A stretch of DNA of 64,000 bases. It comes from Bryum argenteum. Lineage: Eukaryota > Streptophyta > Bryopsida > Bryales > Bryaceae. A program made the translations under genes and the position numbers. The stretch spans positions 25,250,097-25,314,096 of the forward strand of contig CM073324.1 in the NCBI GenBank assembly GCA_037043015.1, written 5' to 3'. This document shows positions 1-64,000 of the stretch, piece after piece. Each line of letters starts with the position of its first letter. Positions within the stretch are counted from its first letter, which is position 1. The notes below the pieces were generated by a model. It was not told the DNA's origin, did not search any database, and was given only the letters and a program-made list of their open reading frames with translations.

Positions 1-575
1 CTAACAATAATAATAACAATAATTATATAGTATATAACCTTAAGATAATGGTATACAATTTAATATTGCATAATAATTATAGTATAGCGTAGTATAATGT
101 ACTAAAATATAGTATAACATAGTATATTTTATTACAATAGAATATTAAACGATAATATAAATATGTTTGAAAGATAATAATATATATCATATAATACTAC
201 ATAACATAAAATAATGTAAAACTTTTTCATATACGAAAATACATCATATTAGAATATTATATAATATAAAATAACATTTTCTATATTTTATAAGATATTA
301 GAAAAACTTCATAATACCATATAATACAATATATTACAAAGATAATACAGAAAATGTTGGAAATTATAGGAAATTATAGTAAATAATAGTATGATATAGT
401 TTAATAAAGTATCACATAATATTATATAGTAATATATTCTATCGAATAATTAGTATAATATAGTATAATATACTCTAATATATTATAATGTAGTATAACC
501 TAGAATAATCAAACATAATACAAGTTAATAGAATATAGAATAATAAAAGAATATCATATAGAATTATACTATAGG

Positions 576-577
<2 letters not shown>
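1..577. other. AT-rich gene-free DNA
   Basis: Very AT-rich sequence built from variants of TATAATA, AGTATAATA and ACATAATA. No open frame or RNA gene is visible. It looks like a diverged flank of the TATAA array that follows. Confidence 0.7.

Positions 578-630
<53 letters not shown>
578..630. repeat. (AT)n microsatellite
   Basis: An uninterrupted run of alternating A and T, about 26 dinucleotide units, followed by unique sequence beginning TGTTCTCAG. Confidence 0.95.
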
Positions 631-634
<4 letters not shown>

Positions 635-689
635 CTCAGATGTAAAATTATATAAAATAAAATCTCATAATACAATATAATATAATACA

Positions 690-1260
690 ATACAATATAA
701 TACAATATAATATAATATAATATAATATAATATAATATAATATAATATAATATAATATAATATAATATAATATAATATAATATAATATAATATAATATAA
801 TATAATATAATATAATATAATATAATATAATATAATATAATATAATATAATATAATATAATATAATATAATATAATATAATATAATATAATATAATATAA
901 TATAATATAATATAATATAATATAATATAATATAATATAATATAATATAATATAATATAATATAATATAATATAATATAATATAATATAATATAATATAA
1001 TATAATATAATATAATATAATATAATATAATATAATATAATATAATATAATATAATATAATATAATATAATATAATATAATATAATATAATATAATATAC
1101 TAAATATAATATAATATAATATAATATAATATAATATAATATAATATAATATAATATAATATACTAAATATAATATAATATAAAATAATATAATATAATA
1201 TAAAATAATATAATATAATATAATCTAAAATAATCTAATATAATCTAATATAATACAACA
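690..1260. repeat. (TATAA)n pentanucleotide array
   Basis: The 5-bp unit TATAA repeats almost perfectly from about 706 to 1097. Interrupted units follow (TACTAAATATAA, AAAATAATA, AATCTAATA) to about 1260. The pure core and degenerate edges are typical of an expanding microsatellite. No coding potential. Confidence 0.95.
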
Positions 1261-1487
1261 TACTATAATATACTAAATATAATATATAACTCTAATTTTG
1301 TAGTTATTATAGTTTATTCAATAAATACACTAATACGAATTCGTATTTCTTTTTCCACTTCTCATAGTTATGTATACAATGTTCAATTTTGTAGAGAAAA
1401 GTAGTATACAATATTTTATGTAAAAAATAAAAAACCGATATTTAGAAATGGGTTTCCCTCCAAAATCAGTTTCCCGCCGAACCATCT

Positions 1488-1969
1488 TTGCCGCCTAATG
1501 TTTTCAAATTTCAGTTTGAAAAAGTGGAATCGTATTTAGATTCCCAATCAAGACAAAATCCATATTGCGACAAAAACCTGTCCGCTTTTTGCACGAATTC
1601 GGGCATCGAGATACTCTCACGATGTACCCGTTGGGGTCGGGCTCGGGTTGCTTACTCGGTTTCTCAAGTGTCATTTCATTTTCTTCTCACTCTCTATCGT
1701 GCTCTCAAGGTGCGCTTCGTTCATATTTCGTTCCGGTGTATAGATTCAAGGTTCTGTGTGTGTAGAAGGAGTTTCAGTTGGTGCTCAATGCGTCTGATGT
1801 AGTTTCGCATTTATAGGTTTCAGTATTGTTGCATTAGTTTGAGAGTGATTCAAGTTATGACTACTGCTCCTCATGTTTCTTTTCGAATTCTGTATTAAGT
1901 ACTAATTTTTGTGCTTGGTTTTGTTCAGTTGCGAGCCGTTGTTTATCTTTCGAATTCTGCAATTCGCAG
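1488..1969 (+). other. Putative 5' leader exon of the DUF7869-type gene
   Basis: This stretch is less AT-rich than its surroundings. It ends at a good splice donor (TTCGCAG|GTGAGCG, GT at 1970). The next convincing acceptor (CTTATTTGTAG|G, AG at 3256-3257) sits directly before an ATG at 3259 that opens the frame of the downstream gene. The simplest reading is a non-coding first exon and a 1.29-kb first intron that contains the palindrome array. A 104-codon frame starting at 1488 has no recognisable domain and is probably chance. The exon is inferred from splice signals only. Confidence 0.35.
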
Positions 1970-2043
1970 GTGAGCGATGTTCGCAAATCGAGTGCAAGGC
2001 GTGAATGCCAGTATTTCAGCACTTACTATTAATAGAATGGAAG

Positions 2044-3135
2044 TTATCCCCGGGCCGGGGATAATTTCTCTTGTCTGTGGGGATTATTCCCATATGCTAT
2101 GCTCCGATTATTATCCACGGCCCGGGGATAAACATGCATCCATCCATTAAAACCATTATCCCCGGGCCGGGGATAACTATGTAACCGCCCACAAGAAACT
2201 ATTATCCCCGGCCCGGGGATAACAACATTTCGTAGGCGGTTACATAGTTATCCCCGGTCCGGGGATAACTATTCGACCGCCCACAAGAAACTATTATCCC
2301 CGGCCCGGGGATAACAACATTTCGTAGGCGGTTACATAGTTATCCCCGGCCCGGGGATAACTATTCGACCGCCCACAAGAAACTATTATCCCCGGCCCAG
2401 GGATAATAGTATTTCGTGGCCGGTTACATAGTTATCCCCGGCCCGGGGATAACTATTCGACAGCCCACAAGAAACTATTATCCCCGGCCCGGGGTTAATA
2501 GTATTTCGTGGCCGGTTACATAGTTATCCCCGGCCCGGGGATAACTATTCGACCGCCAAAAAATAACTATTATCCCCGGGCCGGGGATAATAGTTTCTTG
2601 TGGGCTGTCGAATAGTTATCCCCGGGCCGGGGATAACTAACCAACTGCCTACGAAATGTTGTTATCCCCGACCCGGGGATATTAGTATTTTGTGGGCGGT
2701 TACATAGCTACCCCCGGGCCGGGGATAACCATGCAACATTCACATAATACTATTATCCCCGGGCCGGGGATAATAATTTTTCTGCGCAGTTATTCCGTTA
2801 TCGCCGGCCCGGGGATTAACAACCAACTGCCCACTAAATACTATTATCCCCGGGTCGGAGATAATAGTATTATGTGACCGTTGCATGTTTATCCCCGGAC
2901 CAGGGATAACGAAATAACTGCGCACAAAAAACTATTATCCCCGGCCCGGGGATAATAGTATTTACTTCCGTTGCATGGTAACCTCGGCCCGGGGATAACT
3001 AACCAACTGCCTACGAAGTATTTTTATCCCCGGGTCGGGGATACTGGTTATTAGTGGGAAGTTTGTTTGTTATCCCCGGGCCGGGGATAATTCTTATTTT
3101 TTTGTCAGTTGCATAGTTATCCCGGACCGGGTTAA
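2044..3135. repeat. Array of 24 near-palindromes at 46-bp spacing
   Basis: The repeated core is TTATCCCCGG, one central base (usually G or C), then CCGGGGATAA: two perfect 10-bp arms around one base. Cores start at 2044, 2111, 2156, 2202, 2248, 2294, 2340, 2386, 2432, 2478, 2524, 2570, 2616, 2662, 2708, 2753, 2798, 2844, 2889, 2935, about 2978, 3024, 3070 and 3117. From 2156 onward nearly every step is 45-46 bp. The 24-25-bp sequences between cores are not unique: they alternate in orientation, one type beginning CTAT...ACCGCCCAC and the next being a diverged inverted copy ending ...GGCGGTTACATAG. The spacer at 2591-2615 is the exact reverse complement of the one at 2453-2477. The true repeat unit is therefore about 92 bp, and each core is the centre of an imperfect palindrome of about 71 bp. 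Cores at both ends carry more mismatches. Every core has CCGG sites, in sharp contrast to the AT-rich surroundings. Confidence 0.95.
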
Positions 3136-3258
3136 TCATGCAATCGCTCAGTTAACATATACTGACTAGTTTATACTCAACGGAATTTATGTTTTCTCAT
3201 CTCGTTTGCTATTAAACAAGCACTAAGCTATCTTCTCAATCTTCTTCTTATTTGTAGG

Positions 3259-6065
3259 ATGGAGACTTTCGTCGTCAATGGTGTCGATTTCCGTCCACCA
3301 GTTCTACCTGACGGAGTTGCACAGTGCGAGGGTTTTAACCGCTCATCATGGGTGTCGAAACGTGTCACTCTTCCGAATGACGCCGTGTCGAAGTTGCAAA
3401 TGCCGTCATCAATCGGTTGACTCTAGCATTGTCCCGAGTCCGTGGTCGGCCTCTTGGATCCGACTTTGTCTCGCGTGCGATTGCGAGTCATTAGTAGAAG
3501 CAGGTTCCTTTCGGTTGGATCTACTCTTTGCGTGCATGGCCGATCAAGCATGTCCTTCTCAACGGAGCAAGCCTCTACGACCACGACCAACGCGCCATCT
3601 TCAATGGAGCTTGCAAGGTTTTTGGTCGGCCACCACGAGTTGGTCTCCGTCAGTACGAGAGCAAACGTCAAAGACGTCTTCGGATTCACCACCAAAGAAG
3701 GAGTACTTTCTTACACCGGAGTCCATCAACTTTGTTTCAACAACTTATTGTTGTCCAAAGAACTGTGTGCAGCCCTATCCTCGAGCCAAAATTAAAGATC
3801 TGAGGTTCCAGTTCTATGTTCGCGGTGATGTTTACTTTAGAAAACATTGTCTCCTTAGTGTGCATGGTCAAGTCCACGGGCGGCGGACGGAAATGACATG
3901 ATTATGTTGGAGGGTATTGAGGTGTGTTGCGTGGCGTGGTACTGATTATGGGTGTGTCACGTGCCACATTTTTCCGGTGGAGGTATGCCTATCAAGACGG
4001 ACAAACAAGCGAGAAACCATGGAAACGTGGTTCAAAGAAACCTCGTATCCGGACATTGCAAGCCACAAAGATCCCTTCAAGCCATTGTGGAAAATGCTGC
4101 CGATCTCATGCCGCATTGAACAAAGACTATTGATTCAGGCGAGAAGGTAGTGTCCAAATGCTTGCCCTCCTCCTTCCGCTGGAGGGACAATTTACCAGAG
4201 GTGAATGCTATCAATGCCGTCCACGGTCTTCCTCCTATATCAAATTCTGCTCTAAGTAGGATCCGGCAAGAATCATTCCAAGAGTACTATTCCAAGCAAA
4301 AGGGCGACACATTTGCACGATGTGGTGAATGTGACAAAATCAAACAACTTCGAGCATCTAGTACTCGAGGCAGTCGCACATGGGCTCTTCATGATGCCAA
4401 ATTCAAACGTCATAATACTTCTCAAATGGCGCATAGGTTACTATATTATAGCAACCGTTCAGAGTCTGAGGCACGGCCCGAATCCTCTTTGTGCATTATT
4501 CATGACAAAATGGATCATTCCAAGACAGCCTCTCCGCAATTCTCACACAAGAGTAAATCGACCGATTCGTTCATGAAATTGCCGGTTTCCATCACAGGCA
4601 TGATTGCTCATGGACACGGAGATGTACGTTACGCACATTACGGCCTGGATATATATCCCACGGATTCTAATCATACTATCGGTTCATTTGCTCAACCTGT
4701 TAAGAGATTTGGAATCTCCTCCAAAGTGCTCTTCCGGCGGTTGTTTGGTGGTGGTAGAAGTAGCCTCTCTCTCGAGGTCATTTTGGATGGGGCGGACATG
4801 TGCTTGGATTCGCTTGGTCTTCTCCCGGAGGCTCCGATTCCGGGAAAGCCTCTTCCTCCGGTGCTACACATGCGGCTTTGATAATGCTTGCGGGGATAAT
4901 AAGAATCGGTTTGTTTTTGCATTCTTTTCATTGCTCGTTTACAAGGGCGTTTTTAGAGAGATTTACTTGAACTTCCTTATTGTGGGTCACACTCATGAGG
5001 ATATTGATGCTCTTTTCGGGCGATGGAGTAGTAAACTCAAGACCAACGGCTACCCTCTTGTTCCCCTTCTCATGAGATCTTTTATGGACACAGAGGATAA
5101 GCGGTAATTCCTCACTTAATTGAGGAAGTTCCGGATTTCAAGACGTTCATCAAAGGTTACCTCTGTGATGGCGACGAGGCGTTATCCGGGCATACTAGTG
5201 CCCAACAATTTAGGTTTTTAGAGATGCTTCCGGTGGCCTTTGATGCGAAGACAAAATTCTATGTACGGATAGCGAGTGGCTTCCTCAAGATAGTGCAGGG
5301 GTTAGGTTGTGGAAAGTTTTGCCAAATGGTCAACCTCAGGTTCCTCTTGGAGATCCTACGTTACTAGTTCCAAACGAAATGAAGAATATTGAAGACATTC
5401 GAAAGGGAATTAGTGGTTTTGTCAGCTTGTGGGAGTCTTTGGCGGATGCGGATCCAACAGGGGACTATCGTAGACATCATGAGCAATTCATTTACTATTG
5501 GAAAGCAGTTCGTGAGGCTTTAGATTTACCTGTCCCTACTCCATCAACATTTAGGGATGGATTTTGGCCCACTTCTAGGTACTCTCCAAGTGAAGAGGAT
5601 CGATTTGAAGATAACGGAGAATTACGCGAGGAATTTGCTGTTGATCCTCCGTTCGTAGGACAAATACGAGATCGTCCACAAGCATCATTCCGAATTGGAC
5701 GGGATGTTTATGAGGGATACCTACTTGTGCTACGTCCAGCTGATGGAGATCTCAAGAAATTTTGGATAGCTCGTGCTTTGAGCAATCCAAATGCTAGTGT
5801 AGAGCATCCTCAAGAAATCCACATTGAGTATTGGAAGCCGGTATCTTCGAAACATGTCAATCCTGACACTTACGAAGGGTGGGATACAAGAAGAGGTAAC
5901 TCTTGGTGTAAAGATATGGATTATGATCCAACTTGGGTGGCTACATCATCAATCATGGGAGCTTGGAAGCCAAGATTTCGTCTTGAAACCGTTAATCCCA
6001 AGATGTGCATACCGGAGCTACAAATTTCAATTATTAAAGACTCAATTATCGAGTTTGATGAGTAG
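3259..6065 (+). pseudogene. Degraded DUF7869-type gene
   Basis: This is a broken copy of a large multicopy plant/eukaryote family that I recognise as DUF7869-containing. Its role is not established; an integrase-like or transposase-derived fold is possible. From the ATG at 3259 the frame reads METFVVNGVDFRPP and stops near 3420. Recognisable pieces then appear in changing frames: VSRATFFRWRYAYQDG (about 3960); a Cys motif FARCGECDKIKQLRA (about 4310); IIHDKMDHSKTA and ITGMIAHGHGDVRYAHYGLD (4495-4650); DNACGDNKNRFVFAFFSLLV then VGHTHEDIDALFGRWSSKLK (4876-5040), the family's hallmark; then a long intact C-terminal frame (5307-6065) ending ...IEFDE. At least six frame changes and several stops (for example near 4124 and 5104) separate these pieces, so no full protein can be made. 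The family is clear; the family name is recalled, not searched. Confidence 0.8.
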
Positions 6066-7479
6066 TTCTCATATTAATATATAGTTATATTAGCTTATAT
6101 TAGTTACAATGGTGCATTCTTTCTCATCGCAATGTAGCCAATGCAAATTAGAGTAGTATGACACTACTCCTAGAGATGATTTATCTATTTATAGTAAGAT
6201 GATATATCCATTTCAATGTATTTCCATGGGATTATTTCCTTCCATTGGTGTTGTGATAATTTTATTTCCCTATATAAATTAAGATGTCCTTTGATCGGAT
6301 TACTTCTTATATATATTTTTCTTTAAAGTAATGATATTCATCATGCATAATACTTTTTGGTCCTCGAAGCTTGCAATCTATGACTCGAGTAATGAGATGT
6401 GAAGTAGTCTCAATATACTTTCCGTCTCAAAATAATGAATATTAATGATCAACAAATATATTAATAGAATTTTTGGTATCGAGGGTTCAAATTACATTCT
6501 TTTGTTGGGTTCATTCGAGTCTCATTTTCAATTGAGTCTCATTTTACTTGACACCAGATTTACTATTTTTAACCACCGATTTAAATTGAGATTGCAAATT
6601 GTCTCAAAATACTTAATATCCCCTTAACACTCAAACCCCAAAAACACTCTAACCCCACCATTCTACGGATTTAGATTAGACCGTTCGTATGAACTGAACC
6701 TCGTACCTCTTGGCGCCATCGGAAGCAGACATCTTGAAAGGGGTGGAAGCAGATCGTCGAAGCTTGCTTCGAATGTGCAAGGAGACAAAAGCGTTCAGAT
6801 AGAATGAAACGGAGCCTGGACGAAAGCAACGAAGGGAACCCCTCGTGCACATTCGAGATGCAGGTCACGAAACAGAATCACTATTCCGTCAAGAGAAAGT
6901 TCATCTATTATCATTTACATTGCTAACGCATGAGATTTTAACTTTCACCGAGGTCAAAGGCGTAAATCGACGGGTATTTCTCATAGGATTCGAGTGCATG
7001 CTCTCAGGAGCTTCAAGGTTGTGTGGAACCCGTTGCTCCGGAGCTATCTCCTATCCTTGACACCTTGAATGCTTCAAACGGAGGGTGATGGCAACATAAT
7101 TTTCGTGGGACTGAATAGAGTTCAATACAGTTCCTCAGAGACGCCACCCACTTCTAAAGCTAGCCAGATATTAGTGTGCAAGAAAAGCCAGTTCCCTTAA
7201 CATCAACTCTGCTCGTGGCAAACTGAACATCAACAGACTTGAAGAAGTGACCTGCGACCACTGTGAGGTTTCAGAAACTAGAGAATCAAACATCAGTGAC
7301 TTGACACTAAAATGCTAGTTTCAGACAAAAGTTAGATCAGTATTATGTTGATCACATGCCACTAAGTTCTTTTAAAGAGGACGAATCGACTACTACATCG
7401 AGACGAAGAACCGACACTCCCAGCACGAGGTTGGTGTGAAAAAGACAAGCCTGAAGGCAAAATCTCGATAGCTTCACAA
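6066..7479. other. No gene seen
   Basis: AT-rich flank of the pseudogene up to about 6640, then more mixed sequence. Only short frames without recognisable content occur. I see no RNA gene or clear terminal repeats. Confidence 0.5.
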
Positions 7480-8316
7480 CTAACCAGTTAGTAAGAGTGA
7501 AGCGCTCGACAATGAATAGGAACCTTGAGGCGGTGAGTGCATACAACCTCCAGATACCAACTCAATATCAGGCACTTCCAGACACAACTCTTTCCGCAAG
7601 TTTCCACATCTCCTACACTCAGAGCTACTACTGTTAGACTTCCCACCAGCTCGTCTTGTCTCACAAACAAATCTACCAGTGTAGCAAACAAACCACACGT
7701 CATCGTAGCAGGAAGCACAATATTGCAAGAGAAGGGTCTCATGTGGAATGAAGGACAGTGTTGAGGAGTGAAACGACTTGCACCAAATACAAAGTGAGCA
7801 AAAAGAAATCCTAAAACTTTGGAACTGCGAATCTGGAGAGCATCAATACAAGAAATGGTAATATAGAATTATCGCGCCAAGCCGAATCTTGCTAATGTTC
7901 ATAGTGTATTTTGAGTCAGAAGAATCAATGTAATTACTTAATATAAACGTAAGGATGCCCCACATGAAGCGCCACCAGATAGGACTGAGCCGATTGTCCC
8001 TTTAATAAGGCAGGCGCTCCAGTGGTGCCAGGACCACAGTCCATTATAGAGGTGCTGTCCACTGTAGGTGGACCAGCTGCAGTCACTGTACTTGTGTAGG
8101 GCCACTCATTAAGACTTTTCTCTGAGGCCTCACTTTGGACAGGAATGACGCTGATCTGCTCTTCAGGATGATGGAGTAATGTGACATTAACCATGCGGTC
8201 GAGGGATCGAAACCTGCTGGCAACTCGTGGATATCTTTCGCAGTAGAGAAGTCCACATTGAGTGGACAGGCTCGAAACTTGTGTAGACTCTGAGAAATTG
8301 TGTCTTCTAAGTCCAC
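7480..8316 (-). other. Candidate exons of an unknown minus-strand gene, probably decayed
   Basis: Two minus-strand stretches read like protein rather than noise. The first (about 7728 down to 7483) has spaced cysteines in the pattern CASCYDDVWFVCY ... CETRR ... CRRCGNLRKELC, suggesting a small metal-binding fold. The second (8316 down to 7934) reads ...FRACPLNVDFSTAKDIHELP then, after a frame change near 8190, HHPEEQISVIPVQSEASEKS. I cannot join them with consistent splice phases and do not recognise a family. They could be remnants of a real gene or coincidental open frames. Confidence 0.25.
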
Positions 8317-8339
8317 AGTTGATTTTCTACTTTCTTTGT

Positions 8340-8830
8340 TGGGTTGAATTCCAATATGAGTCTAGTTTGTATGGTAGGAAGTTTAATGAAATCCAAGATA
8401 TTTTAAAACTTAATCATGAATTTTAGTATAAGAGGTCTAGTTTTGGATTATTTTTCCTTTAAAAAATCTTGCGCAATTTCCACCACTATAGGCCTATTAT
8501 TTGAAACAAGAAAAAAAATTAGCGTTCTACAGTGTTTCTTTTATGAAGGTGAACAACATTTTAGTTGGTGATTTGCTTATTCCAATTAGATTTTTGTAGC
8601 ATTTCCACTTCAAAGCAAAAATCATGCAATTGATTTTTACTTTTAGTTCAATAACTTTTTGATCTCGCAATCTGGATGGCCCGATGACTCCAAATTTGAT
8701 CCACATTATTTTCAGTAAGGCTAAAACAAGATTGCACGATTAAGATCTAAGTGTCGTACCTACATATCCATCTATGACACTTCAAAGTCAATTGTGGTTG
8801 TGACTAAAAAGAGGTAGGGACACGTAGGGG
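8340..8830 (+). repeat. Fragment of the ~1-kb TTAA-ended repeat family
   Basis: This shares ordered blocks with other copies in the window: a block like AGTTTTGGATTATTTTTCC, then AATTTCCACCACTATAGGCC, then GATCTCGCAATCTGGATGG, TTTGATCCACATTAT and GATTAAGATCTAAGTG. It ends at GTAGGGG followed by TTAA (8831-8834), the same end as the copy at 49855-50831 read on the opposite strand. The 5' end is missing or too diverged to place. Non-coding. Confidence 0.6.
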
Positions 8831-9050
8831 TTAAAAGATATGGAAAACAAAAACTTTGACTCAGTACATATCAAGATCCATTTGTTATACTATTTAGATA
8901 GTTAAAAACAAAGTCCTATAGTTGGATCTACGAAAATTAAATGCAAAATAATTTGTTCACCGATTTCAAATATGACCGTTTAGAGGTCACCGTAGAGCTT
9001 TTCCTTTAGAGAAGAAAATCAACTTCTTTATTGACGAGTGTTCTTGCAAT

Positions 9051-9699
9051 CAGGGATGTCACGGCGTCCGGACGTCGGGTGGACGTCCGTCGGACGTCCG
9101 CAGGGGGTTAAGGGAGCGTCCGTGACTTAGAGATTTTGGACTTTTTACTTAAGGTAAATGGGGCGACCGACCTCTAGGATGGCCGTCGGCCCGAGCGACC
9201 GGCCCCCAGAATGGCCGTCAGCCCGGGCGACCGGCCTGCCGACCGTCCCGACCCGGGGCCACCGGCATGCCGACCGGTAGCTCAACAGCCGTCCGATCTA
9301 TTGCCGCAGCCTCCTACCGTTGGATTTCTCGCGGCCGACCAATCCCGACCGATCGGACGGAGCGACCGGATTCCAATTTTAGATTTTTTTTCCCCTTAAA
9401 TTCCGGTTGGGCCATCTGACCGGTCGGTCGGCTGTTATTGATCTGATGGTTGTAAATCTTCGAATCAAATCTCATGGTCACCACAACCTCCGGTCGCCTC
9501 GACCGGGGGCCGGTCGGAGCGAATTTTCTCGGTTGCTCTAAACAATATCAGATTTGAACGGCTTAGATGCGAGCTCCAAAAAGATCTAATGGTTGAAAAT
9601 TTTACTATTGTCCTAGTAATTCCAATTTCCCCGGGGCGATCCACGACGGACGTCCGTCCGACCAAAAAAACTCAAAAGACGTCCATATTGACATCCCTG
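9051..9699. mobile_element. Non-autonomous hAT-type element with perfect target duplication
   Basis: A 649-bp insertion with terminal inverted repeats CAGGGATGTCA (9051-9061) and TGACATCCCTG (9689-9699). It is flanked by an identical 8-bp direct repeat CTTGCAAT (9043-9050 and 9700-9707). An 8-bp duplication and CAGGG-type ends are diagnostic of the hAT superfamily. The interior is GC-rich, unlike its surroundings, and carries many short subterminal repeats on both strands (GACGTCCG, GACCGGTCGG, CCGACCG variants), as expected for hAT transposase binding regions. No transposase reading frame is present, so it depended on an enzyme supplied elsewhere. The identical duplication suggests a fairly recent insertion. 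Confidence 0.9.
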
Positions 9700-9707
9700 C
9701 TTGCAAT

Positions 9708-12031
9708 GTGCTTCATTAACATGCTTATGTCTAAAATAAATAAATAACATCATGGCTTGTTATGAGATATAACATTTTGGGAAATCCTTATGTACCATAA
9801 GTTGGAGTATAGCTCTCAAGTTTTTGTGTTTTTCCTAACCCCTAAAGTAAACTGAAGCCAATATTCTAGTACCACTAGGGTTTTGACAGCCTCTAATTTC
9901 TAAAATTAGATTGCACGAGGTTTCGACCTTATGAAGGTTGTAAAGCTCTTCCATACCTTTTTGAAAAGTTCTTTTGTGTTCCAAAAGTCCTCATACTTTT
10001 GGGGATATTTACGATCAAAGTTTGAAAATACTACCTAGAGCATGCTAAATTATGCCAAAAATTGCGGTATATGCTCATTTATTCTTAAAATCTTCTCAAA
10101 ACTAATTAGATCACATAAACTTCACCAAAGATTGAAAGTTCACTTTTTCTCAAATTTTCTTTCTGTACCTAAAATTAACCCCTTAAGGTGAGTGAAGCCC
10201 AAATCAGGTCGATATGACTTTGGTCAACTTATGAATTATTAAATATAGATAGCATGAAGTTGAAACTTCTTGCCAGCTGTAATGCTTTCCTATATCTTTA
10301 TGAGAAGTCATGTCATGCTCCAAATTCCTCTTACAGTCCAATCATCATTGTCCAAGTATGAAAACACTATTTGAAATTTGGCCAAAACTGTTAAAATAAT
10401 AGTATATACTCACCTATTCTCAAAAATTTGCCCAAAATCTAATAGATTGGAGAGACATTCACCAAAAATTATTATTATTTTATTTTAATTCAAGTTTTGT
10501 TAATTTATATATGTAGAAAAGGTAGTAAAGCATGTTCTCACCAATTGGATTTTCAAAGCAATAAGTTTTTACATGCCTTTAGAATTGTTGAAAATGGTTC
10601 TTTGAATTTGAAGTTTAGCACACCTCTATGTGTAATTTTTAGCATTTCTTTGGATTTTATAGGTCGCACGAGGGTGATGTTGTATAGACGTGTTCTTGAC
10701 CCACTTATAATCAAAAATTTAAAGAGTCTCATATCATATTTTCTATCAAAAATGGGGCTTTTGGCTCCCAAAACATTACTTTGCCATTCTACAACATCGA
10801 AAAACTTGTTTATCCACTTTGAACATTATAGTCTCACAGATGGTGAGGAATTTGAATCTAAGATTTGGCATGTATGTACATGTATAAGTTTCATCCTACA
10901 GTTTTAAACTTCAAAGCTCTTCAAAATTTGAAAATTTGTACCTTGCATCAAAATAAGGCACTTTACAACATTTTGGTTGTTTTGAGATTACTCATCTTTA
11001 GGGGTTAAATTTGAAGGCATGACCGTGGCCTTTTGATATTCAATAGGATACTTGTTTACATGTGATTTTTATTGTTATAGTCCTACCTTTGTATTTGAAT
11101 TTCAGCATAATTATATAATTGTGAGAGATCAAGCATTTTCTTAGATTTTATATTACTAGGTAGTTTGAGGATACATTGTGCATAACCATGTTTGTGACGC
11201 ACCTCGGAACAAGAATTTGAAGAGCCTCATATCAAATATGCTACTGAAATTGTTATTGGGCCCTCAAAATACTACTTACTCTTTTGCTAATACACTTGGA
11301 ACATTATGTTCTCACAATTGGTAAGGAGTTTAAAGTCAAGATTAGATTTTCATATATACATACACTTTAGGTACTAAATCATACGATCATATGCTTGAAA
11401 ATCAGTCAATGTTTAAGAAACTTCACCCTACATCAAATTAAAGTTAAATTTTGTAGTCCTTTTGGCAGTTCAAGGCTAGTTGACCGTAGTTAGAAGTTAA
11501 ATCACACCAAGTATCAAACGTTTGAAAACCACATCAAGAACTAGAGAAGAATATTTGCATAGTGGGGGAAGTTAAAAAGAATTTAAGTATTAGGATTGTG
11601 TAAATAAATCTAAGAATGATAGCCATACTTTTCAGAGTCCCTTGTTAAGGGAGTTTTAAAAGTAAAAAAAGTAAAATATATGAAGTAAAATAATTAATCA
11701 TATATATTATTACTTCAAGTATAAATAAGATTAGAATGTAAAACACTTAAAACTACCCATAAATGCAAGGATTTGAACACATAATTATTTCCATATGAGG
11801 ATGTGGTGGTGCATTGAGATAATTAATTTTGAAGCACCACAAACCTATGAAGTAGAGTGGGTCATTGAATAGCATTAGAAGTATCAATTATAAAGCGTCT
11901 TCTTGACGATGTGAGGCTGTAGAGGTTTTGTGGCGCACTGGGAATATCATTTTTAAAGCTCTACATTTAGCTTGTATGCATAGTCAATTAACTCTATACT
12001 AGAGTTGTAAATTGGTGATATGTAAAACCCA
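9708..12031. other. Repeat-derived gene-free DNA
   Basis: AT-rich sequence with scattered TTAACCCCTAAA-like motifs (about 9836 and 11006) and phrases recurring elsewhere in the window, such as GAACATTATAGTCTCACAGATGG near 10820. The frame at 10497-10907 has no recognisable domain. It looks like decayed members of the TTAA-ended family. Confidence 0.5.
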
Positions 12032-12275
12032 TATTTTGTTAAAATGACATTAGTTCACTAAAATGGCACTCTTTATCTTTTTAAATTGTTATTGAGAAAC
12101 CACATGACATTATAGCATTCAAAAGTGATATTACGCATATGGAGAATATTATATTTGCAAAAGTTATTCTACAAAAAGTGTTATAATATAAATTACACCA
12201 TTGTATAGGCATACAAATGCAAGTTTTGGTGTAACAAAATGACATACAGAAGGGTGCCATTTAAACGGAATTGAG
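12032..12275 (-). mobile_element. Decayed MITE, family with ends CCAATTCCGTTAAAATGGCA
   Basis: The ends are TTTTGTTAAAATGAC on the left and GTGCCATTTAAACGGAATTG on the right. The interior is the reverse of the copies at 32350 and 43109: it contains TTTGGTGTAACAAAATG and GTGATATTAC, the complements of their internal motifs. It is about 244 bp, close to the 246 and 249 bp of the other copies. Non-coding and diverged. Confidence 0.6.
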
Positions 12276-12980
12276 GTTGTTGGGGATTACTATCATAATT
12301 TACTATAATCAAACATAACACTAATTTTCAATATTTTTTGAATTAATGTTTAATTTTAGTTGTCGTTACAATCAATGTTCTCTTTATTTTCTTGGAAGCA
12401 CCAATTGCACAAACCCTTGTAATTTCTTACCCTTCTTTCCGAGATCCATAATTTCACATTTACAGTTCGTCTGAAATATCATCATTCTTAAACTACAATG
12501 GTGATGTGTGCCATTTAGTGTTCTCCATTGCATATGAATGTTTGGAACACTAATAAGCAACTTTTTTGGATAGAAAATGGTATGGCTTGCTCCATACAAT
12601 CTAATAACACCAACAGTCATAGTTGAGTCAAAATTGGATCATTTACATTGGTATGAGTGAACAAAATTATAAAAAACATCATTTTCTATTTAAGGCCCAC
12701 TTTATACTTGGGTCCCAATTGAGGGCCGGCCCAAACTATTGAGATTTTGACCAATGGGATCACTCAAATTCTTCAACTTGGGCCCAAGGGCTTTATACTA
12801 GGGTTGGACCTGAACTCCCTTTTATCCTACGTGGCAATTTTTTGGCGCCAAAACTTTGGGCCCATGCGAGGCAATTGGGACAAGGTTTTTCCAAGCCCAA
12901 ACTTGGATCTTGGGCCCGATCGTGCATCTCCATTGGATCTTGTGAATCTCCACCGTGGATTGGAGGATGGTGAAATCCTG

Positions 12981-13092
12981 AATAACCTTTATGATAAGGA
13001 ATGAATAACTTTTCCCAAATAACCTACCTGATAAGAAATGGATAACTTTTTCCCAATTAACCTGTCTAATAAGGAATGAATAACTTTTCCAT
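12981..13092. repeat. Three-unit tandem repeat, ~37 bp
   Basis: The unit reads roughly AATAACCTNNNTGATAAGGAATG then GATAACTTTTCCC, and starts near 12981, 13018 and 13056. The last unit is shortened. Non-coding. Confidence 0.75.
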
Positions 13093-13172
13093 CCATAAAC
13101 GAGTACGTTCATCCAGAATCAGTATACAAGAGCTAGCATGGTAACAATAACTCGTGAATTTACATGGGACCC

Positions 13173-13310
13173 CATTCATTAGGCCCTACCCCTTTACAGC
13201 CAAAGGGGCTGAATCCGGTTGGGGAGGCCCGATTGGGGACTGGAGCCTCGCGAAATTCCGGCCCACCTTTCGGCCAGCGTCGGAGTCTGTGTAAAGTCGG
13301 CCTATGAATG
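13173..13310. mobile_element. Small GC-rich foldback element
   Basis: About 138 bp bounded by inverted ends: CATTCATTAGGCCCTACCCC followed by TTTACAG on the left, and CTGTGTAAAGTCGGCC then TATGAATG on the right. The interior is GC-rich, unlike the AT-rich flanks. The ends are imperfect and I cannot fix a target duplication, so this is a probable short MITE rather than a proven one. Confidence 0.45.
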
Positions 13311-16300
13311 ACGTTCTACTAAACTAATGTTTTTTCTCTTGGCTAATGTTGAATATATTCTGATGACCTTTATAAATTTCAGCAACGTAAACTATTATAA
13401 TATAGTTCAACAATTGTTAAGATAGAGAACAACCTCAAATAATTTCAAACCCTCAAACTATTAGCACACATGCGTATTCCACGAGAGAGCCATAGAGATT
13501 TCCTTTAATCTCTCATACAAATTGGATTACAACATGCAATCTTCTAATTCTTGATACAAGTGGCTACGACATATATGGTAGCAATGCCAAAAATGGCGCA
13601 GTGCCGAAAAAAGAGCCCTAGTAATCTTGAGTCAGAGGTACATAATAGATTCCCCACGCAATAGTATCATGTACTCACTGCAGACATTATAGGGTATCTT
13701 TTTAGGGCATCATTTTAGAAACACCTATACTTTCAACTTCAAAAATTCATAACTCATTGTAGAAGAGTCCAAAAATGATGATTCCACTTGCTCTATTCTT
13801 CTACTAGTTTTCCCCATGCACGAAAATTGCTTGTACGGGTGACATCCCTGTAGATTTCTTGTTCTGAAAATTGAGCCATTATAGAGCACCATACCATAAC
13901 GTAGTGAAGAATAACTTACAAGAAATGCGAGGACCTGCAATTATCTTATAGCTTGATGCATTCTGGTACGATGTGGCATTACGGTTGGACTACCTAAAAG
14001 CGCCAGGGGACCTAAAATGGCGCTGTACCTCATTTGTAGATTGTGAAAATACAGATGTACCTCATTTGTATATAACGCTTATGGGTCAAACCTTACTTAG
14101 CACTTTAGAATTTTGTATAAAATTCACAAATGTGAATTACATGTTGCAGATTTTTGCAATCCTCCTGAAAACCTATTTCGAATGTGGTCATAATTTTATT
14201 TTGAGTTTACTAGTGCTAAAAATAGGTCAGATCTCTTAAGTTGGTGCTTATAGGACACTCAACCTTATGGCCTCGAGACAACAACTCATTCATTATCGAC
14301 AAGCAACGTGATGGAGACGGCACGCACTAAGTTAGTATTTCACCGAGCATGCCAGGACTTAAGTTCCCCCAGATGGCAAAATATGCATTTGTGTCCAAAC
14401 TTCCGACATCGGAGTTGAAATTGTAAACACTTTCGTTCTCGGAGCATCGATCGGAGCTACATGTCGAACTCCTACAAACTGCACGGCTCTGGCAATCTGG
14501 GACGCAACTGACCATGGTCTAACAATTGTCTGTTCATCAACTTACAGAGGAAATTCCCCAAACTTAGTGCCAACAGCTCTTCAACGTGGAAGCTGTTCCT
14601 GGTGGTAAACTAATGATCCTATTGAATAAAAGATCGTGCAGTCGTGATTTCTGACCGCCGATGCAGTCAATAATTGGTAGAATATACTCTGATCAGCTAG
14701 ACAGCTGTTCCTTCAAACGCCTCTCAGAGTTGTTTCGTCCCTCCATACCTCAAGTTTAGATGTGGTTGTGCATAGATTGATTGACGGAGGAGGTGATTCG
14801 TAGGGCCTCTGGTTGTATCACGAGGAAACTGAACAGCTGCTACACGGAAGTGTTCTGTACTGGACGAGTTCCTGGAGAATGGTCGATCACTGGCTCCAGC
14901 AACTTCTCCAGCGTTGGACATTTTCAATGGCCGGTGATCGACGCCCATATCACTCAACTTCCTTGCATCATTTAGTGGATGTAAGATTTCCCTTGCATCA
15001 GATCGTCACAAATGTTGGGAGATATAGTACCGGAGGTTAACTTTACGCCGAACTTTTAGTGTTGTGAAGGGGCGGCTGTTCGCATTAAGGGTGCTCATGT
15101 GCGATGCCCAAAACTGCAGAGCAGAGTCTTCTGTTATGGAAGATCGACCTCGCAAATCGATGGACCCCCGCCCGTATTGTTATTTGAGGACTTAGAGCTG
15201 TGTCAATTTATTAACCTAGGGCCACCTTCTGTGTGAAGTTTGTACAGAGGTATATAGCGGTGCTTTTTCAATGAACTGACTTTTTGGTACCTCTAAAGCA
15301 TCAATTGTTGTAGGTCATTTGTTTTTCAATGACCCCCATTTTACCCTAGGGTCTTTTCTTGGAATTTTAAGGCCTCATACTTTACAAACTAGGGGGCACT
15401 CTTTTTTTGAGCCCCCTCCATATTTAGAAATTCTAGAAGAGAACTTGGGTTGGATTTAGCTCCAGCCTTTGGTAGGTGAATTAGAAACTATAGAAGTTGT
15501 AGTTACTTATGGTCGTGAGAGATGTCCTTTGTTTATTGTTGTGCAAGTTTTCTCATTTTTTTATTCCACCAATCATGAGAATTATGCATTTACGAGTAAT
15601 CCTTAGGTCTATGTAAACATGAGAGGAATACACCTATTTAGGGTATCTTAGAATATATTATTGAAATTCAACTTATGAGAATCTCAAGATTCTTCTTGAT
15701 GTTATTGGCTCATCCTATTTTCAAGGGCTCTTTTCTAGAAGTTGGTGGGGACACTTAACCCAGGTTCTACATTCTTTGTGTGATTGTATAGTGTAATTTG
15801 GGCATACATTCAAGGATAGCTTACTAGGACACTTTATTCACATGAGCCTCAAATTGTGTTTGGAGTTCTTTGTCATCATCTTCCTCCTCATAGTGTAACA
15901 TGGTTTCCATGCATATGTTGAGTTTTTACCATGATCCATTGTGAGATCAAGAAACTAATTGTTATGTTGCATCTCAAGACAATCTTATGAAAAGATTATC
16001 TCTAATCTACTCAAGAAATGGAGTTGGGCGTTTCTTATTAAAAGGAGATGAGATATATGGACTTTTGAGTTAAGTACCTTAGGATATAGCTACTGTTCAG
16101 GACTTTCTTTTTCCAATTTCTTGAAATTTGAAGTTTGGAATTTCTCAGTTAGATTCTTAGTTACACCATGTATTTTGACCCAATTTTTAGTGAGCCTGTA
16201 ATCCAGAATATCGATCCATGTACTGTGATAGATAATGTAATTAGGGAACAATGAATTAGTTTGCAACGAATGTGGATGAAGGATATGGAGGCCTCTTTGA

Positions 16301-16380
16301 ATGCAGTGGATGTTAGGGCTTGTGCCGACAGAATTTTGCGTTGATGTGAGAGCTTTCTCGGACTTAAACAATCTGCCCTC
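13311..16380. other. No gene supported
   Basis: Several short frames exist on both strands (for example around 13725-13940, 14327-14515 and 14724-15040), but none shows a domain or joins to another with good splice phases. The 14.3-15.1 kb part has more balanced composition and could be a decayed gene. The rest is AT-rich. Confidence 0.4.
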
Positions 16381-16550
16381 CTCGCGAAGTCTACCAATCC
16401 TCTCCTCGCGAAGCCTTACAATCCTCTCCTCGCGAAGCCTTACAATCCTCTCCTCGCGAAGCCTTACAATCCTCCCCTCGCGAATCCTTACAATCCTCCC
16501 CTCGCGAAGCCCTAAATCTGCTCTCCTCACACAGGCCTACAATCTGCACT
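16381..16550. repeat. 24-bp minisatellite upstream of the 176-aa gene
   Basis: The unit CTCGCGAAGCCTTACAATCC plus TCTC repeats at 16381, 16405, 16429, 16453, 16477 and 16501, exactly 24 bp apart. A seventh, degenerate unit starts near 16526. Because 24 is a multiple of three, both strands stay open through the array, giving repetitive peptides such as SSRSLTIL. I read those frames as a by-product. The array lies 90-260 bp before the ATG at 16642, so it is probably promoter or 5' leader sequence. Confidence 0.9.
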
Positions 16551-16641
16551 TCTTTCGAAGTTCTAGCCTCGTAGCGTTCAATCGACAATTAGCAGTCTCT
16601 TACAAGCTCTGGTCGGAATCAGTTTCTCGGCGACGAATCAG

Positions 16642-18115
16642 ATGGAAACTTTTGTCGTCCCTTCTCCGGAGGCCTCATCCTCTCCGATCACGAGGTAAGT
16701 GGTGTCACCAACCGTCTTGATTTTGCGCCTGAACTCACAATATGAAGCATGATTATATACCAGGACAATTTTGAACGGTTTTCTTCACGCAATAACTGGT
16801 TGTGGAGGATTTTGACTGATTTCGAGCGATTGCAGCTGGCTGCAAGTGATGACCTTTTCTAGTAGGCTTCGAAGATTGCTCCACGAGAAAGCAGATCGCC
16901 TTTGACGGCACTCTAACTTCCTCTTTCGTAGTTGTGTTTAGATGCATAAACGAGGGTTGCCGTTGATATTGTTAGTTGATCGTACCCTAACCCCAGGCCG
17001 ATCGCTACTCACGGCTAGAGCCGCGCTTGGTGCTTCGTTCTCATGAATTTAACCAACATCCTGTCATGCTTTGGGTGTTGTCTCTTGCCTATGTTTGTGG
17101 GGTTTGATTCAACTTTCTGACTAGTTGCTACAGTGTTTAGGGTTCACAGTGATCAACGGTTAATTAACAAGCATGTTTTTCTGCGAATTGCAGGGTGAAT
17201 TCAGACGGCGCACTCTTATATGTAAGTCTCAGGGAGGAGGATTTGAAGAAGCTTGACGTTAACTTCAGCAAAGATGATGGCTTCAGAAGAAAAGAAACCG
17301 ACGAGGTGCCCCTTGCTGTACCAGGTGTGCACGACGAGTATCGGCTCACAGGTACAGTATCTCTTAACCTCATTTCCTCTCGTGCTCATCCAGTTTGAGA
17401 TTGCATTCGTATAGCAGCCAATTTGTCAATGTTTAGACCGGCGAGTTGAGTGACTGGGTATAATAACTAGCAACAGACGATACATCGATCAGTAACTTTA
17501 GCCTGTCGCTACCTCGTTTGTGATTTATCATCTTTAGCTCATCACATGCAATGTTCGTTATCGTCTGAAACATGAATAATGGCTTCATTTGAGTCGGCTA
17601 GACGATCATTCTAACCTGCTTAAAACCGTAGCCCTACTTGCTTGATTAGAAGCTGATACACTGGCATTATCAACCAGTCTCTAGCTGAATGTTAACCGCC
17701 ATACAGTCGATTGCTCGTGAATTCTACTCTAATCGGTAGAACTTGTGTCACTCGATTCTGACGAATTATACATGTACTTGTGATTATGCTTGCAGTTCTC
17801 CCGGCACCAAAGGCGCCACAAGTTCAGGTTCTTGAAGCTACAGGGACTAGCAGGCTGGACAAAATGTATGAGCCTCATTTTCGGCGACTTGAGCGTGGCT
17901 TGGCACCCTTGGCGTCCACTCGTCAAGAGAAGGCTATACAACATGTGACTGAAGGAACGGTACTCATGGCGTCCGCTCGTCAAGGGGATGGGCAAGTTTT
18001 CCCTTTTGTGACTGAAGGAAAGGTACCTGAGCTCGGCGTAGTGGATGTGGGAGCTGGAGGGGAGCTGGTGTTCGGATCCGAACTCGCCTACCACAAGGCT
18101 GGCAAGGGCAAGTAA
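16642..18115 (+). CDS. Unknown 176-aa protein, three exons
   Basis: Exons: 16642-16694, 17194-17351 and 17796-18115. Splice sites are good: ACGAG|GTAAGT, TTGCAG|GGTG, CACAG|GTACAG and CTTGCAG|TTCTC. The three exons total 531 nt, an exact multiple of three, with matching phases, which is the main support for a real gene. The protein starts METFVVPSPEASSSPI. It has a charged segment REEDLKKLDVNFSKDDGFRR near residues 30-50 and ends KAGKGK. Two imperfect repeats of about 20 aa occur in the third exon (LASTRQEKAIQHVTEGTV and MASARQGDGQVFPFVTEGKV, about residues 105-145). No signal peptide, membrane segment or known domain is visible. Polyadenylation-like AATAAT and AATAAG lie at about 18250-18290. 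I do not recognise a family and assign no function. Confidence 0.7.
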
Positions 18116-18560
18116 TTGTAGATATGGAATCAAGGTTATGGCACTTCGTTGAGAGGTGTCACGGCATGTGAGTGTGCTCCGGATGAGCTTCCAGTTTTGG
18201 AACCGTGCCGTAGCTAGCAGGCCGAGAATAGAGAGGAAGTCTCTGCCCGGAATTGTTGTAAATAATATATGCTAGCAAGCCCAATAAGCAAACTTCATCG
18301 CCGAAGCTTTTCATTTTTTCTCCTGCTTGTAATCAGATGGAGCCAAGATGGAGTTCATAAGCAAGTCTTCTTGCTGTATTGGACTTTACTCCAGCTTCTC
18401 TGTACGGTACAAATAGGATCGTGGGGCTTTATTGAACGGTACTTCTGAACAAGCAGTTGTGCTGGGAGAATTGGAATAAGATTGAAATGGCTTTTATGTG
18501 CATGATTTGACATGCTTCTGGGAATTTTCTATAATATTGGTGCTGTGCTTAACTCCTAAA

Positions 18561-18753
18561 GGACGCTTTACATGGGGAGTGAAATGGGAGTTAAGCGGAG
18601 CATGAGGCCGAAGGAGGGTACAAATTCCTAGAATGTGATTGGTCTCCAACGAATGTGATTGGTGACAAGTTCAAAAAATAAACCAATAACGTTAAGACGA
18701 TTTTTGCTCTCCAACGGCCCCATGTATGGCTTGACTCCCTATGTAAAGCATCC
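18561..18753. mobile_element. Short MITE with ends GGACGCTTTACATGGGGAGT
   Basis: A 193-bp unit. The left end GGACGCTTTACATGGGGAGT is matched by the right end ACTCCCTATGTAAAGCATCC, an inverted repeat with 2 mismatches in 20. A related left end (GGGACGCATTAAACGGGGAG) occurs at about 39656, indicating a family. No clear target duplication and no coding sequence. Confidence 0.6.
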
Positions 18754-19399
18754 CCAAGTGTCGTTTTTAGCCATTTAATTTGGGCTTTTGCTTAGAAGTT
18801 TGAGGTATCGTTGTGTTCTTTTTGTATGAAATATCAACAATTTATTTAATCTAGGGTCTTACCTTAGGTTTACTTTTCATAAGCCCCACCTGCACCAACA
18901 AATTGACTTATTTTATTAACATTCGTTAATTGTTAGTAAACTAACAAGGGTCCTTTGGTTTGTACTTTCCACCTGTACCAAAGTAGTTTATTAGGGGTTT
19001 ACCACTTCTAGTTAGGGTTTCGGGTTCTCGTGTAAGAAGCAATCGGTGATGGTAGTTGCAAGGCCTACCGCCACTTGGGCTTTCCGGTCTGCTGCTGCTA
19101 GTAGCAGTCGTGATTGTAGTTGCGAGTCACGCCTATCGCTAATTTGGGTTTCAAGTCTGCTCTTGCAGAATCAGTCATGATGGTAGTTATACGGCAAAAG
19201 GCTAATTGACTATCCGTAATTGTGAGAATATTTTAACGGCTAGGAGTGAATAGAAATTGCTAATGGAGTGGTTAGGAGCCGGATAGGTGAGTTCATTAAT
19301 TGCATGTACTAGCCTTATGTGGTCACAATTTAACAACTTGGAGTTAGTAAAATTGCCTTATCTAAATGATGCACGGGGCTTTATGGAGTGGGCCAAATG
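18754..19399. other. No gene seen
   Basis: Mixed AT-rich sequence with two diverged copies of a short motif (GCTGCTGCTAGTAGCAGTCG at about 19090 and GCTCTTGCAGAATCAGTCATG at about 19158). No frame of note. Confidence 0.4.
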
Positions 19400-20640
19400 T
19401 CAAAAGACAACGTTGTTGATGGAAGGCAACAACTTTGAAGAGCCATAACTTCTTCATATGTAGTATGTTTTGGATTAGATTGCTTGGATTGGGTCCAAGT
19501 GCAATCCAATTTGTGTGGTAAAAATAGCAGATCTATATAAGAAATTATGATATATAAGAAATTATGAAATTATGGCATGCAATTTTATGAAGGCAACTCT
19601 TGTTGTTGGATTTTCAAACATGGGACAATTTTTGCTATTACAAGCCAATTATGTGAAATTCAACATAGCTTTATACGAATATTTTTTGCATTAGTATGAT
19701 TTCAAGATGAATTCCAACAACTTTGTAGTTGGAAGATTTTTGTTTTGCATACTCGAGGAATTTGAATTGAAAGAAAGTTTCTATATTAAATATTCTAAAA
19801 GAATACATGGTTTCTGAGGGGAGTTTTCTCATTCATCCAATGTTGGATTCTAATTCAGTCTGTTGGATTGGATTCCAATTTGAATCTAGTTATTATAGTA
19901 GAAACTTTGATTCCCTCCAAGATGTGACGAAGTGATGGAATTCATATTTGTGCAAGGGGCCTAGTTTTTGACTTTTTTTTCTGGTTAAGATTTCGTGGCA
20001 GTTTTATCATTGCAAGGCTATTGTATGAGCCCATTTATTTTTGCGATGAATTTATTTTAGGCAAAGGTGTTTTTGAGATGCAGGTAAACATCTTAATGGT
20101 TAGTAATATTTTCGTTGCAATAATTTTATTGGTAGCATTCTCACTTCAAAGTGAGAATGTTGAGATTTTGTGATGTTTTTTAATACTAATTTGTTGTGAA
20201 TTGGCAATCTATGAGGCCTCATGACTCAAACTTTGACCCAAATAATTTACAATACCTCTACTATTGAGATTTGAAAAACTTACTTTTGTTTCCATTTATC
20301 ATACTTTTTTAAGAATGTGTTATTTCTACTACAAATGAGTCAAACTATTTATAAGCTAACGTAGAACTACCTGTATGTGGGCACCTCACATAGTCAATGG
20401 GTTCAGATTCTCGTTTACTCTCTAAAATTTTACCACCTTGGAAATCTATCCATGTTTACATGAAATAGAGTAATTTGTTCTAGATTAGGATATATTAAAC
20501 ACTCCAAAAACTCATATTACTACTACAGATTTGAAGTTTTGTTAACTATGGGAGTCATATTGACTATGACTAAATGGCATCATGTTGTTCATAGTAACTA
20601 AGGGGTGATGGTCTGGTTGGGGTACCCAAAAAGGTTGTCC
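19400..20640 (+). repeat. Diverged copy of the ~1-kb repeat family
   Basis: It carries the family's blocks in order: GGCAACAACTTTGAAGAGCC, ATAACTTCTTCATATG, TGTGTGGTAAAAATAGCAG, then near 19950 GGGCCTAGTTTTTGACTTTT and GTGGCAGTTTTATCATTGC, then GTGAATTGGCAATCTATGAGG near 20200. It matches 33520-34460 directly and 49855-50831 inverted. Its ends are lost. Non-coding. Confidence 0.55.
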
Positions 20641-21960
20641 CATGAACAATTGCACTCTATGCTGATGTGACAAACATATCCATTTTTAAACTGTAATACT
20701 ATAAGACTTCATTAGATGTGTTTTTAGTTGTCTATACTTATAATGTATCAAGAAAAAAAATTAAAAATTAAAAAAAATATTTTGAAGTAATTTTATTTGA
20801 TTTTTTAGTTGAAAAAGTAAGTCATGTCCCAATAACCTAAAATCCATAGAATCAAGCAAATGGAATATCAACCATTTTTATTTTAATATAATTTTTGAAT
20901 ATGACCTACATCTTCTTGTATAGAATACAAAATAATTTATTTAACAATAAAAAAATTAACTCATTGTGCACTATAATGCCTGCAAATCCCCAAATTCAAC
21001 ACTTTTTCCCTCATCTATGAATGGATCCAAAAAAAATTAAAAATCTAAAAGAAAATCTATAGGCATATATACTTTGATTTCAGTGAGGTGCATGATATTT
21101 TATTTTCTATTTTAGGGTCTTTTTACTTGATTAAAATGACTAAATTAGACAAACTTTGGAGGCTTTCAATAAGAATAACCTAATTAGTGTGTCCAAAAAG
21201 TGATACTCCAAGCTTACCATTGCCCTAAGAGTAAATGACTAAAATATGACTAGTGATAGTCATTATATAATCATGTTTTGATGGTTTGTAATCACATGTC
21301 ATTATAAACACTCATAACATATGATATGTGACGACAAACTATCATGACATGACTATATTATGATTACCAATAGTCATATGTTCATTCATTTATTCTTAGT
21401 CGTTCTAAACAATATGATAATAGTCAATAATTTAAATTCTCTACAATTAGCAATGCCAATACAACTTAGTCCATGACGTGGTAGCTATATGAAATTAAAG
21501 GAGGTTAAAGATACATTTGATCAGAATGCATTAAATAGATAGGAGTTAGTTGCCACTCCCGTTTTTTAAAAACAACCCTAATGCATGTACTAAAATGAGA
21601 CAAGAGTGAAAAAGGAGGAAACATTCTTTCTTAAGAAGAACTGTGCAAGTGCCAAATGTGGAGGTCTTCTTGGACAAATTTACATCAATTTTGAGAAACT
21701 AAGTAGATAAATCTCTTCTCTGAATCTTTAAAAACTAAAGACATGTATAAGCATATATAGAAGCATTTTGAACCATTCTCTCAATATTAATCCTTAGAAT
21801 AGTCTTAAATTCTATTTGTCTTATCTTAACCCTTAAAGTGAGCTAGCCCCAAAACTGCCAGAAAGTCTCAATACTACCCTCTTTCGATTCAAGGATAAAT
21901 GTTTTGAATAATAGATACCGTAGACCACTCTATATGCACTCCACAGTAATAGGAGCTCGA
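20641..21960. other. AT-rich intergenic DNA upstream of PRP17
   Basis: Low-complexity AT-rich sequence with frequent ATGACTATxxTATG-like short repeats at 21240-21420 and a TTAACCCTTAAAG motif at about 21830. No frame or RNA gene seen. Confidence 0.5.
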
Positions 21961-21980
21961 CAGGGTTTTAGGGTTCGGGG
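21961..21980 (+). promoter_or_regulatory. Telo-box-like motif upstream of PRP17
   Basis: CAGGGTTTTAGGGTTCGGGG lies about 190 bp before the PRP17 start. Its complement contains GAACCCTAAAACCCTG, two near copies of the plant telo-box AAACCCTA, which is known from promoters and leaders of housekeeping plant genes. Motif and position are seen; a role is inferred. Confidence 0.4.
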
Positions 21981-22165
21981 ATTATGTTTCCCCGGATTGT
22001 CGATTCTGTTCGATCACCGCAGCGCGTGTCAGGAGCTTCTTTTTCGACCCGATTGCTCCCGACCGAGGGTTTTTCTTTTGCTACCAACTATAGGCGCATT
22101 CATTCCTTTGATTCGAGTATTTGAAAGTTGAAGGAGGAGGCGAGGGAGTATTGCAAGCAAGCGCC

Positions 22166-23893
22166 ATGGATCTCCTGGCGCAATACGGGGATGGCCCGGC
22201 CTCGCGCCCGGCAGGAGAGCTCAGCAGTGATGGAGTTTCATCGCCGGATTCATCGCCAATCCGGCTGCTGGAGCCGCGGCGCTCTGCCGCCCCGGAGGTA
22301 AGCAGCGATGCCTTGCTCGTGGTCACAGGAGGCTCCGAGCGGAAGCCGCTCGACCCGTCACAGCGGAAGGTTAACTACAATCCCACGGCCGAGCAGCTGT
22401 GGGCGCCCGTGGCCGGTCCCGAGCACCCGTACGCGAAAGACGGGGTCGCACAGGGGCTCCGCAATCACAAAATAGGGTTTGTGGAAGACGCTGCCATTGC
22501 GCCCTTCATGTTCGATGAGCAGTACCACACGTTTCATGCCTACGGATTTGCGGCCGATCCCGGCGCCACTACCGGACACAATATTGTAGGCGATGCTGAT
22601 GCGGTCCAGGCCAGTGATGGAGCGTCGGTGTTCAACCTGCCGCAGCACGAGCACCGGAAGCAGCGGAAGGAGAATAAGAAGCGGCCGAGGACTGAGGACG
22701 ACGGGGAGGACGTTGACGATCCTGCTTCTGATCAATGGCTGCTGAAAAACTCGAAGTCGCCGTGGGCTGGGGAGAAGGAAGGGCTTCAGGGCGAGCTTAC
22801 GGACGAGCAGAAGGTTTACGCTGAGGCTCATGCCGAGAAGAAGAATCAAAAGGAGAAAGGCGACAAGGTGGAGACTGATGATAAGAGTACTTTCCATGGG
22901 AAGGAGGAGGTTGATTACCAAGGTCGCTCGTGGCTTAGTCCTCCCAAGGATGTCAAAGCTTCCAATGAGCATTGCTATATCCCGAAGCGGTGGGTTCACA
23001 CATGGAGTGGACACACGAAAGGTGTTTCTGCGATTAGGTTCTTCCCGAAGTCTGGTCATCTTCTCCTCTCCGGTAGCATGGACACCAAGGTCAAGATCTG
23101 GGATGTGCATAACAGTGGGAAGTGTATGCGAACGTACATGGGCCACTCGAAAGCCGTGCGGGACATCACATTCAACAATGATGGCTCGAAGTTTTTGACC
23201 GCTTCTTATGATCGCAAAATCAAGCTTTGGGATACAGAGACTGGACAGGTGGTGTCGACGTTCACAACAGGGAAGATTCCGTATGTGGTGAAGTTCAATC
23301 CTGATGATGATAAGCAGAACGTGCTGCTGGCGGGGATGAGTGACAAGAAGATCGTCCAATGGGACATGAACACTGGGGAGATTAACCAAGAGTATGATCA
23401 GCACTTGGGTGCTGTCAACACCATTACCTTTGTCGATGACAATCGGAGGTTTGTCACATCGAGTGATGATAAGTCGCTGCGTGTGTGGGAGTTCGGCATT
23501 CCTGTGGTCATCAAATATATCAGCGAGCCACACATGCACTCCATGCCTGCTATTACTGTGCACCCGAATTCGCACTGGTTTGCTGCACAGAGCTTGGATA
23601 ACCAGATTCTTATCTACAGTACTCGGGAGCGGTTCAGGCTGAATAAGAAGAAGCGTTTTGCTGGGCACATTGCCGCTGGGTATGCATGCCAAGTGAATTT
23701 CTCCCCAGATGGGCGATTTATCATGTCAGGAGATGGTGAAGGTCGCTGCTGGTTCTGGGACTGGAAAACCTGTAAAGTGTTTCGCACTCTGAAGTGCCAC
23801 GACAGTGTATGCATTGGAGCTGAATGGCATCCCTTGGAGCAGTCTAAAGTGGCCACTTGTGGCTGGGATGGTCTCATCAAGTACTGGGACTAG
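22166..23893 (+). CDS. PRP17: Pre-mRNA-processing factor 17 (WD40 spliceosome protein)
   Basis: A 575-aa protein in a single uninterrupted frame, close to the usual length of Prp17/CDC40. The ATG at 22166 (GCGCCATGG) was chosen because the family starts MDLL-; the frame stays open 15 codons upstream, but only from a TTG. The N-terminal half is charged, with a basic patch [15 protein letters not shown] (about residues 170-185), likely nuclear targeting, and the family-typical segment [16 protein letters not shown] (about 241-256). Seven WD40 blades run from about residue 276 to the end; visible blade ends are KVKIWD, KIKLWD, KIVQWD, SLRVWE, QILIYS, CWFWDW and IKYWD. In yeast and animals Prp17 enters the activated spliceosome and acts around the second catalytic step; this copy should do the same in the nucleus. 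Coding sequence is much more GC-rich than the flanks. The lack of introns could be ancestral or reflect a retrocopy; no poly-A trace is evident just downstream. Confidence 0.96.
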
Positions 23894-25080
23894 AAATTTA
23901 GAATCCTTGTCCCATCGATCAGGATTAGTTGGAACATCTTCCAAGAATCCTTCAAGAAGTTCAAAACAGGAACTACAGATCTGGTGCTCATGTTTTTTTT
24001 GTGCCTTAGAACGGGTTGTGTTATCTCTCTGCTATCGACCTTCGACGAAAACATGTTAGTGGCCCTTAACAAGCCCTGTGACCAGATTGCCAACCAAAGT
24101 AGATGGATGGTGATGATCATTTCAGCTTGATTGAACTTCAACGCGATCAGTGCTTCATGGGGGTTAAAGAGAACGTCAGAGGTCATGTTCTGCCCATCTC
24201 GTACTATTCCTGCTAGATGTTCTTGAATGTGGCTCCAGACCCTCTCCCAGCAGTGAATTCCCCTGACGGGGCTTTGAACTTTGTATCAGAAGTGTCCCAA
24301 GAAGATGCGAGATCTTGTAGAGAGTAAGACTTTCTGACAGTGTTTTGTTCGACAGGCTTACATCAAGGATGAGCTTTCCATTTCTGCGGACAACGCTGCC
24401 GAGGTTGAATGTAAAGAAGACTCGAGAATTCGGTGGGTGTTGGATTTAACAACAGATAGATGATTTTGTTAACGGACCTTTAAAGTGGTCAAGGGATACA
24501 GGTCTTGGTCGCGGAAGGGAAGGTAGGGAACAGTCCAACTCCACTCCTTATTGAGGATATTTGGCATATTCCACGCCAGTATTAGCTACTTAATTTGCTG
24601 AAATGGCGAAATGTACCAGCTAATCTTCAGGCAAGAAATCAATCTATGCTCAGAAATCGAGGAATCGGTATATATATGTGAAAGCATGTCGAATCTCAGC
24701 GAAAGCATTTGTAAGTCTTGTAGCTGCACCTATGGCTTTGAGCTTCTTGGAGAGACTGGCCATATCATTCAGACTGGTCCGATTTCCCGCTAGTGCTTCT
24801 CATCTGTGAATTTGTGGTGCCATTTCCAAGATTTTCAGCACATGTCAGCCCTCAACTTTTCTGTTTGTTTGTTGTGCCCACTCGAGAGGCATTCTCATGC
24901 ATCATTTGGATATCATATACGAGAAAAAGTGCCAAGTCTAATTTGTGTGATAAAAACGGCAGTGATACAATGAAGCATGAAGCATGAATTAATGACAAAG
25001 CAGCTTTTAGATTTGATTTTCCCAACATTGTGCATGTCTAATCATTGCAATCTAATTATGTGAAATCCTAAAGAGTTTCT
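23894..25080. other. 3' flank of PRP17, no gene seen
   Basis: The first 1 kb is less AT-rich and may include the PRP17 3' untranslated region. Frames here are shadows or short, with no domain. Confidence 0.5.
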
Positions 25081-25162
25081 AATGATTTTTTTTACATGAT
25101 CAAGATCTTAACATGAAATTTAATGATTTTTTTTACATGATCAAGATCTTAACATGAAACTT
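25081..25162. repeat. 41-bp tandem duplication
   Basis: AATGATTTTTTTTACATGAT followed by CAAGATCTTAACATGAAAT is repeated immediately, starting about 25081 and 25122. The two units differ at one or two bases, so the duplication is young. Confidence 0.9.
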
Positions 25163-25249
25163 GACAAGAATTTTGGTCCAAGTACTTTTAGATTTAGATT
25201 CGCAATGATGTCTCCACACTGAAAAAAGTGGAAAATTGGATGATTTTTG

Positions 25250-25790
25250 AAGTGCTGGTATATCTCCTTCATTTACTGTAGATTTATAACTTCATGTTTT
25301 GGGATAGGTTCCTTTGATAGTCTACTTGTGGCAGTAGAAATCTTGACCGAATCACATATGATATCGAAATAAGGTGCGGATATCAGTGCAAATGGTCTAC
25401 TTTTGGACTAGTTTCCTTTTATAAAAATTGTGGCAGTTTTCACCAATATAGGACTATTTTTTGAGCCAAGAATTTTTTTTGATGATTTTTTTTTTTAATA
25501 CAAGGTTAATCTTAAGATAGAGGTGAACAATTTCTAGTTGGAGAATTTTCATTGGAGTAGCATCGTTGGTAGTGAAAAGGACGAAATTTCGTAGTCTATT
25601 TTGCATACTAACACGTGATAATCCCACAACCAATGACAACTCATGACTTAGATATTGGTTCACATGACCTACAACAAGTCCACTACAAATTTGTACAGAT
25701 TAGATCTAAAGAGCTTATCCTCATTTTCATCTGACACTTTTTTATAGATGTGTTTTTTGGCTATAAATAGGTCGGGACGTTTGAGAGTTG
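25250..25790 (+). repeat. Copy of the ~1-kb repeat family
   Basis: Contains CTACTTTTGGACTAGTTTCC, AATTGTGGCAGTTTTCACC, AATATAGGACTATTTTTTGAG and GATTAGATCTAAAGAGC in the same order as 33520-34460. Non-coding. Confidence 0.6.
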
Positions 25791-25889
25791 ATGCAATTTA
25801 TTTTAGAAGAACGCATAAAAACGTGGTTCCATAAAACATGCGATACGTTATTTCCACTTGGTTCTAGAAAAAAGTGAACAGTGAATAGG

Positions 25890-26225
25890 TACCTATGTAA
25901 ATTTTTGATTTTTAGGCAAAATTATCTTTCAAAATTTCTAAAATCTCAAATTTTGACAAATTTTGGAAAAATAATATAAAATGTAAAATTACAAAAAACA
26001 CTAAGGCTTGCTTTTGTAGACTTTGGTACTGAATTCTAAAGGCTGCCGTTGTAAGATTGGCAAAGGTTTCAACTTGGGTCACTTGAGGATTTGAGTAGTT
26101 ATTGGTGATATGAACATGGTCCAAAGAAAAAATTTAAAGAAGAAACTTTTAAAAGGAATTAAAAAAAAAAAAAAAATTCAAAAAATTTACAAAAAAAAAA
26201 AAAAAAAAACCAAAGTGCCCACTTT
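25890..26225 (+). repeat. AT-rich repeat, matches 47570-47830
   Basis: Shares a run of phrases with 47570-47830: AAAATCTCAAATTTTGACAA, TGTAAAATTACAAAAAACAC, GGCTGCCGTTGTAAGATTGG, then GGTGATATGAACATGGTCC, ending in long A tracts. Only the A-rich tail is low complexity; the shared phrases show common descent. Confidence 0.65.
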
Positions 26226-27049
26226 AGACTTGTAAGCGAATTTTCCACATAAGAGTGAGAAATTGGAACTAGACTTTGCACATTATTCCACATACACCTT
26301 ATTAAACATGCATTTCATTATAATCATGGAAATATTCAAATTCTTAATTCAAAGAGAGTTGAGCTTCAGTTGAGCTAAACTCTATTTTACCAAAATCATT
26401 GAATATTCCATTATAACAAAATACGTGTTATATACCTTATCGTATACAAAATACCCAACAAATATAAGAGGTAAAAACATTAAATAACTTATACCCCTTT
26501 ATTTAGGCTGCCCAAAATAACAAAAAGTCAATAAAAAAACTCTTGGATCTATAAGGGATTAAAAACCTCATCTACAATTAATTTGAAAACTATAGTTAGT
26601 AAATGTGCGATTGAATTAGGTGTAGATACCCTAGAGCATCCTAAATAGATTAACAATCATGAGATTAACACTCATGTGATTAATTCTCTACCCCCCCCCC
26701 CTTTAAGTCACCTAAAGAAACAATGTGGTTGAGTGTGGGCTTAGGTGAGTGCCCAAGAAGGTAGTAAGGTTTGAAGAATCACTACTTTTGACAAGTCAAG
26801 CGCCCCCTTTGTGGTCGGTTGTCGAATTGCGCGAGTCCAATAGCCACTCTCTAGGGAAGTGGTATTGACTCTTCAACTTTGACTATGTAGACATATTTCC
26901 AAGTCACCTAGGAATAAGAATTTGAAAAGTCTCGAATAATTTTTACTCTCAAATATGTTTTCTTAGATCCATAAAGAACTTCTCTTCTTTCTACTACACG
27001 GGAAAAACTCCATTCTTTCAACTTTGAACATCACAAGGTCAGCTTATTT
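26226..27049. other. AT-rich gene-free DNA
   Basis: No frame of note. A run of about 12 C near 26690 stands out in the AT-rich background. Confidence 0.5.
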
Positions 27050-27152
27050 GTACATTACAAAGTCAGCTTATTCCAACTTGTACAAGTTGCCTAGTGCAAG
27101 GGGCCTACTTCCAAGAATGTACAAGTTGTAATAAGCTGACTTTGTAATGTAC
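27050..27152. repeat. 103-bp near-perfect hairpin
   Basis: A 35-nt left arm (27050-27084, beginning GTACATTACAAAGTCAGC) is the reverse complement of 27118-27152 with one mismatch. The loop is 33 nt. As RNA this would be a long, almost fully paired stem. It could be a recent foldback repeat or a small-RNA precursor; with arms this perfect and no expression data I cannot choose. Confidence 0.85.
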
Positions 27153-27366
27153 AAGTTGTAATAATCTCATAGTTACAAACCTCATAAAACATCAAAACCT
27201 ACATGTTTTACCTAGCATTGAAAGAGGACACCTTTTGGGCCTTTTTCCACTCTAGCTCAGTTCGTATAGAGAGCAATCACATAAATTTGAATAGATTAAA
27301 TAAGTTACACATTCTAGCTAAGCTTGACCTTAATAACAAAATATACTATTAACATGTATAGTTACA

Positions 27367-27704
27367 CACTACTACAATTTGAGGGGGTTTACAGCGTTTT
27401 CTTCTCAATCGTTGCTTAAGTTTAGCAACATTTTGAAACTTGCTTGAACAATGTTCTCAAGAAAATAAGCAGCGTTATCGGATCACCAAGCAACGTTATC
27501 AGATCACCAAGCAACGTTATTGGATCACCAAGCAACGTTATCGAATCACCAAGCAACGTCATTTGTTATCTAGTTAAAAACGTTGGAATGCTTATTTTCT
27601 TGAGAACGTTGCCCAAATAAGTTCCAAAACGTTACTAGACTTGAGCAACGTTTACACAAAAGCAACGTTTGTAACATTGCATACTCCCCTCTTTTCTAGT
27701 AGAG
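27367..27704. mobile_element. Non-autonomous CACTA-type element
   Basis: A 338-bp insertion beginning CACTACTACAATTTGAGGGG and ending CCCCTCTTTTCTAGTAGAG, an imperfect inverted pair. A 3-bp ACA lies on each side (27364-27366 and 27705-27707). CACTA ends and a 3-bp duplication are the signature of CACTA (En/Spm) transposons. Longer inverted arms inside (about 27405-27466 and 27589-27650, sharing GTTCTCAAGAAAATAAGCA) enclose four tandem copies of a 21-bp unit, GTTATCGGATCACCAAGCAA plus C. No coding sequence. The last bases (GAG rather than GTG) have mutated. Confidence 0.75.
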
Positions 27705-28736
27705 ACATCACAAAGAAGTGAAGGTCGAACTTGAAAAGTTGCTGTCTTTCAATTCCTTGTACCTTGAAGATGACCTTTGGACAACCGACCTTTCACATTA
27801 GACTATCAGGATTCAACATGATCCAAAAACTGCAACTACTTTGAACGTATGCAATATCAATTGAAAAGTTTAAAATGTTCTGTAACAAACCATTCCAGGA
27901 CACCTGAATAATCACCGGATTTCAAAGAATGAAGTTCCTGCACCGACTTCATACTTGGCGAACCAAATCGCACAACAACATCGTCTTTGTAATCCATCGC
28001 TGATCAAAGTTTCCGTAATCCATTGCTGATCAATGTTTTCCTCGAAGGAATACATATGGAAAAAACTTCAAATCACGAGGCATAGTCGTAGCTAAGAAGC
28101 ATTAACAAGCACATACTTGTAACTGCGATCTGCATACAATCATTTCAATGTGTTCAGCAGGGCGTAGTGAGCTACTTACTGCATGACATAAACATGTTAG
28201 TACAACGAAGAGCAGCCATGTACGTTGAAGGCTTTTTATACAGGATAGCACAACTTGACGATAATATAGGAAAAACGGAGGAGCGAAAGCAAATATCACT
28301 TTAACAAGGTTGACCTAAAAATGAACATAAGGCATGTCTGCACATAGAGGTATTAGTGGTGATGGTGATAGTGAGGGTGTTAAGAAGGATTCAAGTGCAT
28401 ATAAGGACTACATTCATTACGACCCTTGGTATACCCATAGGAGATAACAACAATAATATAGGACCTTTTACTACCACCAAATATATCATCATATTTGAAC
28501 AGATGTAAAACTCAACCAACCTATTTCAAAGCTACCACCATGACTTACGGAACCTACTATGTAGTCTAACTACAGAGTCACCCTTAAGATATTAACGAGT
28601 GTTGATATATAGGCTTGTCTACCTTAGTTACTGCAGATTAGTCACTGAAACAGGTGATGAGACGGTTAGATATCTGGTGCACGGAGTAACCTGTTGAGAG
28701 GCGAAGTATCGAGTTCTGATTCAAGTCACTTGGTTT
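27705..28736. other. No gene seen
   Basis: Mixed sequence downstream of the minus-strand gene. It may hold that gene's 3' untranslated region near 28700. A repeated phrase (ATCCATCGCTGATCAAAGTTT and ATCCATTGCTGATCAATGTTT) occurs at 27990-28040. Confidence 0.45.
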
Positions 28737-30334
28737 TCAGGGTCGAGCTGCAGAAGAAGAAGTGTGTTCAGCATTCACCAGTATATTATCTTCCTTCACC
28801 TTCGCACGCTTAGCAAGTGGCTCGAGTGATGGCACAGCCAGCCGAACATCATTTGCAGTTGTTGATGTAGTAACCCCAGTAGCTGGGACTGGTTTGTCAT
28901 TGACTGCGCCAAATGTGGAAACTAATGCCTTGTTACTGTTGTTAGTGCCACCCTCAAACATATCTATATGGTTAAGGACGATTCCTCCATCCTCCTCGTC
29001 CTCTTTGGCTTCGTCATGCACAGTCACCTTGTTCACAACGTCCCCAGTATGGCTCTCCACTTCAGTTTCCGTAGAGTGCTGGGCTTTCTGGCTATCAGGA
29101 TTCGGCTCCGAATTGAACGATGTGTGATCGACGTTCTTGACGGATACACTCTCTTCCTCCACCTCTTCAGGTTTCTGGAGTGGCTCAGATGAAGAAGTAA
29201 TCACCTTTCGAACGGAGATGTCATTTGGAGCTGTTGCAGTTGCCGAGAAATCCACATTCTGCTGCTGCAGAGTAGCACTTTCAGCTTTACCAGTCGCCTT
29301 TGTGCCATGGGACGCGATGTTTCGATCTGAGCTTTTCCCGTCCACCTTGCCAACTTCATCGACATCTTTGTGTTCGTTGTTGTGAATCGGAAACCTCTCC
29401 TTCATAGGGACTTTGGTGTCCTGATCGTAGCAGATGTAATTAAGCGGATCCTTGTCACCCTTACAGTACTCAAGCAGCAGGAAGTTGTCCTCGTACACAT
29501 GATCTACAGTACTATTGCGGGTTTGGATCCCAGGGGTTGAGCCTGGCACTGGGCCTAGTGGTGCATTCTGACCATTGTAATCTGGAACTGCAAGAAGCAT
29601 ATGCAACATCACTACTTAGATTGATTCAGAACTTACAACCAAATGACACTGTATACGAGGAACAACTCATTCGTGTCTTGAAACACATTTGTGATAACTA
29701 ATTTGAAGCTTAATCATCATGGAGCAGAAGACAACAATCATATGGTTGATTTTATGGACTGGTGAGACGGAATGTATATTTAATAAATACGTTCTCAGAG
29801 ATCATCTTAGTTTGTACAGTCCCAATTGAGCAAGATCGCGAGGAAGAACCTGGTATAGCGCTGTATTCGCCTTCGGGATCGTGTAATGCCTTCACAACCG
29901 TCAAGGAATTGTCCCTGCTGAAGTCCCGGAGTTTGTAGAGAGCCAAACCATCATCGATATCTTTCAGCATGTCGAGATTCTCAGCAGCATTGGTTGCCTC
30001 CGACTGCACTGCTTGTCCACTGCAGACAAACCACGCAACCAAAGAATCAAAGAATGAACTTTACTGAATGTTAAACTATTAGGATGAGACTGAGTAGTCT
30101 GGGACTGTATGCTATCACTGTATATATCACCACCTCATTCAGCAAACGGAAGTTGGAGGCTTGAGGTTGGAATCGGGGTTTGGTGAAGGACGTTAGAACT
30201 TAATTTCCATAACTAAATGTTTATAACTTTCAGAACGGTCTCTTGCTCAAGATCACATGAGTGAGGTATAAAACCTACGTGAGCATAAATTACCTGGAAG
30301 AAGAAGCAACTGCTGGGATTTCCTGAGAGGCCAT
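28737..30334 (-). CDS. Unknown 353-aa acidic protein, three exons
   Basis: Minus-strand exons: 30334-30294, 30019-29850 and 29587-28737. Splice sites read CTTCCAG|GTAATT, TCTGCAG|TGGAC, ATACCAG|GTTCTT and TTGCAG|TTCCAG. The exons total 1062 nt with consistent phases (2, then 1). The protein begins MASQEIPAVASSSS. Residues about 27-70 look folded (NLDMLKDIDDGLALYKLRDF, then SLTVVKALHDPEGEY). A second conserved-looking segment follows at about 100-135 (VYEDNFLLLEYCKGDKDPLN). The remainder is rich in Ser, Thr, Glu and Val and looks disordered. Near the C-terminus LAKRAKVKED resembles a nuclear localisation signal. I recognise no family; nuclear location is inference. The leader upstream of the ATG is GC-rich (GCCGGCCG at about 30360). 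Confidence 0.7.
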
Positions 30335-32349
30335 GAGAGTTGTTCGAGCCTTAAACTCCGGCCGGCCGCTCCCTCACTTACGACACGAACTTGCTGCGTA
30401 TTCGATCACTCAGTCTCATCGAGTTGCAGACGTCGAATTACTCGAGACCTTCAACTCTTTCAATTTTTGAACAACTAAAACCAATTCCTTCAGCAAGCGT
30501 GGTCCGACGACAACATTAACAGGGCGATGAAACGTTGCTCTCCGAATGGGTGGCGATCGATCGTCTTGTGGGTGATCGATAATTTGGGCGTAGGGTTGTT
30601 CCGTCGGCGAGGGGTCTAAAATATTTCGGGAGAAGAACTGGCCCCTCAGTGGAGTCCTTCAGATACCGGATACCCGATATCGTCCCGGGTATATTGAGTT
30701 GTGACGCACGGTCGCGATCCGGGCTTATTAAACCCAAGCTTAAAGCCGGGTCGTCAAGAAATTGATGACCCCACCCTTGACTTACCGACACCGGGAGAAA
30801 TACCAAGTGATACCCTGAATGATACCCTGCTTGATAATTTGAAGATACCCGGAGAGCTTCCGTGCTGATATACCAAGAGGTACCGTGGAGCTGCTTTGCC
30901 AAAATTAGCTGTTGATTCCGAGTGCCCCATGTGTTTCTCAGGGCACTGCTGCTGCAACAAACAGGACTGCGAGCCAAGGTGTTGACGGTTAAAGCATACA
31001 CAGATGTGCCTTAGAACCATTGCGGACCAGTTTACAACTTCGGAACTCCTCAACGAGCAAGCATACAGTTATCAGAGATCAGAACTTATATACTCAGAAA
31101 GGTATGTTGATGATCTCGAATATGACACATACCAAGTTTTGATCGAGCACCGCATCGCAACTTAGTACAGTCATATACTTTCAAGATATGGATGTGCACG
31201 ATAACTCGAACTAAATCGATGGCATCGAGTAGATCGTATGCAACACCTGTTACCCATGATCGAAGCTACTGATAATACCTGTCTCGATTAACAACAACTC
31301 GAAAAAGTCCAGCACTAGAATATCGATACTAGCTAGTGCGAGCAGTAAAAATCAATAGATGGCGATAGCTACTACATACTCTGAAACGGTAGTACTAAGA
31401 CTTGAAGTTTTCTCGATCTATAGACCTCGTCAATCCAAGGAACACCTTGATCTTCTCCAAGCCTACTCCGTTCTAGCCGGTTAAAAACTCACAACCAGTC
31501 CTGACAATCAACTAAATAGCATGTAGTATAACAGTATTATGCAAACCATCCTCTCTCTAGAAGTAAGTGCTCAACCGATCACACGATGTTGCGCAGCTAA
31601 GGTCTAAGATCGATCCTCACGACCTTCTAGACAAGGTTGATGAGTAACAAGGACATCGGAGGTAATACTTGAGGTTGATGGAGCACGTCTGTGAACCACT
31701 TACACTTGATAAGTTAGTGTTTGGCCCGTGCGTACCGATTTTTCTAGAGAGAAGAACAGTGCCACACGGTCACCTCACGGGACACACACTCAGACTCCTA
31801 CTTGACCGGAATTTTAAACAATATAAAGAGTCGTGTATAGCATGTCACTGGGTGCTTTCCACTAAAAATCGGTTTATGATTATATTTTATGTTCTCGACA
31901 CAGTATAATTGCGGTGCTGTATACGTTTGTCCGGGATTCTTAAATACTGTCATGACCATTAATCTAGCTCCTATTCCCCGAACATTGGGATTTAATCGTA
32001 TTTTTAGTCACATCACTCAGACAGATCATTATTTTAAAATATATTTTGAACCGCAAATGAAAGTTCATGTTCATCAACAAGTTTTACCGTACTAGACTAA
32101 TTTGTTCTGACTACTGTAATTCAATTCGGAAGTTTCTGAGAGAAATTACCCGGAATTCCTGTATGTTACCGAGCTCGGTGATATCAGGTGATACCTGCTG
32201 ATCACTAGGTGATACTTATGTGATATTGATGTAGGCAGTGGAATTGGAATGAAGCAGACTCTTTAAGATAATATAGTCATTTCATTCAACTGACTTACAA
32301 TCATATTGAATTTATCTAGTGTCCTCGACACTAATTGTAAACTAAACTT
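30335..32349. other. No gene supported
   Basis: GC is higher at 30500-31000, where GATACCC/GATACC phrases recur on one strand (30655-30860 and again 32175-32225), hinting at an old duplicated element. Minus-strand frames at 30516-31053 lack domains. I see no terminal repeats with target duplications. Confidence 0.4.
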
Positions 32350-32595
32350 CAATTTTGTTAAAATGGCACTATGCCATGTGCCATTTTGTCACACCAAATC
32401 TTACATATGTGCTCACATGGAATGGTGTATTCTGTAATATCACAACTTTTAATAATATCACTTCTTTATATACATTGTCACTCATTTTCCATAATATCAC
32501 CTTCAAATTCTTTTATATCACATGGTTTTTGAATTGTAGTTCAGAAAGTTGAGGTGTGCCATATTAGTGGCATAACGCCATTTTAACGGAATTGG
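32350..32595 (+). mobile_element. MITE, family with ends CCAATTCCGTTAAAATGGCA
   Basis: 246 bp, left end CAATTTTGTTAAAATGGCAC, right end CCATTTTAACGGAATTGG. The interior (ATGCCATGTGCCATTTTGTC, TCTGTAATATCACAAC, CACTCATTTTCCATAATATC, GTTCAGAAAGTTGAGGTG) is nearly the same as the copy at 43109-43357. Non-coding. Confidence 0.85.
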
Positions 32596-33519
32596 GGATA
32601 CTATCAATTAACATGATCTTTGTGAATACCAAGGCAGGTAGAATTTTAGTGTAAATTGTAAAGTGGGACACTAGGGTAAATTCACCTATTTTTGGACACT
32701 TAAGCCATTCACTATACTTGGAGTGATGACACATTTGATTTACTATCTGATTTACTATTTTCAGTGATTGGCATATAGAAAAGACAAAATTTCCTTATTT
32801 TGTGGTATTTTTAAGCACTTACATATTCTTATAGATTTTAGGAGTGACAAATGTATATACATAGACTATAATCGTTCACCCTCTTGAGCGTACATATGAG
32901 GAACATATTATCCAAGGAAATCTTCATCCTACCCCAAGGGGTTCTTTATTTCGGGTTGTGTGATTATGAGGGCCATCTGGATTTGGGTGTACTGACTTAA
33001 AGCCTAGTTGTAACTCACATTGATCAAGTGATGTATATTCATGTATGCTCTCTCAAGTGCTTGAGGGGATCCTTTTAGCAATACTGATATTACAGTACTA
33101 AACTTTCTATATCTGACAGTCTGACACAGAACGAATTGTAGTGGGACACTTATTAAACTCAATAGTGTAATTTTTGTGTCTTGATAATCATTGCTACATT
33201 ACATTTATACTTTTATTCCAATTGATATGTTATCAAGAGGGCCTACATTCCTATTCTAACTACAATGGGCAATTCTATCAAGATGATGGTACTATTCCAA
33301 GTGCCATTTTGACTTACCAAAATCTCTATCACTTGTAATATTACAACCATGCTCTATAATATATTCACCTCTTTCCGAAGGACAATCTTAAAATATTGCA
33401 ACAATACTGCCTTAGTTTGGCCCAAAATGGCTAAAATGCACATGATTATGTTCAATTACTTCCTAAAAAGTTTACAACCATTCTAAACGTGCCTTTTTTG
33501 TGGAAATCTACCACTCTCA
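32596..33519. other. Gene-free DNA with a truncated MITE
   Basis: AT-rich. At about 33268-33365 a truncated, diverged piece of the same MITE family is visible (CCAAGTGCCATTTTGACTTA, then TCACTTGTAATATTACAACC). Nothing else recognised. Confidence 0.5.
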
Positions 33520-34460
33520 ACCTTGAACGTCTAAGATGTTGAAAAAGTAAATTTTGGATGAAGGGCAAAAGCTTTGAAGTGCTCTAACTTCATATGAAGC
33601 CATCACTTTTTGACACAAACACTTGCGTTGAATCCCAAATCAAGTCAAGGCCTTGTGGTAAAAATTGCAACCCGTGCAATGAAGTATGAAATGATTGCAT
33701 GCAGTATGAAAGCAATTTCTATTCTTGGGGTTTCAAACATGGGGCATGTTTTACCATTGTAAACCAATTTTGTGAAATCAAAAAGTATTTTTATGAATCT
33801 TGTTACAAAACCTTTATCTTAAGATGGAACCTAACAACTTTTTAGCAGGAAGATTTTTGATCCAAATACTTCTCGTATTGGATTTGAAATAATGATGCTA
33901 CAATGTAGAAGTGAGAAAATGGATGAAATTTGGAGGAGCTATATCTTCTTCATCCACGGTTGAATTTTGACTTTATTTCTTGGAATGGATGCCAATAAGA
34001 GGCTAGTTTTAGTGGAAAAGCTCTTGAGAAAATAAAAAATGTTTTGAAAATAAGGCAAGGAAATTAGTGCAATAGGTCTAGTTTTGGACTAATTTTCATT
34101 CATAAACGTTTAGGCAATTTCCACTATTGCAAGACTATTATTTGAGGCAAGAGATGGTTTTGATAGGTTCTTTTGGTGCAAGGATTTTACTGAGATGAAG
34201 GTGAAAAACTTTCTAGTTGTAAATTTTTTGAATTCTAGTACTAACTTTGGTTGGTAGCATTTCCACTCCAAAGTGAAGATGGTAGAATCCTACTATATGT
34301 TTTTGTACTAATACGTTATGATCTTCAACCTATGAGGCTTCATGACTCAAAATTTGGTCCACATGACCGACAACAAGTTAATTACACGATTGTCGGATTG
34401 AGATCCAAATAGCTTGCCATCATTTCATTCATGACAATTACCTTGGCTTGGTTGAGGAAT
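33520..34460 (+). repeat. Best plus-strand copy of the ~1-kb repeat family
   Basis: Runs from GGATGAAGGGCAAAAGCTTT through TTGTGGTAAAAATTGC, GGTCTAGTTTTGGACTAATT, GGCAATTTCCACTATTGC, GATCTTCAACCTATGAGG and GGTCCACATGACCGACAAC to GAGATCCAAATAGCTTGCC. It is collinear, in inverted orientation, with the TTAA-bounded element at 49855-50831. It lacks a clean end. Non-coding. Confidence 0.65.
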
Positions 34461-35681
34461 TTTCATCTAAAAATCTATAAATTAATGCATGTAGTTGGTT
34501 TTGTACATGTGTGAGTGAGTATGTGAGTGACATTATGACCTTGGAGAGCGTTGGTTGGATTGGAATGTATGAGGAGTCGTTGAAAGCACATTCCTTTCTG
34601 GCAACAATCGAATCGTGGATCCGGTCCTTGAGTCTCAAATATTAAATTTCAAAGTAATTTTGACCCTCAAATCACTAGAAATTACAAAAATGACCTTATT
34701 TTAAATTTAGCACAAAAACAAGAGGGGCACGGCAACACCTTGATTGTTCAAAGATGTTAATTAGCATGAAATATCTCAATTGTCAGTAGTTGTCAAGAAA
34801 ATTTTATGGTTGGATTACAGGTGTTCGAGTTGATAGGAAGAAGTCACAATGAACATTATTTTATTAGTGTGAGTGCGTACAATAACTATCATTTTCAGCA
34901 TTCGGAGTGTAACCACATGCCAACCTTCTTATTTACTTTGCATGGTCTTACTAATATATCACGACCCTGTGAAACCAGCTTCCATCGAGACACCAAAATT
35001 CTATGTAAGAAGTACTCCGTAATAAGCAAGTTACTGAGAGCAATTGAGGAGTACCGTATAACACATTGAGGCTCCCCGCATGGCCGATTGTGGACAAGAT
35101 ACAAAGCAAACACGAAAGTGTAAATCGGGGATGTCCTGAAAATACGAAGACACTCGACTCCCCCATGTAGATTTTCAACTAGCATAGTACCCATTCCACA
35201 AAAATGCAAATGAAAAATCTTCTCAGTCCTGCTTTTATAAGTGAGTACAGGTTTAGTTGAAAATTGAACTCTGAGACACATTCGTGAGCAGAGGCTCCAA
35301 CCAGTGCATTGTTGTGACCCTTTTCAGAAATTTTATACATTTTCATGTTTTCATCACTCAAGATCACTACGTTGCTAACCACATACACACTCAATCTCTA
35401 CATTACGTATAATTTGTAGCAAAACTCTAAAACGTGGAAATATAGTGTACACAGAGAAGAGCTGTGTACACCTTCATCAGCAAGATGATTGCTGTGTAAA
35501 ATTGGACCCTCTGGCCACCATCATGCATACTCTATTCATCGTAAACCTGCGTAATTTCATAATGATGTAAATCCATAATGCTGTAAATCCATAATGCCAT
35601 GTTCCGGCCTCCTCGTTGGGGGCTTCTTTTCCATTTTGCCCCTCTTCAGGAAGCACACTTCTCTTGTGCAGAAGGCCAGAG
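34461..35681. other. No gene seen; 3' side of the PARP-like gene
   Basis: Minus-strand frames at 34895-35394 were examined for a PARP catalytic core because they follow the PARP-like gene. They show no HGS or YGxGIY-like motif and no similarity I can see. Confidence 0.5.
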
Positions 35682-38600
35682 CTAACGGCAGGGTGGAGGC
35701 CTCATGGCACTTGTGTATCGAGACTGCCAAGCCTTGAGGGCGATCGCAAAAGAGTCTGTACACTCTTGATTCCGCTTGGGGAAGGCCGATAAGTCCGCAA
35801 GAAAGCGGCGTTCGTGTGAGTGCAGTGGGGTATCCTGCTTCACCAACCTCAACCAGGAGCCTTTCACCACGTTGGCATCAACCCATTCCATAACTTTCTC
35901 CAATCTCTCTAAGTAGGTCATGTTTCTGTTATACTCCATGTATCTTGACTCTAGCATGTACTGAACCATGAGTGATTCATCCGCATCCTTATGTTCCCGA
36001 AATACACACGCACTCAACCATTTCTCGATTGTGCTCCTCTCCAACACCATCCGGGGAGCCACCACCAACCACAAGTCATGTAGAGCTTGGCACAGGTTCT
36101 CGTCACATGGTTTTGGCACCATGGATGCCACCATGTCTCGCGGACTTTGTGCATGACACACACAGCAGCTTTGCTTCAAGAACACCAACTTGGCTACCAC
36201 ATGTTTCATGAGGCCAATCAGAAGTTGGCCATCGGGGAAGTCGACTCGCTTCCCGCTGAATTGTTGCAGGTACGAGCGAACCAGATGAGGAATGTAGCAT
36301 GACAAGCCGATCACGGGCTGAGCACATTCATCGTCGAAGTACTCTTGGTATGCAGCCACTCGGACTCGCCCTTCTATAAGACTTTGACGCATGTTTGTTG
36401 TGTCGAGGAAGATCTCGATGTGGAGGGGCAAGTCATTTGAGATGCCTGTGGATAGGGTGGCAATGTCGTCGTCCATGAAACAACGTACATGAAATGTCAT
36501 CTCAATTGAGCTTCTGTTGCATTCCGACATACAAACATCTTGTCATTAAACTGATAATCTATCAATTATCTGCCCAAAGATTACATAGATCATAAAGCTA
36601 AACTGAGAATGTTTACTTCTTTCATGTTCTATCAAACTTTGATTGTCTAAAAACTCATAGATTTGGCTTCCAGTAATCTAGTGGTCTACTTCAATTTGTA
36701 TCTGAATGTTTCACTGTTGAGAAAAGCATATGAAATTGGCAACGAACGGGATCACGTGGAAGTAATTGTGGACCACGCACCTTGATTTGTTGAATTTGCA
36801 AGAACACCACTGAAGCACATCTCCCATAACAGCAGCTCTATTTACAAACGATCGACACGCATTTGAGGTCTCTGGATCTGGATTGCACAGTGGCTCCTCC
36901 TCAAGCGACTTCAGCCGAGACTTGCTCACTGCACAGTTACCAGAATTCAAAAAAATCTTGTAAGCTCACCTGCTAACCAAGTGCCATCTTCGTGACATAC
37001 TTGGTTACGCTTCTAAATTGGCACCTTTGTCATTGCTTCTGTTTCATGTAACCCTCTCATTTCATTGAATTTCAACCTCCTAAATGTAGGCCAGGTTCGC
37101 ATTACATCCGTGTAAAGAAAAAGTTAAACATGTCGTATGATCCGTTTAGGAGGGTAAACTATAAAATCGATTCAATGATGGGACCAGAGACCCCAATTTA
37201 CCTAGAATATTCCATATCTTAAACCTAGAAATCAAACCCCAAAGTATACCCCTTAACCCCTGTTTTTACTACAGCTCATATACCGGTATGCCATCTTTGT
37301 AAAATATCACCATCAAGGCATTTAAGTTTTGATTTCTTACCATATGAGGTATCAGTAGACGCGGTCGACCAACCCGAATTTGAAGACGACCAGCTTTCCA
37401 AACGCTTCAAGACCTTGGACTTCTTCAGCTTGTTATCGTCACCATTCGGATCCTGCGCCACAAATGCTCACTCTTAGCAACAATCCTCAACCGAAAATGC
37501 AGTCTAGTAGAATACTAACGGTGATTTCAAACTGGAGAGACTACCCTGTGTGTAGAGGACGAGCCCAAGCTCAAGCTGATGAATTCATTGACGAGATGTG
37601 AGCAGTCGTTGCAGCCAAAAGGGTCACGAGCTCTGAGCATCATGGCCAGACTCTCTGCATCCGAGATTCCGGGGCCAAGGATGTCATCCTCCTCGTCCAC
37701 ATTACCACAGCTTTTCACATACTCCCAGCTGGTCGTTGACGATGTATCCTTTGCGACGTAATCCGTTTGCCTGGATGAAGTACTTCGGCCATCGACGCTC
37801 TTCTCCCAGTCATCGAATTCATCATCGTCCACAGGAGGAGGAGACGTGGGAGGGTCATAGGCCTCGATTGGGATTGACGATAGTGTGCCTTCGATCTGGA
37901 GGTCAGAACTGGAATGGTTTCTGTCCATTTCCATAGGGTCATGAGCTGCTTCTTCGTTGTCGCCGCCTTCTTCTTCTTCTCCTTCTTCTCCTATAGTTTC
38001 TAGCTTATTAAGAAGCAGGTTTACGACGACCTTCGCGGCCTCGGAAGTTGCCGCAGCAGCTGCTTGGCATTGCAGGGACGCTTCTCGCACTTGATTCCGA
38101 ACCCAGGTAGCGCCGTTCCGTCTCTCTATCTCAAAAGCGCGTACCTCCTCCATACCCTACACCCAAGCAACGAATCATCAGGATTTGTATCATCGAACAT
38201 GCTAGTACTACAGAATTTGACGGATATGGTGGGTAGTTAGAAAGTGATATTGCTGCAGAATTCTACCTCAAGGTCGTAGAAGTAGTTGTTGTCATCCTCT
38301 TCCGAAACTTGTTGAAGCACGTGTTCGTTGGCAATGCAGACAGCAGTGAACCCTAGAATTGTGTCTAACACATCGGGAAGATCGATGGCATTGCGCAACC
38401 CATTCACACATTTCTGAAACGGTGCACTTAACCTCAATTCAATGAGCTCCTCACGCTTTGTCTGTGACGGGGATCGTGGAAGTTTGGGACTCGGGCTCAC
38501 ATCTGGACACACTCACAATTCCTCATGATTAATTACTCGGAACGCTCACAATCCAGCCAATGCATGGACTCACCCTTAGATTGCACGAGGTGGATCAGAC

Positions 38601-39059
38601 ATCGAAAACGATCGGACAATGGAACCAAATTTAGGGTGTGCAGAGATGATGCATACCTCCTGAAGTGAAGAAGCGTGACACGACGCCGTCGGCGAGAGAG
38701 ATGGCACCGAGTGCAGACTCCAAGTCTCCATTGCAGGGGCAAACTTGGAGGGAACCCTGAGGAGCATGAAGCGTGACTCGAAATCCAGAACGCGAAACTA
38801 GCAACCAGTCATCCTGCTCAGGCTGCAGCTTCTCGCAGTAGCCTGTGTATCCCGAAGGTGGAGCCAATTCCCACTCCAACTTTCCGAATGTGATGGTCGC
38901 CAACCCCCGGTCCGTCACCTTCATCCTTGCCCCCGCCATGAGCTCCATGTTTCCTTCCGGCTCAGGTTGCTTCCTGGATTTCCATATCGCAAAATCCATG
39001 GCCATCTTCTCCTCCACCGCCGCCCATGACGATGACGACCCTGCTCTACTACTCTGCAT
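35682..39059 (-). CDS. PARP6/8-like protein lacking a catalytic domain, 780 aa
   Basis: Minus-strand exons: 39059-38657, 38502-38267, 38156-37545, 37452-37341, 36928-36781 and 36513-35682. Donors and acceptors are all GT-AG, phases agree at every junction, and the total is 2343 nt. Residues 1-134 (MQSSRAGSSSSWAAVEEKMA...) are unrecognised. About 270-300 is an acidic run (EEGEEEEGGDNEE); 300-500 is low complexity. The last 277 residues resemble the part of PARP6/PARP8 before the catalytic domain: a block MTFHVRCFMDDDIATL (about 509-524), then a Cys cluster CCVC...CDENLC (Cys 620, 623, 640, 645), then TYLERLEKVMEWVDANVVKG (about 702-721). In that family an ADP-ribosyltransferase domain of about 200 aa follows. 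Here the frame ends about 40 residues later (...SAMRPPPCR). Either the gene has lost its catalytic domain, or a further exon was missed. The gene model is solid; the family call rests on remembered motifs. Confidence 0.6.
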
Positions 39060-40474
39060 CCTGCCTACCTACAACCCAATCTCACACGAGCTTTCTCAGC
39101 CTACAACTCAAGCACCCACAATTGCTAAGGAAAGGATCAAGATGAGCACCTAATTGGAAACCTTTGCAGAAGTCCTTGACCTTGAAGAACGGTTCAAAGA
39201 TCGTTGGTCCCCCTCAACAATTGAAGAACTGTCGGTATCTACATGCACAAACAATCGCAATACTAAGAGCAGGAGATGCGAGAGAAGAGTATGTCTGTCA
39301 GTGGGACTCTAGAACAATACTAGTCTGTAAAGCGATGCAAGATCATCATGTCGGCATATCGGCTGTGTGAGAGAACATGTCAAATGTCTGTACATGATTA
39401 GAGAGCTTGGGGGAGCGGAGGTTTGAATGGGTATTCCGGGCACGGCAGGGGCACCGGATGATTTCTGAAATGGTGGTAATCGATGAAGCATCGACGAAGT
39501 GCGGCGCACGCAAGGATCTGATCGTTCACAAGAGCAGATTCTTCACTTGAGCTTTTTTGTTTGGGGCGGACCTGGGGGCGGCCCCCACGAGGGCCTTGAC
39601 TTTGCGGCAGTTGGAAATTGCCGACAATATCCTCATCCTTTTCTTTTCTTTTTAAGGGACGCATTAAACGGGGAGTGAGTCAAATCAAGGCCATCAATTT
39701 TCTAAGCCAATTCAATCACATTTTGAGTCTAATTGGCTCCATGGGGGTAAGCGTTTGTAGCAGCTAACAAGGAGGATGGAGGAGGGGTAATGAGCCCCCT
39801 AATATTTTGATGTATAGACATTAAATGCCAAGGCGTAGGCTTCTAAGAGTAACTTGAGGTCACAGACCTCAAATTTGAATTCAAAATTATCAAAAACGGC
39901 CTTGGGAGGTCCGACGGATTCTAGGGTGCCTCCTTGGTAGCTGCCACGAACCATTGCCCCTCCATGGGCCACTTAAAGAACACATAAAGCAATTAATAAA
40001 GTGTGGGCCAAATTCCCCATGGGAAAAGTCCTTGGGGCCAATTTTTAGAAGGAAAAACAAGGCCATAGGTCCAATTCATATTATTAGCTACATTCCATGC
40101 TTTTGATTTGTTCACATTAGAATATTTTAGTGAAATAATGATTTTGTCGTGAAATCAAGAAACCGCCTTTAGGCCATGAATTCTTCTTCCATTCTTGTGT
40201 CTCCCAAATTTTGGAGCGCATTCCATCTTATATCTTTCCCCCACCTATTATAATATAATATCCGAAAATTGACCCTGACTCCCCAGGTAAAGCCCCTCGG
40301 GCCAATTGAAGAATTGGACCAATCACAAGAGAGGATTTAGCCATGAATTGGCCCCATCAATGGCTAAAGCCCCTCATGTAAATCGGCCCCAAGCCCTCTT
40401 TGCACTAGAGTTGAGAAGCCAAGAGAAGAAGAATTTCAGCCAATGGGATGCTTAGGAATCGAGAAGCCAATTAA
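39060..40474. other. Upstream region of the PARP-like gene and repeat debris
   Basis: The first few hundred bases would be promoter and leader of the minus-strand gene. From about 39650 the sequence carries phrases related to the MITE at 18561 (GGGACGCATTAAACGGGGAG) and several GGCCCCA/GGGGCC words (39720-40420). No frame of note. Confidence 0.45.
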
Positions 40475-40734
40475 CCCCTAACTTCCCTTAAAACCCAAAA
40501 CGGGTTGTGGAGGTTCCTGCAGGAGAAAAACTCAGCCAACTTTGACCATTATAATCTCACAAATGAGGAAGAGTGAACGGTTCAAATTGGGTATGTGAGA
40601 ACAATGTCAACTGAACTTTGAGATCTTATGGTTGAATCTTCTAAATAATGCTTAGATTGAGATATTTTGAGCTTAATCTAGAGGAAGGTCAAATCTTGTG
40701 ACTTAAACCGTTTTGCAACAAGGAAATTTAGGGG
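40475..40734 (+). mobile_element. 260-bp TTAA-flanked MITE, copy 1
   Basis: Begins CCCCTAACTTCCCTT and ends AAGGAAATTTAGGGG, bounded by TTAA on both sides (40471-40474 and 40735-40738). The interior contains GGTTGTGGAGGTTCCTGCAG, AACTCAGCCAACTTTGACC, ATTATAATCTCACAAATGAG and GAACGGTTC. It matches, inverted, the elements at 62930-63189 and 62365-62624, all exactly 260 bp. A TTAA target and CCC-type ends are the known hallmark of piggyBac-superfamily insertion; the assignment is inference. No coding sequence. Confidence 0.85.
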
Positions 40735-40759
40735 TTAAGAAAGGTTTTACACAAGGAAA

Positions 40760-42360
40760 TCTCAGTCTAAGGAACAAAGGGAGCCTAGAATAACATGGCA
40801 CACACTTTTTGCTTAGTCGGCACAATATTTGTTGTTTTTGACGGCCCCTGGAATTTACACCTCAATGACGTGGGTCTAACGCAAATTCCGGGGGCAATAG
40901 GTAAAAATCCTTCTTTTTTTTCTTTTTTTTTTCCTTTTTGTTTTTTTCTTCTTCTTCTTCTGACTGCTTATACCAACAACCAGATTTTTTATTAGTTTTT
41001 TTTCGTAACACCTATTAAAATTCATTTCCTTAAGTTTCTACTTCTGAAAAAGTATCCTTTTCTATTGCAACTTCATCATTCTTTTTCTTCTTCTTCTTAC
41101 TATTTTCCTGATTTTTTAATATTCTTTTGCACTCTTTTTTGCTTTGAGTTTGTTGCAGTGGAAGGCTAATCTTAAGATGGAGAATTCTAACAATCTCAAG
41201 ACCAATGCTCCTTGGATGAGTTTCTCTCAACCTCAAATTCAACCTAATTCTCCTTAACTGCATCCTTCTCTCTCTGATCTCGTTTTAATGGTAGTATTTT
41301 CAAAAAAAAATCGCCTTTTGGATTGTCTGGCATGAGTTGATCTACATTTCGACAATCTGATGGTAGTAGAGGTGGAATTTTTTCACCATCTCTTGGGAGG
41401 CAACTTTACAGTGGTTGAGATTTGCAACCAAGTGAGGAGCCGGTAGAGAAATTTCCAAATCCATTGCTTGATGTGAAGGAGGAGGAAGTAGTTCGTGAGG
41501 CAACAAAGGGCTTGAATGGAGAGTATGAGTCTCCGCCCAAGAAAAGAGGACATTCAACAAAAGGAGGAAAATCAAGTGCACCTCCTCCTCCAAAGAAGAA
41601 TTCAATAAAATCAACAACAAAGAAGAATGTGGAGGTTGTCTTATTGGATGGTTCAAGTGATGAAGAAGAGAAGCCCATTCAAAAGTGACGTGATTATGAA
41701 GTTGAAACTTTGATTGCTATCCTTGGAGAAATGAAGAAAGAATTATGAAGATTTGCAAAAAAACAAGGCATCCGCACTCAATTTTTTCTCACATTTTTTG
41801 TAAATTGTATGTGTGTAAATGTATAAATATTTATACAATGTATACAATGTAAACTTACATTGTAGAATTTTTTAAAATGAATTCAACAAATGGGGACGCA
41901 TGAGGATAATTAAGGGTTGTAGAAGGCCTTGGCCTTAGCCCGCCTGCCCCTTGCCTCCCTCCCCCCGAAGCGCGAGTAGCTACCACCGCGGGGCTTTGAG
42001 TTTTGTGGGCTCCACCACCCATCACCCGCAAGAGGGCATGAACCTCCATGGCTAAGAAACAAAGCCTTCCCAAATTGATATCTGGTTGAGACAAACATGA
42101 AGATTGCAAATGGTTTGAGCAACTTGATGTTTGAAAGTCTACTCAAGCTTGTGTGAAAAAACAAATTCCAGCAAGTGTGTGGGAAGGAAATACTGAAAAT
42201 GAAGTCAAGAAGGTATTAAATTCACAAGACAGATGTCACTTCAAAGCAAACCAAGAAGAGAAAGAAAGATTGAAGACAAATTGGAGGCAATATTGGAGCA
42301 AATGGTTTTCAATTCCTCCAATTTTCTTGCAACATTTCAAGAAAGTACAGCCTTATTAAA
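40760..42360 (+). pseudogene. Element copy A: degraded gene for a charged, DNA-binding-like protein
   Basis: This matches 52930-55800 block by block, starting at CAAGGAAATCTCAGTCTAAG. The clearest coding piece (41422-41688) reads PSEEPVEKFPNPLLDVKEEE, has a Lys/Pro-rich stretch (PPKKRGHSTKGGKSS) and ends in an acidic tail SSDEEEKP. An in-frame TGA at about 41686 is followed by more protein-like sequence (RDYEVETLIAILGEMKKEL). A further piece is at 42153-42359. Copy B has about 360 bp, including a trihelix/MADF-like segment, that copy A lacks around 42075-42100. Such accessory DNA-binding proteins occur in plant cut-and-paste elements, but I cannot name the family. Confidence 0.6.
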
Positions 42361-43108
42361 AAATATGGATGGCCGCATGGTAACTATCCTAGAGAAATTG
42401 TAGTCACTTTAGCATAATCTCTAGAATATTTGATTGTTTTGCCAAGTTAAATTCCCAAAAATCATGATCTTTCTAGGAAAATCAAGATATTCCCCAAATC
42501 GCATTTTCACTAGTGATCACCTCTATGGCAACCCATCATTATCATGATATGAAAATCATGATATTCCAAAATTCACCATTTCACATAGAGAATGAAAATG
42601 GGGTCTCGGCATCAATATTTCATCCCTTCCCTCTTGTTATTCGTCCTTCCCACCATGTCCACCCTTGGCAAATGAGTGCCTAGAAATTATTAAAATTATT
42701 GAAAATTAAAAATGAAGGTCATGTAATCATTACAATATTTGGTTATTGGGTGCCAAAGGACCTTCATATTCACATTATCATGATTTGTGAAAACCACAAT
42801 AATGAGTGAAAATGGGGGTGGTGTAAATGTCACAATATATTTTTATAGGTTTGCCAAATGTAGCCTAAGGCACTCATTTTTTGTCGTATCCCTTAAACAT
42901 CCCTTGGAAAGCGTAGATTAGTGACAATATACCAAGTCTCCTTTTCAACTTTTAGAAGGATAATTAAAGGCATGTTTTGGAAATCCAATTGTATGGATGT
43001 GAAATTGATGTGCATTATGCCAAGAGAATATTTTGGGAGTGATCAATCCCAAGGTTTTGGTTAGAATGCTAGATAAGAAATCAGAAGACAACCATTTTAC
43101 ATTATACC
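42361..43108. other. Gene-free AT-rich DNA
   Basis: No frame of note. Short ATCATGAT/CATGATAT words recur at 42460-42800. Confidence 0.5.
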
Positions 43109-43357
43109 CCAATTCCGTTAAAATGGCACTATGCCATGTGCCATATTGTCACACTAGATCTTACATTTGTGCTCATATAAAAGGGTATATTCTGTAATAT
43201 CACAATATTTTTTGTAATATCACTTCTTTATAGACATTGTCACTCATTTTCCCTAATATCACCTTAAAATTCTGTTATATCACATAGTTTTTGAACTACA
43301 GTTCAGAAAGTTGAGGTGTGCCATTTTACCGGAATAATGCCATTTTAACGGAATTGG
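43109..43357 (+). mobile_element. MITE with perfect 20-bp terminal inverted repeats
   Basis: Left end CCAATTCCGTTAAAATGGCA (43109-43128); right end is its exact reverse complement (43338-43357). The ends extend imperfectly outward for about three bases (ACCCC / GGTGT), and TAT lies just outside on both sides, a possible 3-bp target duplication. It is the best-preserved of four copies (also 12032, 32350 and a truncated one near 33268). No coding sequence; the superfamily is uncertain. Confidence 0.9.
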
Positions 43358-46300
43358 TGTTATTAGCTACAAGCTCTTGACATTTTTAGAAAGATGTCGG
43401 TGACACCACGACTCAATCCCAACAGTGCTTTGAAGTGTATACATGATGTGCATGCCTGAAAAAGAACGCGGAGCAACTCTCCAAGCCAATTGATTGCAAT
43501 TGGGGTCCGGCTTCTCATACATATATTATTGTCGTATCTAATCCCACAGTAAAATCCATGTGGTAGACAAAGTATGCCACATAATGGTGCGAGCAATATA
43601 TCAATAGAAAGCTATTTGTTAAATACAAACTTCTTTTTACATTAGACTACAAGACATGCGAACACGCAAAAAACATGATAAATGGGCCATAGCGGCACGC
43701 TCGGACCTTTAAAGATTGAATTCTCAATAGCATGTTTGTCAAACTAATCAACAACCATATTTGTATGGTCATACCTTAGGATCATGTAGATTCCAAAAAA
43801 AAAATTTAAAAAATAAAAAATTTTAAAAAAATCAAAATAAAATCAATATCCACAGTTCATATACATAATTAGGAGACTTAACAAAAAGTCTAACTGTTGG
43901 AGTTTGATTTCTTTGAATTCTCGACCAATATCTTTTATTTCTGCAATTTGTAAATTTAGGAAAAATGTTTGTTCAAATGATCGTGTTTCCAATAAAATCT
44001 TGGAGGCCATTGGTCGAATTGGGTCCCTAGAGGTGTTGTTAGAAATACGCTTTCTCGTAGGAGTGCCTTCAACAATCGGATTGCCATATATGAAATTTTA
44101 AAGTGACTATTAATAGTTGCAATTTTTTTGGATATTGCATAAAATGCCCTAGTTTTCTAGAACTTACAAAAAATAGAAGCCTTCCTGCCTTTCTATCTTT
44201 GCAACCTAGGGTCGGATTAGCCCCGGAATGCTAGGGGACACTATACATACTGATTTGTGAAAGTAAAGGTTCTTGATGCATAATTATTCAAATTATCAAA
44301 ATAGAGTTTCCTCTACTTCACTCCTAAAAAGAATCAGTTTAAGCATTATTTGGAATATCCAACCGTAGGATCTTGAAGATAACTTAACTTTCCACCCACA
44401 CACCAAATTTGAACTATAAATCCTTCTTCATTAGTAAGATCGTGATGGTCAAGGTTGGCTGAATTTTGTTCAAGAGGGAACCCAAAAAGCCATTTCGGCT
44501 TTCTTGAACCTTTAGGGATTGATGGAGTTGGATATGCTTTTGGTTTATATAGTTTCTACATGTACTTTTTGCATATGGTTTTTTTACACACTATTTACGA
44601 AGGTGCAATATGTTATCTTATAGATATGTGATACATACAACAGTAAACAATTTCATATGCATTGTAAGGCATTATTTACGAATAGAGTACTCTCTCATAT
44701 TTGATTTGTAGTATATGGTCTTTTTACATGCAATATAAACAAAAGCTATTATATATGGTTTTAGTACACAATTTTGTATACACTATCGTGCATAATATGA
44801 TTTGTTGCATCTAATTTGTAGTTTATGGTAGTCTAAATCCAATTTGTAGTAAATTATCGCACAAAAATATGGAACTTGCGACCAATTTTGTTAGTGGCAT
44901 CCTACTTGTTTGTATAAAAATGAATTTTGGTGTTCTTTGCATATTGCAAGCCTCACACATGCTTTTGTAAACCTCAAAATGATTCCAAGATGAATAGACG
45001 TAACTATGGTTGGTAACTTTGTTGTCAAGATTTTCTTATGAGGAATTGAGATTTGTCTTTGTGGAGAGGCATGGTTGAAGCCTACCGCACAAAAAGGTTT
45101 TTGTTATGCATCTTGTATCAAAATCATTGACCTCCTAATGGGTGCGATGGAAAGACTTGAATTATTTTGAAAATGTTCTCATACTAATACTCTACAAGAT
45201 CCAATGGTTATAAATGTGTTGATCATCTAGATATTTGTTTAAAATAAATCATTGACTTAAGCAATTTGGAAGAGAGTTAAAGGTTCCTACCGTCCCCCTT
45301 GGGCCGTTAGAAGTTAATGATAATAACATTCACACAGGGAGAATCAAGGATAGGTCTAGGTTTTCTTTTCATTTGGATAATGTGCATAAAGAGAGTTGTT
45401 AGGTCAAAGACATAGTTAAGGTGTATAGTTATAAAACGCGCATATACCATAAATGAATTAATGACCTCCGGCCCATGAAGGGTGAGAAATTTCAGTGGGA
45501 ACTTTTTTCCTACTCACCCCCCGCCCCCCTTTTGTAATTTTTAGGGGAGGTGAGGAGATGCAAACGTTATGGGATAAATCCCCAACTCCATACCATCACC
45601 ATACCATCATCATGTCATACCATCACCATGCCATCACCATACCATACCATACCCATGCCCCTGACCCCCTCACCATCCCCTGACCCCCTCACCTCATTAA
45701 TCCCCTCACCTCATTAATTAATTAATGCCTATGCAGACCATTCTTAGTGGATAGTTAATTACGCAAGTTTCCATTATTAAAAATGTGTCTTCTTATTCCA
45801 TGTGTTTGACATACAAAAACATGGAACTCCACTTTCAACTCATAAGGATGTTCAAAAAGCACAAACACACAACTTTGCTCTTGATTACACAACGTGTCTA
45901 TTTAGAGACTATTTTCAAGAATAAATAAAAATATAAATGTGTCACGGTTCTAGTAGAGAACCTAAAAGAAATTTCTTGGATGCCTAATGAATGCTTGAAA
46001 ATGTATATACTAGAGCATCCAGTGTCCATTGCTTCTCTCAAGTATAGGTAAGTGAGATTCTTTTCCAACAAAGAGTTTGTTTCAATTAGGAATTATTTCT
46101 TTCACTGCCTCCTCGACTACTTTGCATTCAATTTGCTCTTCAATATTCCGTACCCTGATTCTTCCATATTTGTATCAAAGTCCTCTAATAACTGGTCACA
46201 ATAAATTACAACAACTGGATGTCAAAACTAATGACGTAAGCAAGGTAAAATAAAGTGATCAAGGTAGACGTATTAGTAAGGAGTGCATAGAATAGTTACA

Positions 46301-46749
46301 AGAGAAAATAAATCATGATGCAGTTATGAAATTTAGCATTGTTTGGATAGATGGTGGACCTTAGTTACGAGCTTGTAACACGCAAAATTGGCCTACTGCA
46401 GGACGTGGTGGCTAATTGGCTATACTCTAAGGGCATCACTAATCTTGCACTGGATTTCAACCTTAAAAAATTATAATTCAGTGCAATTTTCAAAGATCAA
46501 GAGACTTGAAAATCTTTTGACTCGCATCCATGTCCGTATCAAAGATTGGATTGCTCATAGTTGATTAGAGCAAAGTAGCCTTACAAGTGGCTAAGATGAC
46601 TAAGTGATAAGGAGATAAGGATTGATCTACTTGTGTTCTGTTTGAGAAATATAGATAAGAAAAAAGAAGACGAGTGGGGTGTGGATAAGTGTCAGGAGGC
46701 ACCCCTATGAACCATGCGCTCCGAAAGCCTTTCAAATGAAAAAATACGG
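43358..46749. other. Gene-free repeat debris
   Basis: The best piece is 44260-44520, a decayed relative of the 260-bp TTAA element (CCAACCGTAGGATCTTGAAG, GGTCAAGGTTGGCTGAATTT, GCCATTTCGGCTTTCTTGAA, CCTTTAGGG). Frames at 43363-43596 (minus) and 43904-44101 (plus) have no domain. The rest is AT-rich. Confidence 0.45.
45585..45725. repeat. Simple-sequence tract CCATAC/CATCAC then CCCCTCACC
   Basis: A run of ACCATCACC, ACCATACC and similar words changes into CCCTGACCCCCTCACC repeats and ends in ATTAATTAATTAAT. Strongly C-rich on the plus strand, unlike its surroundings. Confidence 0.85.
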
Positions 46750-47080
46750 GTCTAGGTTCTACTACTAGAACTAGATTCTAATTGGAATCTATCCCTAAAG
46801 ATATAGCTGAAACCTAATGATAGATGAAGTAGATAGGACTTTAAAAATCATCCATTTTTTCACTTTTTATGCTATGAAAACATTATTTCAAATCTAATAC
46901 CAAAAGTATTTCGATTGAAAATCCAACTACAAATTTTTTAGCTTTCATCTTAAGATCATGATCATTTCAAAAGATTACCAGAAACTATTTTCTTGTTTCA
47001 CTGAATTTACTTGCAATGGTAGAACATGCATAATGTTTGGAAACCTAAAACCAAAAGTTGCCTACACTTAACCCCTAAAG
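46750..47080 (-). repeat. Minus-strand fragment of the ~1-kb repeat family
   Basis: Contains AAAAATCATCCATTTTTTCA, CCAACTACAAATTTTTTAGC and CTTGCAATGGTAGAACATGC, collinear with 50400-50640 inside the TTAA-bounded element. Truncated next to the element at 47089. Confidence 0.55.
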
Positions 47081-47088
47081 ATCCTTAA

Positions 47089-49043
47089 CCCCTAAAAATC
47101 CAGGGGTTTCCTCGACCTCCAGAACCAAAACTGCCATTTTTCACCTTCGTTGGGAGATGGGGAAATGGAGAAACTTTTTTTTCTGGTTTTAGACTTTGAA
47201 CCGTAAGATCTTGTACCTAACTTGTATACAAAGGACTGGTCAAAATTTCAACCGTTGGATGTTTTTCATTTGTGAGATCATAACAATCAAAGTTTGACCA
47301 ACACTTTTTTTTTGCCACTGCGTGAGAGGCATTGTCTAAATGGTGCCAAGGGCAACTTGATGATTGTTATTCCAAATATTTTTCCCTCATTTTTTTTCAT
47401 GTAGGTATTCAAGTTGGTTATGCTCATGCAAAATTTTAGAGACCAATTCCACTTTTTGACCTTAATGTAAAATATTTTATGAAAGAAGGTCTAAAAACAA
47501 CCATATAGTAAAACAAGCACCACGTATGATATATTTAGTTTGAGAAAAATCTCGACGGTGAGAAGGTGCATTTATGATAATGTGAATTTTGAAAAAAATC
47601 TTGGAAAAAATCCAAAATCTCGAATTTTGGCAATTTTTGAAAAAAAAATTGTAAAATTACTAGAAATTGTGAAGATTGTTTTTGAAAGTTTTGGAGGCTG
47701 CCCTTGTAAAATTGGTAAACTTTTTGACTTCGGACACATTGGAATTTGAATAGTAATTTGGTAATGAACATATTTCTAAAAAAAAAAAAATTAAAAAAAA
47801 TTATTTTAAACTGCCCGATTTGGACTTGAAACCTAAAATTTCTAGATGAAGGTTATAAAATTAAAATTTGACTTTGAAAATTTTACCACATACACATTAC
47901 TGCATGTGGAGCACCCAATAAAAATCTTAGGCAAAAATATCAGTTTAAATGCTTAAAATGAGCTGCCCGAAATCTCAGAAAACCGAATCGGCTTTCCTGG
48001 ATTTTTAGGGGTTAAAAACCGAAATGGCTTTTTGTGTTTTTGGGCAGCCTCGTTTATATAGTAAAAAGTAAAATTGGGGGGTAATTTTTTTGCAGGGCTT
48101 GGGTTATACTTCATACTACAAGTGGTAAAAATTGCAAGTTCTAATTCCACCTATAAATAGTTTTACTTTTTATTTTAGTTTTGAAGCCCAAAAAGGGCAG
48201 ATCGGGCTGGCCCTGCAGCCACTCACAGGTGGGGTGCATTTCGGGGCAGTATAGGAGATATGCAGCCCATGTTAGGCCAGGGCAGGGGGTTTACAATGGG
48301 CTTAGAGCAATTTCAAATCTCAAAAACCCACACCATGAATGCGATCCACTTGATCTTCACTCTTTTATTGCTATTTGACGTGTGGCAGGCCCTTGCAGCT
48401 CGGGTCAGTCGAGGGTCCCAACATCCTCCTCCCTGCCCTCCTTTTTTCTCACTGAATTTGCCTAGTTTCTCCTTTGAAAATTTCTCTCAATTTGAGATTT
48501 TTGAATTTTTGGAAAAAAATTTGATCAAAAATTTTCATTTCATTGAAGGGAGGTCCTCACCGTTTGGATTTTTGAAATACTAAAACATGATGACCTTATT
48601 CAACAATGTCCCAAAGCCGGGGTGAAAAAGCGGTTTTTGACCTTCTTCCACTAATCTCTTTGCATGAAGGTTCTAGAAGCACATGTAACCTCTATAATTT
48701 TGCATGCGTGTGCCTAACTTAGTTATCTACATGAAAAAAAATATGAGCAAAAAGTTTGGGTAAAAAATAATCAAGTCTCCCTTGGCACTATGAAGACTAT
48801 GTGTCTCGGGCAAGGTCGAAAAAAATTTCTTACATGAACTTTGAACATTATAATCTCACAAATGGCGCAGATCCAACGGTTGAATTTTTTTGTGGTAGTA
48901 CTGATGGTAGTTACCCTGAAGATCTTACGGTTGAAAGTAAAAAATCTGCTCAAAGTTTTGATTCATACTTCTACTTGGACATTGAGCAAGAAAATCGCAG
49001 TTTTTGGTTTTGGAGCTCCCAAAAACACAAGGATTTTTAGGGG
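47089..49043. mobile_element. 1955-bp TTAA-flanked foldback element
   Basis: The left end CCCCTAAAAATCC and right end GGATTTTTAGGGG are perfect inverted repeats, each bounded by TTAA (47085-47088 and 49044-49047). The inverted similarity continues inward for about 200 bp: GTAAGATCTTGTACC, TTCAACCGTTGGATG and TTTGTGAGATCATAAC near 47190-47290 face TATAATCTCACAAATGG, CCAACGGTTGAA and GAAGATCTTACGG near 48850-48935. A second right-type end (GGATTTTTAGGGG plus TTAA) lies inside at 47999-48015, so a 923-bp element (47089-48011) is an alternative. The ends match the 260-bp family. Interior frames, such as 48260-48583, have no recognised domain. Confidence 0.65.
47570..47830 (+). repeat. AT-rich repeat, matches 25890-26225
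   Basis: Shares AAAATCTCGAATTTTGGCAA, TTGTAAAATTACTAGAAATT, GGAGGCTGCCCTTGTAAAAT and GGTAATGAACATATTTC with 25890-26225, followed by a similar A tract. Located inside the element at 47089. Confidence 0.6.
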
Positions 49044-49692
49044 TTAAATGTGTTCCATAAATCTATACTTCATTTTTGAGTCGGAAGATTTTACCCACAC
49101 AAACTAGAGTACTAGACTTGATTTGAGACCCAACCAAAGAAATTTTGTCCAAAACACTTTTGAATTAAAAGAGTTACGGCTCTTCAAAGTTTATAGCCTT
49201 TATCCAAAATGTAGAAAAACGACATATGAACGTTTAGGGATTAAAACCGTTTTATGAGTAAATATTTAATATAGAATATTAAATTCTTTTTCCAAAGTGA
49301 AGAAGGTATATTACTAGTGTATATATAGTGGCATTTTATACCTAAGATTGGGTAAAATGTGCCACTAGGAGTACACTCATGGTTCATAGAAAAACCACCT
49401 TTTCACTATTGCATGTGTTTATGTGAATATTAGAATTGTAATCTAGGCCTCCTTTACTTTGGTCTTGAACTTTGAAGAAGAACTTATAAAGAACAATAAA
49501 TCTTGAAGGCTATAGTTGTTGACACGTGAGAGGGACATTGTTTGACACAACTTGTCTTGTTTATAAAAACCTTTCATGGCTGACAAAGATGCCATATGCA
49601 CTTGTTAACACCTGTGACGAGCATCACGGTGCGACCTAGCTCTCAAATCTGTTTGTTCAAAATGCAATATAATGCCTATACGTGTGAGGGGC
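49044..49692. other. Gene-free; short fragment of the ~1-kb family
   Basis: 49060-49200 matches 50680-50810 (CACAAACTAGAGTACTAGAC versus CATAAACTAGACTCAATTTG; GGCTCTTCAAAGTTTATAGC versus GGCTCTTCAAAGTTTCTGCC). The rest is AT-rich with no frame of note. Confidence 0.5.
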
Positions 49693-49775
49693 ATTGATTG
49701 AGCCGACCTAGCTATAAATATTGATTGAGCCGACCTAGTTATAAATATTGATTAAGCCGACCTATCTATTAAATA
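49693..49775. repeat. 27-bp tandem repeat, three units
   Basis: ATTGATTGAGCCGACCTAGC plus TATAAAT starts at 49693 and 49720 and, diverged, at 49747. Confidence 0.9.
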
Positions 49776-49854
49776 TGGTTGTTCAAAACACCACGTACAT
49801 CTTGTTGTCGACAAGTACGAGGGATATTATTTGACATGTAACAACCATGCTTAA

Positions 49855-50831
49855 CCCCTAAATGTCCTTGGGGTATTTTTAGCCAAAAACTCATTCTCAA
49901 AAAAAGTGATATTGTTGAAAATAAAGATAAGCTATTTAGATCTCAACCGTACAAACTTGTAATAGACTTGTAGTAGGTCATGTGGACCAAAACTTGACTC
50001 ATGGGTCCTCATAGATTGCGAGATCACAACATATTAGTGCGCAAAACTGGATACAAAATATCATCATTTCCACTTTGAAGTGAAAATACTACCAACATGA
50101 AATTTGCAATCAAAAAATCAGCAACTAGAAAGTTGTAAGTTCATCTTCATCTCAAAGACACCCTTGTACCAAAAAAATTCATCAAAAAAAAATCTTGGCT
50201 CAAATAGTAGCCTTGTAGTCGTGAAAACTGCCAAAAATTTTACAAAGGAAAAATAGTCCAAAACTAAACCCCTCGCACTCAAATCCATGCCTTTTCTTCA
50301 ATATATCCTCGATTGGGTCAAGGTTTCTACCACTCAAAATAGACTATAATTGAAATCCATCCCAAAAAATAAAGTCAAAATCTAACGTTGGATGAAGGAG
50401 ATCTAGCTCTTCAAAAATCATCCATTTTTTCACTTTTTTCCATCGTAGAAACATCATTGTAAAGCCAATACCAAAGTTATTTAGATCAAAAAATTTCCAA
50501 CTACAAAGTTGTTGGGATGCATCTAAATATCAAACCTATGAAAAAAAATTCATGAAAAACTATTTTAGATTTCACATAATTGGCTTGCAATGGTAAAACA
50601 TGCCAAATGTTTGAAAACCCAAAAATAAAAGCTGTCTTCACTAAAATCCATGCCATTTATTCATAATTTATTTTCTGAGTCTTTAATTTTTACCACATAA
50701 ACTAGACTCAATTTGTGACCTAATCCAAGTGATTTTATCAAAAACGGAGTTTGCATGAAGAAGTTATGGCTCTTCAAAGTTTCTGCCTTTCATCCAAAAG
50801 GTCGTTTTTCGACACTAGGGACGTGTAGGGG
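49855..50831 (-). mobile_element. 977-bp TTAA-flanked element, best-bounded member of the ~1-kb family
   Basis: Left end CCCCTAAATGTCC, right end GGGACGTGTAGGGG, with TTAA on both sides (49851-49854 and 50832-50835). Its interior, read on the minus strand, gives the blocks seen in the copies at 8340, 19400, 25250 and 33520: GCAATCTATGAGG, TTTGGTCCACATGACC, GAGATCTAAATAGC and others. It gives boundaries to a family otherwise known in this window only from fragments. No coding sequence. Confidence 0.75.
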
Positions 50832-50835
50832 TTAA

Positions 50836-52201
50836 GCAACCGTTTGTGACTTATAAAAAAACCGCATACAAGTAGCAAGCTATGTGCGCTTGTATGGCAC
50901 ACCATCCGACATGATATAGCGATTAACCATGCTTGTGAAACTTTTATTAACTGATAAAAAACAACACATCATCACTCGTGAGGAACATTGTGACATTTGA
51001 CCCTTGAGATAAACGTCACTTAACACAGCCTCGCCATTCACCAAAACCTCCTCTAACCTTGTTCTATGTCATTATTAGTGTGTCAGTATTGGTGTGGTTA
51101 ATAGCCATCACACAATAACTTATTGAAGAAGATTAATCTGAAGGAAATGACTTAAAATAAACATGCTATCAAAGATAAGAATAGTTTCAATTTCTATCGA
51201 ACAAAATATCAAAATTAATTTATATTCGACATCCATTTTATGTTTCATTTTATACTGATGCCTCCAATGAATAGTTTTCTAATAAATTCTTATGTAATGG
51301 ATATCAATCATTTTAAGTTTGAAATACTAAAAATAAAATTTTGTTTACGAGCGATTTCCAAACTAAAAAATTAAGATTAATAAAAATATAATACAACTTC
51401 TAGAGATAATTATCATCTATTCAATATGGAATCATTTATATTCAAATATGTAGTCGAGTTGTATATTGAACAAAGACCATGAGATTTTGTAACTCCTAAC
51501 AAAATCTTAACAACAAATATGTTTGTAGAATGACACATCTCACATTGAAGTTAATAATGCTAACTAGAAACTAAAGAATATAATAAGCACTATATATTTT
51601 GTGTCACGTCATCCAAAATACTTTACAGGTATGTCAATTTGATGAACATGTAGAATACAACTCGCAATACTAGAATACAAGGCCACACCTCAAAATATGT
51701 CAAACAAATAGTATTACATGCAACTTACAACAATCATGATTGATTCACTTATCTACATGATTATTGTATGTTTTATTATAAGTTATGAAGAATATACTAT
51801 CAAATGTATTTCAACATTGGTAAATGGTCTTGCGGTTGTACATTGAATGTATTTATTTATAATAAAAAGAAATGAAGATAAGTAAGAAACTTTTATACCT
51901 AATTTCTTCACAAAATAAACAAATAATGCAAAGATTCACAAATTGATGGAATAACTATTATATATGATATTTTAAAGGGTTTCAAAGCTTATCTTTACAA
52001 TATGTATATACATTATGGAAAATAAAAAGGGTTTAATCTTTGTGAAATCGTCAAAAAGTGGCTTCAAATTGCTTATTATGGCGTAGTAAAATCAAACCAA
52101 GTCCTATGAAATTTAAGAAAGCTGAAAGCAAAGCGTATCTTTACTGTTCATCTTACAAGCCATATAAAATTTAAAAAATCACAAACCAAAGCTTAGTTCC
52201 A
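50836..52201. other. AT-rich gene-free DNA
   Basis: Strongly AT-rich with no frame of note and no terminal repeats seen. Confidence 0.55.
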
Positions 52202-52400
52202 CATTGCTACGTCAAGTCTCGGCAATAACGTGAGTGAGTCCCATTGCAACGTCAAGTCCCGACAATTCCGTGATTGAGTCCCATTGCCACATCAAGTCTT
52301 GACAATGCCGTGATTAAGTCCTAAATTGCGGCGTCAAGTCCCGACAATACCGTGATTGAGTGCCATTTCACGTCAAGTCCCACCACTACTGTAATTGATC
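52202..52400. repeat. 40-bp minisatellite, five units
   Basis: The unit CATTGCNACGTCAAGTCCCG then ACAATNCCGTGATTGAGTCC starts at 52202, 52242, 52282, about 52323 and about 52363. Units differ at several positions. Non-coding. Confidence 0.9.
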
Positions 52401-52929
52401 CCTTTAAAAACTGAAGACTATAAATCAAATCATGTGTTCACATCACATCTTTGCGACATGGTAATGCCAAAACTGAGTGTGAGTGTTACAGAACTGAGGG
52501 GATCATTAGGGGAAATAATACTATCAGACACCTCCTTTCGAACATATAGTTCTATAAAAGATGATAAAACAAGAGTACCTTCACAAAACATTATTACCTA
52601 ATGTAAAATTCAAAAAGTGGGTCTTATCAAACTCAAAGGATCCTAATACAAACCATAGCTTTACATTGCAACTTCACATCATGGAAAGTTCATACCTTAG
52701 TCCTATGAAATTTACGAGATCATCAAATGTAACCTATTTCCATATCATAAGAAGTTAAAAAAAGGTCAAGCCCAAAAAAGGCCCCTTTAGATTGAGCACA
52801 AGTTTTGTTTTTAAGTATCATTTGCATAAAGAAGTCTAGGAGTAAGTATCACTAGAAAATTGGATCTAGAGTGGTCCCATGCACCAAGAAGAAAAGTGGC
52901 GCCAAGTCAAAATTTAAACTTAGTGGAAA
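52401..52929. other. No gene seen
   Basis: Two short plus-strand frames (52395-52601 and 52561-52758) without recognisable content. Confidence 0.45.
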
Positions 52930-53127
52930 GGCTTTACACAAGGAAATCTCAATTCGAGGGACAAAGGGAGCCCAAAATAACATGGCACACACTTTTTGCT
53001 TAGTTGGCACAATAATTGTTGTTCTTGACGGCCCATGGAATTCACACCTCAATGACTTAGGTCTGATGCAAATTCCGGGGGGCCGTTAGGCAAAAATCCG
53101 TTTTTGGAAGAAAAATAAACAAAATAT

Positions 53128-53455
53128 CACGCGTATATATATATATATATATATTTTGTGGGGGTCACCACTGTAGTCCACCCAACTATTATGGGGGGTC
53201 CTTGGACCTTGTTGTATGGGTACCTCAAAGCCCTTTGGTTGAATACTATGTCAAGTATTCTCAAGGCACTAGTAACTAGGCTAGAAAGCAGTGTAGTTAT
53301 AGTGTCCACCCTCGAGAGGGGGAAGTAGTATTGTTCCAATTTCTCCTTGTCCGGTGGCCATCTAGATATTAGCATTAGCATTACGAATCATACACTTCAT
53401 TCACACCCGCCCCTTAGAAAGGGACCGGAGTTTCTATATATATATATATAATTTT
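53128..53455. other. Insertion in copy B bounded by TA repeats
   Basis: Copy A lacks this stretch. It starts in a (TA)n run at about 53132-53152 and ends in another at 53435-53452, so it may have entered a TA microsatellite. It has balanced composition with phrases GTGGGGGTCACCACTGTAG and ACACCCGCCCCTTAG. No inverted ends or coding sequence recognised. Confidence 0.5.
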
Positions 53456-53889
53456 ATTTATTTATTTATTTTTCCACTGCTTATACTAATGGCATGATTT
53501 TTTATTGGATTTTGTAACAATATTACAATCACCATTACAATTACACTATTACAATTCATTTCCTTTTCTACTTCTTAAAAAGTATCCTTTTCTAATGCAC
53601 CTTCATCATTCTTTTTCTTCTTCTTACTATTTTCCTGATTTTTTTATATTCTTTTGCACTCTTTTTTGCTTTGAGTTTGTTGCAGTGGAAGGCTAATCTT
53701 AAGATGGAGAGTTCTAACAATCTCAAGACCAAGCAATGGAGCCAAAATGCTCCTTGGATGAGTTTCTCTCAACCTCAAGTTCAACGAATTTCTCCTTAAC
53801 TGCATCCTTCTTTCTTTGATCGTTTTGAAGGTAGTAGTTTCAAAACAAAATCGCTTTTTGGATTGCCCGGCATGAGTTGATCAACATTA

Positions 53890-54424
53890 AGGTAGCGACA
53901 CCCATAAGCATCCCTATCTCCATTGGCGTGACCTATAATTGTACCTATTGCTGACCTTTTCAGACCCATAACTGATTGTTGTGAAAAAGGGACGGTTATG
54001 GGTGTACATTAAAGCGTGCTTTACTGCCGATTGGTTGGAATGGATGTTGAATGTATGTCATGGTGTAAAGTGCATAGTGTTTTAGTGTTCTTCCTCTACT
54101 GGTAATTCTTGCTTATCCACAACTTGGAATTTTGAACCACGGTGGGACATTTATAGGAACTATCTTTCTTGGTCTTAAGCCGCTACAGGACAACAAACAC
54201 TTGAGTGGTGATTATTTTTAGCTCCACCTATGGACAAGCATATAAGTATGTTCATTTTGTACTTTGAGATTTTCTTATAAATTCAGGCTCGTCACAAAAC
54301 CTCATCTCTCAAAGAAAATATTTTTCACTCCCAATTACTGATATGTAGATATTTCTTTCAAGCTTCCTTGGTGGTTGTAACCAACCATATTTGCTTACTC
54401 GGACGGTTATGGGTGTCGCTACCT
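53890..54424. mobile_element. 535-bp TA-flanked element nested in copy B
   Basis: Ends AGGTAGCGACACCCATAA (53890-53907) and TTATGGGTGTCGCTACCT (54407-54424) are perfect inverted repeats. TA lies on each side (53888-53889 and 54425-54426). Removing the element and one TA gives CATTACAACAATTTG, which aligns without gaps to CATTTCGACAATCTG at the matching place in copy A (about 41347), so the empty site is seen directly. TA duplication suggests Tc1/mariner-type (Stowaway-like) insertion. The end motif recurs inside (CGGTTATGGGTGTACATT at about 53991). No coding sequence. Confidence 0.9.
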
Positions 54425-55800
54425 TACAACAATTTGTTAGTAGTAGAGCTGGAATTTTTTTCACCATCTCTTGGAAGGCAACTTTATAGTGGATCAGATT
54501 TGCAACCAAGTGAGGAGTCGGTAGAGTAATTTCTAAATCCATTGCTTGATGTGAAGGAGGAGGAAGAAATTTGTGAGACAACAAAGGGCTTGAACGGAGA
54601 GTAGAGTCTCCGCCCAAGGAAAGAGGACATTCAAGTGCTCCTCCTCCTCCAAAGAAGAAAGCAATAATATCAACAAAGAAGAAGAATGTGGAGGTTGTTG
54701 GATTGGATAGTTCAAGTGATGAAGAAGAGAAGCCTACTCAAAATTGATGTGATTTATGAAGTTGAAACTTCGATTGCAATCCGTGGAGAAATGTAGGAAG
54801 AATTCTGAAGATGTGCAAAAAAACAAGGCATGTGCACTGAATTTTTTAACACATTTTTTGTAAATTGTATGTGGGTAAATGTATAAATATTTATACAATG
54901 TATACAATGTAAAATTATATTGTAGAATTTTCTAAAATACAGTCAACAAATGGGGACGCATGAGGATGATTAAGAATTGTAGAAGGCCTTGGCCTTAGCC
55001 CGCGAGCCCCTTGCCTCCCTCCCCCCGTAGCGCGAGTAGCTACCACCACAAGGCTTTGAGTTTTGTGGGCCCCACCAACCCTCACCCGCGAGAGGGCATG
55101 AACCTTCATGACCAATAAACAAAGCCTTCCTACCCCTTTATCAATGGAACCATCCCTTTCCTTGTTTATCTCAAATTGGTGTTGTCCACTCACTTTTCTT
55201 TCCACTTATTTAGGTTGTCTAAAACTTCAGGCCCTCCAAAGTAGGCCATGGGCTTGTCTCTTGCTGAATTTGATCCCATTCAACCCTCAAATATTTGTAT
55301 GTAAATGTTCTTATAAATTTTTATTGCGATTTCAGGAATTGATTCGTGGTTGACAGTTCAAGCCCGGATGGTAGCAGCCATTCGTGGATTCAAATGCTTG
55401 TGGGAATTCTGTAAAGAGAAATTGAAGACCATTTGGACATTATACAAGAATGACAAAAGGGCCAACGAGAGGTTCGAATAAACATGAAGATCGCAAATAG
55501 TTTGAGCAACTTGATGTTTGGAATTCTACTCAAACTTGTATGAAAAACCAAATTCTAACAAGTGCGAGGGAAGAAAAAAGTGAAAATGAAGACAAGAAGG
55601 TTAGAACTTAACTTACAAGACTAGAGGTCACTCCAAAGTAAATCAAGAAGAGGAAGATTGAAGACAAATTGGAGGCAATATTGGAGCAAGTGGTTTTCAA
55701 TTCTCCAATTTTCTTTCAACATTTAAAGAAAGTACGGCTTTATTGAAAAATATGGATTGCCGTATGGTAGCTGAAATGTTTGATTGTTTTGCCAAGTTGA

Positions 55801-56689
55801 ATTCCCACAAGCTTCTTGCTCTAGGGCTTTATGTAGCATGTTGTCATTAAGTTGGAATAAGTCATATAAACAAAACACCTATTGAGTATGTAAAGTAGGA
55901 ACAAGATTCACGTCCTCGTGAAGATTTTATTGAATAAATAGTTTCGTAGTGGAAGGCATGATTTTATGATGGAAAATCAAGGACATTAAATAAGACATTT
56001 GTCAAGAATTAAAAAATATAGCAGAAGTTTAAAATGCAAAAAAATGCAAAATTTAGTACTCCAAATAGAGGCGGCAACGATGGAGGTTGAAGAAACTGCT
56101 GAAGCCCTTGTTGAAGCTGGTATCGCCTCTCCAATCCTAAACCAACAAAGAGATCGGAGGCCTTCTTTGCGAATACAAGAGAAATCACGCTAATTTTAGA
56201 GGAGAACATAGACGTCGGAGGCATACTATTGCTACAATCTAACAACTTGTTTCATTTTTATAAAAAAAACATTTTGAGTTGTTTTTCTGAGCGGGGGGTG
56301 ACCTCTTTAAGCATGAGGAAGTAGCCTCTTTCTCATCAGGGGGTGGTGACTTGTTTCTGAGCAGACGGGTAGTCACCAGTTTTTGATTGGGGTAGTGATT
56401 TTTACATGATCGTGTAGGGCATGTTCTTCAATCAATGGGGCATCATCATCTTCTGTATCATCTTGGGCTGCCATTCATTAGTGGATGGAAACTTGGTGGT
56501 TTTTCCTATTGCTTTTTAAGCCTGACGATTCTCATTCTCATATCCACAACGGTGAAACAGGGTACATTTCACGTCCTTGTTAATTAAATTGTTCTCAACG
56601 GCATTGAAACTCTCATTTATCTTGAACTTTGGTATTGCTAAACTGTAGATTGAGCATGCTTCCGGATGTTCCTAAGTTACATTTGAGTT
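55801..56689. other. No gene supported
   Basis: A 64-codon frame at 55999-56193 (with EVEETAEALVEAGIASP) has no recognised domain and could be a remnant of copy B. The rest is mixed. Confidence 0.4.
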
Positions 56690-58375
56690 GTAGGTCCAGT
56701 CATACAAGTTCGTACCCTTGGTCTATCAAATAGCAAACCACAGGAACTCATAGTTTCCAGGTGTGGATGCAAGTTCGAGGCTTCTAAGTTGGCTTCATCA
56801 CCTTAACATGGGTGGTTACATGATACAGATAACAAAGAACCAGACGCTACAATCTCCTAAAACCCCTGCGTTGTGCTTGTTAAATTGGACTTTCAACTCA
56901 TAGATCCACCCTCGTTGCAAATTAGGCAATATGCATTATCTGCTCTTGTAGAAAGAATGGCAATCGATCATCCGCATCACACCATGTACCAGGTATATTA
57001 TGAAGACGCATATGTGTACCGTGACTGTCTTCCAGCATTTTGAAGTTCCCATTCTTGATTCCTAATTATTCAATATTTTCAAAGATGTATGTTGGATCTT
57101 CTGAGCAACATCCTAGGTACAATGTGATAGTCATCAGGTATCAACGATGTGAAACGGCTTGACAGATATTTGCTTTAGCGAATGGTCACCGTGTGAAGGA
57201 CAATCAGCGCGGCAAGATAGCGTTCGTTGTCGATATGGACAAGAAACACACGTGTTGCTGTGCAATTATTGAAAAAATTGAAAGTGGACCACAAAGACCT
57301 CTTGCTTCAGATTTTTATCACTCAGTATCAGCTTATTTAGCCTGGGACTGATCCACCAAGATTGGTGAGTTCTTCTTGTGCAGATGAAGCGAATTGTAGA
57401 CATTTACATCAAGCTTGCTGAGCTTGAGTAAAAAGGAGGTGAATCTCTAGCCTGTATTTGACGCTTCATTGATGCCTTTATGTGCACTCTCTATCTCGTT
57501 TCGTTTGTATGTCGTAGGGGACTTGATGACGACTTTTCTATGAGGAACAATTTGAGGTAATTTGAAGTGGAACTGAACTCAGTTCACTTCAGATGGTGTA
57601 TGGTTACAGTCTTACAGGATACGAACAAAAGGATCAATCAAATTGCTCTTTTTGGGAACTATGATTGTTAGGAACAAATTTTAATTATGCAATGAGATCT
57701 AAGGCATTGAGGATTTACTGGTCCATATGAAAGTTTCTAACAAAGGAGTTGTCACTTTTTGCGCAGGATTATGAATGGAATTAACGCCCCGAAGGTTTTT
57801 GATTGTAAGGGTTCTGATGGGCGACGGTACAACCAAGTCTGGGAACGACGACTTATGCCAAGGCGCGGTAAGATATTAGAGCGCTTCTAAAGTTACATGA
57901 TAATTGCCGGAGCAAGATCAGGGATTGATGATCGCAGTGATACTTTGTAATAAGTTATGGAGCAGCTGTCTGGACTCTTGTAAATACTCTACTGCAAGAT
58001 CACCGCCAATTGCATTGTGCATTCGTACCTGCAAGGTATTATTTATCCCATTTTGCACTTCCCTTGTGCGTGTATCTATCACTTTTTTCAATGATATCCA
58101 ACATCTACTGATGCTTTTCTGCTGCAGGTCTTTCATTTCACACCAAGTGCTGGTGTGCTCGAATGGGTCGATGGAACCATGCCTTTGGGAGAATATGTGC
58201 TTGGCAGGTCCGTTTCTTGGTCAGGTTTATGTGGGTCGCATTGTACAAAGCTTCCAGGTTCTTGATAGAAATATGTATACCTGTCTGTGCAGTACACGGT
58301 CCGGAGGTGCCCACGCTGGATGTGGAGGCAATGACTGGAAAATTCATGAAGTGCCGTGAACATATGTCGGTTGTA
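56690..58375 (+). pseudogene. ATM: Broken fragment of an ATM checkpoint-kinase gene (kinase N-lobe region)
   Basis: ATM-type PI3K-like kinase sequence in exon-sized pieces with intron borders. Pieces: SYKFVPLVYQIA (56700-56735); QYALSALVERMAIDHPHHTM ending TACCAG|GTATAT (56918-56992); ALANGHRVKDNQRGKIAFVV (from about 57166); MKRIVDIYIKLAELE (57384-57428) then an in-frame TAA; MNGINAPKVFDCKGSDGRRY (57771 on) then, after a short deletion, SGNDDL ending GCG|GTAAGA; VMEQ with a frame change to LVNTLLQDHRQL (57954-58036); FHFTPSAGVLEWVDGTMPLG (58128-58207, clean borders); TRSGGAHAGCGGNDW then, after a shift, KFMKCREHMS (58293-58375). The order is that of ATM. The catalytic loop and activation segment are not seen downstream. 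Stops and shifts make it a pseudogene; retained introns show it arose by DNA duplication or decay in place, not from mRNA. Confidence 0.85.
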
Positions 58376-59192
58376 AGTACATTCATAAAGTTGCCGTGAA
58401 CATATGTTAATTTTTCTTGCTGCGAGTTGAACAAAGATACAAGGTATGGCAGTAGTTTTGGTATTAAGAGCTCTGTTAAGCCATTATGTCATTGGATCAC
58501 GTGAAAACATCCTCATACAGTGGGAACTTGGATGGGCAAGCGAACTTGAGCGTGGCTGGATCAGGGATAGCATGTGCATGTGTAGATGTAGATGTGGCGA
58601 AAATCCACTGGACTCCTCTTGGAGAAGAACAATTTAGGTCTCGAAACTCTCCTGGTAACTCGCCGTCAACAGAAAGCTCCTACTATAGAAGTTCTAAGCC
58701 TGTGGAAGTAATGCAACTGGATGTTGTCAGAGAAAGTAATCGCGTAGAATAGGGCTTCGTACACGATAGAGAGGCCTCAAATTTGTGTACATCTTGTACA
58801 ATATGTAGATGACATTTACCACATATTGTAGTTTTCAATAAATCAAAACTTGTGCAATTATCTCTCATTCATCCTAAATACAAGTGTCATTCGTCCATCA
58901 TTTCGAATTCCATTCATTGTAAATGCAATTTCCATCCATCCAGACGTATGTTTACCATGCATTCATCCATACTCATGTTTCTATCCATTCATTTGGAATT
59001 TTTTCATTTATCGCCCAAGCCCTGAAAAAAACAATGTTCACAAGGAAGAAAGTTATGAATTCTTCCTTGACTGCCACGTTTCTCCAGAAGAGGAATTTTT
59101 TTCCCTTTTGATCAATATTTTTCTAAGGAACTCACGAAAGATTATACTATTTTCTTCCGCAGAAGAGCAATATAAGCTCTTGAACATTTGTT
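58376..59192. other. No recognised gene; one open frame 58486-58752
   Basis: The 88-codon plus-strand frame at 58486-58752 (with SRNSPGNSPSTESSYYRSS) is Ser-rich. It could be the tail exon of whatever gene swallowed the ATM fragment, or chance. I see no ATM catalytic-loop motif here. Confidence 0.35.
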
Positions 59193-59738
59193 ATGGCCCA
59201 ACGTGGTAGCAATATCAGTCCTCGTTTGAATGAAGTTGGAGCCCAAGGTTTCAATAAACAAACTATGAGACCCAAACAAACCGTCAAGATGCATTCTTAC
59301 CTCTTAGACTTTCTCACAAAGTCTATGAAGGAGAGGAAGAAACTACACCGCAACATTCACCGCAACATTCAGAGAATTGAGAAGCTAGTATAAAAGTACC
59401 GATTGCAATTCGCAGATCGCACCGTCCCTCAATTTCTCCGCTTGGATCCTCCCAAGTTCAAATTGGGTGTTGATTTTGTGCAGTATCAGGCCTCTGAGCT
59501 TTATGCTTGCTTCCTAAAATCAACCTCGGAATGTAGCCTCTGCATGTTTGAGTTTTTCATTGAAGCGCAGGAGACCCGTGTGAGGAAGAATTTTATGCAC
59601 GACTTGCGACATGGATTGACAGCCTCCTTACTCTTCAACTTGAAGATGGCAATGAAGGTTACAAGGCTCGGAACACAGCTAGAATTCGGCAAATTTGAAA
59701 AATTTGTGACGAGAATTGTACCGAGTTTTATCACATGA
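59193..59738 (+). pseudogene. Unknown coding remnant with one internal stop
   Basis: One frame runs 182 codons from ATG 59193 to 59738, broken only by TAA at 59391-59393. It starts MAQRGSNISPRLNEVGAQGF. A basic stretch RKKLHRNIHRNIQRIEKL lies before the stop. The second half reads SLCMFEFFIEAQETRVRKNF, followed by MHDLRHGL. Composition is protein-like and unlike the AT-rich flanks. I do not recognise the family; a retroelement coat-like or host gene remnant are both possible. Confidence 0.4.
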
Positions 59739-60218
59739 AATATTCATGAGGAGAAAAGCTGGCTTTATCTGCTGCCCCTTTCCCAGTAATGTCGGGTCAT
59801 GCCAGCAACGGATTGAAATGACGGACTTCGACCACGCGCGATGGATGTACCTCAGTGCATATCCTCCACACCTCCGCTTGTGCTAGAGTCCAGTACCTCA
59901 CAGGCCCTTCCTTACTTGTCGCATCGTCACATAAGCAGAGCGACAAGACTCAGCACAATGCTTTCGGCAACATGGTGCTCCTCTTCATTTGGTAAAACGC
60001 AACCCACGACCTTCGCACGTTCCCGAGCTTATTTGCTCGCCATTTCGTACTAAAATTTGTTTTGTGGGTTTTGTGAATCGTAACCTAAATTTGCAATTCG
60101 ATACGTCTCGACTCAATTTGCTTAAAAAACTTGCGAGTAGGGTTATAGAACTTTGTGGAATTGCATTGACCTAATGCTCCATTTCGTTTGGTGCTAATGT
60201 AACAGTGGTAGTGAACCA

Positions 60219-60609
60219 ATGCTCCAACAACTCAGTTTCTGCAAGAGCGTCAAAGAATGCAGGAGCTCGGAGATAGTTATGGGCAGGAAAGACTACCTTG
60301 CTAGCTACCTCTTACAAAAACCACATAGATTCTTCCATTTTGTTTACAATAGGCAATTGTGGAGTGCCAAAGATCTAAACAATGTGGAGGATTTGCTTAG
60401 AGCTACTAACGACGGGATCATCAAGGAGATGCTTAGGTTAAACTATATTAAAGTCACACTCGCCATTGTCGCCTAGGTGGAGAAATTCGTAGACAAATTG
60501 GTAGACCAAAGAATCTCCATACTAAACCTTGGTGATCTCAAAGCCACCACCGCCAACAAGGGTGGTGGCAAGAAACCACAGGTGAACAATTGCCAAAAAT
60601 GTCAATACT
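60219..60609 (+). pseudogene. Unknown coding remnant, possibly the same gene as 59193-59738
   Basis: Again a single frame with one internal stop (TAG at 60474-60476). Before it: GRKDYLASYLLQKPHRFFHF and DLLRATNDGIIKEMLRLNYI; after it: VEKFVDKLVDQRISILNLGD and a Gly/Lys-rich end NKGGGKKPQVNNCQKCQY. The paired Cys (CQKC) is suggestive but not diagnostic. Shared strand, spacing and state of decay suggest one former gene with the preceding remnant. Confidence 0.35.
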
Positions 60610-62364
60610 AGATATATTGTTGATAGTCTTCATTATTCCGTACGTATGCTCACCTCACTAGTATTACAGAATGTGTGCCTATTTTCAACAATTAGAATTG
60701 TTGTATTTTAACATAATCTTGTAAGAGGATCTCAATGCATCAAAAATTGTATGAATCGGATGTTGTATGCAAGAGTCTAAGTCTCATTTGAGTACATTCT
60801 GAAATTCTCATCTATGCCGCCAATTCATACTCCAAAATCACATATACAACTTTGCTTGAAATTCGAATCCCCACGCATTAGGTTCGCTTCCAACCTTGAG
60901 GTTATGCAGTTGAAGATTTTTTAGAGTAAATGCACTCGAGCATAAGCAGCTATGGTCAATACATGTCCACCTTGAAAGAACTTTTCCATAGACTGATTAC
61001 AAGTCATTCTCAGCTCTGCACAAAGATTGAATGACAATTTCTACAGTCCTTTTCAACTCAGAACTTGTTTGGTAATCTCACTATTCAAGGTTCAATCTGA
61101 AATTTGATGATTTTGTGCATATACTGCTGACATACATGAGTTGTCTGCTGGGCTATTATGTGACTGTGGGGGTAAATAACATCCTGCAAATCAAAAGGGC
61201 AATAGTGAAAAAACAAATGTACGGCCAACACGTTGGTGCCATGCTGATTGCAGCAAAAGATCGACAGCTTTGAATATAGCAGTCACTCGTCAGGAATGAT
61301 CGGCCTCACTGAAAGACAAATTGACATCCAAAAGCGAATTGCAGCCAAAAGTGACACTTACAAAACACCCTGCATCTTCACATGTACACAATTGGATCAT
61401 GTGGATGTATCATGCACTTGTGTTGCATCACTTTTGACACTTCACAGCTTGTTCATGTTGCACATTTACCCTAAAAAGTGGGCCCTCACAGAATTGCATT
61501 CAAATTCTAGATGTTGATGTACCAAAAGCACAACAAAAGAGGCTTAGGCAAAAATCTAAATCCAGAAGGCAATATTAGAGTAGCCTGGCACAACATCTTA
61601 AATGGTCCAATGGGATGAACTTTGCAGGAGGTATCTATGAAGGTTGGTTTTTTATGTATTCTCTTTGAACATTCTAGATTATGCTATCTTAGAAAGATGA
61701 TGATTCCAATATGTTCAATCATGTACTTTCTTTGCCCATGCACACAAATTACTTGGAGAGTTAACAATCTTACCCATGCTAAAATTTGCGCCAGTGTTGA
61801 TTAGGTTACCTTATATCACGCACTAACTACCACAATATATTTGTAAGTTGGGAGTGAGGTTATACGAAATGCAAAAAATTAGGTGTGAAAATGAGGTTCG
61901 AATCATGTTGACCTATACAAAATTCCGTAAGTTCATCTTTCTTCGTTTGTGCGGACTTGTACTTTACTTAGAAGAAAGTCCCAACAAGAATAATGTATGG
62001 TAGCTCGTATTGGCAACTATAGGTGCACATACCTTGTGTTGGTATGTGAGAAAAATGATGATCACTCAAGTTGATGGGGAACTTGCAGGGACAGGACACC
62101 CAGCTGCTGCCGGACTTGTGAAATTGCAGATTCAAGGTAAGTACTGAGTGTCCTACTTTTCAACCTTACTTACATGTGACTACCATAGATTCTTCTTTCA
62201 TTTGTACTCATGTTGAATAGGACTGAGAGTCTATGGTTGTTTAAATGAATTCATAAGGTAATGTGCTCGATAATTATGCAAGTTTTAGCGTGCCAAATCT
62301 GTAGCGAGGTTAGCCGTGTGAATCAATTTTGGGCATAAATCCACTCGAAAATTAGACCTATTAA
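60610..62364. other. No gene supported; one small candidate exon
   Basis: Mostly AT-rich. A 47-bp piece at about 62089-62135 has a good acceptor (CTTGCAG|GGACAGG) and donor (TTCAAG|GTAAGT) and is open in two frames, so it may be an exon of a gene continuing to 63240. It is too short to identify. Confidence 0.35.
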
Positions 62365-62624
62365 CCTCTACAGATTCTTGATTCAAAATTGCCTAAATTA
62401 CACAAAAATGATCTTTGCTTACTTCAGGCCAGATAACGCTCAATCTGAGTATAATTAGAAAATCCAACCGTAGGATCCTAAAGTGAACTTGCTTTATTAC
62501 TTGCACGTAGAATTTGAACCATTAATTCTTTTTCGTTTGTGAGATTATGATGGTCAAAGTTGGTTGATTTCACTCCCTGCGAGAACCCTGTAAAGCCATT
62601 TCAGCATTCTTGAATCTTTAGGGG
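62365..62624 (-). mobile_element. 260-bp TTAA-flanked MITE, copy 2
   Basis: Left end CCTCTACAGATTC, right end GAATCTTTAGGGG, with TTAA on both sides (62361-62364 and 62625-62628). Exactly 260 bp. The interior (TCCAACCGTAGGATCC, TTGTGAGATTATGATGGTC, GGTTGATTTCACTCC) matches the copies at 40475 (inverted) and 62930 (same orientation) but is more diverged. Confidence 0.8.
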
Positions 62625-62929
62625 TTAATCCGTCACTCTAGGGCCTTTCATATAAAAACTTTGAGTTTTTGGAGTTGAAAATAAGTATCAATAGATATTT
62701 CTAGAATGGCAGAGGTTAGATTGTTCACAATTGAAACATTAAAAACCAACCTTCAAAGTTATTATATATCTCCTACAAAGTTCATCTTGATGGGCTATCT
62801 TTAGTATTGTGCCATTATCAAGCAAGCTACCTTTTGGTTAAATATGTATAAGGACACACATTTATGTCAATGAAATTTTCTGCAAACCTTGAGTCATTGT
62901 GAAAGTTTAATGAGAAATTCACAAATTAA
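62625..62929. other. Spacer between two TTAA elements
   Basis: AT-rich, no frame or repeat recognised. Confidence 0.5.
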
Positions 62930-63189
62930 CCCCTAAATTTCCTTGTTGCAAAAAGATCTAAGTCATAAAAATTGACCTTCCTTTAGATTACGCTCAAAAA
63001 ATCTCAATCTAAGCATTAATCAAAAGATACAACCGTTAGATCTCAAAATTCACTTGGCATTCTTCTCACATACCAAATTTTAACCGTTCATTCTTCCTCA
63101 TTTGTGAGATTATAATGGTCAAAGTTGGCTGAGTTTTTCTCCTGCTGGAACCTCCAAAACCCGTTTCGGGTTTTAAGGAAAGTTAGGGG
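62930..63189 (-). mobile_element. 260-bp TTAA-flanked MITE, copy 3
   Basis: Left end CCCCTAAATTTCCTTGTTGC, right end AAGGAAAGTTAGGGG, with TTAA at 62926-62929 and 63190-63193. Exactly 260 bp and closely similar to copy 1 in the opposite orientation (for example TCCTGCTGGAACCTCC against GGAGGTTCCTGCAGGA). Confidence 0.85.
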
Positions 63190-63448
63190 TTAAAGACCTT
63201 GCTTCTTGAAGAATGTTTTTGTCAAGATTCAGAATCAGGTGAAACACTTGCAAATAGGCATGCTCACCTTAGTCTATGGAAATTGCAAGATACTTAAGTG
63301 GACATGCAGCGGAGTGGCAGGTGGAAGGACTGTCCAGACTACTGGAGCTAACAGCGACTTTGCTCCCGAATTATTGGACCTGTCAAATGTGAAGAAGCTC
63401 TGGCAGGCTGGGTCTAATAAATTCCGCCACAGACTTTTCGGTTGCTAA
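63190..63448 (+). other. Candidate terminal exon of an unknown gene
   Basis: After a possible acceptor (AGAATCAG|GTGAAAC near 63238) the frame reads QIGMLTLVYGNCKILKWTCS, then SDFAPELLDLSNVKKLWQAG, and ends RHRLFGC with TAA at 63446-63448. It is protein-like and less AT-rich than the neighbours. No family recognised, and joining to the small exon at 62089 is not phase-proven. Confidence 0.3.
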
Positions 63449-64000
63449 GGACTGTCTTCAGGGCCGCAAGCTAGTAAGAGCATCATGAATTCCACACAAC
63501 TTGTCATCTTACGCATGCAAAAGATTTCGCTACAGCACTTAAAACCTCCACCTCAACATCGGCTGCAAACGCATAATCTCAAAAACCATTATTTCGCAGT
63601 TTGTCGTAAAAGATAAAAACAGTCCTCTGTGTACGATACCCTAAGTTATACTCAATGGCTTGTCACTAGATTGATCCAGGATTTACCGGTACTTAGTTTG
63701 AGGTCGCCCACTTGCAGAGTCTGAGGTTCTGTTCTGGGGTAGGTCGACGACACGGTTCTGGGGTGGGTGGTGGTTTCACGACGACCTACAGTACCTTTTT
63801 CGCAATCCTCGATTCCATGAACACTCGATGACAAAGCTACTGGCACTGCAGATTCATGGTAACGCTGGGCACCGCGGCATTCATCTTCACAGCTGGAGTA
63901 CCGCGTTGTTTTCTAGCGCTACTCATAAAAGCCCACCCCACCCTCCCTTGGCTGCAGTCAGTAGCACTATTGCTCAGCCAGCACTATTGCTTGCTGCCTC
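63449..64000. other. No gene supported at the window end
   Basis: Composition becomes balanced. A minus-strand frame at 63652-63846 (Thr/Arg-rich) has no domain. The region may be promoter or leader of a gene beyond the window. Confidence 0.35.

Follow-up and report, generated by a model that had tools for sequence, protein, structure and literature searches.

What is the dense array of palindromes at positions 2044-3136 of the window (the whole 64,000-nucleotide stretch analysed, C4:25250097-25314096), and which of its features matter? At 2044-3090 (no strand assigned), 23 copies of TTATCCCCGG-N-CCGGGGATAA lie mostly 45-46 bp apart, each with at most three mismatches, compared with none in 100 dinucleotide shuffles of the window; 13 of the 23 are perfect once the free centre base is set aside. 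A 24th palindrome at 3116-3136 (likewise unstranded) is much decayed, with eight mismatches in an ungapped comparison. The palindrome array described in the initial annotation is thus real, as is its capacity to fold strongly: as a single strand, 2156-2655 folds far more strongly than its shuffles (z -25). Within the window, the 45-46-bp ruler that had been proposed also holds approximately, the first step being 67 bp and the rest 43-46 bp. The same is true of the alternately inverted spacers, including the spacer 2591-2615, which is the exact reverse complement of 2453-2477. Among 12 consecutive 25-nt spacers from 2156, neighbours share 56-80% identity as reverse complements versus 12-24% directly (11 comparisons).

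Upstream of the array there is a splice-donor-like CAG/GTGAGC (1966-1975, plus strand), recognized from sequence alone, and an acceptor-like TTTGTAG precedes the ATG at 3259. Given these signals on either side, array 1 may sit in a 5' leader intron of the downstream DUF7869 gene. The observed/expected CpG ratio is 0.87-1.10 in the arrays versus 0.72-0.91 in the gene, AT-rich and transposase parts of two elements, which is a weak contrast, and 1.16 in the 5' leader.

The array is almost certainly part of a DNA transposon, a membership that the initial annotation overlooked. The whole element spans C4:25235208-25256721 (window -14888 to 6625). As delimited by its paired terminal repeats and a 4-bp duplication, its right-hand 6.6 kb of 21.5 kb occupies window positions 1-6625 (plus strand), with the other 14.9 kb extending to the left of the window. 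Comparison of copies defined the ends as AAGGGGATATTCGTTATTTTGAGACAA on the left and inverted AAGGGGATATTAAGTATTTTGAGACAA on the right, with terminal inverted repeats of 27 bp; the right repeat is at 6599-6625, read on the minus strand. It is followed by the target-site duplication AACA (6626-6629, unstranded), the partner of which stands just before C4:25235208. In this family, hereafter family 1, the terminal repeats begin with AAGGGGATATT and have GGGGATA in common with the palindrome half-site. A search of the genome (258.8 Mb, 25 contigs; judged eukaryotic from size and gene content) with the terminal-repeat pattern gave 77 forward and 89 reverse matches, and none with the reversed control. 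Furthermore, all 12 family-1 copies checked carry the 4-bp target duplication, so that terminal inverted repeats and a duplication of fixed length, the marks of a TIR DNA transposon, are both present.

Downstream of the array, a presumed transposase gene (DUF7869) extends over 3259-6065 (plus strand) and is open piecewise, in different frames, in the window copy. Its likely ATG is at 3259, 120-170 bp past the array, and the DUF7869 match itself falls at 4877-5080 (plus strand; E 2.5e-23). We presume, as a guess, that DUF7869 (PF25273) is possibly linked to Sola transposases. The 2.9 kb after the array recur at at least 40 places (40 scored of 654 candidates), and at least 35 of these 40, the window's included, match over at least 2.4 kb at 93-100%. 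After removal of 10 second matches at the same place from 30 extracted array loci, 20 distinct array copies remained, with 10-25 sites each and the same gene alongside. A free-standing satellite is ruled out, since array and gene adjoin each other in each of these 20 copies of the element. Dispersed mobile palindromes were likewise rejected: among the matches listed, all four seemingly isolated places turned out to be element fragments.

The copy at C1:957871-980068 displays the layout of the element. From the left end follow a gene with a match to NLI-interacting-factor phosphatases (minus strand), the accessory frames (minus strand), a second palindrome array with steps mostly of 61-63 bp, an AT-rich stretch, array 1, the DUF7869 gene (plus strand) and the right end. 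The window element harbours 50 sites within four mismatches, 30 of them perfect (array 1 holds 23, array 2 holds 17, and 10 lie outside both); 20 Markov simulations of this element yielded no site in 19 cases and one site in the remaining case. The first of the 50 sites lies 1.6 kb inside the left end and the last about 3.5 kb inside the right end. Some sites precede the transposase gene, others lie ahead of or within the divergent accessory gene, and open frames contain sites too. In the C1 copy, for instance, five palindromes with steps of 117, 174, 99 and 99 bp fall within a 730-residue open frame. The in-frame palindromes of this frame (L041:4442-6631, minus strand) encode YPRAGDN-like peptides, and a similar peptide, HPRPGDN, occurs in a comparable context in the related family F2. 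The phosphatase match (CTD-type; E 8.5e-15) comes from an open frame at L041:3112-3942 (minus strand), equivalent to C1:959112-959942; another related family, F3, shows a weak phosphatase match (58 residues, 33%) in the same gene order. An ATAAT-type AT-rich microsatellite at window 386-1286 (unstranded) lies mid-element and is common to other copies. Such microsatellites (ATAAT, ATTATATT) stand between both arrays in two families, here and at L097 2838-3105.

Comparison of copies revealed that spacing and spacer orientation vary. Steps in the 20 array-1 copies are mostly 38-49 bp, and those of relatives are 23/36/79, 41, 47, 52, 62 or 77-88 bp. Neighbouring spacers align about equally well directly or inverted in L027 and L029 (two of the 20), and nearly so in L023; in the related family F4 the period is a simple 47 bp. 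At least three unrelated spacers occur among the mostly perfect palindromes of array 2 in the window copy. Because spacing and spacer orientation vary in this way, the 46-bp ruler is most readily explained as a side effect of tandem duplication. The idea of a ruler is therefore refuted by the initial annotation's own rule, which had named non-conserved spacing in other copies as the decisive observation; the alternating inversion, absent from some copies and from F4, is not general. For the same reason, neither the head-to-head 92-bp unit nor helical phasing finds support as a functional design, and steps of 38-49, 61-63, 41, 47, 52 and 77-88 bp have no common phase.

What stays constant is the 21-bp palindrome. 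Across the 20 copies, the first three palindromes at the matched array edge vary at 3 of 399 (0.8%), 21 of 399 (5.3%) and 10 of 393 (2.5%) letters, the spacers between them at 114 of 920 and 53 of 478 (11-12%), and the upstream sequence at 272 of 3853 (7.1%), the second palindrome thus lying only modestly under the upstream level. Between units two apart within arrays, palindromes differ by 11.4% and spacers by 28.1% (291 pairs, with 13 decayed sites restored); when decayed sites are left out, the palindrome is better conserved than the spacer in 20 of 20 copies. Moreover, in a fixed register along the window, which involves no site calling, 6 of 200 palindrome letters differ versus 40 of 250 spacer letters. 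These three tests have different failure modes, and all agree; the copies are kin by descent and the events not independent, but descent is equal for palindrome and spacer. The conserved block ends sharply at 21 bp, with a free centre base that is usually G or C.

A search with the accessory protein identified three diverged families. F2 (C1:6351173-6361187) is 62-69% identical to family 1 in a transposase fragment and 43% in the accessory protein, and F4 (C3:6059139-6072903) is about 47-57% identical in the accessory protein. Both retain the family-1 palindrome, decayed or slightly altered, among other spacers and with other periods. The third family, F3, is represented by a whole element at C1:6692997-6710801, with ends AACACGTAATTCGTTAT, the gene order of family 1 and a transposase matching DUF7869 (PF25273; E 2.7e-41). 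Its arrays at 6701212-6701628 (52-bp steps) and 6706704-6707272 (79-88-bp steps) match the positions of those in family 1, the second directly preceding its transposase gene. Here the palindrome is CATTTAGCTCGA-N-TCGAGCTAAATG, with 28 sites within six mismatches in the whole element and 3774 per strand genome-wide (reversed control, 0). Within five mismatches the whole F3 element contains no family-1 palindrome, and within seven the two family-1 elements inspected contain no F3 palindrome. The operator of the plasmid protein KorB is TTTAGC-S-GCTAAA, and its resemblance to the outer halves of the F3 palindrome is probably due to chance. Arrays precede the transposase gene in families 1, F2 and F3; in the same three families a palindrome lies between or at the edge of two accessory-gene pieces, and in F4 just after the first piece. 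Six of eight F3 copies checked, two of them miniatures read by eye, have an exact 4-bp duplication; the exceptions are C1:6692997-6710801 itself and one other copy. Miniature F3 derivatives of about 150 bp with both ends occur at L095 and L096, and also at C1:24570335 and C1:25373070. When the terminal repeats of family 1 and F3 are compared, positions 1-2, 6 and 9-17 agree and positions 3-5 and 7-8 do not; it looks as though a short block of the repeat were family-specific.

How should a conserved palindrome among drifting spacers be read? The very strong folding, together with symmetric changes in F4 such as GC-N-GC, might suggest that hairpins, cruciforms or dsRNA from the leader intron are at work and that the sequence is kept merely for pairing. 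A selected hairpin should, however, show compensation. Two-sided pair changes occur at the chance level (17 observed versus 17.4 expected; 10 complementary, 7 not), 466 palindrome pairs are broken on one side only, and the conserved block stops at 21 bp though pairing could run on. Selection for a hairpin within the family is not supported, as compensating changes show no excess, and a structural role of any such kind appears very improbable. We consider equally improbable a neutral tandem satellite within the transposon, homogenised by gene conversion. Site number and spacing do vary freely between copies, as it would predict; nevertheless, palindrome and spacer change at different rates rather than evolving as whole units, identical 21-bp blocks recur among unrelated spacers, in several element regions and in relatives at 43% protein identity, and the matched first sites are nearly invariant across 20 copies. 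An efficiently amplifying foldback, as had been suggested for this array, accounts for changes in site number but for neither the slower change of the palindrome nor its recurrence among unrelated spacers. A symmetric double-stranded binding site would produce this pattern, and we regard the palindrome as probably selected as such a site; there is good support for the sites being read as DNA. Among the roles proposed in the initial annotation, a protein-binding array fits best, given the bounded 21-bp block, the drifting spacers and a sister family with another palindrome.

Which kind of protein would bind is constrained by the position of the sites and by the sister family. Clusters that precede the transposase gene and the divergent gene could be sites of a host transcription factor or insulator, gained as promoter repeats and amplified by slippage. 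Nonetheless, F3 carries a different palindrome at the same positions, the four checked places with sites outside elements are all element fragments, and palindromes also occur within open frames, which together make a host reader quite unlikely. Somewhat less remote, yet still unlikely, is that the palindromes serve the transposase or an accessory factor in assembling a transposition complex, in the manner of the TnpA sites of CACTA elements. The GGGGATA common to the family-1 terminal repeat and the half-site would fit this, as would the two 150-bp F3 miniatures, which possess both ends and an exact 4-bp duplication and still hold a partly decayed F3 palindrome. Against it, the sites of the window element are internal and clustered before genes, and the F3 terminal repeat lacks the half-site of the F3 palindrome. 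The general rule that the tip of the terminal repeat equals the palindrome half-site was accordingly discarded, being true of family 1 and failing in F3.

A protein made by the element itself is the reading that we prefer, and the accessory protein is its candidate. The minus-strand open frames together resemble one accessory gene, which is represented in another copy by a 996-residue open frame. The accessory proteins diverge between families, being less conserved than the transposase, and carry a DGQH motif with S or H as the fifth residue. Their core is predicted, possibly, to adopt a ParB/sulfiredoxin fold: a first structure model of the domain was of poor quality, and a later model resembles ParB/sulfiredoxin. 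Sequence searches of the accessory protein against PDB, Pfam, NCBIfam and PADLOC returned nothing or weak, chance-level matches, and the downstream piece gave no Pfam match above the cut-off. Two members touch DUF6551 at a chance-level E of 0.24; in the excerpts of PMC12704722, DUF6551 is named as fused to a ParB/Srx-type fold in phages. The VANC domains DUF1985 and DUF287 had no match among nine ORFs and two open frames searched as single frames, and viral contigs contained no exact copy of the palindrome.

A close known parallel is found in the VANDAL transposons. Their VANC proteins bind clusters of a family-specific motif that lie in noncoding element DNA, and the loss of methylation spreads over the element (PMC5735166). 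As here, VANDAL21 and VANDAL6 bear an element-specific short motif in dense clusters or tandem repeats within introns and intergenic DNA of a DNA transposon, the motif differs between related families (as between family 1 and F3), and conservation is described as far stronger in the transposase than in VANC (PMC5735166). Family-specific clusters in noncoding element parts are indeed what we observe. In contrast, the VANC21 motif is given there as 9 bp, non-palindromic and in one orientation (PMC5735166), whereas the present sites are odd palindromes of 21-25 bp, some of them in open frames. The 20.5-kb CACTA element Tgmt* is also large, and the available part of PMC2613891 describes repeated motifs that differ between subfamilies and a presumed co-evolving binding protein encoded by the element. 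Its motifs are subterminal, with CACTA ends and a 3-bp duplication (PMC2613891, same part); our window element has internal sites, ends AAGGGG and a 4-bp duplication. Sola2, as portrayed in the excerpts of PMC3627910, shares 4-bp target duplications, as found in family 1 and F3, short terminal inverted repeats and the character of a DNA transposon with passenger genes; these descriptions mention no palindrome arrays, and the likeness is judged by description.

For the protein, the parallels are bacterial. ParB-type clamps are described as loading at specific sites, from which they slide along the DNA (PMC12704722, PMC11790492); for KorB/OB of plasmid RK2, as for ParB/parS, operators lie near and far from promoters, and a ParB-fold protein loads and slides (PMC11790492). 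The window element resembles ParB/parS in having multiple palindromic sites on one DNA (50), but it is a eukaryotic transposon, and its predicted protein carries DGQH[SH]. DndB/DGQHR proteins combine a ParB/Srx fold with a DGQH motif in the available parts of PMC12704722 and PMC4619093; here S or H takes the place of R at the fifth position of the motif, and no sequence family is matched. The site layout is as in VANC systems and the protein fold possibly as in ParB.

The best explanation of the array is that it constitutes one of two clusters of putative palindromic protein-binding sites in a DNA transposon of about 20 kb. The palindrome reader is fairly probably encoded by the element; that this reader is both element-encoded and family-specific is likewise favoured, slightly more cautiously. 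Which protein reads the sites, and why, we infer as follows. A dimeric element-made protein would bind each palindrome in double-stranded form; the accessory protein, with its predicted ParB/sulfiredoxin-fold core, is the likeliest candidate, although we put the case for this ParB-like protein at a little under even. Loading would take place at the palindrome clusters, and the protein would cover the element. As a result, host silencing might be kept off the element, as by VANC on VANDAL, or the two divergent genes might be tuned. Anti-silencing as opposed to mainly autoregulation or transposition is conceivable, at somewhat less than an even chance. Tandem duplication of a palindrome with its spacer would multiply the sites and generate a regular, functionally irrelevant spacing.

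As a tentative and rather doubtful generalization, giant eukaryotic transposons might employ ParB/parS-like self-marking, in which a ParB/Srx-fold protein recognizes dozens of family-specific palindromes and spreads over 20 kb to keep silencing off or to control genes; palindrome and reader would co-evolve, and sister families would run separate systems. Transposon-encoded, motif-specific self-recognition is already known, and we rate the present case as a variant of it; among the openly licensed papers found by full-text search, no title or abstract opening reports palindrome arrays of this kind within a transposon, or the present combination. How transposons distinguish their own from host DNA is an open question, for which VANC provides one plant example. 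Sister families in one genome, with the same layout, different palindromes and diverging accessory proteins, offer a ready pair for site/reader swaps. If the reader proves to be the ParB-like protein, eukaryotic transposons would share the DNA-clamp principle known from the chromosomes and plasmids of bacteria.

Elsewhere in the window, a GC-rich patch with imperfect GCGACCGG-type repeats lies outside the element at 9061-9660. Tandem repeats with units of 24, 21 and 40 bp occur at 16378-16528, 27467-27559 and 52202-52402, respectively, and are seemingly unrelated to the palindrome. A 590-residue open frame with WD40 repeats extends over 22121-23893 (plus strand), and we take it to resemble the splicing factor CDC40/PRP17.
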